Origin: Diplonema papillatum
Lineage: Eukaryota; Euglenozoa; Diplonemea; Diplonemida; Diplonemidae
Length of the DNA stretch: 64,000 nt
Direction of reading: 5' to 3'
NCBI GenBank assembly: GCA_030068145.1
Contig: JAPJBO010000754.1
Location: 47,938 to 111,937, forward strand
Positions 1 through 64,000 of this stretch are shown here, in pieces. The position numbers and the translations under genes are program-made. The stretch's first letter is position 1. Every line of letters starts with the position of its first letter. The notes under the pieces are model-generated. The model worked only from the letters and a program-made list of their open reading frames with translations. It searched no databases and was not told where the DNA came from.

Positions 1-1062
1 CCAGCGTCTCCTCGGCGAGCGATCTCTCATCTTCCTCGCTCAGGTTTGGCATTCTTCTAGGAAAAGCCGCCGGCCTCACCATAGTTCTTTGTCGGTCCTG
101 GAACCTTTCCAGATTCATTCGGACGACAATCGCGTGGTGCGTTGGTATCGGCTTGACCTCCACGACCTCTACGCTTTCGACTGCTTGCATCGCAGCCTCG
201 TTGGCTAAAACGAGGTCTATCCGCGTTCCTCCCTCTGCCTGCCAGCATGTTTTTGCTGGCGACGTCCCGTTTCGCATGGCGACATGGTGAGCCACGTCGG
301 TCCACTGCCCAATCGAAGTCGCGGCTCGCAGGGTCCGCGATGCTTCCACTGTTGTGTTGAAGTCGCCTAGGATAAGGGTGGGGACGCTGCCGAGGGCAGA
401 AGCGGCTTCGGACACCCTCTCGAACAAGCTCTCTCTCGACTCCTGTTTGCCGGCATGCCCGTATACTGTCATCATGTGCAGCATGTTCCTTCCTCCTCCA
501 ATTGGCGTGGCCACGTGGTGCCATCTTCCTGTATCCCACAACGTCCTTTCCAGCTCATGGTCTTTTCCAGGAATCCAACCCTTTCCTTCCCCCGCTCGGA
601 TATAAAACCCCACCCCGCCAGGTGCGGTCTGCGTCCCGCCTCTCGCCGCTTTGGTCGTCGGTTGTGGCTTCGCCGTGCACAGCCGTCCCCCCAATTCCTT
701 TCGGACAAGTTGCTCATACACCTTTGCTGACGGTGCATCCAGCCGTAGTTCTTGCATCGCTATGAAGTCCGCGTCAAGCGTGGCGACGTCGAGGTAGTGC
801 TTCCGGTAGGAAGTCACGTTTACCGTCGCGACGGATATCCCCTCGGCCGGGTCGTCTTCCGCCTTGATCTTTGTGAGGGCAGCGTCTGCCAGGGCGGCTG
901 TCGTGGCTGCGAGGTCGACTTCTCGTGGCACGGGTGCGGTTGTCGGTGTGGGAGCGGTGTTCTTCGCTGGGCGATTAACAGCCTCGCGAGGGGCACGGTA
1001 TTGGTGTCTGCTTGTTCCGGCACCTGCAGGCTTTGTAAGGGGAGCTGGAGTCGGTCGTAGTG
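1..1062 (-). CDS. LINE ORF2: APE-type endonuclease domain (partial, runs off the window)
   Basis: Read in the -1 frame relative to the OTU block, the sequence is open from about 1060 to base 1. A Pro/Ala/Thr-rich linker is followed by an endonuclease/exonuclease/phosphatase fold: TVNVTS (metal-binding Asn), FIAMQELRL (catalytic Glu), MTVYGHAG, LILGDFNTTVE (Asp and Asn of the GDFN motif), RIDLVLAN (Asp) and PTHHAIVVRM (catalytic His). All key residues are present and there is no stop, so this part looks intact. It would nick target DNA for target-primed reverse transcription. The link to the OTU ORF needs one -1 shift (a mutation or programmed slippage). No start codon is claimed. Confidence 0.88.
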
Positions 1063-1428
1063 TAACGGTTGGTAGGTTATCACTAGTGTCCGGTCCGCCC
1101 CATCTGACCCCCACCGCTTTATCACTCCACGATGGGCGGCATTCACCACCCAGATGTTGCACTTTAGCACCTGTGCTGCTGCATTCAACGTCAGCTCGTC
1201 TCCGTATGTTCGGTCAGTTCCCATTCTCTGCAGGTACTGCCCCATCCCTTCTCCTCCCAAGTAGTCGTAGTACCTTGCGGTATTCGCTTCTATGTCCCGG
1301 ACCACTCGCTCCCTCAAAGTGCCAGCGTCGATCCCGCCGTAGCTGTCCGCAATTGCCGTGAATTGGCAATTCTCGTCTCCCGGAACTCGGATGTACCTTG
1401 CGCACATACCGCGCGCCGTTCGTTCCAT
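820..1428 (-). CDS. LINE ORF2 N-terminal part: OTU-family cysteine protease
   Basis: The block carries the OTU signature GDENCQFTAIAD (about residues 17-28, catalytic Asp and Cys) and the C-terminal catalytic His in PLHYDRL (near residue 126), with the usual 100-130 residue spacing. OTU enzymes cleave ubiquitin or ubiquitin-like conjugates. In a retroelement it may process the polyprotein or counter host ubiquitination; that role is inferred. After the catalytic His the frame turns into composition-biased sequence and stops at 820, while the endonuclease lies in the -1 frame. The functional part therefore ends near 1050. The ATG at 1428 is the first Met after the ORF1 TGA, which is in the same frame. 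Confidence 0.85.
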   Translation of the reverse strand: MERTARGMCARYIRVPGDENCQFTAIADSYGGIDAGTLRERVVRDIEANTARYYDYLGGEGMGQYLQRMGTDRTYGDELTLNAAAQVLKCNIWVVNAAHRGVIKRWGSDGADRTLVITYQPLHYDRLQLPLQSLQVPEQADTNTVPLARLLIAQRRTPLPHRQPHPCHEKSTSQPRQPPWQTLPSQRSRRKTTRPRGYPSRR

Positions 1429-1500
1429 CCACTCATAGTCGGTGTCGTCGTTATCTGCCGTTCCCGTTACATCCCCTCCTCCGACCAGACTGGCCTCGCT

Positions 1501-3063
1501 TCATTTCGCGGTCGACGATACAAAACCGGCCAGCGTCGACTGCCTGTCCGATTTCTTTGTCGTGGATGCAGCGGAGTTCTGCATCTTCGCCGGTGGCTTT
1601 GCCTCGTTTCGTTCCTGAGACGCCGATTCGGTGCCGGACCTCGCCCTTTTCTTCGCCCCCGTCCTCTGGCCCCCGGGCTTGGTGCCTTTCGTCTTCTTGG
1701 TCTTCCCTTCCTCGCGGTCCGCACTCGGCTGTCGCCGCGGTGACGGCGACTTCAGTGCTCCGGCCTGCTTCGTCTGCACTTCCGCCAGTCGCTTGGTGAG
1801 GTCCTCGATCTGGCGCAGAGCCTCTTTCAGCTGCGCGCGCAGCTCCTCCATCACTGTTGCCTGGTGCGCCGGCTCTTTCCGTAGCAGTTCAAAAAACTCC
1901 GCCCAGGTGTATCTCTCCTGCTCCCATACTGAACCGACCTCTGCAGGGTCTCGTCTCTTCTCCGGTGCCGCTGCTTGCACCCACCTCTGTTCGGTCTCGG
2001 CGATCGGCCGGGCTGAGGAAACCTCGATGCGTGTCCCCCCGCCGGTAACACCGAAGACCCATGCGGGCGGTTCCGTTCCCCTCACCACAGCGAGCACCCT
2101 TCCTCTCTTCGGAATGACTTTGATTGCGGTCACCCCCTCCCATCCTGCCGTTCTCAGAAAGGCTTCAGCTTGGGCTGCCGTGGTCCGTTTTGCAAATCCG
2201 TAGACGTCCCACGGCATCCCGTTCCTTTTTGGCACGGCCTTCTCTCCCACCGCGGTCCGGACGCGTTCTTCGGCCTCCGGTGCCACCCGAAGCCCGAGCC
2301 CACGCCTGTTGGCCGCCAGCCTCCGAGCCTGCAGGCGCCTTGCCAGCTCCCTTGCCTCAGGGAGACGATCAGCCAGCCAGACGATCGGCCCTGCGTCCTT
2401 CTTATCGCGCACGAAAACACCGCGATGACCCGATGCAGCTTCGAGCTTCTTCCCCTGCTCGCCGGTGACACGCAAAAGTGCGCCGATAGATCGCGCCGGG
2501 TCCTCGGCTCTACCGCGTGTCTCAACACCGGTGATCCCGATGGCCCGGCCGTCAACGCCCGCCTCCCCTGCGAATCGCTGAAGGTAAGCTCGCAGGTTGC
2601 TAGTCGCCTCTTCCCACTCCCCCGGCGTTGTGTACTGCCGGGGAACATGCACAGACAGTCGATGGGTGTCATCCCTCTCACGCGCGTCTGGCATTGGCGC
2701 TTCCCTCATCGTCAATAACGAACTGACCGGCTTTTCTCCCAGCTGGAAGAGGGTCCCCGTCGTCGTCTCAACCCGGGTTCCTCGCCTGATTACGACCGGG
2801 CTTGTGTGCCCCTTCAGGCCTGCCGGCTCTGGCACCGCGCCTAGCACCACCATCGCACATGCTCCTTTTCGCACGCCTTCACCGACGGCTTTCTTCGTCT
2901 CTGCACGACTCGCAATGGCAACGCCTGCGATACAACCTTGCAGCGCCTGCACGTCGACGACCGGCACGTCCCAGTCCTCACTTCGCAGCTCGGCATGCTG
3001 CTTGCTCCTCTTCGCTGGCACCCATTGCCAAGGGGCCTCCGCCTTTGTCTGCGTCGGCCGCAT
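1501..3063 (-). CDS. LINE ORF1, gag-like protein
   Basis: About 520 residues from the first ATG (3063); the frame is open upstream, so the true start may be earlier. There are no Cys-His zinc knuckles. The protein ends in a charged helical stretch with heptad-like spacing (about residues 405-445, VMEELRAQLKEALRQI and following), then a Lys/Arg/Pro/Ser-rich basic tail suited to nucleic-acid binding. It probably packages element RNA, as ORF1 proteins of LINEs do; this is inferred from position and composition only. The ORF stops at TGA (1503-1501), and the same frame continues without any other stop into the OTU block: 24 codons to the next ATG at 1428. Readthrough or reinitiation are both possible. 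Confidence 0.75.
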   Translation of the reverse strand: MRPTQTKAEAPWQWVPAKRSKQHAELRSEDWDVPVVDVQALQGCIAGVAIASRAETKKAVGEGVRKGACAMVVLGAVPEPAGLKGHTSPVVIRRGTRVETTTGTLFQLGEKPVSSLLTMREAPMPDARERDDTHRLSVHVPRQYTTPGEWEEATSNLRAYLQRFAGEAGVDGRAIGITGVETRGRAEDPARSIGALLRVTGEQGKKLEAASGHRGVFVRDKKDAGPIVWLADRLPEARELARRLQARRLAANRRGLGLRVAPEAEERVRTAVGEKAVPKRNGMPWDVYGFAKRTTAAQAEAFLRTAGWEGVTAIKVIPKRGRVLAVVRGTEPPAWVFGVTGGGTRIEVSSARPIAETEQRWVQAAAPEKRRDPAEVGSVWEQERYTWAEFFELLRKEPAHQATVMEELRAQLKEALRQIEDLTKRLAEVQTKQAGALKSPSPRRQPSADREEGKTKKTKGTKPGGQRTGAKKRARSGTESASQERNEAKPPAKMQNSAASTTKKSDRQSTLAGFVSSTAK

Positions 3064-3120
3064 TGTCTCATCAGAGTCAACGCGTTCCAGGACCACCGCT
3101 CGGAGGTGCAGACATGTTGA

Positions 3121-3369
3121 TAATCGTTTGTGTGATTTTCTTGTTTCCCAGTCCCTCTTCTTGTTGCATTAGTGGGGGAGACAAGGCATGCAAATGAGTA
3201 CCACACTATGCCAGCTTTTCGCTACGTGACTCCAGAAGGGTCACTTTTTCCGCGCTTTCGGCGCGGCGCAACTCTAGTCGGTTGCAACTGTACTTGGAAG
3301 TTACTGACTATTTCATACCGTCTTCGGAAGAATATCGGATCAGTATAATTCGTTGTCATTTACCCCCCC
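3121..3369. other. Spacer between LINE 5' end and YR element 1 3' end
   Basis: No gene seen. It holds a GC hairpin (CCGCGC TTTC GGCGCGG, 3250-3266) resembling GC hairpins near 29215 and 49815, and a C-run abutting the end of the RT/RNase H frame. Confidence 0.5.
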
Positions 3370-5049
3370 CTAGACTTTACACCCGATGAGGCGGTTTTCC
3401 GCTGGGTGCGGGGACGCAAGCTTTCGGTGGCGGCTCTCGGCCGTGCTGTTGTCGTGGAAGACATCCAGCGTCACCCACCCAGTCGTGACGTGTCGAGCCA
3501 GCAGGACGCCAAGAATCGCCGTCACCAGCTCGCGCCGCCGAATCGGCGTCGGAGGAGCCAGCCGATCCTTCCATCTCCAGCTCTCGCGAGCGAGGACGGT
3601 CCGTCGCGTCGGGTCCAGGACGACCACCCCACCCCCCCGGTCGGATGCGTCCGTCCAGACGTGCACTCGCCGCGCTGGGCGCCTGACTCTGCGGGGGGAA
3701 GCGTCCCCCAGCCAGCGATCACCAGCTTCCAGCTCCGCGAGCAGCTCCTGCGGGAGCTCCACGAGCGTGTCCCAGTCGCGGTAGGTGAGGCACCTGCCAC
3801 TCACCAGTCGGCTCGCACGCAGCAGCCCGGGATACGCCGCCGCCGGGGACCTCATGACGTACAGTGCCCAGCGCAGGCACCCGATACGCTGTGCCAGGGC
3901 CCGGAAGGACGTCACGCGTTGCGGCTTGTTCGCGCGGCAGACTGCTGCCCATTCCCGCGGGATCGCGATCGTCTTTGTAGCTAGGTCCAGATCCAGACCG
4001 TTGAAGGTACCGACTTGCGAGGGGCCTTGCGCCTTATCCTCCCGGATCTGGATCCTGGTGTCGGCAAGCACGGCCCTCAGGCTCCGCTCGTCCCGGACGA
4101 CGTCGGACCTTGTCCAGCCCCCGTAGGCTATGTCGTCGTAGATCGCCAGACTGCGGCTTCCGATGCCGGCCAGTCGGCGGACCCCCAGGGTCGTCAGCTG
4201 GGCGATCGCCGGCGCGCGCGCAATGCCCGGGACGGCTATCCGGAAGACGTAGTACGCGTTGGCCGCCCTAAACCCCAGGTAGTCCGCCAGCGCGTCGGAC
4301 ACCGGAAGCTGGTAGAAGTAGCCCAGCAGGTCTAGGGTCGCGAACCAAGCGTGGTCCAGGACGAAGCCCTCCACATCCCTGAGCGACGGGGTGATGGGGG
4401 ACAGCGGTTGGGAGGTGCGGCTGTCAAAGGGCCTGCCATCGATCAGCAGACGGGTCTCTTCCTTCCCCTTTTTCGGGATTTTGAACACCTTCAGAGTGAT
4501 CCGCGGCCTCTTTTCGACTCTCCTAACGACGCCACTCTGCAGCATCACCGCCAGGTCGGCCTCGGTGATGTCCGAGCTCGGTGGAGCGTGGTGCCTCTCG
4601 TGCGAGAGGAGCATGGGCTCTCGCGTCAGCTGGCGCAGGACGCGAATCTCGTCCTCCCACAGGCCTCGCTCGACCTTCCCGTAGTCGGCCTTTGTGACCG
4701 GCATGGTGTCGATGGGCCCGCGGGACGTTCTGTACACCGGGCTCGGTGCCTTCGTGTACGTCCTCGATGCCAGTTCCGATAGCGCCTCTTCCTGAGCCCG
4801 AACCCCTTCGACGTGCGTGCTCACGTCCCCGCGCAGCAGCCAGTCTTCCAAGGTCACCGCCCTGTCGAAGTCGGCCTCGCTCTGCTCGCCCATGTCGCCC
4901 CGTAACCGGCTTTCCCCCCATGCGAGCAGGCGGTCCAGATACCCGGCTGCCCCGGGATGGCGGCTGTTTGCCCAGTCCCGCAGGGGATGCGAGCTCTTCA
5001 GGTCCTGTGCGTACTCGGGGCAGAACGTGCTCGTCCTGGCCGCACCCTT
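3370..5049 (-). CDS. YR element 1: reverse transcriptase / RNase H
   Basis: About 559 residues from the recombinase stop; no ATG at the junction, frame -1 relative to the recombinase. RT motif A is ATLDLLGYFYQL and the catalytic box is LAIYDDIAYGG (DD intact). An RNase H-like domain follows with HVWTDASDRGGG (first Asp), RRRELVTA (Glu) and DVFHDNSTAES (Asp). The last part expected of RNase H, with a terminal Asp, is missing: the frame ends ...AENRLIGCKV. This is consistent with a truncated or frame-damaged 3' end. Confidence 0.88.
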   Translation of the reverse strand, partial: KGAARTSTFCPEYAQDLKSSHPLRDWANSRHPGAAGYLDRLLAWGESRLRGDMGEQSEADFDRAVTLEDWLLRGDVSTHVEGVRAQEEALSELASRTYTKAPSPVYRTSRGPIDTMPVTKADYGKVERGLWEDEIRVLRQLTREPMLLSHERHHAPPSSDITEADLAVMLQSGVVRRVEKRPRITLKVFKIPKKGKEETRLLIDGRPFDSRTSQPLSPITPSLRDVEGFVLDHAWFATLDLLGYFYQLPVSDALADYLGFRAANAYYVFRIAVPGIARAPAIAQLTTLGVRRLAGIGSRSLAIYDDIAYGGWTRSDVVRDERSLRAVLADTRIQIREDKAQGPSQVGTFNGLDLDLATKTIAIPREWAAVCRANKPQRVTSFRALAQRIGCLRWALYVMRSPAAAYPGLLRASRLVSGRCLTYRDWDTLVELPQELLAELEAGDRWLGDASPRRVRRPARRVHVWTDASDRGGGVVVLDPTRRTVLARESWRWKDRLAPPTPIRRRELVTAILGVLLARHVTTGWVTLDVFHDNSTAESRHRKLASPHPAENRLIGCKV

Positions 5050-6017
5050 CACCTTGAGCACGCCATCAGGTCGCCGCTCACCGGCGTGTGGAGCAGCAGC
5101 GACGCGCGAGCCGTCCTCACGCTGTCCGGGGTCAGGCAGCCCCAGAGATAACGCTTCAACGTGTCCTTGGACTGGTGACGGGCCATGAGCAGGAGGTCCT
5201 CCCAGCCCGCCCCGCTTCTGGCCAGGTGCTGGAGCGCCCCTCTCTTCCAGCTGTGCTCTGCACAAACCGGGAACAGCTTCCTCGCTTCCCGCAACAGCTT
5301 CCTCGTCGTGGCCTCGGTGAAGCGAGCCCCCCGCTGCACCCACCTGCTTACTCGCAGCGCCACGCCCAGGGGGACCCGGTAAGTCACCTCTGACTCCCTC
5401 ATACGTAGGCTCGCCTCCTTCGTGGTCCACCACGAAACTCGGAGCAGACCCGGCCCCACGATGACCACGTCTGTCGGGGCCAGGGCCCGCAGGTCCGCCA
5501 TCCGCAGCGCTCCCGCCCACGCCAGGCAGGCAGCCACCGTCACCTGCTCGTCGCCGCCCCTGACCAGCCCCTCGACGAGGGTCCGTTGCTGCTCCAGCGT
5601 GATCGGGGGGGCATGCGCCGGCACTTCCCTGCGCTCGAGCCTGGCTTTGAGGATGGCCTTCTTCATGGCCGCCAGATCCCCCGACGGCACCCCGAGCTTC
5701 GCCCCCAGCACCTCGACGTACTTGCCGACGGAGGCCGTGCGCATCTCGCCGGTCCTCGGCCTGCCTCTCTGCCCCGGCACCCTCGCGACGTACGCTTCCA
5801 ACTGCTCCTGTGTCATGCCCTTGCCGAGCATGGCGGTCGCGAACGCCTTGATTCTCAGCGCGGGGGGAGCCGCCTGCAACCCCGCCACGGCTGTGAACCG
5901 CGTCAGCGACGCCACGATCGACGCCCGCTGCGCCGTCGTCTTCTTCGAGGTCGCGCCGCCCTCGAAAACCGCGACCCGCCTCTCCCACGCGGCAAACCCC
6001 CCTCTCTGGGAGGGGAG
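5049..6017 (-). CDS. YR element 1: tyrosine recombinase
   Basis: The frame is open for 34 codons between the gag TGA and the recombinase core, with no ATG until 5831, already inside the N-terminal domain. Expression as a gag fusion by UGA readthrough is therefore attractive. Core motifs: Arg of box I in GALRMADLRAL, Lys in WWTTKEASLR, HSWKRGALQHL (box II His; the usual second Arg of HxxR is Lys here), ARHQSKDTLKRYLWG (His plus nucleophilic Tyr). It would integrate a circular DNA copy without target duplication. The stop (5051-5049) overlaps the RT frame, which lies at -1. Confidence 0.87.
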   Translation of the reverse strand, partial: LPSQRGGFAAWERRVAVFEGGATSKKTTAQRASIVASLTRFTAVAGLQAAPPALRIKAFATAMLGKGMTQEQLEAYVARVPGQRGRPRTGEMRTASVGKYVEVLGAKLGVPSGDLAAMKKAILKARLERREVPAHAPPITLEQQRTLVEGLVRGGDEQVTVAACLAWAGALRMADLRALAPTDVVIVGPGLLRVSWWTTKEASLRMRESEVTYRVPLGVALRVSRWVQRGARFTEATTRKLLREARKLFPVCAEHSWKRGALQHLARSGAGWEDLLLMARHQSKDTLKRYLWGCLTPDSVRTARASLLLHTPVSGDLMACSR

Positions 6018-6203
6018 TCACCCGTTTTTTGTCCTGCGGGAGACGGGCCCGTGCGAGAAACGGCAGTCCACCCTTGTGCATCTGCCTGCTTTGAAATTGC
6101 GGCAGGCCGGCGCCTGACGCGGAGGGACCCCCCGAGCGCGGGGCGGAACCGACTTCGGCGCCGCCTTGAACTGCGCCGTGAACCGGCGCCGGGCCTGCCG
6201 CAC
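6018..6203 (-). CDS. YR element 1: gag-like C-terminal part with CCCH zinc finger
   Basis: A short basic block with C-x7-C-x4-C-x3-H (CRNFKAGRCTRVDCRFSH, near the C-terminal end), a CCCH-type finger typical of RNA binding, in an Arg/Pro-rich context. It has no ATG and opens directly after an in-frame TGA (6206-6204). It ends at another TGA (6020-6018), beyond which the same frame continues straight into the recombinase. Likely the nucleic-acid-binding part of gag. Confidence 0.6.
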   Translation of the reverse strand: MRQARRRFTAQFKAAPKSVPPRARGVPPRQAPACRNFKAGRCTRVDCRFSHGPVSRRTKNG

Positions 6204-6434
6204 TCACTCGGGCAGAAGTTCCACCCTCAGCACGTCGCGCATCACTAGCGCTGCGCTGGGGTCGCGGGTCTCGTACTCCGCGTTCTGCTCCTCGTAGGAG
6301 TGGAAGAGCCCCCCCAGGCGGAGGATCCACATTCGTTTCGGGGGACCGGATTCCCCGCGGCGCAGGCGGACGAGGTCACGGACCCGTTCCGTGACATCGT
6401 CCCGCCTGTCCTGCAGCTGTTGGTTCCCCTTGCT
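6204..6434 (-). CDS. YR element 1: gag-like N-terminal fragment
   Basis: About 76 codons, hydrophilic, ending ...VLRVELLPE before TGA (6206-6204). It is in frame with the CCCH block downstream and cut upstream by a repeat end. No recognised domain. Called gag by position only. Confidence 0.45.
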   Translation of the reverse strand, partial: SKGNQQLQDRRDDVTERVRDLVRLRRGESGPPKRMWILRLGGLFHSYEEQNAEYETRDPSAALVMRDVLRVELLPE

Positions 6435-6440
6435 GTACAG

Positions 6441-6466
6441 CCCTAGTCCCCTAAGGCACTTTTCCC
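6441..6466. repeat. Isolated end of the CCCTTAGGGGACTAGTCCCC palindrome family
   Basis: CTAGTCCCCTAAGGCAC followed by TTTTCCCAA matches 18272-18294 base for base over about 24 nt. No partner arm is seen here. It abuts the cut 5' end of YR element 1. Confidence 0.6.
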
Positions 6467-6473
6467 AAAAAGT

Positions 6474-6548
6474 TCGGACCAAAGGAATCGAACCGCGGCC
6501 TACGGGGGACCAGGCGGGTGCGGTAACCGCTAGACTATGTTGCCAAAC
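6474..6548 (-). other. tRNA-like sequence (pseudo-tRNA or SINE head)
   Basis: The minus strand has an A-box-like TAGTCTAGCGGTTA and a B-box-like GGTTCGATTCC at about tRNA spacing. However, acceptor arms do not pair, the T stem has mismatches and the anticodon loop would have eight bases. A degenerate tRNA or tRNA-derived SINE promoter is more likely than a functional tRNA. Confidence 0.35.
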
Positions 6549-7546
6549 CTCGGGCCAAAATTTGCTTTTAGCGCCTGATCAGTTGGGATTCTTATCGGAA
6601 AGTGCGAGGTCGTCATTTACTCGTTTTCAGTGTCCCAGGACGGCATTTCTGCCCTCTGGGAGCTTCTTTTGCCCGGTTTGCGAATAACTCAAAATGAGTC
6701 CAAAAGTATCACTCCGTAGTGAACAAGAAAAGTATCCGCCGTTTTTTGTAGCCCCTTTCACACCGAGGATCGGTACTGAAGATCGTGTATCGAGCAAGCT
6801 TTTACCCTTATGCTCTACGCGAGATTTCTGTTCCCGCTGAGCTTGCCTTAGGACACCTGCGTTAATGTGTAACAGATGTGCCGCCCCAGCCAAACTCCCC
6901 ACCTGACTGGTGTCTCCAAACGAGGATTCGCGAGCCGAAGCCCGTTTGTTGCTGGAAACGGATAAGCTACGGATCCGAAGACCCTAACCCCACAAGGGAG
7001 CAGCTGCCGTCTTCCCATCATTGGATAAGTAAAGCGACAACAAGAGTAGTGGTATTTCATTGTTGCGGCCTCCCACCTATTCTACACCTCTCGTGCCACT
7101 GCACAAAGTCAGACTAGCGTCAAACTCAACAGGGTCTTCTTTCCCCGCTGACAGTTTCAAGTCCGTTCCCTTGACTGCTGCTTCGCCAGATAGTAGGTAG
7201 GGACAGAAGGAATCTCATTGGTCCATTCATGCGCGTCTTTAATTAGAAGACGAGGCATTTGGCTACCTTAGGGTTTTGAGGGTCGGTGGTTCGCTTCCCG
7301 CCGGAAATCGTTGTTTTGGGTTTTTGAAACAGCCCCAAAACCGATCTTTGTCCATCTGCACGCCAGATTTTGGTCGCCACGCGAGCTGATTGCTTGCCCA
7401 TAATTGCCAGGGATAGCTCTTTCCATCCCAAAAATTCCAAAAATTTGGCCCAAAACGGGCTGCTTTTCAGACAAAAACCTGTGACACTTTCTTGTGGAAT
7501 GAGTGGTATCCTTCAAGACCACGGGAAGTTGAACTTGAACCGAGAG
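6549..7546. other. Spacer without recognisable gene
   Basis: I see no convincing coding region or repeat. It may hold a 3' exon or 3' UTR of the kinase gene, because a donor-like site sits near the end of that gene's large exon (7670). Confidence 0.4.
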
Positions 7547-10311
7547 CTACCCGTGAAGGTGTGTGTGAGCTTGTGTGTACGACCTGGTTCGTTTGCGGGA
7601 TAAGAAACCCTGGGGGATAACACACTGCGTGTTTTCCCCGTGGAAGCAGAAAAATACAAAAATGGCACACCTGCCCGGGCTGTAGTAACGTGACGGGTCC
7701 CCGTACCGCGGACAGTCTCGAGGAGACCTCGTCGGGGAGTCGTGGTGCTGGGTGACTTTCGGAGAGTAGCTACCGTTGCGTGCTGCTATTGCGGCTTGGC
7801 GGTCTCTCTGCAGCTTGAACAGCCTCTCCTTGAGATCCAAAGCTGACGTCCGGCCTTGAAGCTCTGTAGGCCGTGGCTTCGGTGGTGACTTCGTGCGCAC
7901 GACACTTGATGAAGAGTTGCTCGAGGCGCGGTAGACCTCGGACGACGCACTCGACACCGAAATATGCCTGTTGTTGACGTCAGTTCCCGCGGAGTCTGAC
8001 GACACAAGTAAACTGGCCTTCGGGCCAGCAGTCGCAGCCAAGCGCGCCCCGTGCGACTCGGACCCAAGCGAAGCCTTCCTCCTGGCTGGCGTTGGATCAG
8101 GGCTTCCCCTCCTTTCGGCGTCATGAAACTGACTCGACGTGGAAGACATCGCCAAGTTCGCGGCGGACACGTCCAGGTGCATTGCAGACGGGTGCCGCCG
8201 GGGTTTCGAGCGGCTGTGGCTGTGCGCTGTCATCTCAGGGCTGGGGCTCAGCTCGGGGCTGTGGGACTCCGTCGACACCCCGTCGCCATCTAACGGAACG
8301 GTCGGCGGAGTGTCCCCCTTGGTGAAGATGCCGGGGACCCGGTTTTGGGTCAAGATGAACTCTTGGTAGTCCACATCGGGCAGCTTCCGAAGCAAGCTCT
8401 TCGTAATCGCGCTCGGACCCGGGCTTGTGCCGGACTGGTGGCTCTGCGTGGAGCGGCTCGACTCCCGGTCGACGCTTCTCGTGTGCCCTGCCGGGGCTGG
8501 CTCCCTTTCGCCGCTGGGAGCGGCGTGTGTTGACGTTGGGGGTTCCACGCGCTGAGCGTGCACCGGAGAGCCCGGCCCCAGCTCGGTGTTCCTCGCGGCG
8601 GGCGGGTGCTCGGCGCCGACGACGCGCGTACCGGGGTTCGGCGCAAGGTCTTCGGCGTAGGGCGAGTCGAGACCCGCGGTCAGGTTCGACACCAGCCGCA
8701 GCAGCCGCGCCGAGTCCTCCCTCCAAGCCGGCAGGCTTGCCCGCGCACTTACCGCGTGGCTCTCCCCTGGCGTGCCCCCGTCGCCGCGGCTCTGGGCGCG
8801 GTACGCTTCGCTTGCTGAAGACACGGAGGTCCGCGAGCCTCCGCTGCCTTCGTTTCCCGTGCCGGCGGCCGACGCCCCCGGGCTCGCCTTCGGCGTCAGC
8901 GGCACGCCGTCAGCCGCGTCACTTCCGCCCGCCCGCGGCGAAGCGGGTTCGTTGGTTCCAAAGGCCCTCGGCGGCGGCGGTTCGCCGTCACGGGGATCGA
9001 CCGGCGACAGCGGAGTCGTGCCGCACGGGGTGTACGGGCTCACGCTCACGAAGTCGACTTTGTCGGGCTCCTCGCTCTCGGACAGCAGGCCCGAGCTCTC
9101 GCCGGCGCCGGGCCTGCTGTCGGAGGCGTCCGCGGCGGGGCTCGGCCTCTTAGGCGGGGAGACCCGCCTCGGCGAGTTGAGCGTGCGCGTCGCCTGCGGC
9201 TGCGCCCCGATATCGTCGGTGGGGCTCGTGACGAGCATGATCGGGTCGTCGTAGTCCGACCCGTTCGAATCCCCGGCCCCGGCGGATCCCCTCGAGCCGC
9301 CGGCGTCGTCCGCCGAAGACGGCGGCGCGCCGCCGCCGCCGCCGCCCAACGACACTCCCATGCGCCCCTCCCCTTGGTCCCTCCCCAGGTACCGGCTGGT
9401 CGCCGTCCGGTCGTGGGCCGACAGCGACCCCGCCTCGGACTCGGTCCCATCATCGCTCGCCGGGGCTTCCACACCGCCGGGATTCCCTTCCCCTTCCCCT
9501 TCCCCTTCCCCTTCCCCTTCCCGCCCGCCCAGCAGCAACAGGTGCTGGCAGGTCGACGTTCGGTTGTCGACGGGGATCGTCCCTTTTTCGGACGCGGCGT
9601 CGTCGCCTGCTCCAACAACACGGTCGGCGGCCCGCCCTTTCCCGGCGAGAGCGAGCCCGGAGACCCCTTCGCCTTCGGTGCCCCCTGCCAGCCGAGAAGT
9701 GGCCCCGGGGGTTCCCGGGGAGGGGGGTGGTGCTGAGGGGGAGCTGAGGTAGAGGGCCGGCAGGGACAGGCTGCCGAGGGTGTCGCCGCCGCGCTGCGTG
9801 CGGAGGGTCGACTGGCAGCTGCTGCAGGGGGACGTCGTGTGCTTGGTGTCCGGGGACAGCGCGCCGAAGCCGCCGTCCGCGTGCCTCAACGGCAACGACG
9901 GGTCCGGCGGCGCGGCCGCGGCGGCGCCCGCCAGCAGCGGGGACGCCGTCACGGCCACCGTCGGCGGCGGCAGGTTCAGGCGACGGCCCGACGCGCTCAG
10001 CAGCTGCTGCTGCTGCTGCTGCTGGTGGTGGCTGCCGCTGCCCCCGATGGCGCGCAGCGCCGCGGTGTCGAAGCCCGCCGGCCGCCCGCCGCTGCCCCCG
10101 CCGCCGCCCCGCCGCGCGGTGCTGTCCGGCGTGTCCCTGGCCGACCCTGACAGCGGCGACGGCGTCCGCGAAGACGCCTCTCCGTCCGCTGTCGCAATGC
10201 TGCTGTGGGGCACAGGGACAAGCACGTTCATGCGGTCTGCGGATGGACGATAAAACGTAAAGTGGCTATCTTCCTCTCTCTCTTTCACTCTACTCACAGC
10301 TGTTTGGCACT
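7547..10311 (-). CDS. Large exon: disordered Ser/Pro/Gly-rich protein, probably kinase gene exon 5
   Basis: A 2.7-kb open frame rich in Ser, Pro, Gly and Ala, with polyQ (near 10010), (EG)n encoded by CCTTCC repeats (9486-9525) and many SP sites; no known domain. Its first in-frame ATG is at 10231, giving about 894 residues if it is an independent gene. Acceptors at 10312 (TTCAG|AG) or 10300 (AAACAG|CT) leave two bases, exactly what the phase-1 end of exon 4 needs, so it may be the kinase tail. A donor-like CAG|GTGTGCC at 7670 comes just before an out-of-character last 40 residues. Confidence 0.7.
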
Positions 10312-13300
10312 CTGAACCACAGGTGTAGGAGGCTTGGGGCCTTCCCAGCAGGTGGGCGGGGGGCTGGCTGGCTAGCTGGCGTGTGGATAAAGCGAGCTTT
10401 TCGAGATGAGTGAGAGGGCGGGCAGAACGCGCGTTACACGGTCATGCGCGGTACAAATCCTGGTAAACGTCTGCCCACCTATTCTTTGTCTTTCGCTTCA
10501 CAGGCGCACGGTTGCTGTGTTCGAGCTAGCAAAGCCCGCCGAGGTCAGTCAGCGAAGCCCGCTGAGGTCGGTCCTTAGTACTATTACCCCGAGTGGATCT
10601 TAGCGGAGTCCAACTTCTTTTGGTGTTCAAGGGGGGATTTCGTCTGTCTGCTGCTACACTTACGCGTCGGGGTTTCCGTGTTCAACTCTGAGTGACAGTC
10701 GCATCCGCCTGGACGACGCAACGCAGGGGGCGGGTGCCGAGGAAAATATGTCCGAATATTTTGCACACTGCAAACGGTGCTCGATTAGGCTTGCAGAGTA
10801 CGAGAAGTAAGAGTAAACGGAGTCCAACCCCCTTTCCGTTCAGCCTCGCTATGTGAGAAAAAAAACGGTACGAAATCCTTTTTAGCTTCGGGCTTGCAAA
10901 GTACGACCAGCCCGAGTGCAATCCTCTGTGCCAGTAAAAGGTGCATGAATCCTCTTGATAATATTATGGGGAACAATATTCGATTCTTTTAAAGTGAAAA
11001 AGCTCGCTTTAAGGTTCTAGAGTCTCCGGCACAAGCATGTTCTTTCATCTGCAGGCTGACAACGCATGAATCCGACTTCTTCGGCTGCCATGCTAAAAGT
11101 AATCGGTGCTCAATTTACGGATAAGCTGTGTCCAACTTCTTTCGCTTGATATATGCAGCTTTGCTATCTAAGAGTTACGGTGCGCAATGACTGTAAGTTT
11201 CGCAAGTAGGGTTCTATTCCTTTTAGCATTTTATCCTTTTAGTTCGTACTCAGTGAGAATAAACGGTGCGATTCCTTTTAGTTGCAAAGCACGAGCAGAC
11301 TGAGTCCAACTTCTTTTGAAAGTGAAAGTTCACTTTTGGTGCAACCATACTATGTAAGAGAGTAAGTGTTCCAATCCTTTCTTGTTTAGGGCTTTCAAGA
11401 CGCGTACACTGCGTCCATCTTCTTTCGCTTGATAATATACTGCGAGGGAAAACGGTGTTTGAATAATGCTTAGTGGCAGGCTTGGATAGAGTTCACTCCT
11501 TTTAGTGCATACAAAATATGGGCGGATGGTGATCGGTTCCTTTTAGGTTCTGCTTGCAGAATACTAGATTAATTGAGTCCAGCTTCTTTGAGTGCAGCCA
11601 TGCCGTGTGAGAGATAAAAGAGTTCAGAACCTGTTGCTACGAGTATACGGGTGTTCGAATCATTGTACGTACAGGCATAGTACGAGTACGCTGACTCCCA
11701 CTTTCTTTCAGCATGCTCTATAAGAGTAAACGCTGTTCGGTTTATTTTTAAGTTTAGGCTTGCAACAGGAGAACTGCGTCCAACTTCTTTTAGCTGTGTG
11801 AGAGAAACGGTGTTCAAATTCTTTAAAAAGGGAAAACAATTGCTTTTTGGAGTTATAGTTGTTTGGTATGATGTGTAAGAGTTAAACGTGGTCACATTCT
11901 TTTGAAATGAGTAAACGGTGTGTAAACCACAAGTAGATAAACTGGTCCAACTCCTTTTAGTGCACCGTGTCATGTAAGAGTAATCGGTGTCCTTTAGCTT
12001 TCGAGCTTGCACGGGTAAACTGCCTACTTTAGTGCTATGTGAGAGTAAAAGGTGTTCAAATCCCTTTAAACGAGTAAACGGTGTTCGATTCCTTTAGTTA
12101 CAAACTTAGCTACACTTCAGTTCGTATGCTCTACGGAAGATGCGTAGTTTTGTTTCGTAGAACAAAATCTTCAGTTTCTTTTCAGTTGCGGGCTTGCAGA
12201 GTCCGGGTAAACTGAGTTCACCTCCTTTTAGTTCGGCCATACAAATATATAAGAGGAAACGGTGAAATCCTTTTCGGGCTTGCAAAAGTAGATTTATAAA
12301 AACGGAGTCTTCTGTCTTCTCTTGTCTCGAGCCGTGCTTCTTTACTGAGGAGAAGCGATACCTTTAGCTATGGGCGTCGCAAGGCTGAGCGGGCTCCTAC
12401 CAGAATGAGCGAGGTACTCACCGTATGAGATCGAATTGGGCGAGTGGAAGGACCGGTGCTCGATGTTAGTCCTCGCACGTTCGCGGCAGTTCTTCATGCG
12501 GGATCGTACACGCATGACCATGAACGACAAGTTGTTCCACTGCCTTTCGGTGACAGCGTTGTTGATCTCTTCCTTCGTCACCACGATGGGCGCTTCGCTG
12601 GCTTCGAAGTGAACGGTGGAGCCCAGTTCGTCGTCGTCGATGATGTAGAAGAAGGGGTGCCGCTTTATATCGTTCATCGTGATTCGAGACACCGGGTCCT
12701 TGTCAAGGAGCTGGCGCAGCAGCTCGGTGGCCTCTGGTGATTCTTCTTCAAACGCAGCCGGTACTTCAGGTTCTGATGGGTGAATTGGTTGTGTACAGGT
12801 GCTTGTTGAGGGTGGATTCGCATTGTAGTGACATAGCTAGCGACGTTGCAGTGACAAGACAATAGTATATGAGCTGTCATGATTGGCATCATGTGTTGTT
12901 GCAGTTTCATTAGCGACAGTGGCAAGACAGTGAGTGCTGAGTGTTGCTGATGCAGTGAGATTGAAAATTTTGTAGTGAACCACACCTGCCGTCAGAATGA
13001 GCTCCGTCATGCGTATGCGAGACTCGGAGCAGAAGGGAAGCTTGGCAAACAGCATCACGTAGAAGGTAACGCCGATGGCCCACACGTCGACCGGTCCCGC
13101 GTCCACTTCGTAGCGATTGCCGACGACGACTTCGGGCGCGAGGAAGGCCGGCGTTCCTTCGAACTCAGCCATTCTGGCGGCTTCTTCGTACGACGAGAAC
13201 GAGATGCTGACTGAGAAGTCCGAGACTTTGACGCTCCCGTCACCGTCCAGCAGCAGGTTGTCGGGCTTGATGTCGCGGTGGAAGATGAGGTTCTGGTGCA

Positions 13301-16300
13301 GGAAGGACACCCCGTTGATGATCTCGATCAAGCTATTGCGCGCGACGTCGACGGAGAACGCCGGATCCAGCGAGATGCCTGCGGGTTTGCGGGGAAATGG
13401 ACAAATTCTTCCCATGCCAGTGTCTTCACAGCGTTGCTTTTTTGGCACGAAGGAAAAACTAGCGTGGCGTGACCGAGTTTCGACCAAGTTCCATCGCCAT
13501 CACGGAACCACAAGGCACAGCCAAACGTGTTTGTGCACACCTCCTTCATTCCTGCTTTGTTCATCTGACGGGAGTGATGATAGTACGCTGCCATCGATCG
13601 GTTTTTGTTCTTGAGAAGAAAAAAGAAGAAAAAGGCTCCTTACTGAGGACGGATGTCATCAGCACAAAGGTCCCAATGTGAAATGTGCCCTTAGGGGACT
13701 AGTCCCACTTGGAAATTGTTACCTTGACTTTTGTCAGGGAAATGCACTTAGCAGATTTTGAGCAAATTTTGGAAATTTTCATTTTTTCCAGATTTTTCCA
13801 GATTTTGGCCATTTTTGCCGATTTTTCCAGATTTTTGCAGATTTTTGCAGATTTTTGCGATAACCAGTAACCACCTTCGTGAGCACTTGTTACAGCTAAA
13901 AAGGAACGTTGGCAGCGGTTTAACCTGAACGCGCACAGGTCAAATCGCACAAACAAAAATTGGGCGCTCGTGCCGAAACATATTTACTAAAATGTCCGTG
14001 GACCTGAAGACGTTCGACTGGGCTCCGGTGCCGATCCTCATCGCACCTGAAGGATGGGTGCCTGCTGACGAGGACGTCGACTGCTGCATGGATTGCGGCC
14101 GAGTCCACGTCAAAGGCGCGTTCTGCGCCCGCTGCGGAAAGAGGGGTAACGAGACCTGCTTGAAAGCCAGCTTGCCTAAAGAGGTGGCTGTGCGAGTCGT
14201 CGAAGGGTTGGCGGAGGACGGCTGGATTTGTCCAGCTTGTCTGGTGTCAATACACCAAACGGGCGCTAACCTACAAGAGGAAAGAAAGAAGAAACCCGAG
14301 GATCTTGATCCTGCCGAGTTTCCCGCCCCGGGGCCTGACGCCCTGTTTGCAGCCCTCGAGGAGGGACCTGTCAAGACGGCGGTTCTCGCCTTGGCCGAGC
14401 AAGTCCGCCTGCAGAACCGTCTCCTGTTGGAGCCCGCCGTGCCCTCGGACCCCATCGACCCTCGCCGAGTCATTACTTGGTTGGGTTACTTAGCTACTCC
14501 ACAAGGGAGGCAGCTAGTGCTTACAGAGGTGAAGCAGCGGTACGGGTATAGCGAGATACCGGAAAGTCCGCACGAGAAGGCCACCGCTATGGACCATGAA
14601 CGCCGAGTCCACTTTAGCACCTTGGGGGCCCTGCTCGGTATGGCCGATGGTTCTCCCACTGTGCTCCGGGTCTTGCACCAGTTGGTGGTACGCCTCGAAG
14701 GGCTGCGGCTGCGGGCCTCACACGGGTTAGAGCACCAGGTGGCGTGGGAAACACGCTTTGCCCCTATGGAGCACGAACTTTTCTCGAGGACGGCTTTAGT
14801 CCTAGGAAACAAGCTCCTCGCGGAGCTCGCAAAAAAGGAGAGCAGGGAGAGGCTTCCTCCCGCCAAGAGGCCGAGGAATTGAACCGCGGAGGGCGGATCG
14901 GCACTCCCAGAAGGCCTCTGGAAGGAAGCGATGGTCGAGGCCCGACCTCGCAAACAGGATTTTGCCGTCTCCGATCAAGATCGGTTGCGGAAGGACCGCC
15001 AGGCCCTTCTACAGACGATGCGGAGGTGCTACAAGAGCACTCCCGTCATGCTGTCTGTGATGAGTCGTGCGCAGAGGTACGCCGAGCAGGCTCGCTGCTT
15101 CGATCCCACTCTGTCGGACGAAGCGGCCTTCTTGATGTGGGTGAACCGCAAGCTGGCCTCGGGCCAAATCAAGGCCGACTCCGCCCTGCAGTACATGACG
15201 TACTTCCGGATGTCCCGAATCGACTGGCTCGGGGCGTACCGGCGCTCGGTCATGCTCGAGATGACCCAGTTCGAGGATCGTCGGTCTCGCGACGCCGGGA
15301 GGACGCCTACGAAGGAGGAGATCCTGCGTGTGGTCTCCCGCGAAAGCGGCGTGCTCTCGATGGCGCTGCGGCTCCAGTGGTCCACAGCGTGCCGGTTCGT
15401 GGACTTGCAACGACTGAAGTTAGACCACATGTGGTCTGTGGGAGCGAACCAGGTCATGATCCTGTTCGTTGGAGGGAAGACAGATCCTACCTCGAGAGGA
15501 CAGGGTCTGCTAATTCCCCGGAGCGGTCCCTTCCTGACGAATTTCTGGCAGTGGATTGCGCTCCAAACCCAGGGTTTGGGCACGAAGGAATGGGTGTTCC
15601 CCGGCCTGTCGCGACAGGCGTACAACAACTTTCTCCAGGAGAGGTTGGGGGTGCCCTCACATCGAGTCAGGCATGCGGCTCTGACCCGGGTGGCCCAGGT
15701 GGAAGGCGAGCGGTCGGCGATGAACGTGGGTCGGCATCTGAACCCCCGCACCACCCGTCGTTACACTCCCCATCATCTCTGGCTGCCAGTTCAGGAGACG
15801 ATTTCGGGCACGGCTGCCCTGCAGGCCGAGTGAGCTCGAGCCACTTAACCGATGTCCCGCCTAGACCTGGCCTGTGGCCTCGCCATCTGGATAAGGTCCT
15901 TCAGGGCTACGATTACGCCTCCGGGTGGCTTGATGCCAGCAGTGGCAAGCGGGTAACGAAGGCGTCGTACGAGGGCGAGATTGCTGCTACGGCACCGACG
16001 TTCGATCATGAGGCTCTGCTGCGCGACTTCCCCGCTCTTTGGGTTAACATGAAGTGGTTGCTAGATCCTGGGTTCATACAGAGCAGTCTCCAACCCGGTG
16101 TGGGTGTAGTCGGTCCCGGACCGAGAAATGTGCGGATGAAGCCTCACTTTGAACGCTTGATGGAGTTGGAGATTGTTGAGCCCATTCCCAAGGCGGCTTC
16201 ATCGCGCTGGTTCCATGGGGCTTTCACTGTCGACAAGCGGGATCCAGGCCAGCTGCGCTTCATCCTGAGCTGTCAGTCGCTCAATCGAGCTACGGCGCAC

Positions 16301-19300
16301 GTGCCTCTGCCATCCTGCGATCTGCCGAGTTACGCTACAGTAGTTACGACCGTTTTGTCCCGGAAGTGGGTTACAGAATTCGACTTCCGGTCGTTCTTTT
16401 TCCAGTTCTCTCTGCCACCAGAGGTGAGGAAGTATTTCTGTTTCAGAATTGACACACGGCTACTCTGGATGACACGTCTCCCCATGGGATATCGGGGCGC
16501 ACCGCAGGCGGCTCAGGCGGTTTCACTGGCGCTGGGAAGGAACTCAGTCCAGGGTCTGGACGTTGATGTCTTGGCGTGGATTGACAACGTGTTCTTTGCT
16601 GGGGATACAGAGGCGAGTGTTGTTGAGGCATCGGCTCGATTCATGGCGTTGGTATCAAGGTACGGTTTTACGATCGGCCGATCCTCTGGGCCGGTACAGA
16701 GAGCGACTCTGCTGGGGTTGGATTTTGACCTGATTGCTAAGAGGTGGCGTATTGACCCCGCATGGGTAACGAAGGTTACGCCCCTCATGGCGCAGATTGT
16801 TGCATTGCAGGAGGCGCCCGTGCGTATATGGTGGAAGCTCACCGGCTCGCTGTTGTGGCGTCGACACGTGATGGCTTTCCCGCTTCATGAGGTTCTCACT
16901 CTTTTGCGGTGGATGTCGGACCTGGCCTCGGGAAGTTCTTCATACGACAATTCGTTTTGGGACTCAGTATCCACTTGTCCGCCGTCGGTGAGGGAGGGCC
17001 TCGTGAGTCAATTTAACGAGCTGCAGGATAATGCTTGGCGGTGTTGGTCCTTACCGTCATACTCCAACTCCCGTGACATGGTAAGCGATGCCAGCATGTC
17101 AGCGTGGGCATTCGTCACTGAGGGTCAGTTCGCCTACGGGCCCTTTCCCGAGGAGCTGATGGACGGTGACATTTTCTTGAAGGAGTTATACGCAGTAGTT
17201 CGGGCTGTCTGCTATGCAGTGCGGTGCAGCACCAACACCCGCATCAAGCTCCTCTGCGACAACAAAGCTGTGATAGGGTGCGTGCGCCGTGGATACACCC
17301 TTCGACTGGAGGCCATGCGCTGGATCACGGTGATAAACTGGGTACTCTCCGTCTCCAGTAGCCGCCTGGACGTCCTATACGTCCCTTCAGAGCTAAATGC
17401 AGCTGACCAGTTCACGAGACTGGATTGATGTTTAGTGCTGACGATCAACAGACCGCTTTGTCGAGCCCTCGTCGAGCAGGGTTGATTCTTTCTCCGCGTG
17501 GCATACAGCTACCACGGTAGCAGTCAACGTTTTGAAACAGTCTTTTATCGGATACAAATATTTTCCTTTCCTTTTGAGGGAGGGAGGGGGGAACAAATAG
17601 GGGCCGCTCGTGCTCCGGTGCCTGTTCCTTTTTTGCGATAACCAGTAACCACCTTAGTGAGCATACTTGTTACAGCTAAAAAGGAACGTTGGCAGCGGTT
17701 TAACCTGAACGCGCACAGGTCAAATCGCACAAACAAAAATTGGGCGCTCGTGCCATTTCATGGCAACACAATGGCCAAAGTCGCCAAAAATCTGGAAAAA
17801 TCGGCAGAAATGGCCAAAATCTGCCAAAATCTGGAAAAATCGGCAAAAATGGTCAAAATCTGGAAAATCTGGAAAAATCGGCAAAAAATGGCCAAAATCT
17901 GCCAAAATCTGGAAAAATCGGCAAAAATGGCCAAAATCTGGAAAACCCTGGAAAAATCGGCCAAGATGGCCAAATTCTGGAAAAATCGGCAAAAATGGCC
18001 AAAATCTGGCAAAATCGGCCAAAATTGGCCAAAATCCGAAAAATCCGAAAATCTGAAAATTTCAGAAAATTTGCTAAAAATTTGCTAAGTACACTTCCCT
18101 GGCAAAAAGTCCAATGAAATTGTTTGCCCTTAGGGGACTAGTCCCCTAAGGGCACATTTTCATTGGGAAGTACTGGGAAATGCACTTAGCAACTTTTTTG
18201 CAAATTCTTACCAGGAATTGTAATGCAAAATAGGGACTAGTCCCCTAAGGGCACATTGCACATTGGGACTAGTCCCCTAAGGCACTTTTCCCAATTGAAA
18301 AATATGTTGGACACAAAATCCTTGTCTGTCGACCACAGACCTAAAACACGGATCTCTAAAACTCGAAACAGTCGAAAATCAATGGAACCCCCCACGCAAA
18401 GTCCAACATTGCCGCCCCCCCTCCGAAGACTTAAAGAATGCAGAGCCGCGGAGCGGTCTATAGATAGATAAACGCACCGGAATCTTCGAGCTTCAGCAGC
18501 GGCCCCTTTTCGAGGTACTCTAGCACCATGAAGAGTTTGTCGTCCTCTGCATCGTCGATGACTTCGTACAGTTGGACGATGTTGCGGTGCTGGATCTTCT
18601 TCAAAAGCGCGAGTTCGCGCAATACGTTGTCCATCGCCGAGGAGCCCGCGGAAGACCGCTTCTTCTTCAGGATCGACTTCTTCATGATCTTCATCGCCCG
18701 CACCTCGTCGTTGTCGTTGTCGATGACGAGCTTCACCTTCGAGTACGCGCCCTTCCCCAGGTCTCCGATGACGGAGTACTGATTCACCGTCTTGTTCCCG
18801 TCATCGTCCGACCCTGTCCGTCGGGTCGCCGTTTCGCGAACGCTGTGTGGCATTGGGCGAGTGCGGCCGGGGGATTGTAAGAACGTGCTTGCAATGGGTG
18901 GAGCGTGCTCAACGCCGCACAGTGTCTCTCGGGTCGATCATCGTATATTGTCCCATCTGCATCGTGCTTCGGTCCTCGAAGCCACGAACACAGATGATGA
19001 CGTCAGCGCGGCCGGCACCAAGCACAGGCCCGGCGCCCTTCACAGAACTTATTACCGCAAGGACGTTTGGCACGTCCTCGACAGTGCAGATGTCCAGCTC
19101 CAACCGGTGACCGGGATTGACTTCGAGGACACGAGCGGGTATTTTGAAGTACAACAGCTGGACCACAGGACAGCGGTGTGAGTCTGTAGCTCGTCACAGC
19201 CAGGACCAACCTTGCTACCAACGCACAGAAAATCCGTCTTTGGGAGAAGGCCGCTACCGTGTCTGAGAAAACAGTTTAAAAACTCAGGCGCTCGCCCTAC

Positions 19301-19609
19301 TTGTGACTGCGACTCGCTAGAACATTGCCTGGTCTTCTATTTGCGGTGAGCTTGCTCGGAAACGCAACAAGAGCCCGTTTTGTAGCGTTTTTTAGCGTTT
19401 ATTCTTGTCATAGAACCGAGTTTGGCATACCTGCCTTCGAGTGAGCCTGCGCTGGTGAAGGCGAAGGGAGAGTTGATGCTGGCGGTCTGCCTCGGTGTCC
19501 GCACGGGCTGCAGCGGGTGCAGCAGGTTGTCGTTCGAAACGTGGCGCACCATCGCCCTCGGCGGCAGGTCGTCGACGCGGGCCCGCGCGGGCGGCGGCTC
19601 GCCACCCAT
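7547..19609 (-). CDS. CaMKK/SNF1-activating-type Ser/Thr protein kinase with long disordered tail (five exons)
   Basis: Five minus-strand exons join in phase: 19609-19431, 18842-18478, 13378-12986, 12772-12422 and 10311-7547, together 1350 codons. The kinase domain (about residues 82-340) has GDLGKGAYSKVKLV, the AMKIMKK lysine, HRDIKPDN, EGTPAFLAPE, DVWAIGVT and DPVSRITMNDIKRHPFF. YEVIDD and the FLAPE segment resemble CaMKK and SNF1/AMPK-activating kinases, so it may activate an AMPK-like kinase (inferred). The DFG motif reads DFS. The tail (exon 5) is Ser/Pro/Gly/Ala-rich and low complexity. Intron 2 (5.1 kb) carries a nested YR retrotransposon; intron 4 is full of degenerate repeats. Exons 1-4 are well supported. 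Joining exon 5 is phase-compatible but less sure, and a donor at 7670 allows further 3' exons. Confidence 0.8.
10770..12310. repeat. Degenerate tandem repeat region in kinase intron 4
   Basis: Blocks recur irregularly: CTTGCAAAGTACGAG, GAGTCCAACTTCTTTTAG, CCATGCTATGTAAGAG, GTAAACGGTGTTC and ATTCCTTTTAG, usually in that order and about 80-100 bases apart. All are diverged. This looks like an old minisatellite of a compound unit. No ORF is believable here. Confidence 0.7.
12422..12772 (-). CDS. Kinase gene exon 4 (end of kinase domain)
   Basis: Acceptor CCCATCAG before 12772; donor ACG|GTGAGT at 12421. Contains LLRQLLDKDPVSRIT and RHPFF, subdomain XI of the kinase fold. Phase 1 exit. Confidence 0.85.
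12986..13378 (-). CDS. Kinase gene exon 3 (catalytic loop to helix F/G)
   Basis: Acceptor ACCCGCAG before 13378; donor GGCAG|GTGTGG at 12985. Contains HRDIKPDN, the DFS motif, the APE motif and DVWAIG. Phase 1 at both ends. Confidence 0.87.
13770..13858 (-). repeat. Left minisatellite arm of the split TIR element
   Basis: Repeats of TTTTTCCAGATTTTGGCC and TTTTGCCGA, the reverse complement of the array at 17770-18060. Confidence 0.75.
13853..13974 (+). repeat. 5' direct terminal repeat of YR element 2
   Basis: TTTTTGCGATAACCAGTAAC to GGGCGCTCGTGCC; paired with 17631-17754. Confidence 0.9.
13992..14882 (+). CDS. YR element 2: gag-like protein with Cys-rich N-terminus
   Basis: 296 residues from an ATG 17 bases after the terminal repeat. 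Residues ~30-95 hold paired cysteines (CCMDCGRVH, FCARCGKRGNETC, GWICPAC), suggesting one or two zinc-binding modules of RING/PHD-like spacing. The rest is helical, with a basic end. Probably the structural or nucleic-acid-binding protein. It ends at TGA (14880-14882); the same frame is open for 16 codons to the ATG of the recombinase (14931). Confidence 0.8.
   Translation: MSVDLKTFDWAPVPILIAPEGWVPADEDVDCCMDCGRVHVKGAFCARCGKRGNETCLKASLPKEVAVRVVEGLAEDGWICPACLVSIHQTGANLQEERKKKPEDLDPAEFPAPGPDALFAALEEGPVKTAVLALAEQVRLQNRLLLEPAVPSDPIDPRRVITWLGYLATPQGRQLVLTEVKQRYGYSEIPESPHEKATAMDHERRVHFSTLGALLGMADGSPTVLRVLHQLVVRLEGLRLRASHGLEHQVAWETRFAPMEHELFSRTALVLGNKLLAELAKKESRERLPPAKRPRN
14931..15833 (+). CDS. YR element 2: tyrosine recombinase
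   Basis: 300 residues. N-terminal helical core-binding region, then the catalytic domain with STACRFVDLQRL (box I Arg), GGKTDPTSRG (Lys on the beta-hairpin), SHRVRHAALTRV (HxxR of box II) and GRHLNPRTTRRYTPH (His plus nucleophilic Tyr). All catalytic residues are present. The frame is continuous with gag across a single TGA. The RT frame is -1 and overlaps this ORF completely before the stop at 15831-15833. Confidence 0.92.
   Translation: MVEARPRKQDFAVSDQDRLRKDRQALLQTMRRCYKSTPVMLSVMSRAQRYAEQARCFDPTLSDEAAFLMWVNRKLASGQIKADSALQYMTYFRMSRIDWLGAYRRSVMLEMTQFEDRRSRDAGRTPTKEEILRVVSRESGVLSMALRLQWSTACRFVDLQRLKLDHMWSVGANQVMILFVGGKTDPTSRGQGLLIPRSGPFLTNFWQWIALQTQGLGTKEWVFPGLSRQAYNNFLQERLGVPSHRVRHAALTRVAQVEGERSAMNVGRHLNPRTTRRYTPHHLWLPVQETISGTAALQAE
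15836..17428 (+). CDS. YR element 2: reverse transcriptase / RNase H
   Basis: About 530 residues beyond the recombinase stop, in the -1 frame. No ATG near the junction (first Met near 16049). RT motif A is TEFDFRSFFFQF; the box normally YxDD reads AWIDNVFFAG, so the second Asp is Asn. RNase H: MVSDASMSAW (Asp), LKELYAVVRA (Glu), LLCDNKAVIG (Asp) and the C-terminal ELNAADQFTR (Asp), a complete set. The frame is also open backwards to 14744, through the recombinase, but that part looks like a shadow. Confidence 0.9.
   Translation, partial: SSHLTDVPPRPGLWPRHLDKVLQGYDYASGWLDASSGKRVTKASYEGEIAATAPTFDHEALLRDFPALWVNMKWLLDPGFIQSSLQPGVGVVGPGPRNVRMKPHFERLMELEIVEPIPKAASSRWFHGAFTVDKRDPGQLRFILSCQSLNRATAHVPLPSCDLPSYATVVTTVLSRKWVTEFDFRSFFFQFSLPPEVRKYFCFRIDTRLLWMTRLPMGYRGAPQAAQAVSLALGRNSVQGLDVDVLAWIDNVFFAGDTEASVVEASARFMALVSRYGFTIGRSSGPVQRATLLGLDFDLIAKRWRIDPAWVTKVTPLMAQIVALQEAPVRIWWKLTGSLLWRRHVMAFPLHEVLTLLRWMSDLASGSSSYDNSFWDSVSTCPPSVREGLVSQFNELQDNAWRCWSLPSYSNSRDMVSDASMSAWAFVTEGQFAYGPFPEELMDGDIFLKELYAVVRAVCYAVRCSTNTRIKLLCDNKAVIGCVRRGYTLRLEAMRWITVINWVLSVSSSRLDVLYVPSELNAADQFTRLD
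17429..17630. other. 3' untranslated part of YR element 2
   Basis: No ORF. Contains a G-rich stretch (17578-17592). Confidence 0.6.
17631..17754 (+). repeat. 3' direct terminal repeat of YR element 2
   Basis: Near-identical to 13853-13974 (one substitution and a TA insertion). A partial echo of its end (GCCGCTCGTGC) lies just upstream at 17603-17613, which could be part of a split-repeat arrangement. Confidence 0.9.
17770..18060 (+). repeat. Right minisatellite arm of the split TIR element
   Basis: About ten imperfect units mixing GGCCAAAATCTGGAAAAATC and GGCAAAAATGG. It has the same composition and motif as the arrays at 54455-54850 and 55845-56155. Confidence 0.8.
18156..18294. repeat. 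Extra copies of the CCTTAGGGGACTAGTCCCCTAA palindrome
   Basis: After the element end at 18126-18153, the palindrome half GGGACTAGTCCCCTAAGG recurs at 18233-18250 and 18266-18283. A second copy of the arm TGGGAAATGCACTTAGCAAC (18175-18194) lies between. This looks like a tandem or nested relative of the same TIR element. Confidence 0.7.
18478..18842 (-). CDS. Kinase gene exon 2 (N-lobe)
   Basis: Acceptor CACACAG before 18842, donor CCG|GTGCGT at 18477. Encodes the Gly-rich loop, the VAIK-type lysine, helix C and the hinge (MVLEYLEKGPL). If exon 1 were not used, an ATG at 18853 gives nearly the same protein. Confidence 0.85.
18880..19190 (+). repeat. Dispersed repeat family A, copy 1 (kinase intron 1)
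   Basis: Shares GAACGTGCTTG, GCTCAAC.CCGCAC, a TTCGGTCCT..AAGCCACG core and a GCGGTGTGAGTCTG end with the copies at 19655, 20860, 35625 and 43395. Diverged here. Confidence 0.6.
19431..19609 (-). CDS. Kinase gene exon 1
   Basis: Starts at a real ATG (19609) and ends at CAG|GTATGC (donor 19430-19429) in phase 2. The two leftover bases AG join the C of exon 2 to give Ser. It encodes a Pro/Arg-rich, probably disordered N-terminus. Confidence 0.65.
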
Positions 19610-19654
19610 TCAAGCGCGCCGCCGCCACAACGCGGCCGCCGCCGCGATATCCCG

Positions 19655-19745
19655 CGGGGGGACCGTGCTCGGAATGAGATATGTGCCCTACACCGCACTG
19701 GGTGCCGCCTGCGCCGTGTTTCGGTCCTTTAAGCCACGGACCCCC
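19655..19745 (+). repeat. Dispersed repeat family A, copy 2 (partial)
   Basis: CTACACCGCACTGG followed by CGTGTTTCGGTCCTTTAAGC; lies just upstream of kinase exon 1. Confidence 0.65.
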
Positions 19746-19924
19746 CGCGGGGGGAGGGGCGGCGGGCTGCTGTCCCCGACGACCCCGCCAGGAGGCAGCA
19801 GACCGGCCTTGTTCTTTACAGGGGTGGGAGGGGGGACGGGGGGGGTGGTGTTTACATCAGACTGGAGAATGCCGTGCGATTCAGCTACTAGCGACAGTGC
19901 CAACACATATATTCTTTGCTGCTG

Positions 19925-20185
19925 GAAGCGTGCGCATGAGTACTGCGCACGAGTGTGAAATCTGCTCTATGGAACTTGACTGGCATCGGCTTGGCGCCTG
20001 AGATGTCACAAAGCAACTGCGAAGCTGGCCGATGAAGTGTTATGAGCTCTCCGAAAACTGGTGGAGCGTGCGCAAGAGTACTGTGCACGAGTGTGAAATC
20101 TGCCCTACGGGGCTTGTACGAGCTTGGCTGCCCCCGCTTAGCCCTGAGATGATCATAAAACAACTGCGAAGTTGACCGACGCGTG
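19925..20185 (+). repeat. Diverged tandem duplication, unit about 140 bp
   Basis: GAGTACTG.GCACGAGTGTGA, AAATCTGC and CAACTGCGAAG.TG.CCGA recur in the same order in both halves. Confidence 0.75.
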
Positions 20186-20834
20186 CTAATCCACGAGTTT
20201 CATGCATTCAAGATCTCGATGTGAACGCTTAGTGCTGAACCGTCCCTATCGACCGCACAGATGTCAAGACAGCCGGGGGCACCGACCAGCCCTTCTGGCC
20301 AAGTACGTCGTGTCCGGCCCGTGTAAGCCAATGGAGAGAGAAAGAGAGAAAAGGAGAGACGAGGTAGAATGCAGACAGCTCTCCGGGGAGTTTCGGGTCT
20401 CCTTACAGTATCATTTTTACTTTCGGAACCATGTCACCTCCTCATGTGTGTGGTGGCTCGCCGTCACTTTAGTGCTTAGCGGCCATGTGGGCAGAGAAAA
20501 GGGGCAAGCATGGGGGGGAGAGAAGGAAAGGGAGTGGGTGTGGTGGGGCGGGGGAAAGGGGATGAGGAGGATGGTAATCAAAGAACTGCGAATTAGGGAG
20601 TTTTGCCTTCCGCCAGGGTGGCCGGCCTCAAGATCCTTCCGAGGTACGTGCACTGTTTTATTCCTCCTCCATTATTTCTGTTCTCTTTTTCCTTCCCATC
20701 CGTCCTCCCTTTGTTTTTTTTCTTTTCCCAACGACGGCCCGTGTCAGACTAGCCCACCCGGAGGTGGTTTTCTCTACCGGCAGGGCTTTGCTTGAATTTG
20801 TGTTTCGCTTCTTTCTTTCTTTCTTGCTTTTCTT

Positions 20835-21082
20835 CTATGGTGTGATCCAACCAGTAGGGGGGGGGGGGGGTTGCAAGAACGTGCTTGGAATGGATATGTG
20901 CTCAACACCGCACTGGTCCCGTCTGCGCCGTGTTTCGGTCCTTTAAGCCACGGACACATAAGGCGGACCATCATCAGCGCGGAACCTGAGTGTCTGCAGA
21001 CAGGACTGCGGTGTGAGTCTGGTTTGTCAGGCGGCTGTTCGTAGCTATCTATGGTGTGATACAACCAGTAGGGGGGGGGGGG
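20835..21082 (+). repeat. Dispersed repeat family A, copy 3, flanked by a 32-bp direct repeat
   Basis: A ~180-bp family A copy lies between two copies of TATGGTGTGATCCAACCAGT plus a G-run (20835-20868 and 21050-21082, one mismatch). The flanks may be a long target duplication or a tandem duplication. Confidence 0.7.
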
Positions 21083-21642
21083 GCCTGGGGACAAACCCCC
21101 GGGAGAACTTTTGGTGTAGATTTTGCTGGCCTATTCGGGGGCGGCGGGACAGCAATCTAACATTTCATGCTGTGCGCAACACGCCGCAATCACATTTCCA
21201 GCCAGGGAGGACGGCCGTGCACAGCTACGACGGGGTGCATGTTCATGGTCCGCGCACAGCCTTGGGCTTCAAGATACTCTTCAAAAGAGAACGGCGTGCT
21301 GGTGCTGGTGCTGAGGCTACACGCACTCCCGGGACTGGCCTGCTGGGGTGCCCTAGGCCGCCCATTTTGGATGTGAGGTCGGCCCCCCCGTCTTAATGTA
21401 TGATCTAGAGTATTTTGAGGTCAGCTAACCCTTCACACGGCCTCGGCCTCCCACGCAATAGTGTGCCGATCTTCTGGCACTTCCCGAGCGCTGCTGCCTT
21501 CCTGGCGGTTGCAGGAGATTCTGTGCGGGCGAAGCCTCGTCGTTTTGCGACAAAGAGACCCGCAGAAGCCAAATGTAGGTTACGAGACGCACTTTAGGGT
21601 AGCCGAAGTGCTGAAAGCCTTCCTGAGACCCCAAAGGTTAAA

Positions 21643-21945
21643 GGACAGGTATTTTTACATAAGCGCCAGCTTGGAAGGAAATGCTCGACGTGCTGCCAGA
21701 TAAAGAACCGAAGGGATCCCGGGTGCTGTAGCTACCGAACCACGTGTTGAACGGACGTGGGGTTATGCAGGTCGACCCTCCACGACAAGACACACAAACA
21801 CAACAGGTCAAAGTCCTGAGTGAAAACAACACACGGTGGTGTAAGCGAAGAACAAACCAGATTGTGTTTGTATTGTATCTGCCCCTCTACCTCTATATGT
21901 CCTCCCTTCCATTCGGAGTCAAAGCAGCTACGTCGAGTATTTTTA
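21643..21945 (+). repeat. Dispersed repeat family B, forward copy (~300 bp)
   Basis: Matches 31460-31735 in inverted orientation over nearly its full length, for example ACCGAACCACGTGTTGAACG and CCATTCGGAGTCAAAGCAGC. Contains a CACAAACACAACAGGTC stretch. No ORF shared by both copies with protein character. Confidence 0.85.
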
Positions 21946-24778
21946 GAGTCTCCGGTTGACCATATGGGTTGGAGGTGGGGCAGAGGAGAAAACGGACAGG
22001 GAGAAGATTGGCTTCATGTTTTGAGGCGGAGGACAGCCTTTCATGCCGGCATCAAGTCTCCGTCCAAGAAAAGAGAGTTAAAGCAAAGGGAGTGTAAAGG
22101 GGGGCGGTGCTTGTATTTCCGGTTTCTTTTCCCCCGACACAAGAATGCGTTTGTTTCCATACTTTTTTTTGAATGATGAAAGCGGTTGTTTAACTTTTTT
22201 TGAGAATAGTCAGGGTATCTTTCTTTAGTTCTTCTTCTCCTTTTAAAGCAGTATTTTTGAAGTGTCAAGGACCGGTACGTAGAGTGAAAGTTCGCTTGAA
22301 ACTCCGGGGTTCTCCGGGGGAAGTCTCCGGGTGACCGTCGGCAATGTGTGAAGACTTGCTATGTGCGCTGCGTGTTCTTAAGGGTGGTGGTAACACGAGA
22401 GAATCGGTGTGTACCTTTGCTGATGGCCGGTGGTTTCGGCCATATCCACTTACTATGGTTTACTGTGGGAATTGGAGCAACGCGCAGAGCAGGATGAGCA
22501 CCATCCCGAAACAACACCAGAAGAGTTTGGGATGAGGCGGGGTTGCAAGTAGACAGTCACCCTGGCGTTACTGAACAGACCAAACTCGGCAGGATCAAAG
22601 TATGTCAGTCTCACCTTCCTCATTCTTTTGATGATGCCAGAAGAAGCCAGCAACAATTCCCTTACATACGGTAGGCCCTCCTGAGTATGGTGCCGCAGTT
22701 GGTGATGCTTGTTACCGTATGACCGTCTCTTCTCGTGTACAATTGGTGCGGCCTATGGTTTGCGCAAGCAGCGCATCCTGTAACGATTTCGTCTTGCAAT
22801 ACGGGTGGGGGTGCTGCAAGCAATGTGTAGCACATTTGTGGCTCCGGTTGGCCGTTGAGGCAGGGGATCGAATGGGAAGAGGAAGGAACTTTTTTCCTCG
22901 ACTATGCACTGCCCACTACACTGTCCGCCTGTTAACCCTGGCGCCGACGACGAAAACGAAACCCAACGGCGTCCAGCAAAAACGGAAGAAAGTGAGAGTA
23001 AAATTTATCAGGTTTATGACGACTTCTTGCCATGAAGAGTCGAGCGAGACTCGTTGAGAATGAAGCTCCTGACGGTCTGCTTCGTGTTTCCGATGATCCC
23101 TTGTGGGCGTACAGATTAGAGGATTTCGATGTTGCAACCCGTTGTAAGACTGGCAGTTGAGCGGCGGCCACAACGCACCCCCCACTTGGCGAGCTTGCAT
23201 ATCGACCCGCGCCTGCAGTGCAGCTGTTGTAAGGAAGCGCTTGTGCACATTTAGACGGGGGGTAGAAACGTCAGTCTGACGTTAGATCGAAGGCAATCGC
23301 ACACCACGCACTCGCCAACGGATGCTGGGGACATGTTCGCCAATGTGCATGGTATCGTGTGGCAGTGTATCTACTTACCATTTGTACTTCCCACACGTAT
23401 GAAGAGTACGCGGTGTAGCCATTTTCTCCTTCCCTTGCTTTACCCCTCAAGGTCAAAAAAAGCCAAAGTTGGACCTGAGGGGGGAAGGATTGGCTTCGAA
23501 TATCCATGCTCAGCACGACGCGAGGGGGAAAGGTTAAAGGAAGGAAAAGAAGACCTTCAAACTCGCGAGCGCCGAGCTGCTGTCGAAGCAGGCTTGCCCC
23601 TGCACCAACACCAGGACAGCTTTCTACTGGGCTCTTGATTGGTTGAAGGCGGGGTTCTTCTCTTGCGGTTCACCCCCTCCGCCACCGCCTCCTGTCACGC
23701 GAAAGACCACACGAGAAGAGACGGTCGGAGTTTGCGGTGGCTGGAGGGGGAGTGAGTTCGCCAGTCTTCTTGAATTGAATTGGATACGGGCGCCGATTCG
23801 ATGCGCGGCGCTACCCTATCGAGCTTCCAAGCTGTCGTTTCTCAGGGGTGGTGTGTGCTGGATATCCGCTGTATCGCGGAGCCCCCGCTCGCGCAGTTTG
23901 TTTGGACGCGGAATACAAATGCGTACTAGGAAACTTGTGCGGAACACAGTCTTCCAGCGGGGCGTATGATACGTGATACGTGGGGGTTCTGCTGTACCGT
24001 CATACGTGGTACGTAGGGGAATACAACTGTGCTGTGATGGTAGCACTGCTCGAGCCGAGGTTCGTCTGCACGATGTGCCTCCTACGACCGCTGATGTCCC
24101 TGTGTTCCGCATCATCGTTTTTTTCCTCCCCGAGAAAAGGAGCAAGTGCCCGCGTGTGTGTTGTGGAACGAGGTCGTGCGTTCCCCGCTTCTTCGCATGA
24201 TGAATTCCTGCGGGAATCACTTTTAGAGTACAACCACGCTACGAGTCGTCGTACGTAGTAAACAAAAAAGGATCGGACTGTGGGGCACCAGTCCTCACTT
24301 TTTTTTTCCCAAAGACAGTGAGTGCTAATCTAGCCGACCCGCAGGCGGTTGATTGCTTTCGGCAGTATTCACCTCGCTTCGGCAAGGACCCGGATGCGAA
24401 GAGTTCGCGGAACGCAGAAATACCAGGTTGATTTCCAGACAGCATTTCTGCTCGGAAGATTCTCGCCCGTTCGTACTCTCCTCCTCGCACCCGGTCGCTG
24501 CTGCGTCCCACTGGACTTGAAATTGGGGGGATGGGCGGGTGGGCAAGCGAGGGGTCGTGACCGCACGATGTTGCATAGGGTCAGCAACGGTTAGTAGCCT
24601 CGTACAACTGTTAGTGCGTCGCCCCCCCGAAGCCCAGCAAAATACTCAAACAAGTGGGCCGGAAACCTTTTTCCACTGCTGTTTTTTCCACGGCCCTATA
24701 ATGCTCCCGGCGTGTTTCTGGGAGGAGATGCTGTGAAAAACTCCCGAGCTGAACCCACCCCCGGTGGCGGGCGAGTCG

Positions 24779-25690
24779 CGACTCGCCCCAGACTCGCCCT
24801 AGGGCCCTCGAGCCCCCAAACTCGCCTTCTGACTCGCCCGGTCGCCCCAGACTCGCCCTAGGGCCCTCGAGCCCCCAAACTCACCTTTTGACTCGCCCGG
24901 TCGCCCCAGACTCGCCCTAGGGCCCTCGAGCCCCCAAACTCGCCTTTTGACTCGCCCGGTCGCCCCAGACTCGCCCTAGGGCCCTCGAGCCCCCAAACTC
25001 ACCTTTTGACTCGCCCAGTCGCCCCAGACTCGCCCTAGGGCCCTCGAGCCCCCAAACTCACCTTTTGACTCGCCCAGTCGCCCCAGACTCGCCCTAGGGC
25101 CCTCGAGCCCCCAAACTCGCCTTCTGACTCGCCCGGTCGCCCCAGACTCGCCCTAGGGCCCTCGAGCCCCCAAACTCACCTTTTGACTCGCCCGGTCGCC
25201 CCAGACTCGCCCTAGGGCCCTCGAGCCCCCAAACTCGCCTTTTGACTCGCCCGGTCGCCCCAGACTCGCCCTAGGGCCCTCGAGCCCCCAAACTCACCTT
25301 TTGACTCGCCCAGTCGCCCCAGACTCGCCCTAGGGCCCTCGAGCCCCCAAACTCACCTTTTGACTCGCCCAGTCGCCCCAGACTCGCCCTAGGGCCCTCG
25401 AGCCCCCAAACTCGCCTTTTGACTCGCCCGGTCGCCCCAGACTCGCCCTAGGGCCCTCGAGCCCCCAAACTCACCTTTTGACTCGCCCAGTCGCCCCAGA
25501 CTCGCCCTAGGGCCCTCGAGCCCCCAAACTCACCTTTTGACTCGCCCAGTCGCCCCAGACTCGCCCTAGGGCCCTCGAGCCCCCAAACTCGCCTTTTGAC
25601 TCGCCCGGTCGCCCCAGACTCGCCCTAGGGCCCTCGAGCCCCCAAACTCGCCGTTTGACTCGCCCAGTCGCCCCAGACTTGCCCCACACT
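24779..25690 (+). repeat. 59-bp minisatellite, about 15 copies
   Basis: The unit begins GTCGCCCCAGACTCGCCCTA and includes CCTCGAGCCCCCAAACTC; period 59 throughout. Units differ only at a few sites (CTCGCC/CTCACC, CCGGTCG/CCAGTCG, TTCTGA/TTTTGA), in a pattern that suggests higher-order duplication. Confidence 0.95.
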
Positions 25691-25879
25691 CGCCCGACTC
25701 GCCCTCCGACTGGTGGCACACGTCGAAGAGCGCACTCCGCCTCGATTCCGACCTGTTTTGCCGCTGCCACCGTGCTCATGAAGCCGAGGGTGCCGATCCT
25801 GTTACGGCGCATGGACACAAGTGCAGGAGAAGGGGTAGATGTTTTGGCAGAATACTGCCTAGTGTGCTGAAGGTCTGCC

Positions 25880-26095
25880 TCACACAATGCACATGTCGGG
25901 AGCTTCCAGGTCGTCATCGTCGGCGTCGTTGTCGTCGTCGTCAGCGACAAAGACGAATGTGTCATCACCATGCATCCGCAGAAACAGTTTTGTGTTGTGC
26001 AGATCCATGCGGCGCAGCGTACCGTCTCCATGGCGTTCGTCACCGAGAAGACGCTGTCGACCCCCGTCACACTCAGCGGTGGCCAGCACCGCCAT
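25880..26095 (-). CDS. Short acidic ORF inside the 1.6-kb TIR element
   Basis: 71 codons from a real ATG; C-terminal half is Asp-rich (ADDDDNDADDDD). Its N-terminal half (LHNTKLFLRMHGDDTFVFVA) has the alternating hydrophobic pattern of beta strands, so it may be a captured host exon. Not recognised; could be chance. Confidence 0.3.
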   Translation of the reverse strand: MAVLATAECDGGRQRLLGDERHGDGTLRRMDLHNTKLFLRMHGDDTFVFVADDDDNDADDDDLEAPDMCIV

Positions 26096-26339
26096 GATGT
26101 GGGTCGACAGCGCGGGGAACTTCTCTGCTGCCGTTCCCCCCCAACACGTGTTTCTTCACCACAATGGGGGGTATTATTGGCGACGGGGTATTTGCCGAGA
26201 TTTTGTGGTTAAACCCCGCACCTGAGTGGGTCGGAGAAGCCACAAACTTTTGACCCTGTATGGTACTGAGGGCGAGTGAGGGCGAGTGACAGGGCGAGTG
26301 AAGACGAGTCTGGGGCGAGTCGTGACTCGCCCGCCACCT

Positions 26340-29300
26340 ATGCGGTCCCCCCCGGGGGGGTGGGTATTCTGGGGGTCTTCCAAGGATCGCACCGGAAACC
26401 AGCCATTTCTAGCCACTCCTGCGGACCATTTTTCGACACCTTTAGCCCTTTTTTCCTGCTTCTAGGCGCCCTCCTCATCTGACTTCGGGTCAAAAGACCG
26501 TAAAATCTCGATTCTAGGGTGGAAAACACCCAGGCATGCCTCAGGAGTACGAAAAACAGTGAAAATAATAAAAAGCACAGGATTTGCTGGTGGAGTCGCA
26601 AAGCAAAATCACCCCCCGCACGGCAATTCCCAGGCAATTCCTGAAGGAAGAACATGGAAACGCTGCTGTCTTTTCATGCCTGTTCGATGCTAACATCAAG
26701 GTGCGTGAAACAGGGTGGGGGGCAAGGAGGGGTTGTCAGTGTACGGCAGTATGATAGTATGAAAAAGGGGGGCTACCACGAAAGACTGTTGAACCCCCAT
26801 ACAGCAGTTCAGGTTTCTAACTTTTTGCGAAGACAGTGACCACCTGTCAGTTCACGGCAAGCCGACGATTCGGCCCGCACTGAGGAGAGCTGTGTGGCTA
26901 ATAGCACCCGTTGGCAGAATTAAGTGTCGCTTCCCTGGATTGTACTCGATCGGCATGTAGCCATCTCGACCAGACTTCGGCTCACAGAATACACTACATG
27001 GGCAGGGTGCTGGATGCCTGACCAGAATACAAATGATGTATCCGAACAAAGACAACCCGAGCCGGCATGGATACCTGCGTGGAGAGAGAGAGAGAGACAG
27101 AGAGAGAGAGAGAAAACACAACAAATCAGGTTGTCACACCGTGGCAGTCCCAGGGCCTCTTCCCACCACCTGTGCGCATATTCATAGCCATCGCTTCCGC
27201 GCTGACGGTTTCGAAAGAGAGAGCGAAGAGAGAGAAACCCCTGGCTTTGGTGAAGCCCAACTAACGTAGAAAGGGAGTCCAGTTGTATGCTGCCGTCCGC
27301 GCTGGGAGGTGTGTGCGGTGCCCTCTTGCTTGGTCGAAAGTCATACTGCATGCTTTCCTTGCAGCGAGAGGACCCTCTTTTTCACAACGGAAAAGAAGAC
27401 GAGGAAGGGCAAAAGTCGCATGCAGCGCTCTGGACGAGGGGTTGGCTCGAGGCTGATGCTCGGGAGGAGGAGGGTGTAGTTAAGAGAAGGGGAGGGAACT
27501 GCACTTGCTATGGCACGTCCGGACTCTAGCAGTGATGTATCCAGGGCAGGGGAGGCGGGGGCTCCCCTGCTAGCCGGATTTGGTGGATTTGGGAGCGGGT
27601 CTTAATTTACTGTTTCAGAGTGAAAGTTCGCTTGAGAATCCGGGGTTTTAAAGTCTCCGTCCTTTTTCCGTGACGCGTCGGCTGTACCTCGGCACGCCCC
27701 CCCACTCCAACAAGGGAACCACGGGCACCTGGGAGAGCCAATCTACACAGCAAATAGTGGAAAGACACTCAGTAGATTATTTGCATTCTAACCCGAACTA
27801 ATCCAAACTGTCGCTTAAGCCGGTCCATCCCCTCCTCATAGACTGTGATAGACAGAAGAATGCAGCTCCAGGCAATTATATGCAGCTGCTTACTGTCACG
27901 GTCCATCAGGGAGGAGATGGACTGGCTCACAAACTGGGCCATGATGCTACCAGAGCACAGGCAAAATCGTCTTGGGGAGATGACCCCCTACAACCGTGTC
28001 TGAGCAAAACCAGTTGAATTCAGAGCATCCGCTTTTTGCGACGAACTCAAGGGATGCTCAGTGTGATCCGGACTTTACTTACGTATTTCGGACCATGCCA
28101 ACGGGCGCCCAGTGCGTGTTGTAGCACGTATCTTCCGCTCGGTTCCTATCGTCTTGTTTCCTCGAAGCAGGTGGGGCTTTTCAAGAACGAAAGTCTCTTC
28201 ACACCCTACTTGGTAACCGGGCGGAGGGATCGAGGCTTTTTCAGAAGGTCGTGGTGCTTAGTTGGTGGCTGGCTACAGAAAGACGGTATTTGGTAGTGAG
28301 TGGCTGACTGTCATTTTAAATGCGCATCCGTGTAACCATTTTTTCAGAGTTAGTAGTAGTTTCTTAGTGCGGTCGACGCTTGAACGTCAGTTTTGGTGCC
28401 CCGGCGACTGTGGTGCATTGCTTGCTTATTTTCGGGTTTAAGTAATCCGTGTTCCCCCCCCCCCCCCCTTTCATTTTGTGGGCCCTGCTTTAGGTACGCC
28501 TCTCCTTTTAGACTGTTTCGAGTTTAAGAAGCGGTGGTTTTAGACTGTTTCAAGTTTTTCTTAGACAACCGAAACCCCCCCCCCCTCCTTTTTTCCCCCC
28601 CGCTCAGTTTACTCCTTTTGCAAGTAGAAAATCGGCCTGGCATTCTGACGCTCTGTCGTCAGACTCCTGTTCGAAAACACGCGGTTCCCATGGCATCTTT
28701 TTTTTAGACTGTTTCTTGTAGTAAGCGGTCGGCTTTTTTTTTTTTTTTTTACTTTATCATTCCAGGATATTAGTTTGAAGGCTTCCGGGATTTGCAGATT
28801 TAGACCGCTACTATGGGGTGGTTTTGGGCGGTGTTTCAGTGCCGATGTACGGCGTCTTGGGGCAGAGCCGACACATCTCCACAACTTCGTTCGGCAAAAG
28901 AGGGGTCTTCATGGGTCCTTCATGGGTCAATTATGGTCACCCCGTCAGTAATTTCTGCGGGCGTTTTTTCAACGTACACCAGCCTGGATCAAGCTTTTCG
29001 GGGTTTTCCGAATGCTTCTGGGTTCCCTGTGGGGGGACGCGCTCCAAAAACAGTCAAAATCGTAAACAGACAGTCTCGTCAGGCAGCTGAAGGGGCTGAA
29101 GGGGGGCGACCTGGGGACCTATTTTCCTATGATTCTTATGATAATAGGTCCACGGTTTTGGTGTGCACCGCCGTGCTTACAACAACCTTTTTAGCGTTAT
29201 TTTTAGCAACATCGCGCCGAAGGCGCGGCGGAAAATTTGGGCAAAAATAACTCTGCCCCCCCTTTATCATGTGGGCAACTCTTAGCTCGTGTGTGATACT

Positions 29301-31459
29301 CAACTGTCAAACAGGACCTTGGCCCGGTAATGAAGCACAGTGGCTGCCGACCCGCAGCTGAACGCAATTGCTGGGTCTCAGCAGCGGAGGCTCAGCAGCC
29401 TTCCAGCACCTTCAGCACACTGCTAAACACCACACCCCCCGCCTATATTTACTTTGAACACCGTTTTTTGAACATTTTTTTTTTTTTTCCCCGGCCAAGT
29501 CCGGTTTGCAGATTTAGACCGTCGGTCTAAATCTGCAACAGAAACTAATCCCCTGTATCATTCGTTCCTTTTTGGGGGTGCTTAATTCTGTACGGTTTGG
29601 TCGTTCGGTCACAAAACTGGTCAGGGGTTCTCATAGCGCGAGCGGCTTCGCTTTGGTTAAACGTGCCCTTGGGGAACAATGGATTTACCGGGTTCCTGGT
29701 CACGCCAAGTGTGCATAGCATCTGATGTACAAGCATCCTGTGGTGCTACATGGTGCTACGCATGCACGTAGTACTCGTCCGTGGTGCTACACCATATAGA
29801 CCGCTTGTGCAGTCTATCGCCACAGATTGTTGCTGCATATCAAGTTCAAACACCGTATACCACTTCACGCTATGGTATGCTGAACAGCACATACATATTA
29901 TCAGTACATGCTACGGGGTGGTACCGTACCAGCTGTGGATAGCTGGTGATACGGAGCTGTGCATCCTCACCGTGCTCCTGTGCCATCAACAGGTTGGGAA
30001 TTCTGATCAACCCCCAAAACACGCTGCATACGCTGCGCAATGCATTGAAGAGCAACCTGCAAGAATGTTAGTACTGAAAACATCTCGGGCCTGAAAGACA
30101 TGTGCCCCCCCATGCCTGGCGAGGCGACCACACTGCTCAAGCGGTTAGGAGGGTTGGTGTTGCGAGGGCGTGTGTAGTAATCATGACTGGCAGTTTTTTT
30201 TATTATTTATTTTTTAACGAAGAAGGGAAACTTAAAAAAAAAAAAAAGGTAAAAGATCATGAAGAAAACAAGAGCCCCGTTCTTGAGTTGAACGAACCGT
30301 ACTTAAAGGGGGGGAACGGGGAGAAATAATTGGTGCTTATCAAGAGGGTGGGGGCGCGGGGAGGGGGAGTATACGAATTAGAGAGAGACCGAGACTGCTT
30401 CGTATTGCATCGCTCAAAGCACGACATCCCGACAGAAGCCGGACGGTCTGTTTTCCGCTCAACGAACGGTCGAATCCCGCCACAACGAGAAAATCCCCGA
30501 ATACTACTGTGTAAACTCTGGATCGCCAGCATGCGGTGGCGATAAAAAAGAAGCCAACTCCGCCCCCTGTACTGGGCGGCGTCGGAGCATAAAGATCTCT
30601 CCACGAAAGCGGTAGAGGACGCACGCCGCTGACCATGCGGGTAGCCTTTTTTGACAGGCAGGGCGCAGTGTTCCCGCGACTCCAGAATCGTGGTGAACTA
30701 ACCTTAAGAAGCCTGCTTCCCGAAAAAACGGCCTCGGATAATCAACCATAACTAAAAAAGTAAGAAGTCCTGGCTGGGTGGTTGATTAACCAAGGTGCAC
30801 AGTATGCTAGCCTTCCTGAGAAGCCGGGAGGTTTCGGCTTGCGCCTTGCACACCAACTCTCAATTTGTTTCCAGCCAGTTGTTCGTCGCTGGCCAAGAAA
30901 AGTGTGAGAACTTGGGGGACGCGGGAACACTGAGCAGGCGTGAAGTCTACGACGCGGATTAAATCCGGCGAAGACGCAATTCCTATCAGGTCGGTTCACA
31001 TTGAGCTCGGTCAGAGGTCCCTTCGATATAGCCAAGACACTGCCAGTGCCCTCTGAACGACCTTCTCGTTGAGGAGAATAAGAGAAAAAAGCAGGATTGG
31101 CTTTCGCGAAATGCTAAACAACAGAGAAACGGCAGCGAAAAGGACCCGAGTTTTCTTTTCTTTTTTTTCTAGTGCGACTGACTGGAGCCATAATATGTAG
31201 GGGAAGGAGGTGGCGGCGGGTGCTCGTCTTTTTCAGACTGGTCTTCCGTGTGAGACTTCTCTTCTCAAGCAGCTGCAGGGTTCCTGTTCCCCGCTGTGCG
31301 GTTCCTGCAGGGATTTATCCACGAATTCACCTCTGGAGGCACCCATGCTAGAGACTCTGGCATGGAGCTCTGCTTGCCTTTTCTTTCTTTGGGGACGTGC
31401 TTAGACGGAATATCCCTGGTGTCCTACACGCATGCGATGTGATCTACACGCGAAAATAC
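26340..31459. other. Intergenic stretch, no convincing gene
   Basis: Contains a GA microsatellite (27082-27116), long C-, T- and A-runs (for example 28446-28460, 28733-28750), and a GC hairpin (CGCGCCGAAGGCGCGG, 29211-29226). The palindromic stretch CCTATGATTCTTATGATAATAGG (29124-29146) is related to the ends of the TIR element at 49.7 kb. No gene seen. Confidence 0.5.
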
Positions 31460-31735
31460 TCGACGTAGCTGCTTTGACTCCGAATGGAAGGGAGGAAATA
31501 TAAAAATAAAGGAGCAAATACAATACAAACACAATCTGATTTGTTCTTCGCCTACACCACCGTGTGTTGTTTTCTCTCTCAGGACTTTGACCTGTTGTGT
31601 TCGTGTGATTTGTCGTGTGGGGGTAGACCCGCATGACCTCACGTCCGTTCAACACGTGGTTCGGTAGTTACCCTTCGGTTCTTTGTCTGGCAGCAATCGT
31701 CGAGCATTTCCTTCCAAGCTGGCGCTTATGTAAAA
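31460..31735 (-). repeat. Dispersed repeat family B, inverted copy
   Basis: Reverse complement of 21643-21945 with scattered differences; the two copies are 9.8 kb apart. Confidence 0.85.
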
Positions 31736-34700
31736 GCATCGGACAGCGCTGGGCTACCCTCGGTACAAACGACATCGGGAGGCTGGTGTAGGTGTTTCTA
31801 TCATTACTTGCTTCCCCTCGTGTATGTCTGAGGCCAGGGAGATGTGCGGAAAGATGCGTTATCAGTCGGCACACTGGAGATTCCGTTTTACACCGCTGCC
31901 CATCCTTCCGGCGACGATCCCCCGTGCGCGCGCGGTGAGGCCATCCTTTTTTTTGTGTCGAAAGTAGATCATTGAGCAATTGTATTTAGGAACGAAACCC
32001 CGAACCATGGCAGCGCACTGTCCTCACTCCCGATAAGATCAAGAAAACAGGTTTGAAGGAAAGCGCGCGCAAAACGACGGTGCAGCTAGCCCCGAGAAGC
32101 CCGAGGAAAGGAGGGAGTGGGGAGGAACTACCGCGAAATAAGCCGGTCCATCCTTATCTCCTGGAACTGCGTCGAATTGCCTGTAGCTAGTTCTATCACG
32201 GTGAATCGCGTCTACCACGGTCTATCAGGTCCATCCCTATCTCCTAGATCTGCATCGAATTGCCTGCAGCTAGTTCTATCACAAGGAAATCGCGGTCCAC
32301 CACGGGCTCTCGCTCGTCCTCTGCCACTTCCGGGACCAGCACCACGTTCTCCTGCTTCGCCACCTTCGGTGCTGACCCTCGATCGAACCCCCGAGGGCAG
32401 CGATCTGGAGGCGCAGTTGCGTGCATCCTCACGGCACGGGTGAGGTCGACCAAAGCCTTGAAGGTAGGGGGGACACGCTGTGTGCATGGACACGCGTGGC
32501 TTTACAGCACATTGCCACGTACGGTCTATCAGGTCCATCCCTACCTCCTAGATTTGCATAAAAAACTGCTTGGTGCTGTTTTGTTCGGTTCATCACGGTC
32601 TGCCGATTCATCGTGGTAATGTCAAGCACGCAACGAAGCACAAACCAGGGAGGTGTTGGGCACCGGTTTCCAAAGGAATCGGAAACCTCAAAAGGGGTTC
32701 CCCCTCGTGCAACCCATTTTGGTGTCACCCTTTCGTTAAAATAAGATTGTCGACGAGTGAAGCGCACCAAAAGCTTTCTCAGGGATGGACCGGCTTTAAA
32801 ATGTGGTCAGGTGCACGCGAAACAAGCCCAGACCCCTGCGCTGACCCCGAAAACCCCTCGGACAGGCACAAGAGAGTTGCGGAATGGTTAAAGATACACA
32901 GCGGTGTCGCCTGAACAGGAAGATAACAGTGGTGCCACTGCCAACCACAGGGCCGCCAACATGATGAAAGAGTTAAGCACTGGGGTTTGAGTGCATGGAC
33001 CACATGGATCAGCATGCAGGCGTATCGCGTGACACCTTTTGTTTTGTAGTTGGATACCGAGAGAGGGGCACTTCGGTTGAAGCGTAGCACACGCAACCGA
33101 AGCGCGAACCCTCACAGACTGATAGTGGCAGGACTCGACTGCCAACGTCGTTCGTATGGTTGTGCCCCCCTCTGCTTTGTATTTCCGCCGATGAGCGCCA
33201 GTTGTCACCGGCCGCGGTATTTGCCATTTTTTGCAGTAATATTCGCCCCGATTCACCGAAAGGAGAACGGTCGCGAGACTCTCCTCACCGCACACGAAAG
33301 CTCCGTGTCTTTTTTTTTTTTTTTTCGTCGTTTCTAATAATTGCTGATGGGCACCTCCCACCTGGGGCGGTGTTAGCGTTTATTGTGGTTTTAAGGTTCG
33401 GTGTTTTAATAAAGTGAAAGTACGCCTTCTGAAAGGTTGGATGCAAAAAAAAGGAATCGGTACATTGTTTTTTCTGTTGCTGGCCAAAGGTTAATAACAT
33501 TAACATCCAGCGTCTTTGCTCGTTTGCATGTCTCCTCCCCTTTGCAACAATAACACCGTTTCAACCAGCTCAGTCGCCGCCGACGCTCGCGCGAAGCACG
33601 GCGAACGGCGTATTTTGATGCCATTTCGATGGTGAGGTGACAGCCTATATGGCAAGACGAGGAAACGGGCTCTACGGCAGAGAGACTGGCTTGTTGGCGC
33701 GCATCCACCTTTTCGTGAGGCCGCATCACCAGCTTGTCAGGCCTCCTTTCTTCGTTGGAACACATAATAATTTCATGCCCGTGCCCCTTTGGGCGTGTGA
33801 ATTGGTTGGTTCTTCCAATCTCGTTGCTGACATTTCGCACTTGCCAGCGCTGCATATATGGAGAGAGCAGATGATGGGGAGGGGGGATGCGAGTGTGTGC
33901 GTGCGTGTTTAAGTTCGGGGGTTTGAGTGAGTACCGGCTGCACCGGAGTATAGCCCACTTGTGACTTTCACCAGTCGGCTTTGAGCTTCCGACACGCTGC
34001 TCCGAAGGATGGGTGGGGCGGGATCCTTCGGGGCGGATGGAGCGTGGGAGGTTGCCAGCTTCTCCATCCGGCACTCGGCTCAAGACTTCTGTTTCTGTCA
34101 TCTTCCGGTGCTGCACGGGGTTCGGCCCGTGCAACGGCTGAATGTCTTTACACAGGGGTACCCCGGCGGCACATTCTCACCCGAGGATGTGGCAAGCTCT
34201 CTCTGCGCAATGAGCTTGGCCTGACTAGATGCTCCAAACTCCTGGTGCAAGCGCCCGTCATGGTCGGCGGTCGCCACCTGGGTCACACTTTTGAGCCCTG
34301 TTCCGAGACTCGCTCGCACGGGGAAGTGGCGCGAATCACTTGTCGCCAAGCATTATCCAATGCTGCCGACTGCTACCCCTGTGCGTGCGTGTGTGTTTGT
34401 GAGGGTGTGGATGTGTGTTTGTAGGTGCGAGTGCTTGCGAGTATCGTGTTTGCATGAGTGAACGTGGTGACAAAGAAATATTACCAACCTGAACGGTGAA
34501 CAAAGTCAGAAGGGCTTGTCGGGCTTCTTTGTTTGCAGGCCTTGTTGCTTGTCTTGCCGCACGGGTGCAAGGACAGCTAGAAGGTTCGGGCAGCGAGCTG
34601 TTTTTTGATATACGTTCTATGCGCCCTTACCAGGAACCTGGGTTTTCAAGGGGCGGAAGAGATAAGCTTCCAGATGTGTGCACCCCCATTGGTTTGCAGA

Positions 34701-36271
34701 GGGGTTGAACTGGTGCAGAATACTGGGTCGAAATGTCCTGGGAGCCCACCCCGCTGGGTGCACCCAGCAACGACTGGGCAGCCGCTCGGAGGGTAAACCT
34801 TTCGCAAGCTTGGATTCAAACCCTCCCCACTCAGCGTGGCGCGCCCTCTTCACTCTCAATCGAAGTACCGCGGTTGCTTGTTCTTGGGCGAGTTTGGACT
34901 GGCACGACGCGAGACGAAGCGCCTAGGAAAATGAAAGGGATGCGGGGGGGATGGGTTGCATAAGAAGGTGGAGGGGCGATATCACTTTGCGACGACTGCG
35001 AACTGAGTCGTCGAACTGCGTATCGCTGGTATGGCAACAGGAGTACTGCCGTTGGTTTCCCACTGGCATCCTCTGTGCCCGGTCCGTGTATTGTGGTGGA
35101 GCATGCCGACCAAAAAAAACAAGGTTTTGTTAGTAGAGTGTAAGTCTCCACATAGAGATCCGGGTTTTCAAAGTCGGGTGACCTGTCGCAAGGGTTCCTT
35201 CCCCGTATCGTATACTAGTGTGCGTATCGTATCTGCGGTAGTGGCAGTACGTGCGCTTGTGCGTGTGTCTTATTAGAGTTAAACTCGTTATTCTTAGAGT
35301 GCAAGTTTTTTTGTCATTTTCTTAAGTGAGTGTGTCGGACCGAAGATTAAATAGCTTGCGAATGCTGCGAAACCCAGATCTGCCCTTTCGCCTCACGGCA
35401 AAATGGCACTGCTCCGTCCCTGGCGCTGCCAGCGCCCCCCGCACCGCAACACCTTTCGTTCCTTAGAGCATTTTCCGTGGAATTGATTGGGGGCACTGGG
35501 CGTATGTCACAAAATATTGAGCTGCGGGCTGTTACCCACTTTTTTTGCTTCAGTTTTGCATGACGTGAGGTGGGGGGGTGTGGGCGAATAGAAAAGGGCC
35601 AATCGATGTAGAGGGAAGTGCGGGGGGGTTTAGAAACGTGCTTGGTTGGGTGATCACCACTGTGCTATCTGCTCCGTGTTTCGGTCCCTGAATCCACAGC
35701 TTCATCAGCCGGACTACGTCAGTGGAAATGGGAGTAAGCGACTTCGCTTTGCGGCGCAAACCCGGAGGCTGGCGCTGCGGCAGCAAAAACTTTCTCTGCA
35801 AGGTTTAACACCTATCCCTGGAGCTGATTTCGCTTGCGGTTGGGCAAAAAATTCTTCTGTGGCGATAATCTGCATCGCGTTGCGGCCGCTCGAGGCTGCC
35901 TTCATTGTTTTCATCGAGACGACTCCAATACTGCAAATGAACAGGGATGGCTAGGGTGCGGGCGCCCACAGTATGATAGGATTGCTCGTGAATAAAAACG
36001 CAGGCAACGAGCGCCTTGTCGGAGAAAAGCCTGGACAGGCTCGGGCTACCGAGAAACAAACTTCAGATGAATGGCAGTGTACAGTCCGACTGCCGAACTG
36101 CATGGGGTCACTTGCCCCGTAGCCATCTGACAGCTCTATCGCCAGCAACCGGTATTCTCCAGAAGGAATAAAAAAAGATGAAGAGAAAGTAGTGACATAG
36201 CGAAGTTGCACCGTGATTGCAAACGTGCAACTCCGCCGTCGCATGTAGAAGGGGGGAGGCGGAAGGGAGGT
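31736..36271. other. Intergenic stretch, no convincing gene
   Basis: Holds copies of dispersed repeats: GTTAGCGTTTATTGTGGTTT at 33373, the AGAGTG..AAGT..C.C family at 35137, and family A at 35625-35730. A repeated CAGGTCCATCCCTA.CTCCTAGAT motif lies at 32226 and 32530. A short frame at 34496 resembles a secretory leader but lacks ATG. Confidence 0.45.
35625..35730 (+). repeat. Dispersed repeat family A, copy 4 (partial)
   Basis: AACGTGCTTGG, ACTGTGCTATCTGCTCCGTG and TTTCGGTCC, then a diverged CATCAGCCGGAC tail. Confidence 0.6.
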
Positions 36272-37296
36272 TTAAACATAACGTGGAAGACTGTCTGACG
36301 GGGCAAACAAAATGGAATGGTTTGTTCGTGTGCCAGGCTCTTTATTTGTAATAAAAAGACGTTTTTTTACCGAATAGTCAACGGCCGCGTGCGCGGGAAC
36401 TGGAGCACACTCGTTGCTGACAAGAACGCAGGGGGTTGTCTCTTGTTCCAGGAATTGTCCCTTCGCATTTTGCCCTGTTGTTGTTTGTAGCTTGGAGCAT
36501 GCGGCTGTGGTGCGACATTCGCCGCATCTGTTACTCTTTGTGCCAGGACTCATTCGCCTGTGATTCTTATTGTTGCTGGTGGGATTCAGCTCCGCGTGGC
36601 AGTTGTCGACCGGAAAAAAGAGCGGGTCAAAGAGCACCTTTTCGGGGCGCCGCTTCGAGGGGAGAAGAAGATATGTTCGAGGTCCTTGCCGAATAACCCC
36701 TGTCTGCTCATCATTCATCCCTTGTGGTTTGTCGTCGACCCAGCTAAGCTCGGTCAGGCAGGAAACAATGTGAGCGCATCCTCTCTGACGGGCCAGTGCC
36801 CAGATCATCCAAAAAGGATTGACAGCAGGGCCTCCAGCCCCCTGCAACAACTCCAAGACGGGGGGCGTGGACCGATGTACCATGGACCCGGAAAACACCG
36901 CGGGTTATTCCAGTTTCGTTCAGTCACATCTTTTTCTTTTTTTTTTTTTTTTTTCGAGTTCGCTTTGAATTCAACTTTCAAGCCATTCAGTTCTTTCGTT
37001 CTCGATTCAATCAGAACTCCTGGTTTGAATCACGTGGTGTGGATTTGGTCTCGCGTCGAGAAAACAAATGTGGCCTGCGGTAGCCAGCATGCAGCAGACA
37101 AAGTTGTTCGGGCACTCTGTGCAACAAACCGCCGTTTTTTTTGCGAAACGGCTGCCAGCTGTTCGAGCAAAACGGAAAGGTCCGTTCGCCCCGGTGCAGC
37201 TAACCAAGGTGTACCCGATTACGTGCCCGCATTGCGTCCTGTGAACATTGAAGGCATGTTCGCAGGTCGCTAGCAGAACAATCGCCTTTTTTTCGA
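36272..37296. other. Region downstream of the Kelch gene, no assigned gene
   Basis: Two overlapping frames, one per strand (about 200 codons each), are open here. Neither has a recognisable domain, low-complexity signature or splice support. A T-run lies at 36937-36955. Confidence 0.4.
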
Positions 37297-40188
<2,892 letters not shown>

Positions 40189-40288
40189 GTCGGCGAACTG
40201 CACCACGTTGGGTCCTGGAGCACGAAGCGAGAACGCCTTCGGGTTGGAAGCGGTTGCTGCGCAGCTAGATCGTCCGCGGCACCTACGC

Positions 40289-41753
40289 TAGCGGTCTGTA
40301 AGCTTCAAATCGTGCGGCTGTCGAACGTGAAGCGTGCGAGTGTGCAAGACAAGGGCTTCTCCTTTCGGATTAGCGACCCAGCACTGACAACGTTCGAATC
40401 GTAGAGGCGGGGCAGTTCGTCGTGCGTCGACGCTGATTCTTCTTCTTGGGGATACAAAAAGAGTGAGGATGCGTGAAATAGAGCGCTTGTCCCTGTCTAA
40501 CGATCGTTGCCGCGTTGCGTGTAATCTGCAACGGGACAAGGGCTAATTAGAAGGGGGTGCCACAGAACAATTGGACAGAAATCGGAAACAAACTCAGGCA
40601 CCGTTGCGTGCTGGGTGTTTTCCCAGTGCAGTGGTGTTCCTCGGCTGGCTATTTCCTCGTGATTTGCTTGTGTTCTCTTTTTGTGTTTTTTTTTTGTTCT
40701 GACACGCAAACTTCGAAGTGTGCTTGCCTTTTATTTTCCTTTTCCGTGTCTGGGGTTGACCTTCACGTACGGTCTTCTTCGGCCGAACTATTCTGTTTTC
40801 CTGTAGAGGGCATTTATTCGTTTTCTTGTGGAAGACAATCGCGCACACAGCGCGATTGCCACCTTCCCAGGGGTTTCAGATGGTTCCCAAAGTGGGTAGC
40901 CTCTGGAGCGAAGTTCTGCACGCCCGCCATCATTTCTACGACTGAGTCTCGGACAGGACTCTAACGCATCAGTCACCACCAATCAGCTTGCCGCCTGTGT
41001 AACGACATGCAGCTGGTGCGATGGGTCTCAACGTCGTGAGCTCTCTGACAACGCCACATGTGACACGACGTCGTGTGTCGGATGCGTTCCTCTCAAGAGT
41101 GTAACCGTGAAGTGATACGACACGTACTACCACGGCATGTGTACATGTACGAGCCCGCGTGGTGCACAGCTCTGCATCGACAAACACAAAGCAGCAGGAA
41201 CCTGTCTCGCGTCATCCTCCGTCAGTGCCGTTGAGAGTAATCGGCTTTGGTCCACGAGAGTCGGCTCCTTGAACCCTGCCTCATGAGCGAGCATACGAGC
41301 GCCAAGGTGGGCCGAGAAGCGTGTGTGTGTCCTCGTCCTAGCAAAAGACGAGAAGACGCGTAGCCCAGGTTTGCAGGAGCATGCAGGAGCCATGGAAATA
41401 GTATCAACACAAGAAGGAATACAGAGAGATGAATGCATTCACAGGAGAGGCTCTCCGGATGGCGAGGAGAAGAGCACGATTATTGACAGAAAGCAAAGTT
41501 GTGAATCAGTACAGTTATAGGACATTGGTGTTTGCTCCGTCAGTTTATCGCATATTTGGCCTGAAGGCGGGCACAAAAACTGCTGTGCATACCGACAGAA
41601 ACCTCCTACACCTGATCATCTTTTGAGAAGAAGACGAAGCACGGCAGACCCATTCGATTTCCCTGGAAGAGCTTGGAAACACGTTAAATCGACTTCTCTC
41701 GGGATGGGTCACTCCGAGCAGTTCTCTAACCTATTCCACGGATTGAGTGCAAG
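40289..41753. other. Spacer between Kelch gene and coiled-coil gene
   Basis: Probably holds the promoter and 5' UTR of the minus-strand Kelch gene. No gene or clear repeat seen. Confidence 0.45.
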
Positions 41754-43239
41754 TTAATTGCTTGCGCCAAGCAGTTCACTTGAGGCTACGACCCTCAGCT
41801 GGCTTGCGAGGGCTTGCAACTCCGTCACCACCTTCGTGAGCAGCACGAGCTCAAAGCATTGAATGTTCTTCCCCCCTGGGGTTCCTTGCCCTGCAGTGGT
41901 ATCTACTTCCTGGCTTGAGATGTTGTCCCGCACAGGGGCGCTGGCGGCCAGCGACAAGCAACTTCGGGACAGTCCGCGGGGACGCGTGGATGAACATCCT
42001 GGGTTACATGGTTTCATAGTTTCAGCGGGAACGTGACGGGCTGCAAACGTACTCAAGGGGCGGTGGGGCGTCGTGCGAGGGGCGTACAGAAGGCGATGAC
42101 CAAAAGGTGAAAGGGTCTTCGTGAGTGTGCCCTGCCTCGGGGGACCACGCAGACACTGCGGCAACGGAGCCGAGGCGTGCCTGCTTCGAGCAGAAGTCGC
42201 GGAAGAGTGCCGCGTTGAGTGTCAAAGCGCCGAAGGCGGCGCTGGATACAGAAAGGGTAGGAGCTTGCGACCAGAACGGCACCACCCTTGCAGAGGACAG
42301 CAGCGCTGACACGAAGTCGACCGCAACACTGAGCGCGTACTGCTGACGCGACGCAGGGTCGCTAACTGAGACGGACACTGCGTCTGAGGGCGAGCATACG
42401 TCAATGCCGGTCCCAGGAGTTCTGGAGTGTCCGTTCTTCGTAGGCAGGGAGTGAAGCGCTTGAAAAGCTTCAGGCTCGTCTTCCGATGAGCCTGCGTCTT
42501 CTTCGTGTGTTAGTTCAGCTAGCCGCCGCCAGAGTGCGTCGGTGTGTTCGGCGCACGTATTCTCGTAATCCCGTCTTCGTTCCAGAGCCCTGGTGTGGGC
42601 CAGGTACGCAGCCTCTATGTACTCCTCGTACTGCCCCTGGCATTGCTTCATGTACGCGGAGAATTGATCCCGCTGCTGCATCGCGGTAGTCTGCTGGGCG
42701 TCATGCTGGTCCTGCCACAGCTTACTGTTTCGCAACAGCTCCTCCAACTCACGCCGCCGCTCGTCGATGTGTCCGTCCACGAGCTGCCTCTCGGTCTTAA
42801 GCTGATCCACGTATTGGCCTGCACGAATAGCGAATTTTGGGGTTGGACAGAGGATACTACAAGACGGAGCAACAGACACAAACATTTGACGCGCACTGAT
42901 ACATGTAGAAGAGTGGACACAGAGTACTCTACAGGGCATACGAAGCTTTTCGACCGCTGAAGGCTCCCCGTCGAACCCGAGCATTTGCGGCGAAGACGGT
43001 GATCCCGGCGAGGACGGCGACCCCGCTTCGCCAGCTCCCCGCTTGGGGGGCGGGCCGAACGGCGGTGGCGGCTTCGCACTGAGGACTGGAGACCTGCTTG
43101 CTGCAGGACTGGAATGGTCATGCGGCGACGAAGGCTCACGTCCCGCTGTTATCGTCGATCGAATGCTCGGCCGCGGCTTCCTGTGTGGGTATGTGTTGAT
43201 GCTCAGTTGTGGGTCATCCCTGCGCGGAATATGGCCCAT
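41754..43239 (-). CDS. Coiled-coil protein with Pro/Ser-rich N-terminus (three exons)
   Basis: Exons 43239-42942, 42818-42053 and 41940-41754 join in phase to 416 codons. Intron 1 (123 bases, TTC|GTATGC to GTGCAG) happens to stay open in frame; removing it joins EKLR to QYVDQLKTERQ. Intron 2 (TTGA|GTACGT to GCCAG) replaces a frame that would stop at 42022 with a Leu-rich C-terminus (LVLLTKVVTELQALASQL). The middle part (GQYVDQLKTERQLVDGHIDE onward, ~140 residues) is highly charged and helical, likely a coiled coil. The N-terminal ~95 residues are disordered and Pro/Ser-rich. Function unknown; a scaffold or cytoskeletal role is only a guess. Confidence 0.7.
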
Positions 43240-45227
43240 TCTTGCGCCCTTTTTACGCTACTGCCGAGGCGCCTGCCGCCAGCTCGTGATGATTACTCAT
43301 TGTGCGGATGTTTTACATGTTGCTGGTCGCAACATCTTTCCGGGAGCAGCCGTTTTCTCATACACGATAGGCAGCGGGGTGCATCGTGTTTCGCGCACCG
43401 CTGTTTCGGTCCTTTAAGCCACGGACACATAAGGCGGACCATCATCAGCGCGGAACCTGAGTGTCTGCAGACAGTTTCTGGGGGGGCTTGCCGGCTGCGA
43501 CCGCTGGCCGCTGGTTCCTCTTTCCCGCTCTCTCCCGCTCCTTGTGTATGGATGGGTGTGTTTAAGTGCAGCGCACTTTCACCAGTCGGCTTTGATTTTG
43601 GGTCCTGTGACTCCTCTCCGAAGGTGGGGCGGGATAAGGGGACGTGTGTGCGTTGCGGACCTGGTGCCTTCCTGCACGAGAGACGTCCACGGATGCGTGT
43701 GTGTTGAATTCAATCACGGGTAACCCCTGAAGCGGAGTAAAGCCCAAGTTGTCAGCATCCTCACGTCACAGCTGATGGTCCTGCCGGCTGCTCGTGGTGG
43801 CCACGCGCTGATCTAAACTGCAGCCTTGTTTGGTCAAGGCTCCCTGCTTTATGTCCTTTGTGCTGCTGGTTGCAACACGTATCTGGGGACAATCGCCTCT
43901 TTTTACACGCGGTGCAGCGGGGTGCAACATGCTTCGTGCATCTTGCCGTCGCATTCTTCGGTCGCCCTGCAGTTGGTCGGGATCGCTGGCTGCTTGCGCC
44001 CCTCTCCTTCCTTCCACTCCGCCTCTCTCCCACTTCGGGCACTTCAGCAGCCAAAAAGTATGTTTTAGGCATTTCTATACGGTTTACCAATTTTTATTGC
44101 CTTCTAGGAGCCCCTATGTGGTTCCCAAAAAAATGACCTATTTTGACAGCTTTTGACCCCCTACACGGTCCAGTAGTAAAGGCTTTCACTAGTAAATTTA
44201 CTAGTGGTTTTACAAGTGAAAATGGTTTACAAGTGCCACTAGTAAAATTTACAAGTGATTTCAGGTGCTTTGGCAGGTGCTTTGGGGTGAAACAAGAAGA
44301 AACTGTGGCAAGTGAAGCACACATTCAGAAGAACCGGCTTCTTTTTCACCTAACTCGTCAAAATGGGGCTGGGAGAGCAGAGCAAAGTGTGAACCCAGTG
44401 CTCGGCCCCGCGCTTAGGCAGACCGCATTTATCCAGGTTTCCTCCACTCCAAGGCAAACGTGAACACTCGAACACTACCCCCGGGAACACGGGACAATAA
44501 CATCGGAAGAGACGGGGCGCGAGGGAGGAGGCGTCCTTGTCCTCTCAGAGCAGAGTCGTGCACAGGTACGTCCTGGTACCAGAAATAGATGGGCGCCATT
44601 GCACGGCAAAAGATGCTCTGGTATCTTGCGTTTGGCCCAGGAGGTTACGAATATCTCTGCCTGCGTGCGTCTTATGCCGGACAGGCTTGGCATTCATTTT
44701 TTGGACTGAGTCGTGGGCAACAGTGCGGTCAACTCTGAAAGACAAATACCGTAAACGGAAATAAGTTGGACCGGATAAAATGGTCCAACTCACCTATTTT
44801 GGGCTCTGGTGGTCCAACTTTTGACCGACCAACCTTTTTCGGGGGGTTCTGTGTACTTCGTGCAGTTTTGCGGCTGGCACTCGCTCCACTCCGTAGTCGC
44901 GCATAGGTCCGCCGCCAGGAGTTCCCGAACACTGCGCCGCGACCCGCTGAGTTCCCTCCAGCAACTTGCAACGAAGCACCCTGGCCATGGTCCAGCCATT
45001 GGTCGCCATGGCCCTGTGGTGGAATCACAAGATCTTCCTTGCGTGGAAGGATGTTTGATCGCGACCAGTTGCGGTTGGTCAGTGCCGCGGGTGGACCAAG
45101 ATGCGTCCACCCCCATTGCTTTGGTAGAGTGCAAACGCAAAAATGCAGAGTGCAAACGAGGTGGCTCGAGGTTGGCTGACCGTGAAGGAAAAAGTATGAG
45201 CCGCCAATAAACGACGATCTTGGTAAA
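43240..45227. other. Intergenic stretch with dispersed repeats
   Basis: Contains family A (43395-43470). A CACTTTCACCAGTCGGCTTT segment (43568) is also seen at 33966. A diverged duplication of GCAGCGGGGTGCA.C (43370 and 43915) and a CACTAGTAAA/TTTACAAGTG-rich patch (44180-44260) are also present. No gene seen. Confidence 0.5.
43395..43475 (+). repeat. Dispersed repeat family A, copy 5
   Basis: TTCGGTCCTTTAAGCCACGG followed by ACACATAAGGCGGACCATCA, identical to 20932-20975 over more than 60 bases. Confidence 0.8.
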
Positions 45228-45911
45228 GCCCCCCCCCTCGTACTATTTAGGCAGTCGTACTATTTAGGTAAATAGTACGAGTGTTGTTTTCTAAAAGTTT
45301 TAAGAGGTGCCCCCAGCTGCAACGACTTTTAAGTTTTAATTCCGGCTAAGAGCTCACGCTCGTCCCTTCCCCGTTTTCTCTTTGATGCAGGTGAAGGACA
45401 GGTATCACAGCACAGAGAGCGCGTCCAGATCCATCCTAATTCGTTAAGGTTCACCACCTCTACTGCATCAGCAATACGAGAGCTGCTGTGAACAGTGTGT
45501 GTCCTTCTGAGCCCATAGACAGTTGGGGCACGTAGAGTGAGGCTCACTCTAAGTGACACTCATGCATTTTTGCCCACTGTGACTGAAAACTGCAGCTTCA
45601 GTGTCACTTAGAAGAATTAGAAAAACGGAAGACTTCGGCGGAAACCCAGTAAGCTAACCTTTAGTGACTTCAGTGTCACAAAAGAGTAGAGCATTCAGCA
45701 TCACTTAGAGTGAGACCTCACTCTAAATGACGCCGAGCCCCGATTCTCTCAGTTCTTTATGGTGGTTCAATAGTGGTTAAACAGTGGCTAAATAGTGGTT
45801 AAATAGTGGCTAAATAGTACGAGTCACCCTGAAAGTTTGGGGGGTGTACTTTTAGCTTTTTCAGGAAATATCTGCTGATTTTCACCTAAATAGTACGAGG
45901 GGGGGGGGGGG
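45228..45911. mobile_element. ~680-bp TIR element capped by C/G runs
   Basis: The left end CCCTCGTACTATTTAGG (45234-45250) and right end CCTAAATAGTACGAGGG (45886-45902) are exact reverse complements, each continued by a homopolymer run. Inside lie short inverted repeats (TCACTCTAAGTGACAC near 45545 against CACTTAGAGTGAG near 45705) and a tandem of GTGGTTAAATAGTGGCTAAA (45768-45822). No ORF. Confidence 0.8.
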
Positions 45912-45956
45912 CAGTGCTGATACTAAGCCTGAGACCCAAAACGAAGTTGCTAACCC

Positions 45957-46242
45957 TGGGTGGGGGTGGGTACCCCCCCCCTCCTGGTGCAACCCACTGT
46001 GGACCTACTGTGGGACCCACCTTAGCTAAATTCTCTAAGGTGAAATGGTGGAAAAAGTGGGTCAAAATTTTTTTTTTTCGAGTGCTTTTTTGGGAGGATT
46101 TGGGCCAAAAAAAAATTTTTTTTTCTTGGTCGCTGCTGAGGAAACCACCTTAGAGCGGTCACCACCCTGCTGCACACAGGCCCTGCAGGAGGGGGGGGGG
46201 GGGGGGGGGGGTAGGGGGGGGGGGTACCCACCCACCCCTCGT
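45957..46242. mobile_element. ~290-bp TIR element with G-run ends
   Basis: GGGTGGGGGTGGGTACCCCC (left) faces GGGGGTACCCACCCACCCCT (right). Inner arms TAAGGTGAAATGGTGG and CCACCTTAGAG also pair. Contains runs of more than 20 G at 46190-46211. MITE-like, no ORF. Confidence 0.7.
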
Positions 46243-46509
46243 TGCCGTCCGGCTGACAACGATGCCGAGTTTAGGGGCCTTAGCATCAGCACTGGGGGGG
46301 GGGGGGCTTTACCCACCCTCGTGCGGCTGGTCATCCTCAAATTATCCAACCGCAGCCCTGAAAACTGTAGGCTGAAAAGCGACAGTTCGGGAGCAGGAAT
46401 TCTTGGAATACAGGAGCTGAAGGATTTGAGCAACAGCGGGTCGCAGGATACCGGTCTTGTGGTGAAGGAAAGTAGCACAGAAGGCCAAATACCGTGTTTC
46501 ACAGTGAAA

Positions 46510-46670
46510 ATAGCCTGCACTCGTCTAAACTCGTCAACGTCACGAGTTTAGACGAGTTTAGACGAGTTTTGACGAGAATGATACGAGTTTAGACGAGTTT
46601 GGCACGAGAATACGAGTCGTTTGGCGAGAATTTGCTCCGAAAACCGAAATACGAGTTTAGACGAGAATCC
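46510..46670 (+). repeat. ACGAGTTTAG-rich short tandem region
   Basis: ACGAGTTTAGACGAGTTT and TACGAGTTTAGACGAG recur on both strands (ACTCGTCTAAACTCGT at 46519). Confidence 0.7.
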
Positions 46671-46822
46671 GACTCGTATGCACATGCATATATTTGGTGT
46701 GATAAGGTTTTTTCGCCAGTTCTTCCCCAGGTTTACAGCGTACATGCGCTGTTTGGCGAGTTTCAACTTCGCACTGCGTTCGCACGACGACGTGGTTGCC
46801 GTTATAAACGTCCCAATGTTCA

Positions 46823-47329
46823 CTAAAAGAGGGGTCCACACTTTTTCCTATCCTTCTTGGTCGAGCGCTCGACAACGTGCCGCCCGGAGCTAACCACGTC
46901 CTCTAACACCGAAGGGAACCCGTTGGCTTCTCGGATCTTGTTCAGAGTCGGCAGGATGTTTTCGAACGTCTGCGGCGGCTTGCTCTGCAGGTTCCGATCG
47001 TCTGCGACCTCCTGCAACAGGAGATCCTCTTGGTCGCGGACCTTGAGCAGCAACGTCTTCCCATCCGCAGACGCGACTGCTTCGGTCACGTCGCCGCAGG
47101 CGAACCGGCGCTTGGACACGCCCTTTTCGTCAACGATGTAGATATGCGTGTCCCCCATCAGGCAGATTCGGCGCACGTTGTGGTCTGTTGACGTGAGCCG
47201 GTTGCACACGACGCAGGAACGCAGATTCTGCTCGTTGCGCGCGAACGGAATCCCGTCCGGGCGGACGCTCGGTGGCAGTCTCTCTTTCATCACCGATCCA
47301 GAACCGGAAACCGGCGAGCCTGCCAACAT
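46823..47329 (-). CDS. Small protein with possible PH/myosin-TH1-like fold
   Basis: 168 residues from ATG 47329. Gene-like codon use and a protein-like pattern: VRRICLMGDTHIYIVDEKG, RFACGDVTEAVASADGKTLL, LKVRDQEDLLLQEV, then an amphipathic helix (ILPTLNKIREANG) and a basic end (STKKDRKKCGPLF). Strand-rich core plus a terminal helix resembles PH-like or myosin tail-homology-1 lipid-binding domains, which would place it at membranes; that is a guess from pattern only. A CAG just upstream could be an acceptor, so an upstream exon is possible. Confidence 0.55.
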   Translation of the reverse strand: MLAGSPVSGSGSVMKERLPPSVRPDGIPFARNEQNLRSCVVCNRLTSTDHNVRRICLMGDTHIYIVDEKGVSKRRFACGDVTEAVASADGKTLLLKVRDQEDLLLQEVADDRNLQSKPPQTFENILPTLNKIREANGFPSVLEDVVSSGRHVVERSTKKDRKKCGPLF

Positions 47330-47509
47330 CGTCACATCCGAGTGGGGCGCCGCTCTCTGTTCTCAGTTTCTCTCTCACCCCTATGTTTAAACTGTTTCGT
47401 GTTTTCAAGGAGCCGGTACTTTTGGTGTCAGTTGATGAGGGGACTTCTACTCGATCTAGTTTCGTGACGAAGCCTAAACTGTCGAAAGGGGAATATGGCG
47501 CCATATTTT

Positions 47510-48543
47510 CGTAGAGCGATGTGATCCCCAGATCTAAAACCGTGAAGTGTCCTTCAGCACAAATGGATAAGTCAAGGGTAAGTCATGGTCTGGGTTTGCT
47601 TTTCTGTGAAGCCCTTTTGGATACAAAGCTGGTGTGGGATTCTTGTGTGATTCTTTCATCCACAGCGACTTCCTAGTGCCCACGCTCGGTTGGAAGGCGC
47701 ATCACACTTCGTTGTCTACTTGTCTAGAATCGTTGTCAGGGGGTCGGAATGCCCGACCTTCCTGAGCAGCCCTAGTGCAGCCTCGACCTACTCCACCAGC
47801 CCAGGACTGCGCTGAGCCAGCCCTGACCCCTGACAGCACCCCCCAACTCGAATAGGAGCGAACTTCTTCTCCTCTTGTTCTTCTTTGAAAGTCCCTCGCT
47901 GGGATCTCACAGAGGTCATCAGATTCTGCATCGGCTTTTCTGAGTCGTGACAATTTTGTACTTAAAGGTTTTCAGACAAGTCCAGCGGAACTCGAACCTG
48001 TGTCGCGTGGTACCACACGAGAATGTAGAATGGCTGTATTTGGAACATCTAATCTAGGGTGTAAGAGCGTGCTCTACAAGTCTATGCAACGAAGCCGAGG
48101 GGCTAGCAAGGGGAGGCTGTAGATCCTACTGGCGTCAAGCTGGACAAACGGACCGACCGAATGCTGTTGACCAGCTGTGGCCAGCGTCATTCTCACGGGA
48201 CGATGTGCTCATCTTACACGCGAGCATTGCACGAAAGTCGAGGCTCGGGCACACTTTTCCGACAGCGGCTGAGTCCGGGGCGCGATTGCCATGCATGTAG
48301 ACGCATACACAGACACTTTGGCGAAGAGAATGCAGGTTCAGTAGTTGAGAGCACTTCGAGGTCAACCCCAAGAAAAAGCTGCAACAGAAGGCTGCAGACA
48401 ACGCTAGCTGTACGCCACTTCCTTCTCCCCTTCTGGTGTTCGTGGTTCACTCTTGACAATCACGCCGAAATCCAGCATCAGTGGCATCTTCGAAGCGAAA
48501 TGCACGTTGCTGTACGTCGGAAATCTCTTGAGTCACGTCTTCC
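47510..48543. other. Intergenic; tRNA-like fragment near 47985-48075
   Basis: The minus strand has ACTTGTAGAGCACGC (A-box-like) and ACAGGTTCGAGTTCCGC (B-box-like) about 90 bases apart, without a matching acceptor stem. Probably a tRNA relic or chance. Nothing else recognised. Confidence 0.3.
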
Positions 48544-49545
48544 CTACCGTTTCAATGAAACCACTTCCGACGGCTGATGACCTCGCTTCTGCAGCTGCGC
48601 GAGCAGCGCTGCCTGCTCCTTCTCGAGAATTTTGCACTCTTCATTGATACGATTGAAGTCGACACTCGCCGCCTCTGCTTCGTTGTACTGATCTACCAGT
48701 GTCATCAAAGCTTGCTCCTCAAGCTGTGCGCTGCCGGTGGCCTGGTCTAAAACGTCACGCAGATGCATTAGCACACTCAACGTCTTATCATCATAAGAAA
48801 CAAGCTCCACTTCAGCAGTGAGGACCAAGATTTTGGACCGGAGCGCCTCAAGCAGGGCTATAAGGTGTCCTGTATAGGAGTCATCACATCGTTCTGCAGC
48901 TATTCTGTGGCTGACCACGGCGCAAGTACGCTGTACCACATCGTGAAGGCAGGTGTTGATGTCCGAGCGAAGCATATCGAGAGCCTGATCTTCGCGGATG
49001 AGAAGCGATTTTGCATTTTTCTTCCGGTTTTGCAGGCTATTGACCTCACGCACCAAGTTGTCGCTATCATCGACAAGGGATGCGCACGCTTCCGCTTGTG
49101 CCTCCACGACCTGCGCCAGCAATGGGCGGATGTAATCCCCTGCTCGTTGTTTGCAAGCCGTCGGATCTGGATCACTAGCGCCAGACAAAACCTTCCTGAC
49201 AGGCTCCAATAACCCGGCTTGCACTGAGCTTGCAGCTTTTAATTTCTCACTTGCATCTTCGCACTCGGCTGCTTTGCGAGCATATTCGCCGTCGGCGCCA
49301 TTGTTGCGCACGTTCAAACTCAGCGCGACCACTTCGGACATTACGTGCCTCGCTGCCAAGTACCGGGCACTGACTTCTCCAATACCTTCGACTTCTGTTC
49401 GCTTCACCCGTCGTCCCTGGAGAGTTTGCTCGATATTGTGCGCGAGAGACACGGTGTCAGGGTTCGACAGCAAGCATTGCTTCGGATGCATGGTTTCCTT
49501 CTTTGTGTAAGGGCTCCCTGTGGTTTTTGGCAACAGTACATCCAT
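48544..49545 (-). CDS. Coiled-coil protein of unknown function
   Basis: 333 residues from ATG 49545, intronless as far as can be seen. Helical and highly charged throughout, with Ala/Glu/Leu/Gln heptads (VEAQAEACASLVDDSDNLVR, LQNRKKNAKSLLIREDQAL, DFNRINEECKILEKEQAALL). No signal peptide or membrane segment. No catalytic motif. Likely a structural or adaptor protein. The antisense frames are shadows. Confidence 0.75.
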   Translation of the reverse strand: MDVLLPKTTGSPYTKKETMHPKQCLLSNPDTVSLAHNIEQTLQGRRVKRTEVEGIGEVSARYLAARHVMSEVVALSLNVRNNGADGEYARKAAECEDASEKLKAASSVQAGLLEPVRKVLSGASDPDPTACKQRAGDYIRPLLAQVVEAQAEACASLVDDSDNLVREVNSLQNRKKNAKSLLIREDQALDMLRSDINTCLHDVVQRTCAVVSHRIAAERCDDSYTGHLIALLEALRSKILVLTAEVELVSYDDKTLSVLMHLRDVLDQATGSAQLEEQALMTLVDQYNEAEAASVDFNRINEECKILEKEQAALLAQLQKRGHQPSEVVSLKR

Positions 49546-49669
49546 CAAGCTCAGCCAACCACATCCAAGAATCTCTGATCCGCTACAGCAAACTACAAAC
49601 TGAGGATACCGTCTGGCTCCTAATGTATGCAGTTTTTAGCGTTATTTTTAATTTATAAATCATACATGT

Positions 49670-50661
49670 AAAGGGGGGGTAGACCTATTATCCACCCAAT
49701 TTTTTCCGAAATTTCCGCGAACATTAAAACTAGTGGCGTTAAAAAATTGCTATTTTCCAGGCTTTATCCAATGGGCTATCCAGGGTTTTGTTGCAGGGTG
49801 GTGTTTTTTTCCTTCGCGCCTTCGGCGCGATATTGACTATTGTTTGGTAAAACCAACCTGTCCGGTCGAAACCCAGCTCACATTCCCTGTTAGTGGGTGA
49901 ACAAGCCAACCCTTAGACAACTCTGCTTGTCTAGGTTAGGAAGAGTCAACATCGAAGGATCGAAAAGCAACATTGCTATGAACGCTTGGCTGCCACAAGT
50001 CCCCTTCCCTGTGGAAATTTTTCTGTCACTTCCGGCTTCATCCCTTGAACATAACTGAGGGATTTCGATATCACAAGGCACTCCCACGATTCCCGTTCTT
50101 TTTCGCCGCCTGGCCGACGTCATCCCCTGCACTGGATGCGGAAGAAGTCAAGGAAGAAGTGCCACAGAACAACCCACAGGTTGACATACCAGCCGTATCT
50201 GCACCAGTAGCACCTGCACCAGGTCCGACCAATTCTGAGTGCACTGAGACAACAGAAAATAGTCCACACCAGCCACGAGGAGCGGCGCTTCAGCCGTCCT
50301 CTTCATAGCGCCAGCAAAGCAAACCGCACCACAGGGTGGCAGAGAGAGTGTGCTGGTTCACAAAACACCACCAAACCGCGGCTTTGAGAAACCATTGGTC
50401 AGCCTCTTTTCCGTTTTAACAGCTCTTTTTTCTCGTTTTCACTCTCTTTTGTTGGCAACATTTACATTCTAGACTGTTTCCACACGTCTTCTCATTTGGT
50501 GTGCTGTTGTTACTCTCACAGCGGGTGGATAGGTCCAGTTCCATAAAATTTAACTTGCCGCTGAAAAATTAAAAAGTTAAATTTGTCTCCAAAACCAGTC
50601 GACCTATTATCCTAGGATAATAGGTCCCCCTGGATAGTAGGTCTACCCCCCCTTTACGCCT
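49670..50661. mobile_element. ~990-bp TIR element, ends GTAAAGGGGGGGTAGACCTA
   Basis: The left end (49670-49697) and right end (50634-50661) are reverse complements over about 27 bases with two differences. A second palindrome, GACCTATTATCCTAGGATAATAGGTC, lies just inside the right end (50610-50635); I give it in two halves meeting at CCTAGG. Contains a GC hairpin (CGCGCCTTCGGCGCG, 49816-49830). One Pro-rich frame (50045-50308) lacks an ATG, so no gene is called. Confidence 0.75.
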
Positions 50662-50727
50662 ATATATATATATATATGGTACGATGCCAAACCCCCCCCC
50701 CCCCCCTGAACACGAAACTAAGATTTT

Positions 50728-52174
50728 CCCCCCTTTGCACTAATAAAAAAAATTTGATGTCACCCCATACTGGCCCCAAAACCCCACTTGTGTGGCCCAA
50801 AACAGTTCCCAAACGGTTTTTGGCGGGCTGAGTCGAGGTAAAGGGGTCTCTGAAGGCCCACGAATAGGCCCAGGTGGGCCCAGGTGGGCCCCGGAGCGGG
50901 CACTCAGTGCGAGGGGGGGTGCCCCCAAAATGGGGTCATTTTCAAAGCCTCGCCACTTCTCAAGCTAGTCAAACACCTTCTGGCCTCCAGCGGGAAACCC
51001 AGACTACACAACGACAAGATCGGCTGTGTTCCGCTGTAGATAGCCACCAGCGGGTCCTCTTGAAGCCGAAGAATGTTCTCAGGGGTCTCAGATAGCCCTA
51101 CTTGGCCACCCCGCCTGCAGCGCCTGCGGTGGGCAGGCACACCTTGTAAATAGAGTGGGTGCAGCAGGTGCACCCTGCCTAGAATCCGGCTTTACCAGCA
51201 ATACGAATTAAGAATACAGGTTGACCCAGGAAAACGGAAACTAAGAGAGGGAAAATGCCAAAGATCACGGGTCTGGAGTTCGTGGAGTCATCGGTGAGAG
51301 CAATGCAGAAGTTGTCGCCGTTTCATGAGGAAACGAGACGTGGTCAGTCCATGCAGAGACGACTCGTAGCCAGCAGGACCTTTTGCGAAAAGGTCTCTGG
51401 TGAGGACCTGATCGGTTTCTTTCTCGCCCTAATGACAGAGGAGGAGAACGTTGACATCTGGAAGCGCCTTTCTGGTAGGCTTTCAGAAGCCTTCAACAGC
51501 CTTGACGACGAGGCGAGCCGGCGACGCATCGTGAGCGGTTTGGACTGGGCACGTGCCCGGTACAGGGCTGTTGGAATGGTCGTGGGTGACAATCTCTGAA
51601 AGAACCGGGGAAAGGCTGCCGAGATTGGCGTTGGCGGGGGAGTCCTCATCTTGGTTCTTTTGCATTTTTCCACCTTATATTCTGCGTTTTCCTTGTAAGC
51701 ACTGTGTTCTCAAAAGCGGGTGAAGCCGGATTCTAGGCAGGGTGCACTTGCATACCACACATTCTAAGCGTGTGCCTGCCCACTGCTGGCGCTGCACACA
51801 TGGGGCTAACTGTGACCCCCGAGAGCACTCTTCGGCTTCAAGAGGACCCGCTGGTGGCTATCTACGGCTGAACACAGCCGATCTTGTCGTTTTGAAGTCT
51901 GGGTTTCCCGCTGGAGGCCAGAAAGTGTTTGACTAGCTTGAGTAGTGGCGAGGCCCGAAAATGACCCCATTTTGGGGGGCTCTCCCCCTCGCGCTGAGTG
52001 CCCGCTCCGGGGCCCACCTGGGCCCACCTGGGCCTATTCGTGGGCCTTCAGAGACCCCTTTACCTCGACTCAGCCCGCCAAAAACCGTTTGGGAACCGTT
52101 TTGGGCCACACAAGTGGGGTTTCGGGGCCAGTATGGGGTGACATCAAAATTTTTTTTATTAGTGCAAAGGGGGG
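50728..52174. mobile_element. 1.45-kb element with ~450-bp terminal inverted repeats
   Basis: 50728-51194 and 51722-52174 are reverse complements over their whole length with scattered differences. The outer ends are CCCCCTTTGCACTAATAAAA and its complement; the inner ends are TGCACCCTGCCTAGAATCCG and its complement. The outer ends run into long C and G homopolymers. The ~530-bp centre holds one intact 114-codon ORF. A foldback-like or long-TIR DNA transposon is the likeliest class; no known transposase motif is visible. Confidence 0.88.
51255..51599 (+). CDS. 114-residue protein of the long-TIR element, unknown function
   Basis: Starts at ATG with a purine-rich context (GGGAAAATGCC). Predicted mostly helical: LEFVESSVRAMQKL, LIGFFLALMTEEENVDIWKR, LSGRLSEAFNSLDDEASRRR. 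No Cys-His finger, no DDE or HUH motif, no membrane segment. It is the only believable ORF in the element. It could be a DNA-binding or regulatory factor, or cargo. Being open between intact TIRs argues for recent function. Confidence 0.6.
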   Translation: MPKITGLEFVESSVRAMQKLSPFHEETRRGQSMQRRLVASRTFCEKVSGEDLIGFFLALMTEEENVDIWKRLSGRLSEAFNSLDDEASRRRIVSGLDWARARYRAVGMVVGDNL

Positions 52175-52232
52175 GGGGGGGGGGGGGGGGTCGGGGGCTA
52201 TCGGATGATCGATGGTTATTAACAAGATGCCT

Positions 52233-53457
52233 GGGGGGGGGTTTGGGCAGATGTTTTATGGCATAGTAAGATACTGGGCATGTGGGGTATGGGACCCATA
52301 TCCCCCCAGAAACCATTTTTTCGGGCCGGTTTTGGGGCCAAATGCCCTCGGAGAGCCTTTTTCTGAGCGCAAAACTCTGTTTCTGTGGGTTTCGAGGCCC
52401 CGCACGGTGCACTCCAGCATCGTGTGGGGGTGTTAACTGTGCGGCCAAAGTGTCGGGCGTGGGCACACCTGCTAGATCCAGTGTGCCACACCCGCAAATC
52501 CAGCGTGAAATCCACTGACACCCAAAAATCCAGTGCGGAATCCAGTGTGACACCCGCAAATCCAGTGTGAAACCCACTGTACACCAGCTAAAACAGTTCC
52601 CCAAGTTGGATCGAGTCACCTGTCGTCCAACGCAAATCAATCATCAAGGAGGCGAGGCCCCTGGTTGTTAAAAAAGCTGACCCCAGGTTCTTCTGGCAGT
52701 ATTGGCAACTTTTATTGGCAGAAATCGGCTTGTCGGATCGAAAGAAGTGAGTTTGCTGCTGGTAACCTCACGAAGGCGATGGTTAATCGTGTTCCCTTCT
52801 GCAGGTGTCGCACACGTCCGGCCAGGTGTTCGAACCGGGCACCACGTAGCTGGCGGTACGTGGTGTACGACACCTTTGCCGTTAGTTGGCCTTCTTCGTC
52901 CACCAGCCTGTGCTAGAAGGATTTGTGCGACGAACGTCTTGTGCACGACAGCTTTTCCGTGACCCACGACGTCGGTGGTTGCCTCCACGAGATCGTCGAA
53001 TGCCTGCTGCCTCATGGGTCACCTTTGTCGGTCGCCCTCTGTACAGAGACCCCGGGCGCAATCGGGTCAACTCCTGCAGCTTTCATCAGAAAGGCTCTCG
53101 TCGCTCTAAAGTGTCTCCGCATGGAGCCCTGTGACCTATCGTACTTCGTGTGCGTCTTGCCTTGCAAGTTTTTGAGCCAATTCTTCGAACGAAACGCATT
53201 TACGAGTCACGCATTCTGAGAACAGAGTTAAGTTCCTGTTCTGGGTGGGTGCTGCCGCCGTAGCCATTGTACAGTCGTAACCCTACCTGGGGCCTCAAAG
53301 TTCACAACAACTGAGTTTTGCGCTCAGAAAAAGGTTCTCCGAGGGCATTGGACCCCAAAATCGGCCCGAAAACATGGTTTCTGGGGGGGTATGGGTCCTA
53401 TACCCCACATGCCCAGTATCTGACTATACCAGAAAACATCTGCCCAAACCCCCCACC
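52233..53457. mobile_element. 1.2-kb element with ~150-bp terminal inverted repeats
   Basis: 52233-52385 and 53307-53457 are reverse complements: GGTTTGGGCAGATGTTTTAT outside, TTTTTCTGAGCGCAAAACTC inside. Just inside the left arm are short tandem copies of CACCCGCAAATCCAGTGTGA (52487-52570). It directly follows the long-TIR element and may be a relative. Confidence 0.8.
52668..53015 (-). CDS. Possible ORF of the 1.2-kb TIR element
   Basis: 115 codons from a real ATG; starts with a helical stretch (MRQQAFDDLVEATTDVVGHG), later basic. Overlapping frames on both strands are also open, so the call is weak. Not recognised. Confidence 0.3.
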   Translation of the reverse strand: MRQQAFDDLVEATTDVVGHGKAVVHKTFVAQILLAQAGGRRRPTNGKGVVHHVPPATWCPVRTPGRTCATPAEGNTINHRLREVTSSKLTSFDPTSRFLPIKVANTARRTWGQLF

Positions 53458-53499
53458 CCTTTTGGCATCGTCTCATATATATATCATACTATGCAGTCC

Positions 53500-53635
53500 G
53501 CCCCATTCCGCGCAGATTTTTTTTTTTTTCCGCCGACGACTCAGGGGTTATTCTGCCCGCCAGCAAGGCCAAAAATGCTGGCGAAAAAATTTCTTCTGTC
53601 AGCGAGAAAATTTTTCTCGCCCTCACGTCGTACAG
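53500..53635. repeat. Hairpin-rich repeat family C, copy 1
   Basis: CGCCGACGACTCAGGGGTTA followed by long GGCGAAAAAATT..TTCTCGCC-type hairpins; related to 58690-58840 and, more loosely, 59615-59820. Confidence 0.6.
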
Positions 53636-53814
53636 AGCCCGTCCACCCGCATCTGTCCTTCCATTCTGAGTCTTCGGCGGTTCGTGGTGCAAGGAGGAAG
53701 AGAGAGTCGGAGAATACGTGCGGTTGGTCTGGTGGAAGGGACGGGTACAAGTTAACAAAAGAAGAAGTCAAGACAGGACAAGGAGGTGCAGCAAGGTTTC
53801 AGGGTAGTGTCAAG

Positions 53815-54324
53815 TCAATTTTGCGCTTTTTCGCTACCTTCTCCGTGGTCTGTCTTCGTTTCCGAGCGAGTGGTGCTGTATGTGGGTCGAGGCATCGTGT
53901 CTGTTGCTGGCACGTCCACTTCATATTGTCGGTACGTGACCCGGCCGGGCTTGCTGTAGTATCTGTAGAGCTCCCGGATGTGTTCATCCCCCCAGTTTGT
54001 AAGGTGCGCGCCCTCTGGCCACGCAATGCGGTCAAAGACAACGAAGTGCCGAAGAACTTCCTTGGATTCAAACCGGACCGTTGTGGACTTGAGGAGTGCA
54101 GCAATGTATGGGGAGGCGATAGTCTGATGGAATGTGCTGAACGCTGCAGGGGTAACGGCAACGTTGGTCGCTTCGAAGAACGAACGGCGCCAGCAAGTGT
54201 AGTATTTCGTGATCTTTTTGGCCCTTTCTTCCGAGCTTAGTGCCCTCAATTCTGCTTCGAGCGAGTCCACTTCTCTGCAAACATCCGAGATGGTGGTCGC
54301 GGTTCCTTGGAAAACAAGAGACAT
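53815..54324 (-). CDS. 169-residue protein of unknown function
   Basis: Real ATG at 54324. Protein-like: helical N-terminus (ISDVCREVDSLEAELRALSS), aromatic-rich middle (KYYTCWRRSFFEATNVAVTP, RHFVVFDRIAWPEGAHLTNW) and a polar tail. Its start lies only ~12 bases from the TTATATAACG satellite at 54335, so its promoter or an upstream exon may have been displaced by that element. It may itself be part of a mobile element. Confidence 0.5.
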   Translation of the reverse strand: MSLVFQGTATTISDVCREVDSLEAELRALSSEERAKKITKYYTCWRRSFFEATNVAVTPAAFSTFHQTIASPYIAALLKSTTVRFESKEVLRHFVVFDRIAWPEGAHLTNWGDEHIRELYRYYSKPGRVTYRQYEVDVPATDTMPRPTYSTTRSETKTDHGEGSEKAQN

Positions 54325-54454
54325 AGATGGCCGGTTGATAACGTTATATAACGTTATATAACGTTATAACGGTGATAACGTTATATAACGTTATATAACG
54401 TTATATAACGGTCGAAAACGCAAAATAACGGAAAAAATAACGCAAATAACGGTT

Positions 54455-54850
54455 TTTAGAATTTTTCCGATTTTGGCCATGTTTCCAGATTTTTGTCATT
54501 TTTTCCTCATTTTGGTCCATTTCGGCCATTTTTTCCGATTTTGGCCATTTTTGCCAGATTTTGGTCAATCGTAGCCAATTTTTCCAGACTTTTGCCGATT
54601 TTTTCAGGTTTTGGCCATTTTGCCGATTTTTTCCAGATTTCGGCAATCTTTGCCGATTTTTCCAGATTTCGGCCATTTTTGCCGATTTTTCAAGATTTTG
54701 GACAATTTTGAGATTTTGGCCACTCTGGCCGATTTATCCAGATCAGTCAATTTCGGCCATTTTTTCCGATTTTTCCAGATTTCCCGATTTTCCAGATTTT
54801 GGTCAATTTCGGCCATTTTTGCCAATTTTTCCAGACTTTTGCCGATTTTT
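54455..54850 (-). repeat. Minisatellite arm (minus orientation)
   Basis: About 15 imperfect units of TTTTGCCGATTTTTCCAGA and TTTTGGCCA. Confidence 0.85.
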
Positions 54851-55285
54851 GGATCCCGGTCACAAAAACTGTTCGGAAACAAACCCTGGTCCGAAAAGAA
54901 TTCGTAGTAACCGGTCCTCAGGGGTCCGTATAGCCCCTCCCCAGAGCTTTTTCTCTTTTACTTATTTTCTTGCGGACTTCCACCCAAGCGCGACAAACGC
55001 GATCCTTCCGGATTCACATGACTCTTTCACTGTGCGATGTTGTTCTTGGGATGTGGATGTCTGCAGTTTTGGGTTTCCGGCGCGTGTCCCTCAGTCGGTG
55101 GCCCGTAACGGTCGTTTGCAGTGTCCTTCGTGAGGCAGCAGATGTCACCAGCATGATCCGGCCACTGGAGTCCAACTTGTCCAAGCTTGTCCACTCGGCA
55201 GACCGTTGCGTACTATGCCAGTCAGACAAGGTCCCAGTACCAAATATGGGTGCATGATGAGCACGAGACATGCAAAGTCGAGCAG

Positions 55286-55636
55286 TCACAGCTGGCGCTT
55301 CCCGTAGAACCCAGCCAGCCCGGGGTCGGTTTTCTTGATCCGGTCGATGAATCGTTGTTCCGGGCTCTTACTTGGTGGTTTCGTGACAGGGAGAACGCTG
55401 GGGCCAGTCAATGCCAGGTCGCGGGACAAGGCCTCGACGCGCAGCGTTTCCGCCACCTTCTTCCTTCCGCGTCGCGCCTTTGCAACCGAGGCGCTGCTGC
55501 TGCTGCTGTTGCTATCCGTACTTTCGGCGCGAGGCCGTTTGCGCTGTGTACCTGGGGTCTTCGGCTGAGCTTTCGGCTGAGCTTTAGGTTGAACCTTCGG
55601 CTTCGGCTGGACCTTCGGGGAGCTTTTCGCAGGCAT
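55286..55636 (-). CDS. Basic Lys/Pro-rich protein inside the satellite-ended element
   Basis: 116 codons from ATG 55636. N-terminal KPKVQPKAQPKAQPKTP repeats and RKRPRAES plus ARRGRKK look like nuclear localisation or DNA-binding basic clusters. The C-terminal half (SPEQRFIDRIKKTDPGLAGF) is helix-like. It may bind the element's own DNA; unproven. Family not recognised. Confidence 0.5.
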   Translation of the reverse strand: MPAKSSPKVQPKPKVQPKAQPKAQPKTPGTQRKRPRAESTDSNSSSSSASVAKARRGRKKVAETLRVEALSRDLALTGPSVLPVTKPPSKSPEQRFIDRIKKTDPGLAGFYGKRQL

Positions 55637-55844
55637 AGTCGATATTCCCTTTGGAAAGACTAGTGTGGCTGAAATCGAAGCGGGTGGGGCGGTACACGTG
55701 TTTTTGTGTTTCCGACGATCCCGAATGGGCGTACAGATTGGTGTCTTTCGACCTTTTTTTTTTTCCGCGCACGGACTGCCTGTTCGAGCTTGTGCGGGTT
55801 TAAGAAACTCAGACAAGAATAGCTCTGGTGAGGGGCAGGGCATA

Positions 55845-56155
55845 AATGACCAAAACCCTGGAAAAATCGGCAAAAACGGCCAAAATGGGCAAAGTCTGGA
55901 AAACATGGCAAAACTGGCCAAAAATGACCAAAACCTGGAAAAATCGGCAAAAATAGCCAAATTTTTGAAAAACATGGCAAAAATGGCCAATCCTGGCCAA
56001 ATCGGTAAAAACGGCCAAAATGGGCCAAAATCTGGAAAACACGGCAAAACTGGTCAACATTGACCAAAATCTGGAAAAATTGGCAAAAATAACCAAAATT
56101 GGCCAAAATCTGGAAAATGTGGCAAAAATGGCCAAAAATGACCAAAATCTGGAGG
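55845..56155 (+). repeat. Minisatellite arm (plus orientation)
   Basis: Units of CTGGAAAAATCGGCAAAAA and ATGGCAAAAATGGCCAA, the reverse complement of the 54455-54850 array. Confidence 0.85.
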
Positions 56156-56184
56156 ACAGTGTGACCTCCCATGGACTGGTAAAA

Positions 56185-56375
56185 AACCGTTATATAACGT
56201 TATATAACGTTATATAACGTTATATAACGTTATATAACGTTATATAACGTTATATAACGTTATATAACGTTATACGTTATTATTATTATAACGTTATATA
56301 CCGTTATTATAACGTTATATAACGTTATTATACCGTTATTATAACGTTATATAACGTTATAACGGTCAAATAACG
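56185..56375. repeat. TTATATAACG 10-bp satellite
   Basis: About ten perfect units followed by degenerate ones. The unit pair is palindromic (TATAACGTTATA). A shorter array of the same unit lies at 54340-54420. Confidence 0.95.
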
Positions 56376-56503
56376 TTATTTTTCGACCAAAAATGGCAAA
56401 TAACGGTTTTATAACGGTCAATAACGGTTTTTCTGGATTTAGGGGGGGGGGTAACAAATAACTCCGGGAATAACGTTATATAACGTTATATAACGTTATA
56501 TAA

Positions 56504-56715
56504 CATTCAGGGTCAAAACCTTGTGTCTTTTTGGAAATGGCCAAAAAAAAAATTCCAGAAAAAAAATGGGTTTTTTGAATTTTAAAAGTTTGGAACAAAC
56601 TCTGCAGTAATTTTTGAGGAAGTTGAGCAAAATTTTTTTTTTCAAAAAAATTTTTTAGGGCTCCATCGGCCCCGCGGGAGCGTTTTAAAAAGACACAAGG
56701 TTTTGACCCTGCATG
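56504..56715. mobile_element. CAGGGTC-end MITE, copy 1
   Basis: TIR CAGGGTCAAAACCTTGTGTC at both ends (left flank base changed), ~210 bases, A/T-rich centre with a TTTGGAACAAACTCTGCAGT core. It cuts the 3' end of the hAT gene. Confidence 0.85.
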
Positions 56716-58429
56716 ATAACGGCCATCTATGAAGAGAGATTGCATGCAGCTTTTCCAGAACGTCACACGCAAGTGCAAGACATGCAAAAAATTGCGGCTT
56801 ACTCACCTCTTTGTACAGGTGCTCTGCGTGGGTGCTGTTCCGCTCGTTCCAGATGCGTCTAAGGGCTTCGCGTATTGCAGAATACTGCATACGGATGACA
56901 GAGACACTTCTCCAGTAGGCCAGCCAGCGTGTATCGGACGGCTCCACCAGGGCACGATTCACCTTCTCACACATCGCTGCAAATGTCGGGTCTGCGAATA
57001 CGCTGCTCAGAAGTAGCTTGTTGATGTCGGAGTCGGAGAAGATCAGCCAAAGGGCGCGGACGGTTCTGAAGAAGTCTCCCATGAACGCAACTGCTTTTAT
57101 GCCATCCTGGGCAAGGAGGTTGAGGACGTGGGCACAACACCACATGAAGAGCGCAGTAGCATTGATCCCACCGCGAACCTTCTTCTCGGCACCCTGAAAC
57201 TTCCCAGACATCGCCGAAGCCCCATCAAACGAGCAGGATACGAACGAGCCCTTCGGGAGATAACACAGCATCTGCTTTATCTTCGTTGCGTAGCCGGTTG
57301 CAGTTTGATCGTGCAGGACTTCAAGGCCAATGAAGCGCTCTTGGACAGCATTTCTCCTGAGGTAACGAACGGTGGCCACAAGTTGGTGCTTTCCCGTCAC
57401 GTCGGTTGTTGCATCTGCTGTGGCTGACCAAAACCGGGACTCCCTAATCTCGGTGTACAGCCGCTTCTCTAATACCAAGCCGATCAACTCCAGAAGCTCT
57501 CTCACCACAGTTGACGATGTATACGTCACATCCTGCTTCAGCCAAGCACAGAAATCGCGGTCCTGGTGCAAGCAAGAAAAGAAGGATAGCAAGTCGTGCA
57601 CGTGCACCGTGTGGGGGATTTCCAGGCGTGCGATTTTAAAGATTGTTTTGACAATCTTGCGCAGTTGAGCCCGCATCTTACTGACACCTGAACGAAGGTT
57701 TGTCATAATGTCAGAGACAGAAACATGCTCGGCGGACGTTTCGTGCTTCTTCATGCGGTTTCGGAGGTGCGTTTGGTCGGCGTAAGGCATGTTGATGAGG
57801 ACTGCTCTTGTACGCGGAAACTTTTGGCTGCAAACCTTGCACTGGGCCCCCGCATCTGACACATCGAGCCATGGATACTCGGCAAGCCACCTGTCAACAG
57901 TGGATCGCAGAATTTTGCCACTGCCAAATGTACGAAACTTCGTGTTTTCTTCCGACTCAGGAGCGGGCTCGTCGTCAACAACAATCGGCTCAAATGCCAC
58001 TGCTGAACCGGACAGGATCACGACCACGACAGCTACTAAAGCAAGAACGGAAAGTCCGACAAGACTGTCATCATCTGGGTCCGACTCATACTCGGCAACA
58101 ACCTCGTAGCCTTCAAATGCGGGGGGTTCAACTGCAGCAGGTGGTGTTGGGATGGCAACTTCTGCTTGAGCGGGCAGGTCTTCGGCTGATGTGCGAGCAG
58201 TGAGAGCATTCTCGGCGGCGATCTTCTTTTGAGCAGCATCGTAGGCCTTCACCTTAGCCAGCAACTCGGCGTTCTTCAGCCTGTTGCTGCCTGTCCCCTG
58301 GTTGATGCGCCTGAGGCTTGCTTGCTTCTCAAGCTTCGGTCCTCTCCAGTTCGCGTAGTCGAACTGGATGGTTTCGTCTGAGGGGCCACGTGCAGCGGCC
58401 GCACGGAAACCGAAACTCGCAAGCGACAT
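56642..58429 (-). pseudogene. hAT-family transposase, 3'-truncated by a MITE
   Basis: From ATG 58429 about 570 residues belong to the transposase; the frame then runs into the MITE and stops at 56642. A BED/TTF-like zinc module has CKVCSQKFPRTR with HETSAEH. The RNase H-fold core has FWSATADATTDVTGKHQLVA (first catalytic Asp) and CSFDGASAMSGKFQGAEKKV (second). CCAHVLNLLAQD is typical of the hAT/ZMYM group. The C-terminal dimerisation region with the catalytic Glu is missing. Odd feature: a ~22-residue hydrophobic stretch (VGLSVLALVAVVVVILSGSA) before the zinc module, looking like a membrane segment or translated intron. The start is chosen because a second copy of the N-terminus begins at the same Met. 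Confidence 0.85.
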
Positions 58430-58679
58430 GTTACTTGGTTTGGGCCTGGCTGACTTTGTGTTAAACAAGAAACAAGACAGTGTGTTTGTTAACCTCATCC
58501 TGAGTCCCTCTCACAGCCTCCGCGGGCCCGCCTCTGCACTCGACTGTGCTGTTGCCCGGGACCTCTCGTGCATCACCCAGCCTCGGCCTCTGGCCTCGCC
58601 TGCCCTGTCTCGGCCTTCTCGGGCATCACCCAGCCTCGGCCTCCGGCCTCGCCTGCTGTCTCGGCTCTTGTAGGTGACC

Positions 58680-58850
58680 CCCCTGACCCCCCACGCAAAA
58701 ATCCCTTTGGCGAAAAAAATATTTTCGCCAACCCCTTTTCAGATTTTTTTTTTTTTTTTGGCGAAAAAATTTTTTTTCGCCAAAGGGAAAAACCCCTGCC
58801 GACGACAGGGGTTATTCTAATCCCCGAAATTCTGAAAAATCCCGGTTAAA
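58680..58850. repeat. Hairpin-rich repeat family C, copy 2
   Basis: CCCTTTGGCGAAAAAAATAT and its complement form a large foldback; followed by CCGACGACAGGGGTTATTCT as in copy 1. Confidence 0.7.
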
Positions 58851-58869
58851 AAATCTTTGATATGGCCAG

Positions 58870-59005
58870 AATTTTTTTTCCCCACGCTGCGCGTGGGAAA
58901 GCATGGGTTGCTGAAGCAAGCAGTGTCCCACACAGTAGCGTCATACGGTAGCACAGTGTCGACCACAGTGGCAGCACCACTAAAACCAAATGCGGTGAGC
59001 GACAT
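58870..59005 (-). pseudogene. Second, truncated hAT N-terminus
   Basis: ATG at 59005 begins MSLTAFGFSGAATVVD, like MSLASFGFRAAAARGP at the start of the main hAT gene. Similarity fades after about 25 codons and the frame runs into a hairpin repeat. Confidence 0.5.
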
Positions 59006-60004
59006 CTCTTTTAGCGTTTATTGTGGTTTAGAGGTTCGGTGTTTTAGGGTCTCCGGTTGACCATTGAGGCTGTGAGGCGGTGGTAGGTATGCTTATACAC
59101 TTTAACTACGGCTAGCCATGTTTGTAAGTGTTGCGACCGACACCAAGAAGAAATTCGCTTTGAATTTAGCCTTGGGCCCCCCACGCGCATGCATGTTGAG
59201 CATTGAGTTCTTTAAGGTGCATGTTGAGCAGGGGTTGCCATGCAGCTCGTATCGGTCTGTAATATGCGTTCTTGCTTGCTTTTAGTTTCAAAATCCTTTC
59301 AGGCCTGTGAGCTTCAGGATAGCAAACGATCCTCCAGTGACTGATTACTGGGTGTGAGAGAAAACACAATCTGGCTGCTGCTTCTCCACTTTGTTGTAGC
59401 CTTCACTTGTCAGTCCCAGTGGGCACTACGGCATGATGGCCTCAACGCCTTTCAACGAATCGAGGCAGGGCGAAGCTGCTCACGACAGGCGCCCCCCAAC
59501 ACGCTAATCCCAACGCCCCTCATGCCCCATAGATATTTCTGGACCACATCGCTGGCAGGCTGTGTACACACAAAACAGCAACTACGACTCCAGGATCTGA
59601 GCCTGTAGCCTGGGTCCTTTGCCAAAAAGTTTTCACCAGAAATCCCCATGGTTAAAAAATCTTTTTTCACCGGCCTGTTTTCAGAAATTTTTTTTTTTTG
59701 GTGAAAAAAAAATTTTTTACCCATGCAGGCAGGGGTTTTTCCACTCACCAGTTTCGGGCCAAACCCGTGGTGAAAAAAAATTTCACTCCGGCAGAAAAGT
59801 TTTTCTGCCGGTGTGGTGTGGTGTGGGTGCCAGTCGACACGTGCCTGTGTCTGTCTGTGTGTGGTACGCGTCGTTGACCTCGTAGCCCCATAAGCGGGGG
59901 TCCCTCTGGCCCTTCACCCCACTCAAGTTTGGGGTGCTAGCTCACTCCCTACCCTCTTGCTCCTCTGCAAACCCGGGTTTGCGTTTCCCGGGTTTGCGTT
60001 TCCC
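59006..60004. other. Stretch with repeat fragments, no gene
   Basis: 59012-59062 carries TTTAGCGTTTATTGTGGTTT and GGTTCGGTGTTTTAGGGTCT, shared with 33365-33405 and in part with 21940. Ends with three copies of TCCCGGGTTTGCGTT. Confidence 0.55.
59615..59820. repeat. Hairpin-rich repeat family C-like, copy 3
   Basis: TTTTCACC..GGTGAAAA and CGGCAGAAAAG..CTTTTTCTGCCG-type foldbacks, with the same layout but different stem sequence. Confidence 0.55.
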
Positions 60005-60437
60005 GGGTTACTATATAAATATGCGGGTTAAGAATCTGTCTGTGTGTCACAATGAAAAACTCCAAGCAAAAATTTCACCTTTGTAGAAAAAAAAGTTCCA
60101 AAAATTTCCTGAAAAAAAAAATCCAAAAATCCATTTTCCAAGGCAATTTCCTTTAGGAAAACTGCAAAATTTTGGCAGCATCCAATTCTAGCGGGTCAGA
60201 CCCCAAGATGATCAGACCAGGTTACTATATAAATATGCGGGTTAAGAATCTGTCCGTGTGTCACAATGAAAAACTCCAAGCAAAAATTTCACCTTTGTAG
60301 AAAAAAAAATTCCAAAAAATTCCTGAAAAAAAAAATCCAAAAATCCATTTTCCTAGGCAATTTCCTTTAGGAAAACTGCAAAATTTTGGCAGCATCCAAT
60401 TCTAGCGGGTCAGACCCCAAGATGATCAGACCAGGTT
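60005..60437 (+). repeat. Recent tandem duplication, unit ~215 bp
   Basis: GGTTACTATATAAATATGCG to GACCCCAAGATGATCAGACC is repeated almost perfectly (T/C and small homopolymer differences). Confidence 0.95.
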
Positions 60438-61264
60438 TGGTCGGGTTTGCAGCACGTTGGTCCCCTGGACCTGCCATTTCTGGTTCTGCTCTCACTCCAA
60501 CCCTCTTTTCCTTAAACCTTTGGCTTCTGCTTTTTCGGGCTTGGCATCCCACTTTTGCAATTTCAGATGGGGCAAACACAGGACTCCAGAAGGAACGGCG
60601 CAGAACGGGAAGCAAATGGATAGTGTTGGAGTCCTGTGTGTCTACATTCTCTTTCTTCAACCAAGGAATCCTGTCAAGGCATTCTCTTGGTCTTGCTGGG
60701 GCCCTCTTGGAGCTGCTGCTGGTCTCTGCTGCTGATTTTGGCTGCTGTTTTCTGCTTTCGCTTTCCTGGCTATTTCAAAAAGTTTCCAAAAATAGCAAAT
60801 TTGAGGAGGAAAGTTCAAGAATCACATCCCATGCCAAAGATTGTTGCTATGCATGTGCTTTGTCTGTCTCTAATCTGCCCAAAACTTCCACCGATTAAGG
60901 ACCATCAGAACTTTGAACACACAGACCTCGAAAGGTTTGCTTCCCCCTGTTTTGTTTCCACTACAGTTGGCCACATACAATGTTGTGAGACAAAGTTTTT
61001 TCGGCCGGTTGTGAGGAACTGCCTGCAGGAGTTGCCCAAAGCATGACGTCAAGGACGCCCAACAAAGCCTATGGAGGGGCTCGCATCTGATCCAAAATGC
61101 TGGCATAGTGGCACAGGTTGATCTTGCTGACTGGCTCGACAGGTACTCCCGCGTTGCAAAGTGCAGCTTCCTTTCAACCCTTCAAAGATGGGACAAAGCA
61201 CAAACACAAGAGACAACCAATAGCCATTTTCCCCTTCCCCCTTCCCAATGTTTTTGGTTCCTAG
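60438..61264. other. No recognised gene
   Basis: A 170-codon frame starts at 60386 inside the duplicated unit and runs to 60898. Its composition (hydrophobic, Ser/Leu-rich) and lack of motif do not support a gene. Confidence 0.4.
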
Positions 61265-61267
61265 TTT

Positions 61268-61400
61268 GGTTCTGCTGATGCTGCTGCTGCTGTTCTTCTC
61301 CTGCTCTTGCTGCTGCTCTTGCTGCTGCTCTTGCTGCTGCTCTTGCTGCTGCTCTTGCTGCTGCTCTGCTGCTGCTCTGCTGCTCTTGCTGCTGTTTCTG
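61268..61400. repeat. TGCTGCTCTTGCTGC short tandem array
   Basis: 15-base CTCTTGCTGCTG-type units. On the minus strand it reads as QQE, SSK or ARA repeats, depending on frame. Confidence 0.85.
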
Positions 61401-61549
61401 CTGGAAAAGGCAAAGGGGTGAAAACCCCACGTGCTGACAATAGTGGCAACCTGTTTTTCGGCCAAAAGGGGCCTGCCATGTCAGCACTGGTGGGACTTCT
61501 TTATCATTTCTTTATAAAGATGGAGAAAAGTGTGCATGAACAGCCATAA

Positions 61550-62500
61550 GGCAGGTCTCTACCCCGGCGAATCTTTACTCCGCCGGGGTAGAGATCGGTG
61601 AAGATCGGCGGAGTCAAGGTCGGCGGAGTCAAGGTCGGCGGAGTAAAGGTCCGGCGGAGTAAAGGTCGACGGAGTAAAGATCCACCCAAGGCAAATTGAT
61701 TTTTGACCCAAAAATTTGGGTCAAAATTTTTGGGTCAAAATTTTGGGTCAAAATTTTTGGGTCGAAAATTTTGGGTCGAAAATTTTGGGTCAAAAATTTG
61801 GGTCAAAATTTTTGACCCAAAATTTTGGGTCAAAATTTTTGGGTCGAAATTTTGGGTCAAAAATTTTGGGTCAAAATTTTGGGTCAAAATTTTGGAACAA
61901 ACTCTGCAGTAATTTTTGAGGAAGTTGAGCAAATTTTTTTTTTTTTCCAAAAAATTTTTTAGGGCTCCATCGGCCCCGCGGGAGCGTTTTAAAAAGACAC
62001 AAGGTTTTGACCCTGCATGCCAAATCTTTGATCGAAATGATCCAACTGAACATTTTTTGCACCATTTCTGTGACCCAAAATTTGGACCAAATTTTTGAAC
62101 ACCAGATTTGGGGACCCAAATTTCGGTATCTTTGCCTCAAATGATCCCAATCCAAACTTTTGCCCAAATCTTGAGTCCAAAACCCAATTTGAACCAAATT
62201 TTTGACCAAAAATTGCGACCCAAAAATCTGACCCAAAATTTTCAACCCAAAATTGTGACCAAAATTTTCAACCCAAATTTTGACCCAAAATTTTCGACCC
62301 AAAATTTTGACCCAAGATTTTGGTGACCTTCACCCCACGGAGTAAAGGTTGGCGGAGTCAAGATTGGCGGAGTCAAGGTCGGCGGAGTCAAGGTCGGCGG
62401 AGTCAAGGTCCGACGGAGTCAAGGTTGACGGAGTAAAGATCCACCCAAGGCAAAACACTAAAAATGCCGGAGTAAAGATTTGCCGGGGTAGAGACCTGCC
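61550..62500. mobile_element. ~950-bp TIR element with 8-bp target duplication
   Basis: TIR GGCAGGTCTCTACCCCGGC (left 61550-61568; right end 62482-62500). Identical 8-bp flanks AGCCATAA (61542-61549 and 62501-62508), as for hAT-type insertions. Arms are built of GGTCGGCGGAGTCAA-type units (left and right) and of inverted TTGGGTCAAAATTTTGGG / CCCAAAATTTTGACCCAA arrays. A CAGGGTC MITE relic (61885-62019) lies in the middle. No ORF. Confidence 0.85.
61885..62019. mobile_element. CAGGGTC-end MITE, copy 2 (right half)
   Basis: TTTGGAACAAACTCTGCAGT to GGTTTTGACCCTGCATG. The left half is replaced by the TTGGGTCAAAA array. Confidence 0.8.
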
Positions 62501-62508
62501 AGCCATAA

Positions 62509-62716
62509 CATGCAGGGTCAAAACCTTGTGTCTTTTTGGAAATGGCAAAAAAAAAAATTCCGGAAAAAAAAATTTGGCAAAAAAAAATTTTGCTCAACTT
62601 CCGCAAAAATTACCGCAGTTTTTGTTCCAAAATTTTAAAATTCAAAAAACCCATTTTTTTTCTGGAAACAAAATTTTGGCCATTTCCAAAAAGACACAAG
62701 GTTCTGACCCTGCATG
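62509..62716. mobile_element. CAGGGTC-end MITE, copy 3
   Basis: Both TIRs present (CATGCAGGGTCAAAACCTTG and complement); centre inverted relative to copy 4. Inserted directly at the target duplication of the 61550-62500 element. Confidence 0.9.
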
Positions 62717-62727
62717 GTAATGAATAC

Positions 62728-62939
62728 CATGCAGGGTCAAAACCTTGTGTCTTTTTGAAAATGGCAAAAAAAAAAATTCCGGAAAAAAATTGGGTTTTTT
62801 GAATTTTAAAAGTTTGGAACAAACTCTGCAGTAATTTTTGAGGAAGTTGAGCAAATTTTTTTTTTTCCAAAAAATTTTTTAGGGCTCCATCGGCCCCGCG
62901 GGAGCGTTTTAAAAAGACACAAGGTTTTGACCCTGCATG
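62728..62939. mobile_element. CAGGGTC-end MITE, copy 4
   Basis: Both TIRs present; includes the GGGCTCCATCGGCCCCGCGG block next to the right TIR. Confidence 0.9.
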
Positions 62940-63054
62940 ATACACAAAAACGGGTACCCACACCTCTCTCAGAACCTGCAAATTCGGATGCTTTTATTGG
63001 TTCTGCAAGAGACCCAAGAACAAAAAAAAAGGGTCACCTACCTTAGGGGCCTAA

Positions 63055-63269
63055 CATGCAGGGTCAAAACCTTGTGTCTTTTTAAAACGCTCCCACAGGG
63101 CCGATGGAGCCCTAAAAAAATTTTCGGAAAAAAAAAAAATTGCACAACTTCCTCAAAAATTACTGCAGAGTTTGTTCCAAACTTTTAAAATTCAAAAAAC
63201 CCATTTTTTTTCTGGAATTTTTTTTTTTTTTGCCATTTTCAAAAAGACACAAGGTTTTGACCCTGCATG
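63055..63269. mobile_element. CAGGGTC-end MITE, copy 5
   Basis: Both TIRs present; GCTCCCACAGGGCCGATGGA next to the left TIR, so inverted relative to copy 4. Confidence 0.9.
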
Positions 63270-63730
63270 CTAAGAACAATTTTTAATGACCTTAGGGGCC
63301 TAATCGGGGACCTTTAGGTCCTCAAAATGATTTAAAAATTTGTTGCCCAGTGGGAACTTGTGCCGAAAATGTACTTCTCGTCTTCCAAAAAATTTCCAAA
63401 AAATTTTCCACAAACTCACAAAGGTGGGACGTCAAAGGAAGAGAAGACCACTGCTGATTGCTGCACACCACGTAAAACACACATAACATGGGCTGTTCAT
63501 TGAATTGACCAGCAAAGTGAATTTGCGTTCAAAGTGCAGAAAGCCGATGAACTTCCCCCAAGGCTCCACAAGGGTCATCCCACCCTATTCCGTTTTGTTA
63601 ATGCCTGATCCATATGAGATTTGAGAGTGCAAGTTCACTTAGAGATCCGAGGTTTCGGAGGGAATAGCACTCGACAGGCAAACACACCAGGAATTCAGGG
63701 ACTGTCTCTTTGTCTGCTCTGGGACAGTAT
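63270..63730. other. Spacer between MITE copies 5 and 6
   Basis: No gene. Contains a GAGAGTGCAAGTTCACTTAG fragment (63625) of a dispersed repeat also seen at 22283, 27618 and 35137. Confidence 0.5.
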
Positions 63731-63945
63731 CATGCAGGGTCAGAACCTTGTGTCTTTTTAAAACGCTCCCGCGGGGCCGATGGAGCCCAAAAAAAAAATT
63801 TGGAAATAAAAAAATTTGCTCAACTTCCTCAAAAATTACTGCAGAGTTTGTTCCAAACTTTTAAAATTCAAAAAACCCATTTTTTTTTGGGGTCCATCGG
63901 CCCCGCGGGAGCGTTTGAAAAAGACACAAGGTTTTGACCCTGCAT
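63731..63945. mobile_element. CAGGGTC-end MITE, copy 6
   Basis: Both TIRs present (right end CATC instead of CATG). The GGCCGATGGAGCCC block appears at both ends, making it a longer foldback than the others. Confidence 0.9.
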
Positions 63946-63963
63946 CTACCCCTTGCCCGGCAG

Positions 63964-63983
63964 CGCCGGGGTAGAGACCTGCC
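63964..63983. mobile_element. Right-end fragment of the GGCAGGTCTCTACCCC element family
   Basis: CGCCGGGGTAGAGACCTGCC equals the right end of the 61550-62500 element; the rest is missing or beyond copy 6. Confidence 0.65.
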
Positions 63984-64000
63984 GGTACCAAACGTGGCAC

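Follow-up and report, generated by a model that had tools for sequence, protein, structure and literature searches.

The window, by which we mean the whole stretch of DNA that was analysed, is 64,000 nucleotides long and belongs to a 271 Mb eukaryotic assembly, the one genome from which every family of tyrosine recombinase (YR) elements in our comparison was taken. One such element, of the family that we call A, spans approximately positions 13852–17754. It carries a single pair of terminal direct repeats of about 108–124 bp, one at each end. The left repeat (13852–13974, forward strand), which coincides with the left ends of other family A copies, shows 97–100% identity to the right repeat (17630–17754, forward strand), and nine other family A copies stop at approximately 17737–17739.

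The gag-like ORF (13992–14882, forward strand) runs from the ATG at 13992 to a TGA stop at 14880–14882, and encodes a protein of 296 amino acids with a Cys/His-rich N-terminus and a basic C-terminus ending in KRPRN. A Pfam search with this ORF gave no match; the name ‘gag’ is suggested by its position and by its conservation, the protein being 57% identical to that of family B and 51% to that of family C. The YR frame follows directly (14883–15833, forward strand; 316 codons, stop TGA at 15831–15833). An earlier note on this DNA had claimed that gag and YR share a frame with one intervening TGA, and that 16 open codons separate this TGA from the next in-frame ATG at 14931. The coordinates confirm both claims, and we refer to the 16 codons (14883–14930, forward strand) as the linker.

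The pol frame is the -1 frame, open over 14618–17428 on the forward strand with its TGA stop at 17426. It begins upstream of the slippery heptamer described below, spans all of YR and continues through the reverse transcriptase (RT). The conserved portion of pol (15875–17425, forward strand) is marked by identity between families A and B in the -1 frame and by a Pfam RVT_1 match (E 4.5e-8); it probably also contains an RNase H, judging by position. RVT_1 is the sole Pfam match in pol (15845–17425) and a methyltransferase was not found there, a search that a very divergent domain could escape. A gap separates the pol stop (17428) from the start of the right repeat (17630). We classify the element as a YR retrotransposon (DIRS order) that has all of its YR ahead of the RT, inside the open pol frame, and in which no methyltransferase was found.

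The surroundings of the element have some features of their own. Inverted-repeat arms (13670–13706 and 18233–18269, 97% complementary) flank it, as do short tandem repeats with a period of approximately 10 nt that are mutually reverse complementary. These inverted repeats lie outside the element, and among the first 28 loci fetched (L001–L028) the sequence upstream of 13840 aligns solely with the window's own locus. The YR element looks like a central insertion into a palindromic or foldback element (13670–18269). A Pfam search of seven other large ORFs revealed no second YR element in the window. A segment on the reverse strand (3751–4485), within a 986-codon ORF that has no Pfam match, is 27.6% identical to the RT of the element (E 6e-8) and is possibly another retroelement. 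A 969-codon ORF with Kelch repeats (37300–40206, reverse strand; Pfam E 1.7e-43) is perhaps an ordinary host gene.

Relatives of the element were collected from searches of the same genome. From the places listed, a part amounting to 68 loci was fetched for diversity, L001 being the window locus, and eight families were defined (A, B, C, D, G, H, I and J), with some listed fragments left out. Each family is represented by a single copy; the gag of the D representative is broken, as is the pol of the G and H representatives further downstream. The YR proteins of the eight families are 33–81% identical. Families A–D form one cluster and I and J another, neither cluster providing mutually independent representatives, while G and H stand apart. 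Beyond this genome no relatives turned up, either in viral contigs scanned with the RT protein, the YR protein or an alignment of six families, or in one scan of genome contigs.

The assignment of the recombinase leans on its conserved positions. Columns R, K, HxxR, H and Y are invariant in all eight families, and we take these to be the catalytic residues. Pfam Phage_integrase matches fall below the cut-off in A (E 0.0088) and G (E 8.1e-4), and the YR of family H has no match to this model. A PDB sequence search with a YR profile returned only chance matches, and a structure model from the single YR sequence was too poor for use (pLDDT 39.6). The RT frame is conserved in families B, C, G and H; the fetched I and J loci end early.

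The earlier note had asked whether the TGA at the end of gag is conserved between copies, and had argued that the element looks young and that the TGA is unlikely to be a product of decay. The complete 2,409-nt query has at least seven further matches at 99–100% in the genome, which indicates a young family, and the TGA is kept in the relatives. Among 65 readable junctions from the 68 loci, one of which holds two junctions (L009), 64 read TGA and one CGA; the exception is a damaged family B copy (L045). Four loci lack a readable junction, as they contain gag only (L015), have no YR match (L034) or carry a deletion (L043 and L056). The note had named TAA or TAG codons, frame changes and extra stops as signs against its reading. 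We found no TAA and no TAG, and the frame damage that does occur is in decayed copies, e.g. L012, L047, L052 and L060, where nearby indels shift the TGA out of the YR frame. In a family I locus (L056, C794:22000–24400) an in-frame deletion of 21 nt removes the TGA and creates a gag-YR frame of 640 codons.

Gag, TGA and YR lie in a single frame, with pol in the -1 frame, in all eight families fetched. That said, the identity of the TGA alone is weak evidence, since YR itself terminates with TGA in six of the eight families. Nor is the shared frame of gag and YR independent evidence, because the continuity of pol in the -1 frame would fix the frame of YR relative to gag in any case. We have accordingly rejected the shared frame as a proof of readthrough.

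Across YR, none of the eight representatives has a single stop in the -1 frame. Synonymous shuffles lead us to expect 6.6 in A, 6.4 in B, 5.7 in C, 6.8 in D, 7.0 in G, 6.3 in H, 10.1 in I and 8.75 in J (P from 0.0014 to 0/4000 shuffles), and in the six families computed the +1 frame across YR has the expected number of stops. The avoidance can be seen at the level of single codons: none of the 499 YR codons that would make a -1 stop by ending in T does so, compared with 324 of 2004 other YR codons. In a set of 12 further B and C loci, all 12 keep the -1 frame open over YR. Among further copies with -1 stops in YR, L058 has one where 7.7 are expected and the truncated L067 has three where 5.2 are expected.

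Could the composition of these sequences produce the same result? In gag upstream of the heptamer, the number of -1 stops is somewhat low in C and G and close to chance in A, B and H. T is also in short supply at comparable gag codons (53/519 versus 262/1651, P 0.0013, seven families pooled). This mild sequence bias is real, yet it cannot account for the complete absence of -1 stops in YR.

The -1 product itself is poorly conserved over YR, with 33–58% identity per block between A and B, whereas from window position 15875, at the RT, 35 of 37 residues are identical. AUGs in the -1 frame occur within the YR/pol overlap; between the TGA and the last of them there are no stops where 3.8–5.9 are expected (P 0.0007–0.0091, six families). 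The simplest reading is that ribosomes would enter pol at the end of gag, by -1 slippage, and traverse YR in the other frame.

A site at which such slippage could occur lies near the end of gag. All eight representatives have an X XXY YYZ heptamer, in the phase for -1 frameshifting and ahead of the open -1 frame, at 7–58 nt upstream of the UGA. In the window element this is A AAA AAG at 14831–14837 (forward strand). The heptamer is AAAAAAG in A–D, H and J, AAAAAAC in I and GGGAAAC in G, and the distance from its start to the TGA is 49 nt in A, I and J, 58 nt in B, C and D, 22 nt in G and 7 nt in H. An in-phase heptamer is present at 59 of the 65 junctions, the six without one being L012, L033, L044, L063, L065 and L067. 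Two of these (L063 and L065, on C656 and C75) belong to a subfamily of J with a stop in the gag tail, no heptamer and a kept TGA; the YR stays open throughout in L063 and over the fetched part in L065.

In the five families tested, shuffles of codon order gave P values of 0.004–0.019 for finding a heptamer within the final 66 nt of gag, and stricter synonymous shuffles, in which the residues stay in place, gave 0.03–0.12; the set of accepted heptamers behind these values was drawn up after AAAAAAG had already been seen. The amino acids at the site differ in I and J (PKN and AKK), and the heptamer is still kept in both. The earlier note therefore described half of the system: its UGA stands, but it overlooked the heptamer at 14831 and the -1 frame at 14618–17426.

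How, then, is the recombinase made? The codons behind the UGA are informative. In the linker, families A and C differ at a far larger proportion of synonymous than of nonsynonymous sites (pS 0.83, pN 0.22, Fisher P 0.0003), and the comparison of A with B agrees (Fisher P 0.0012). Thus the purifying selection that the earlier note had proposed to look for in the gag frame of these 16 codons is present in both comparisons. A versus D gives P 0.052; B–C, B–D and C–D are not significant, nor is I–J over codons 1–20. The codons between the TGA and the ATG at 14931 in family A appear to evolve as protein. In six families the first in-frame ATG of YR comes late, at codon 57 in B, 60 in C, 54 in G, 53 in H, 79 in I and 37 in J, and upstream of this first Met lie 10 (B, C, G and H), 21 (I) or 5 (J) columns that are identical in at least six of the eight families.

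The foremost alternative is termination at the gag UGA followed by reinitiation, either at an AUG close by (14931 in A) or at a near-cognate codon, which would yield YR as a separate protein. Some families offer suitable starts: the ATG of A lies 48 nt past the stop and has a G at -3 and at +4, D carries an ATG at codon 11, and CTG or other near-cognate codons occur in the linkers of B, C, G and H. However, an early ATG of this kind is the minority case, the in-frame ATGs of A and D (codons 17 and 11) preceding any of those in B, C, G, H and I (codons 53–79) or in J. Furthermore, the selected LP-GLW codons of A precede the ATG, and neither an AUG nor a one-base variant of AUG was found ahead of them. 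The linker would then be translated only through UGA readthrough or from some undetected start. Readthrough would explain the conserved codons ahead of the ATG, which reinitiation leaves unexplained, at least in A, and we regard reinitiation as unlikely. Because these codons are conserved as protein, UGA readthrough appears to be the best explanation for the window family. This was the interpretation favoured by the earlier note, and the kept TGA, the protein-like evolution of the linker and the late ATGs of six families all speak for it.

A second alternative concerns pol rather than YR. The gag UGA overlaps a potential start codon in the -1 frame (NUGA), so that reinitiation by stop-start coupling might open pol, and UGA would be kept for this purpose. 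There is something to be said for this idea. UGA is the only stop with which an NTG overlap is possible, the -1 frame is open from the overlap onward, and in G (L029:1330–1333) and D (L032:1011–1014) the overlap reads ATGA, as in stop-start coupled genes. Elsewhere the start would have to be a GTG (B, C, H, I and J) or a TTG (A), which are poor eukaryotic starts. The coupling also leaves the in-phase heptamer of all eight families unexplained and gives no route to YR. We consider it improbable that pol is expressed in this way.

Splicing could make recoding unnecessary, if a small or alternative intron excised the UGA or joined gag to pol. A potential donor GT runs into the stop codon of B, C, H, I and J (GTGA; in B as AG|GTGAGG), and GTAAAG occurs at -69 and -78 in I and J. 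However, A has just one GT in the last 120 nt of gag (GTCCTA, at -81) and D has none adjoining the stop, so that no donor is common to all families, as judged with a pattern that is blind to -1 sites. A spliced gag-pol would, in addition, have no need of a stop-free -1 frame across YR. Splicing was judged very unlikely. Decoding of the UGA as selenocysteine, or its reassignment in the host, would suit an in-frame UGA between two coding parts, but we give it almost no credence, as the YR (15831) and pol (17426) of the same element terminate with TGA, and the six matches that Rfam gives over 13500–18300 (up to E 5) include no SECIS and nothing else of relevance.

RNA structure at the junction gives a mixed picture. 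Behind the heptamer, where a stimulatory element would be expected, folding does not stand out in any of A, B, C, D, G and H (z -1.76 to +1.08), and a consensus fold of A–D is unconvincing, with an unfavourable covariation term (+1.62) and a compensating change in 4 of 32 pairs. A scan of these six families for H-type pseudoknots gave a match in A only (P 0.007, 150 shuffles) and none in B, C, D, G or H. The candidate lies at 14845–14872 (forward strand), 7 nt 3′ of the heptamer, with stem 1 at 14845–14849/14857–14861 and stem 2 at 14851–14856/14867–14872. A strong stem-loop around the UGA has a z-score of -3.07 in J and is shared by I at -0.95; within its two main helices 87.5% of the cells are paired, and compensating changes occur at two pairs, a number not above that in shuffles with two sequences. 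The earlier note had proposed to look for conserved downstream bases or a stem-loop. With a pseudoknot in A and a shared stem-loop in I and J, no general stimulatory RNA is established for either frameshifting or readthrough.

A few further observations were made on the bases next to the stop. I and J differ little at synonymous sites over the first 20 codons after the TGA (L054:978–1037 and L057:858–917), with pS 0.31 compared with 0.60–0.69 beyond, which hints at an RNA element in this region; a test of codon identity behind the TGA in the same two families was not significant (P 0.39). H, I and J have a C directly after the UGA (CUAG in J), and the other five families, A, B, C, D and G, have an A or a G. 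UGA followed by C, or by CUAG, is a leaky stop context.

We consider it likely that these elements use dual recoding at a single gag terminus, with a -1 frameshift leading to pol and UGA readthrough leading to YR. Most ribosomes would terminate at the gag UGA and release Gag. A fraction would slip by -1 on the X XXY YYZ heptamer shortly before it and bypass the UGA; these ribosomes would read the whole YR region in the -1 frame, as a poorly conserved spacer, and produce a Gag-spacer-RT fusion. Another fraction would keep the frame, read through the UGA and produce a Gag-YR fusion. What the sequences show is the ORF layout and its conservation in eight families, the avoidance of -1 stops across YR, the in-phase heptamers and the protein-level selection behind the UGA in the window family. 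That the elements really use frameshifting and readthrough, at what rates, and that particles make use of the fusions is inferred.

A little more guardedly, we suggest that the gag terminus acts as a three-way switch between stopping, slipping by -1 and reading through, one that has been kept down to a recombinase identity of 33%. The full YR/pol overlap would be the price of this switch, since a slipped ribosome must traverse the YR gene in the other frame.

How does this compare with known systems? Frameshifting by -1 and readthrough are each already known, and it is their proposed use in YR retrotransposons that would be new. No recoding signals in such elements are described in the literature surveyed, which is mostly free of subscription papers and includes the available parts of PMC3783388, PMC12440569 and PMC8310308. 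The DIRS1-like elements, i.e. DIRS-1 of Dictyostelium and its relatives, likewise have gag, YR and pol and may have an extensive YR/pol overlap; in the accessible text of PMC3266345 the overlap is long in half of 28 annotated elements. The DIRS1-like elements also have a methyltransferase, internal complementary regions and terminal repeats that are inverted. In that source the second ORF is YR and the third is pol, and the catalytic YR lies in the non-overlapping 3′ end, and the portion of PMC5633606 available gives ORF2 as RT/RH/MT overlapping ORF3, the YR. In contrast, the window element has its entire YR ahead of the RT domain, within the open pol frame, and a methyltransferase was not found. 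The available parts of these two papers state no mode of translation for the overlapping enzymes.

The PAT group (PAT, TOC3 and Kangaroo) resembles the window element in being YR retrotransposons with direct-repeat ends, and PAT-like elements are reported from Chlamydomonas and relatives in the part of PMC8226300 available. In Kangaroo of Volvox, according to the accessible text of PMC4157794, the YR is inverted and internal repeats lie between the MT and the YR, neither of which we see in the window element. The PAT group has split direct repeats (A1-B1-A2-B2); of such repeats the window element has shown one pair, at its two ends. The gene set of gag-like, YR and RT/RH is shared with the VIPER/TATE elements of kinetoplastids, which have three ORFs, except that TATE copies of B. 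saltans hold all three genes in one ORF; no UGA readthrough or frameshift signal is described for them in the sections of PMC6681497 available. Ngaro and VIPER lack a methyltransferase, as given in the accessible part of PMC3266345.

A similar arrangement outside the YR elements is that of Tca2, an LTR element of Candida albicans, with an in-frame UGA between gag and the downstream gene, pol; no frameshift branch is described for it in the available text of PMC2194720. In a yeast reporter, 300 nt of the Tca2 junction gave no readthrough (PMC2194720, same portion), which is in our view the most serious caution. Tca2 also shows that promoter activity can be mistaken for readthrough. Retroviruses extend gag by a slippery heptamer, as in the -1 frameshifting of MMTV, or by stop readthrough, as in MuLV, and in the accessible parts of PMC5009743 these are alternatives in different viruses. 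The window element would differ in having both signals side by side at one gag end, leading to different enzymes in overlapping frames.

If the proposed model is correct, then the recombinase and the polymerase are carried by different Gag fusions, and the rate of each is set separately. The YR/pol overlap would be a consequence of decoding and not an oddity, and the same logic of a switch may account for the YR/pol overlaps of other DIRS elements. The model also makes a simple prediction: a heptamer and a UGA should be found at the gag end of every DIRS, PAT, Ngaro and VIPER element.
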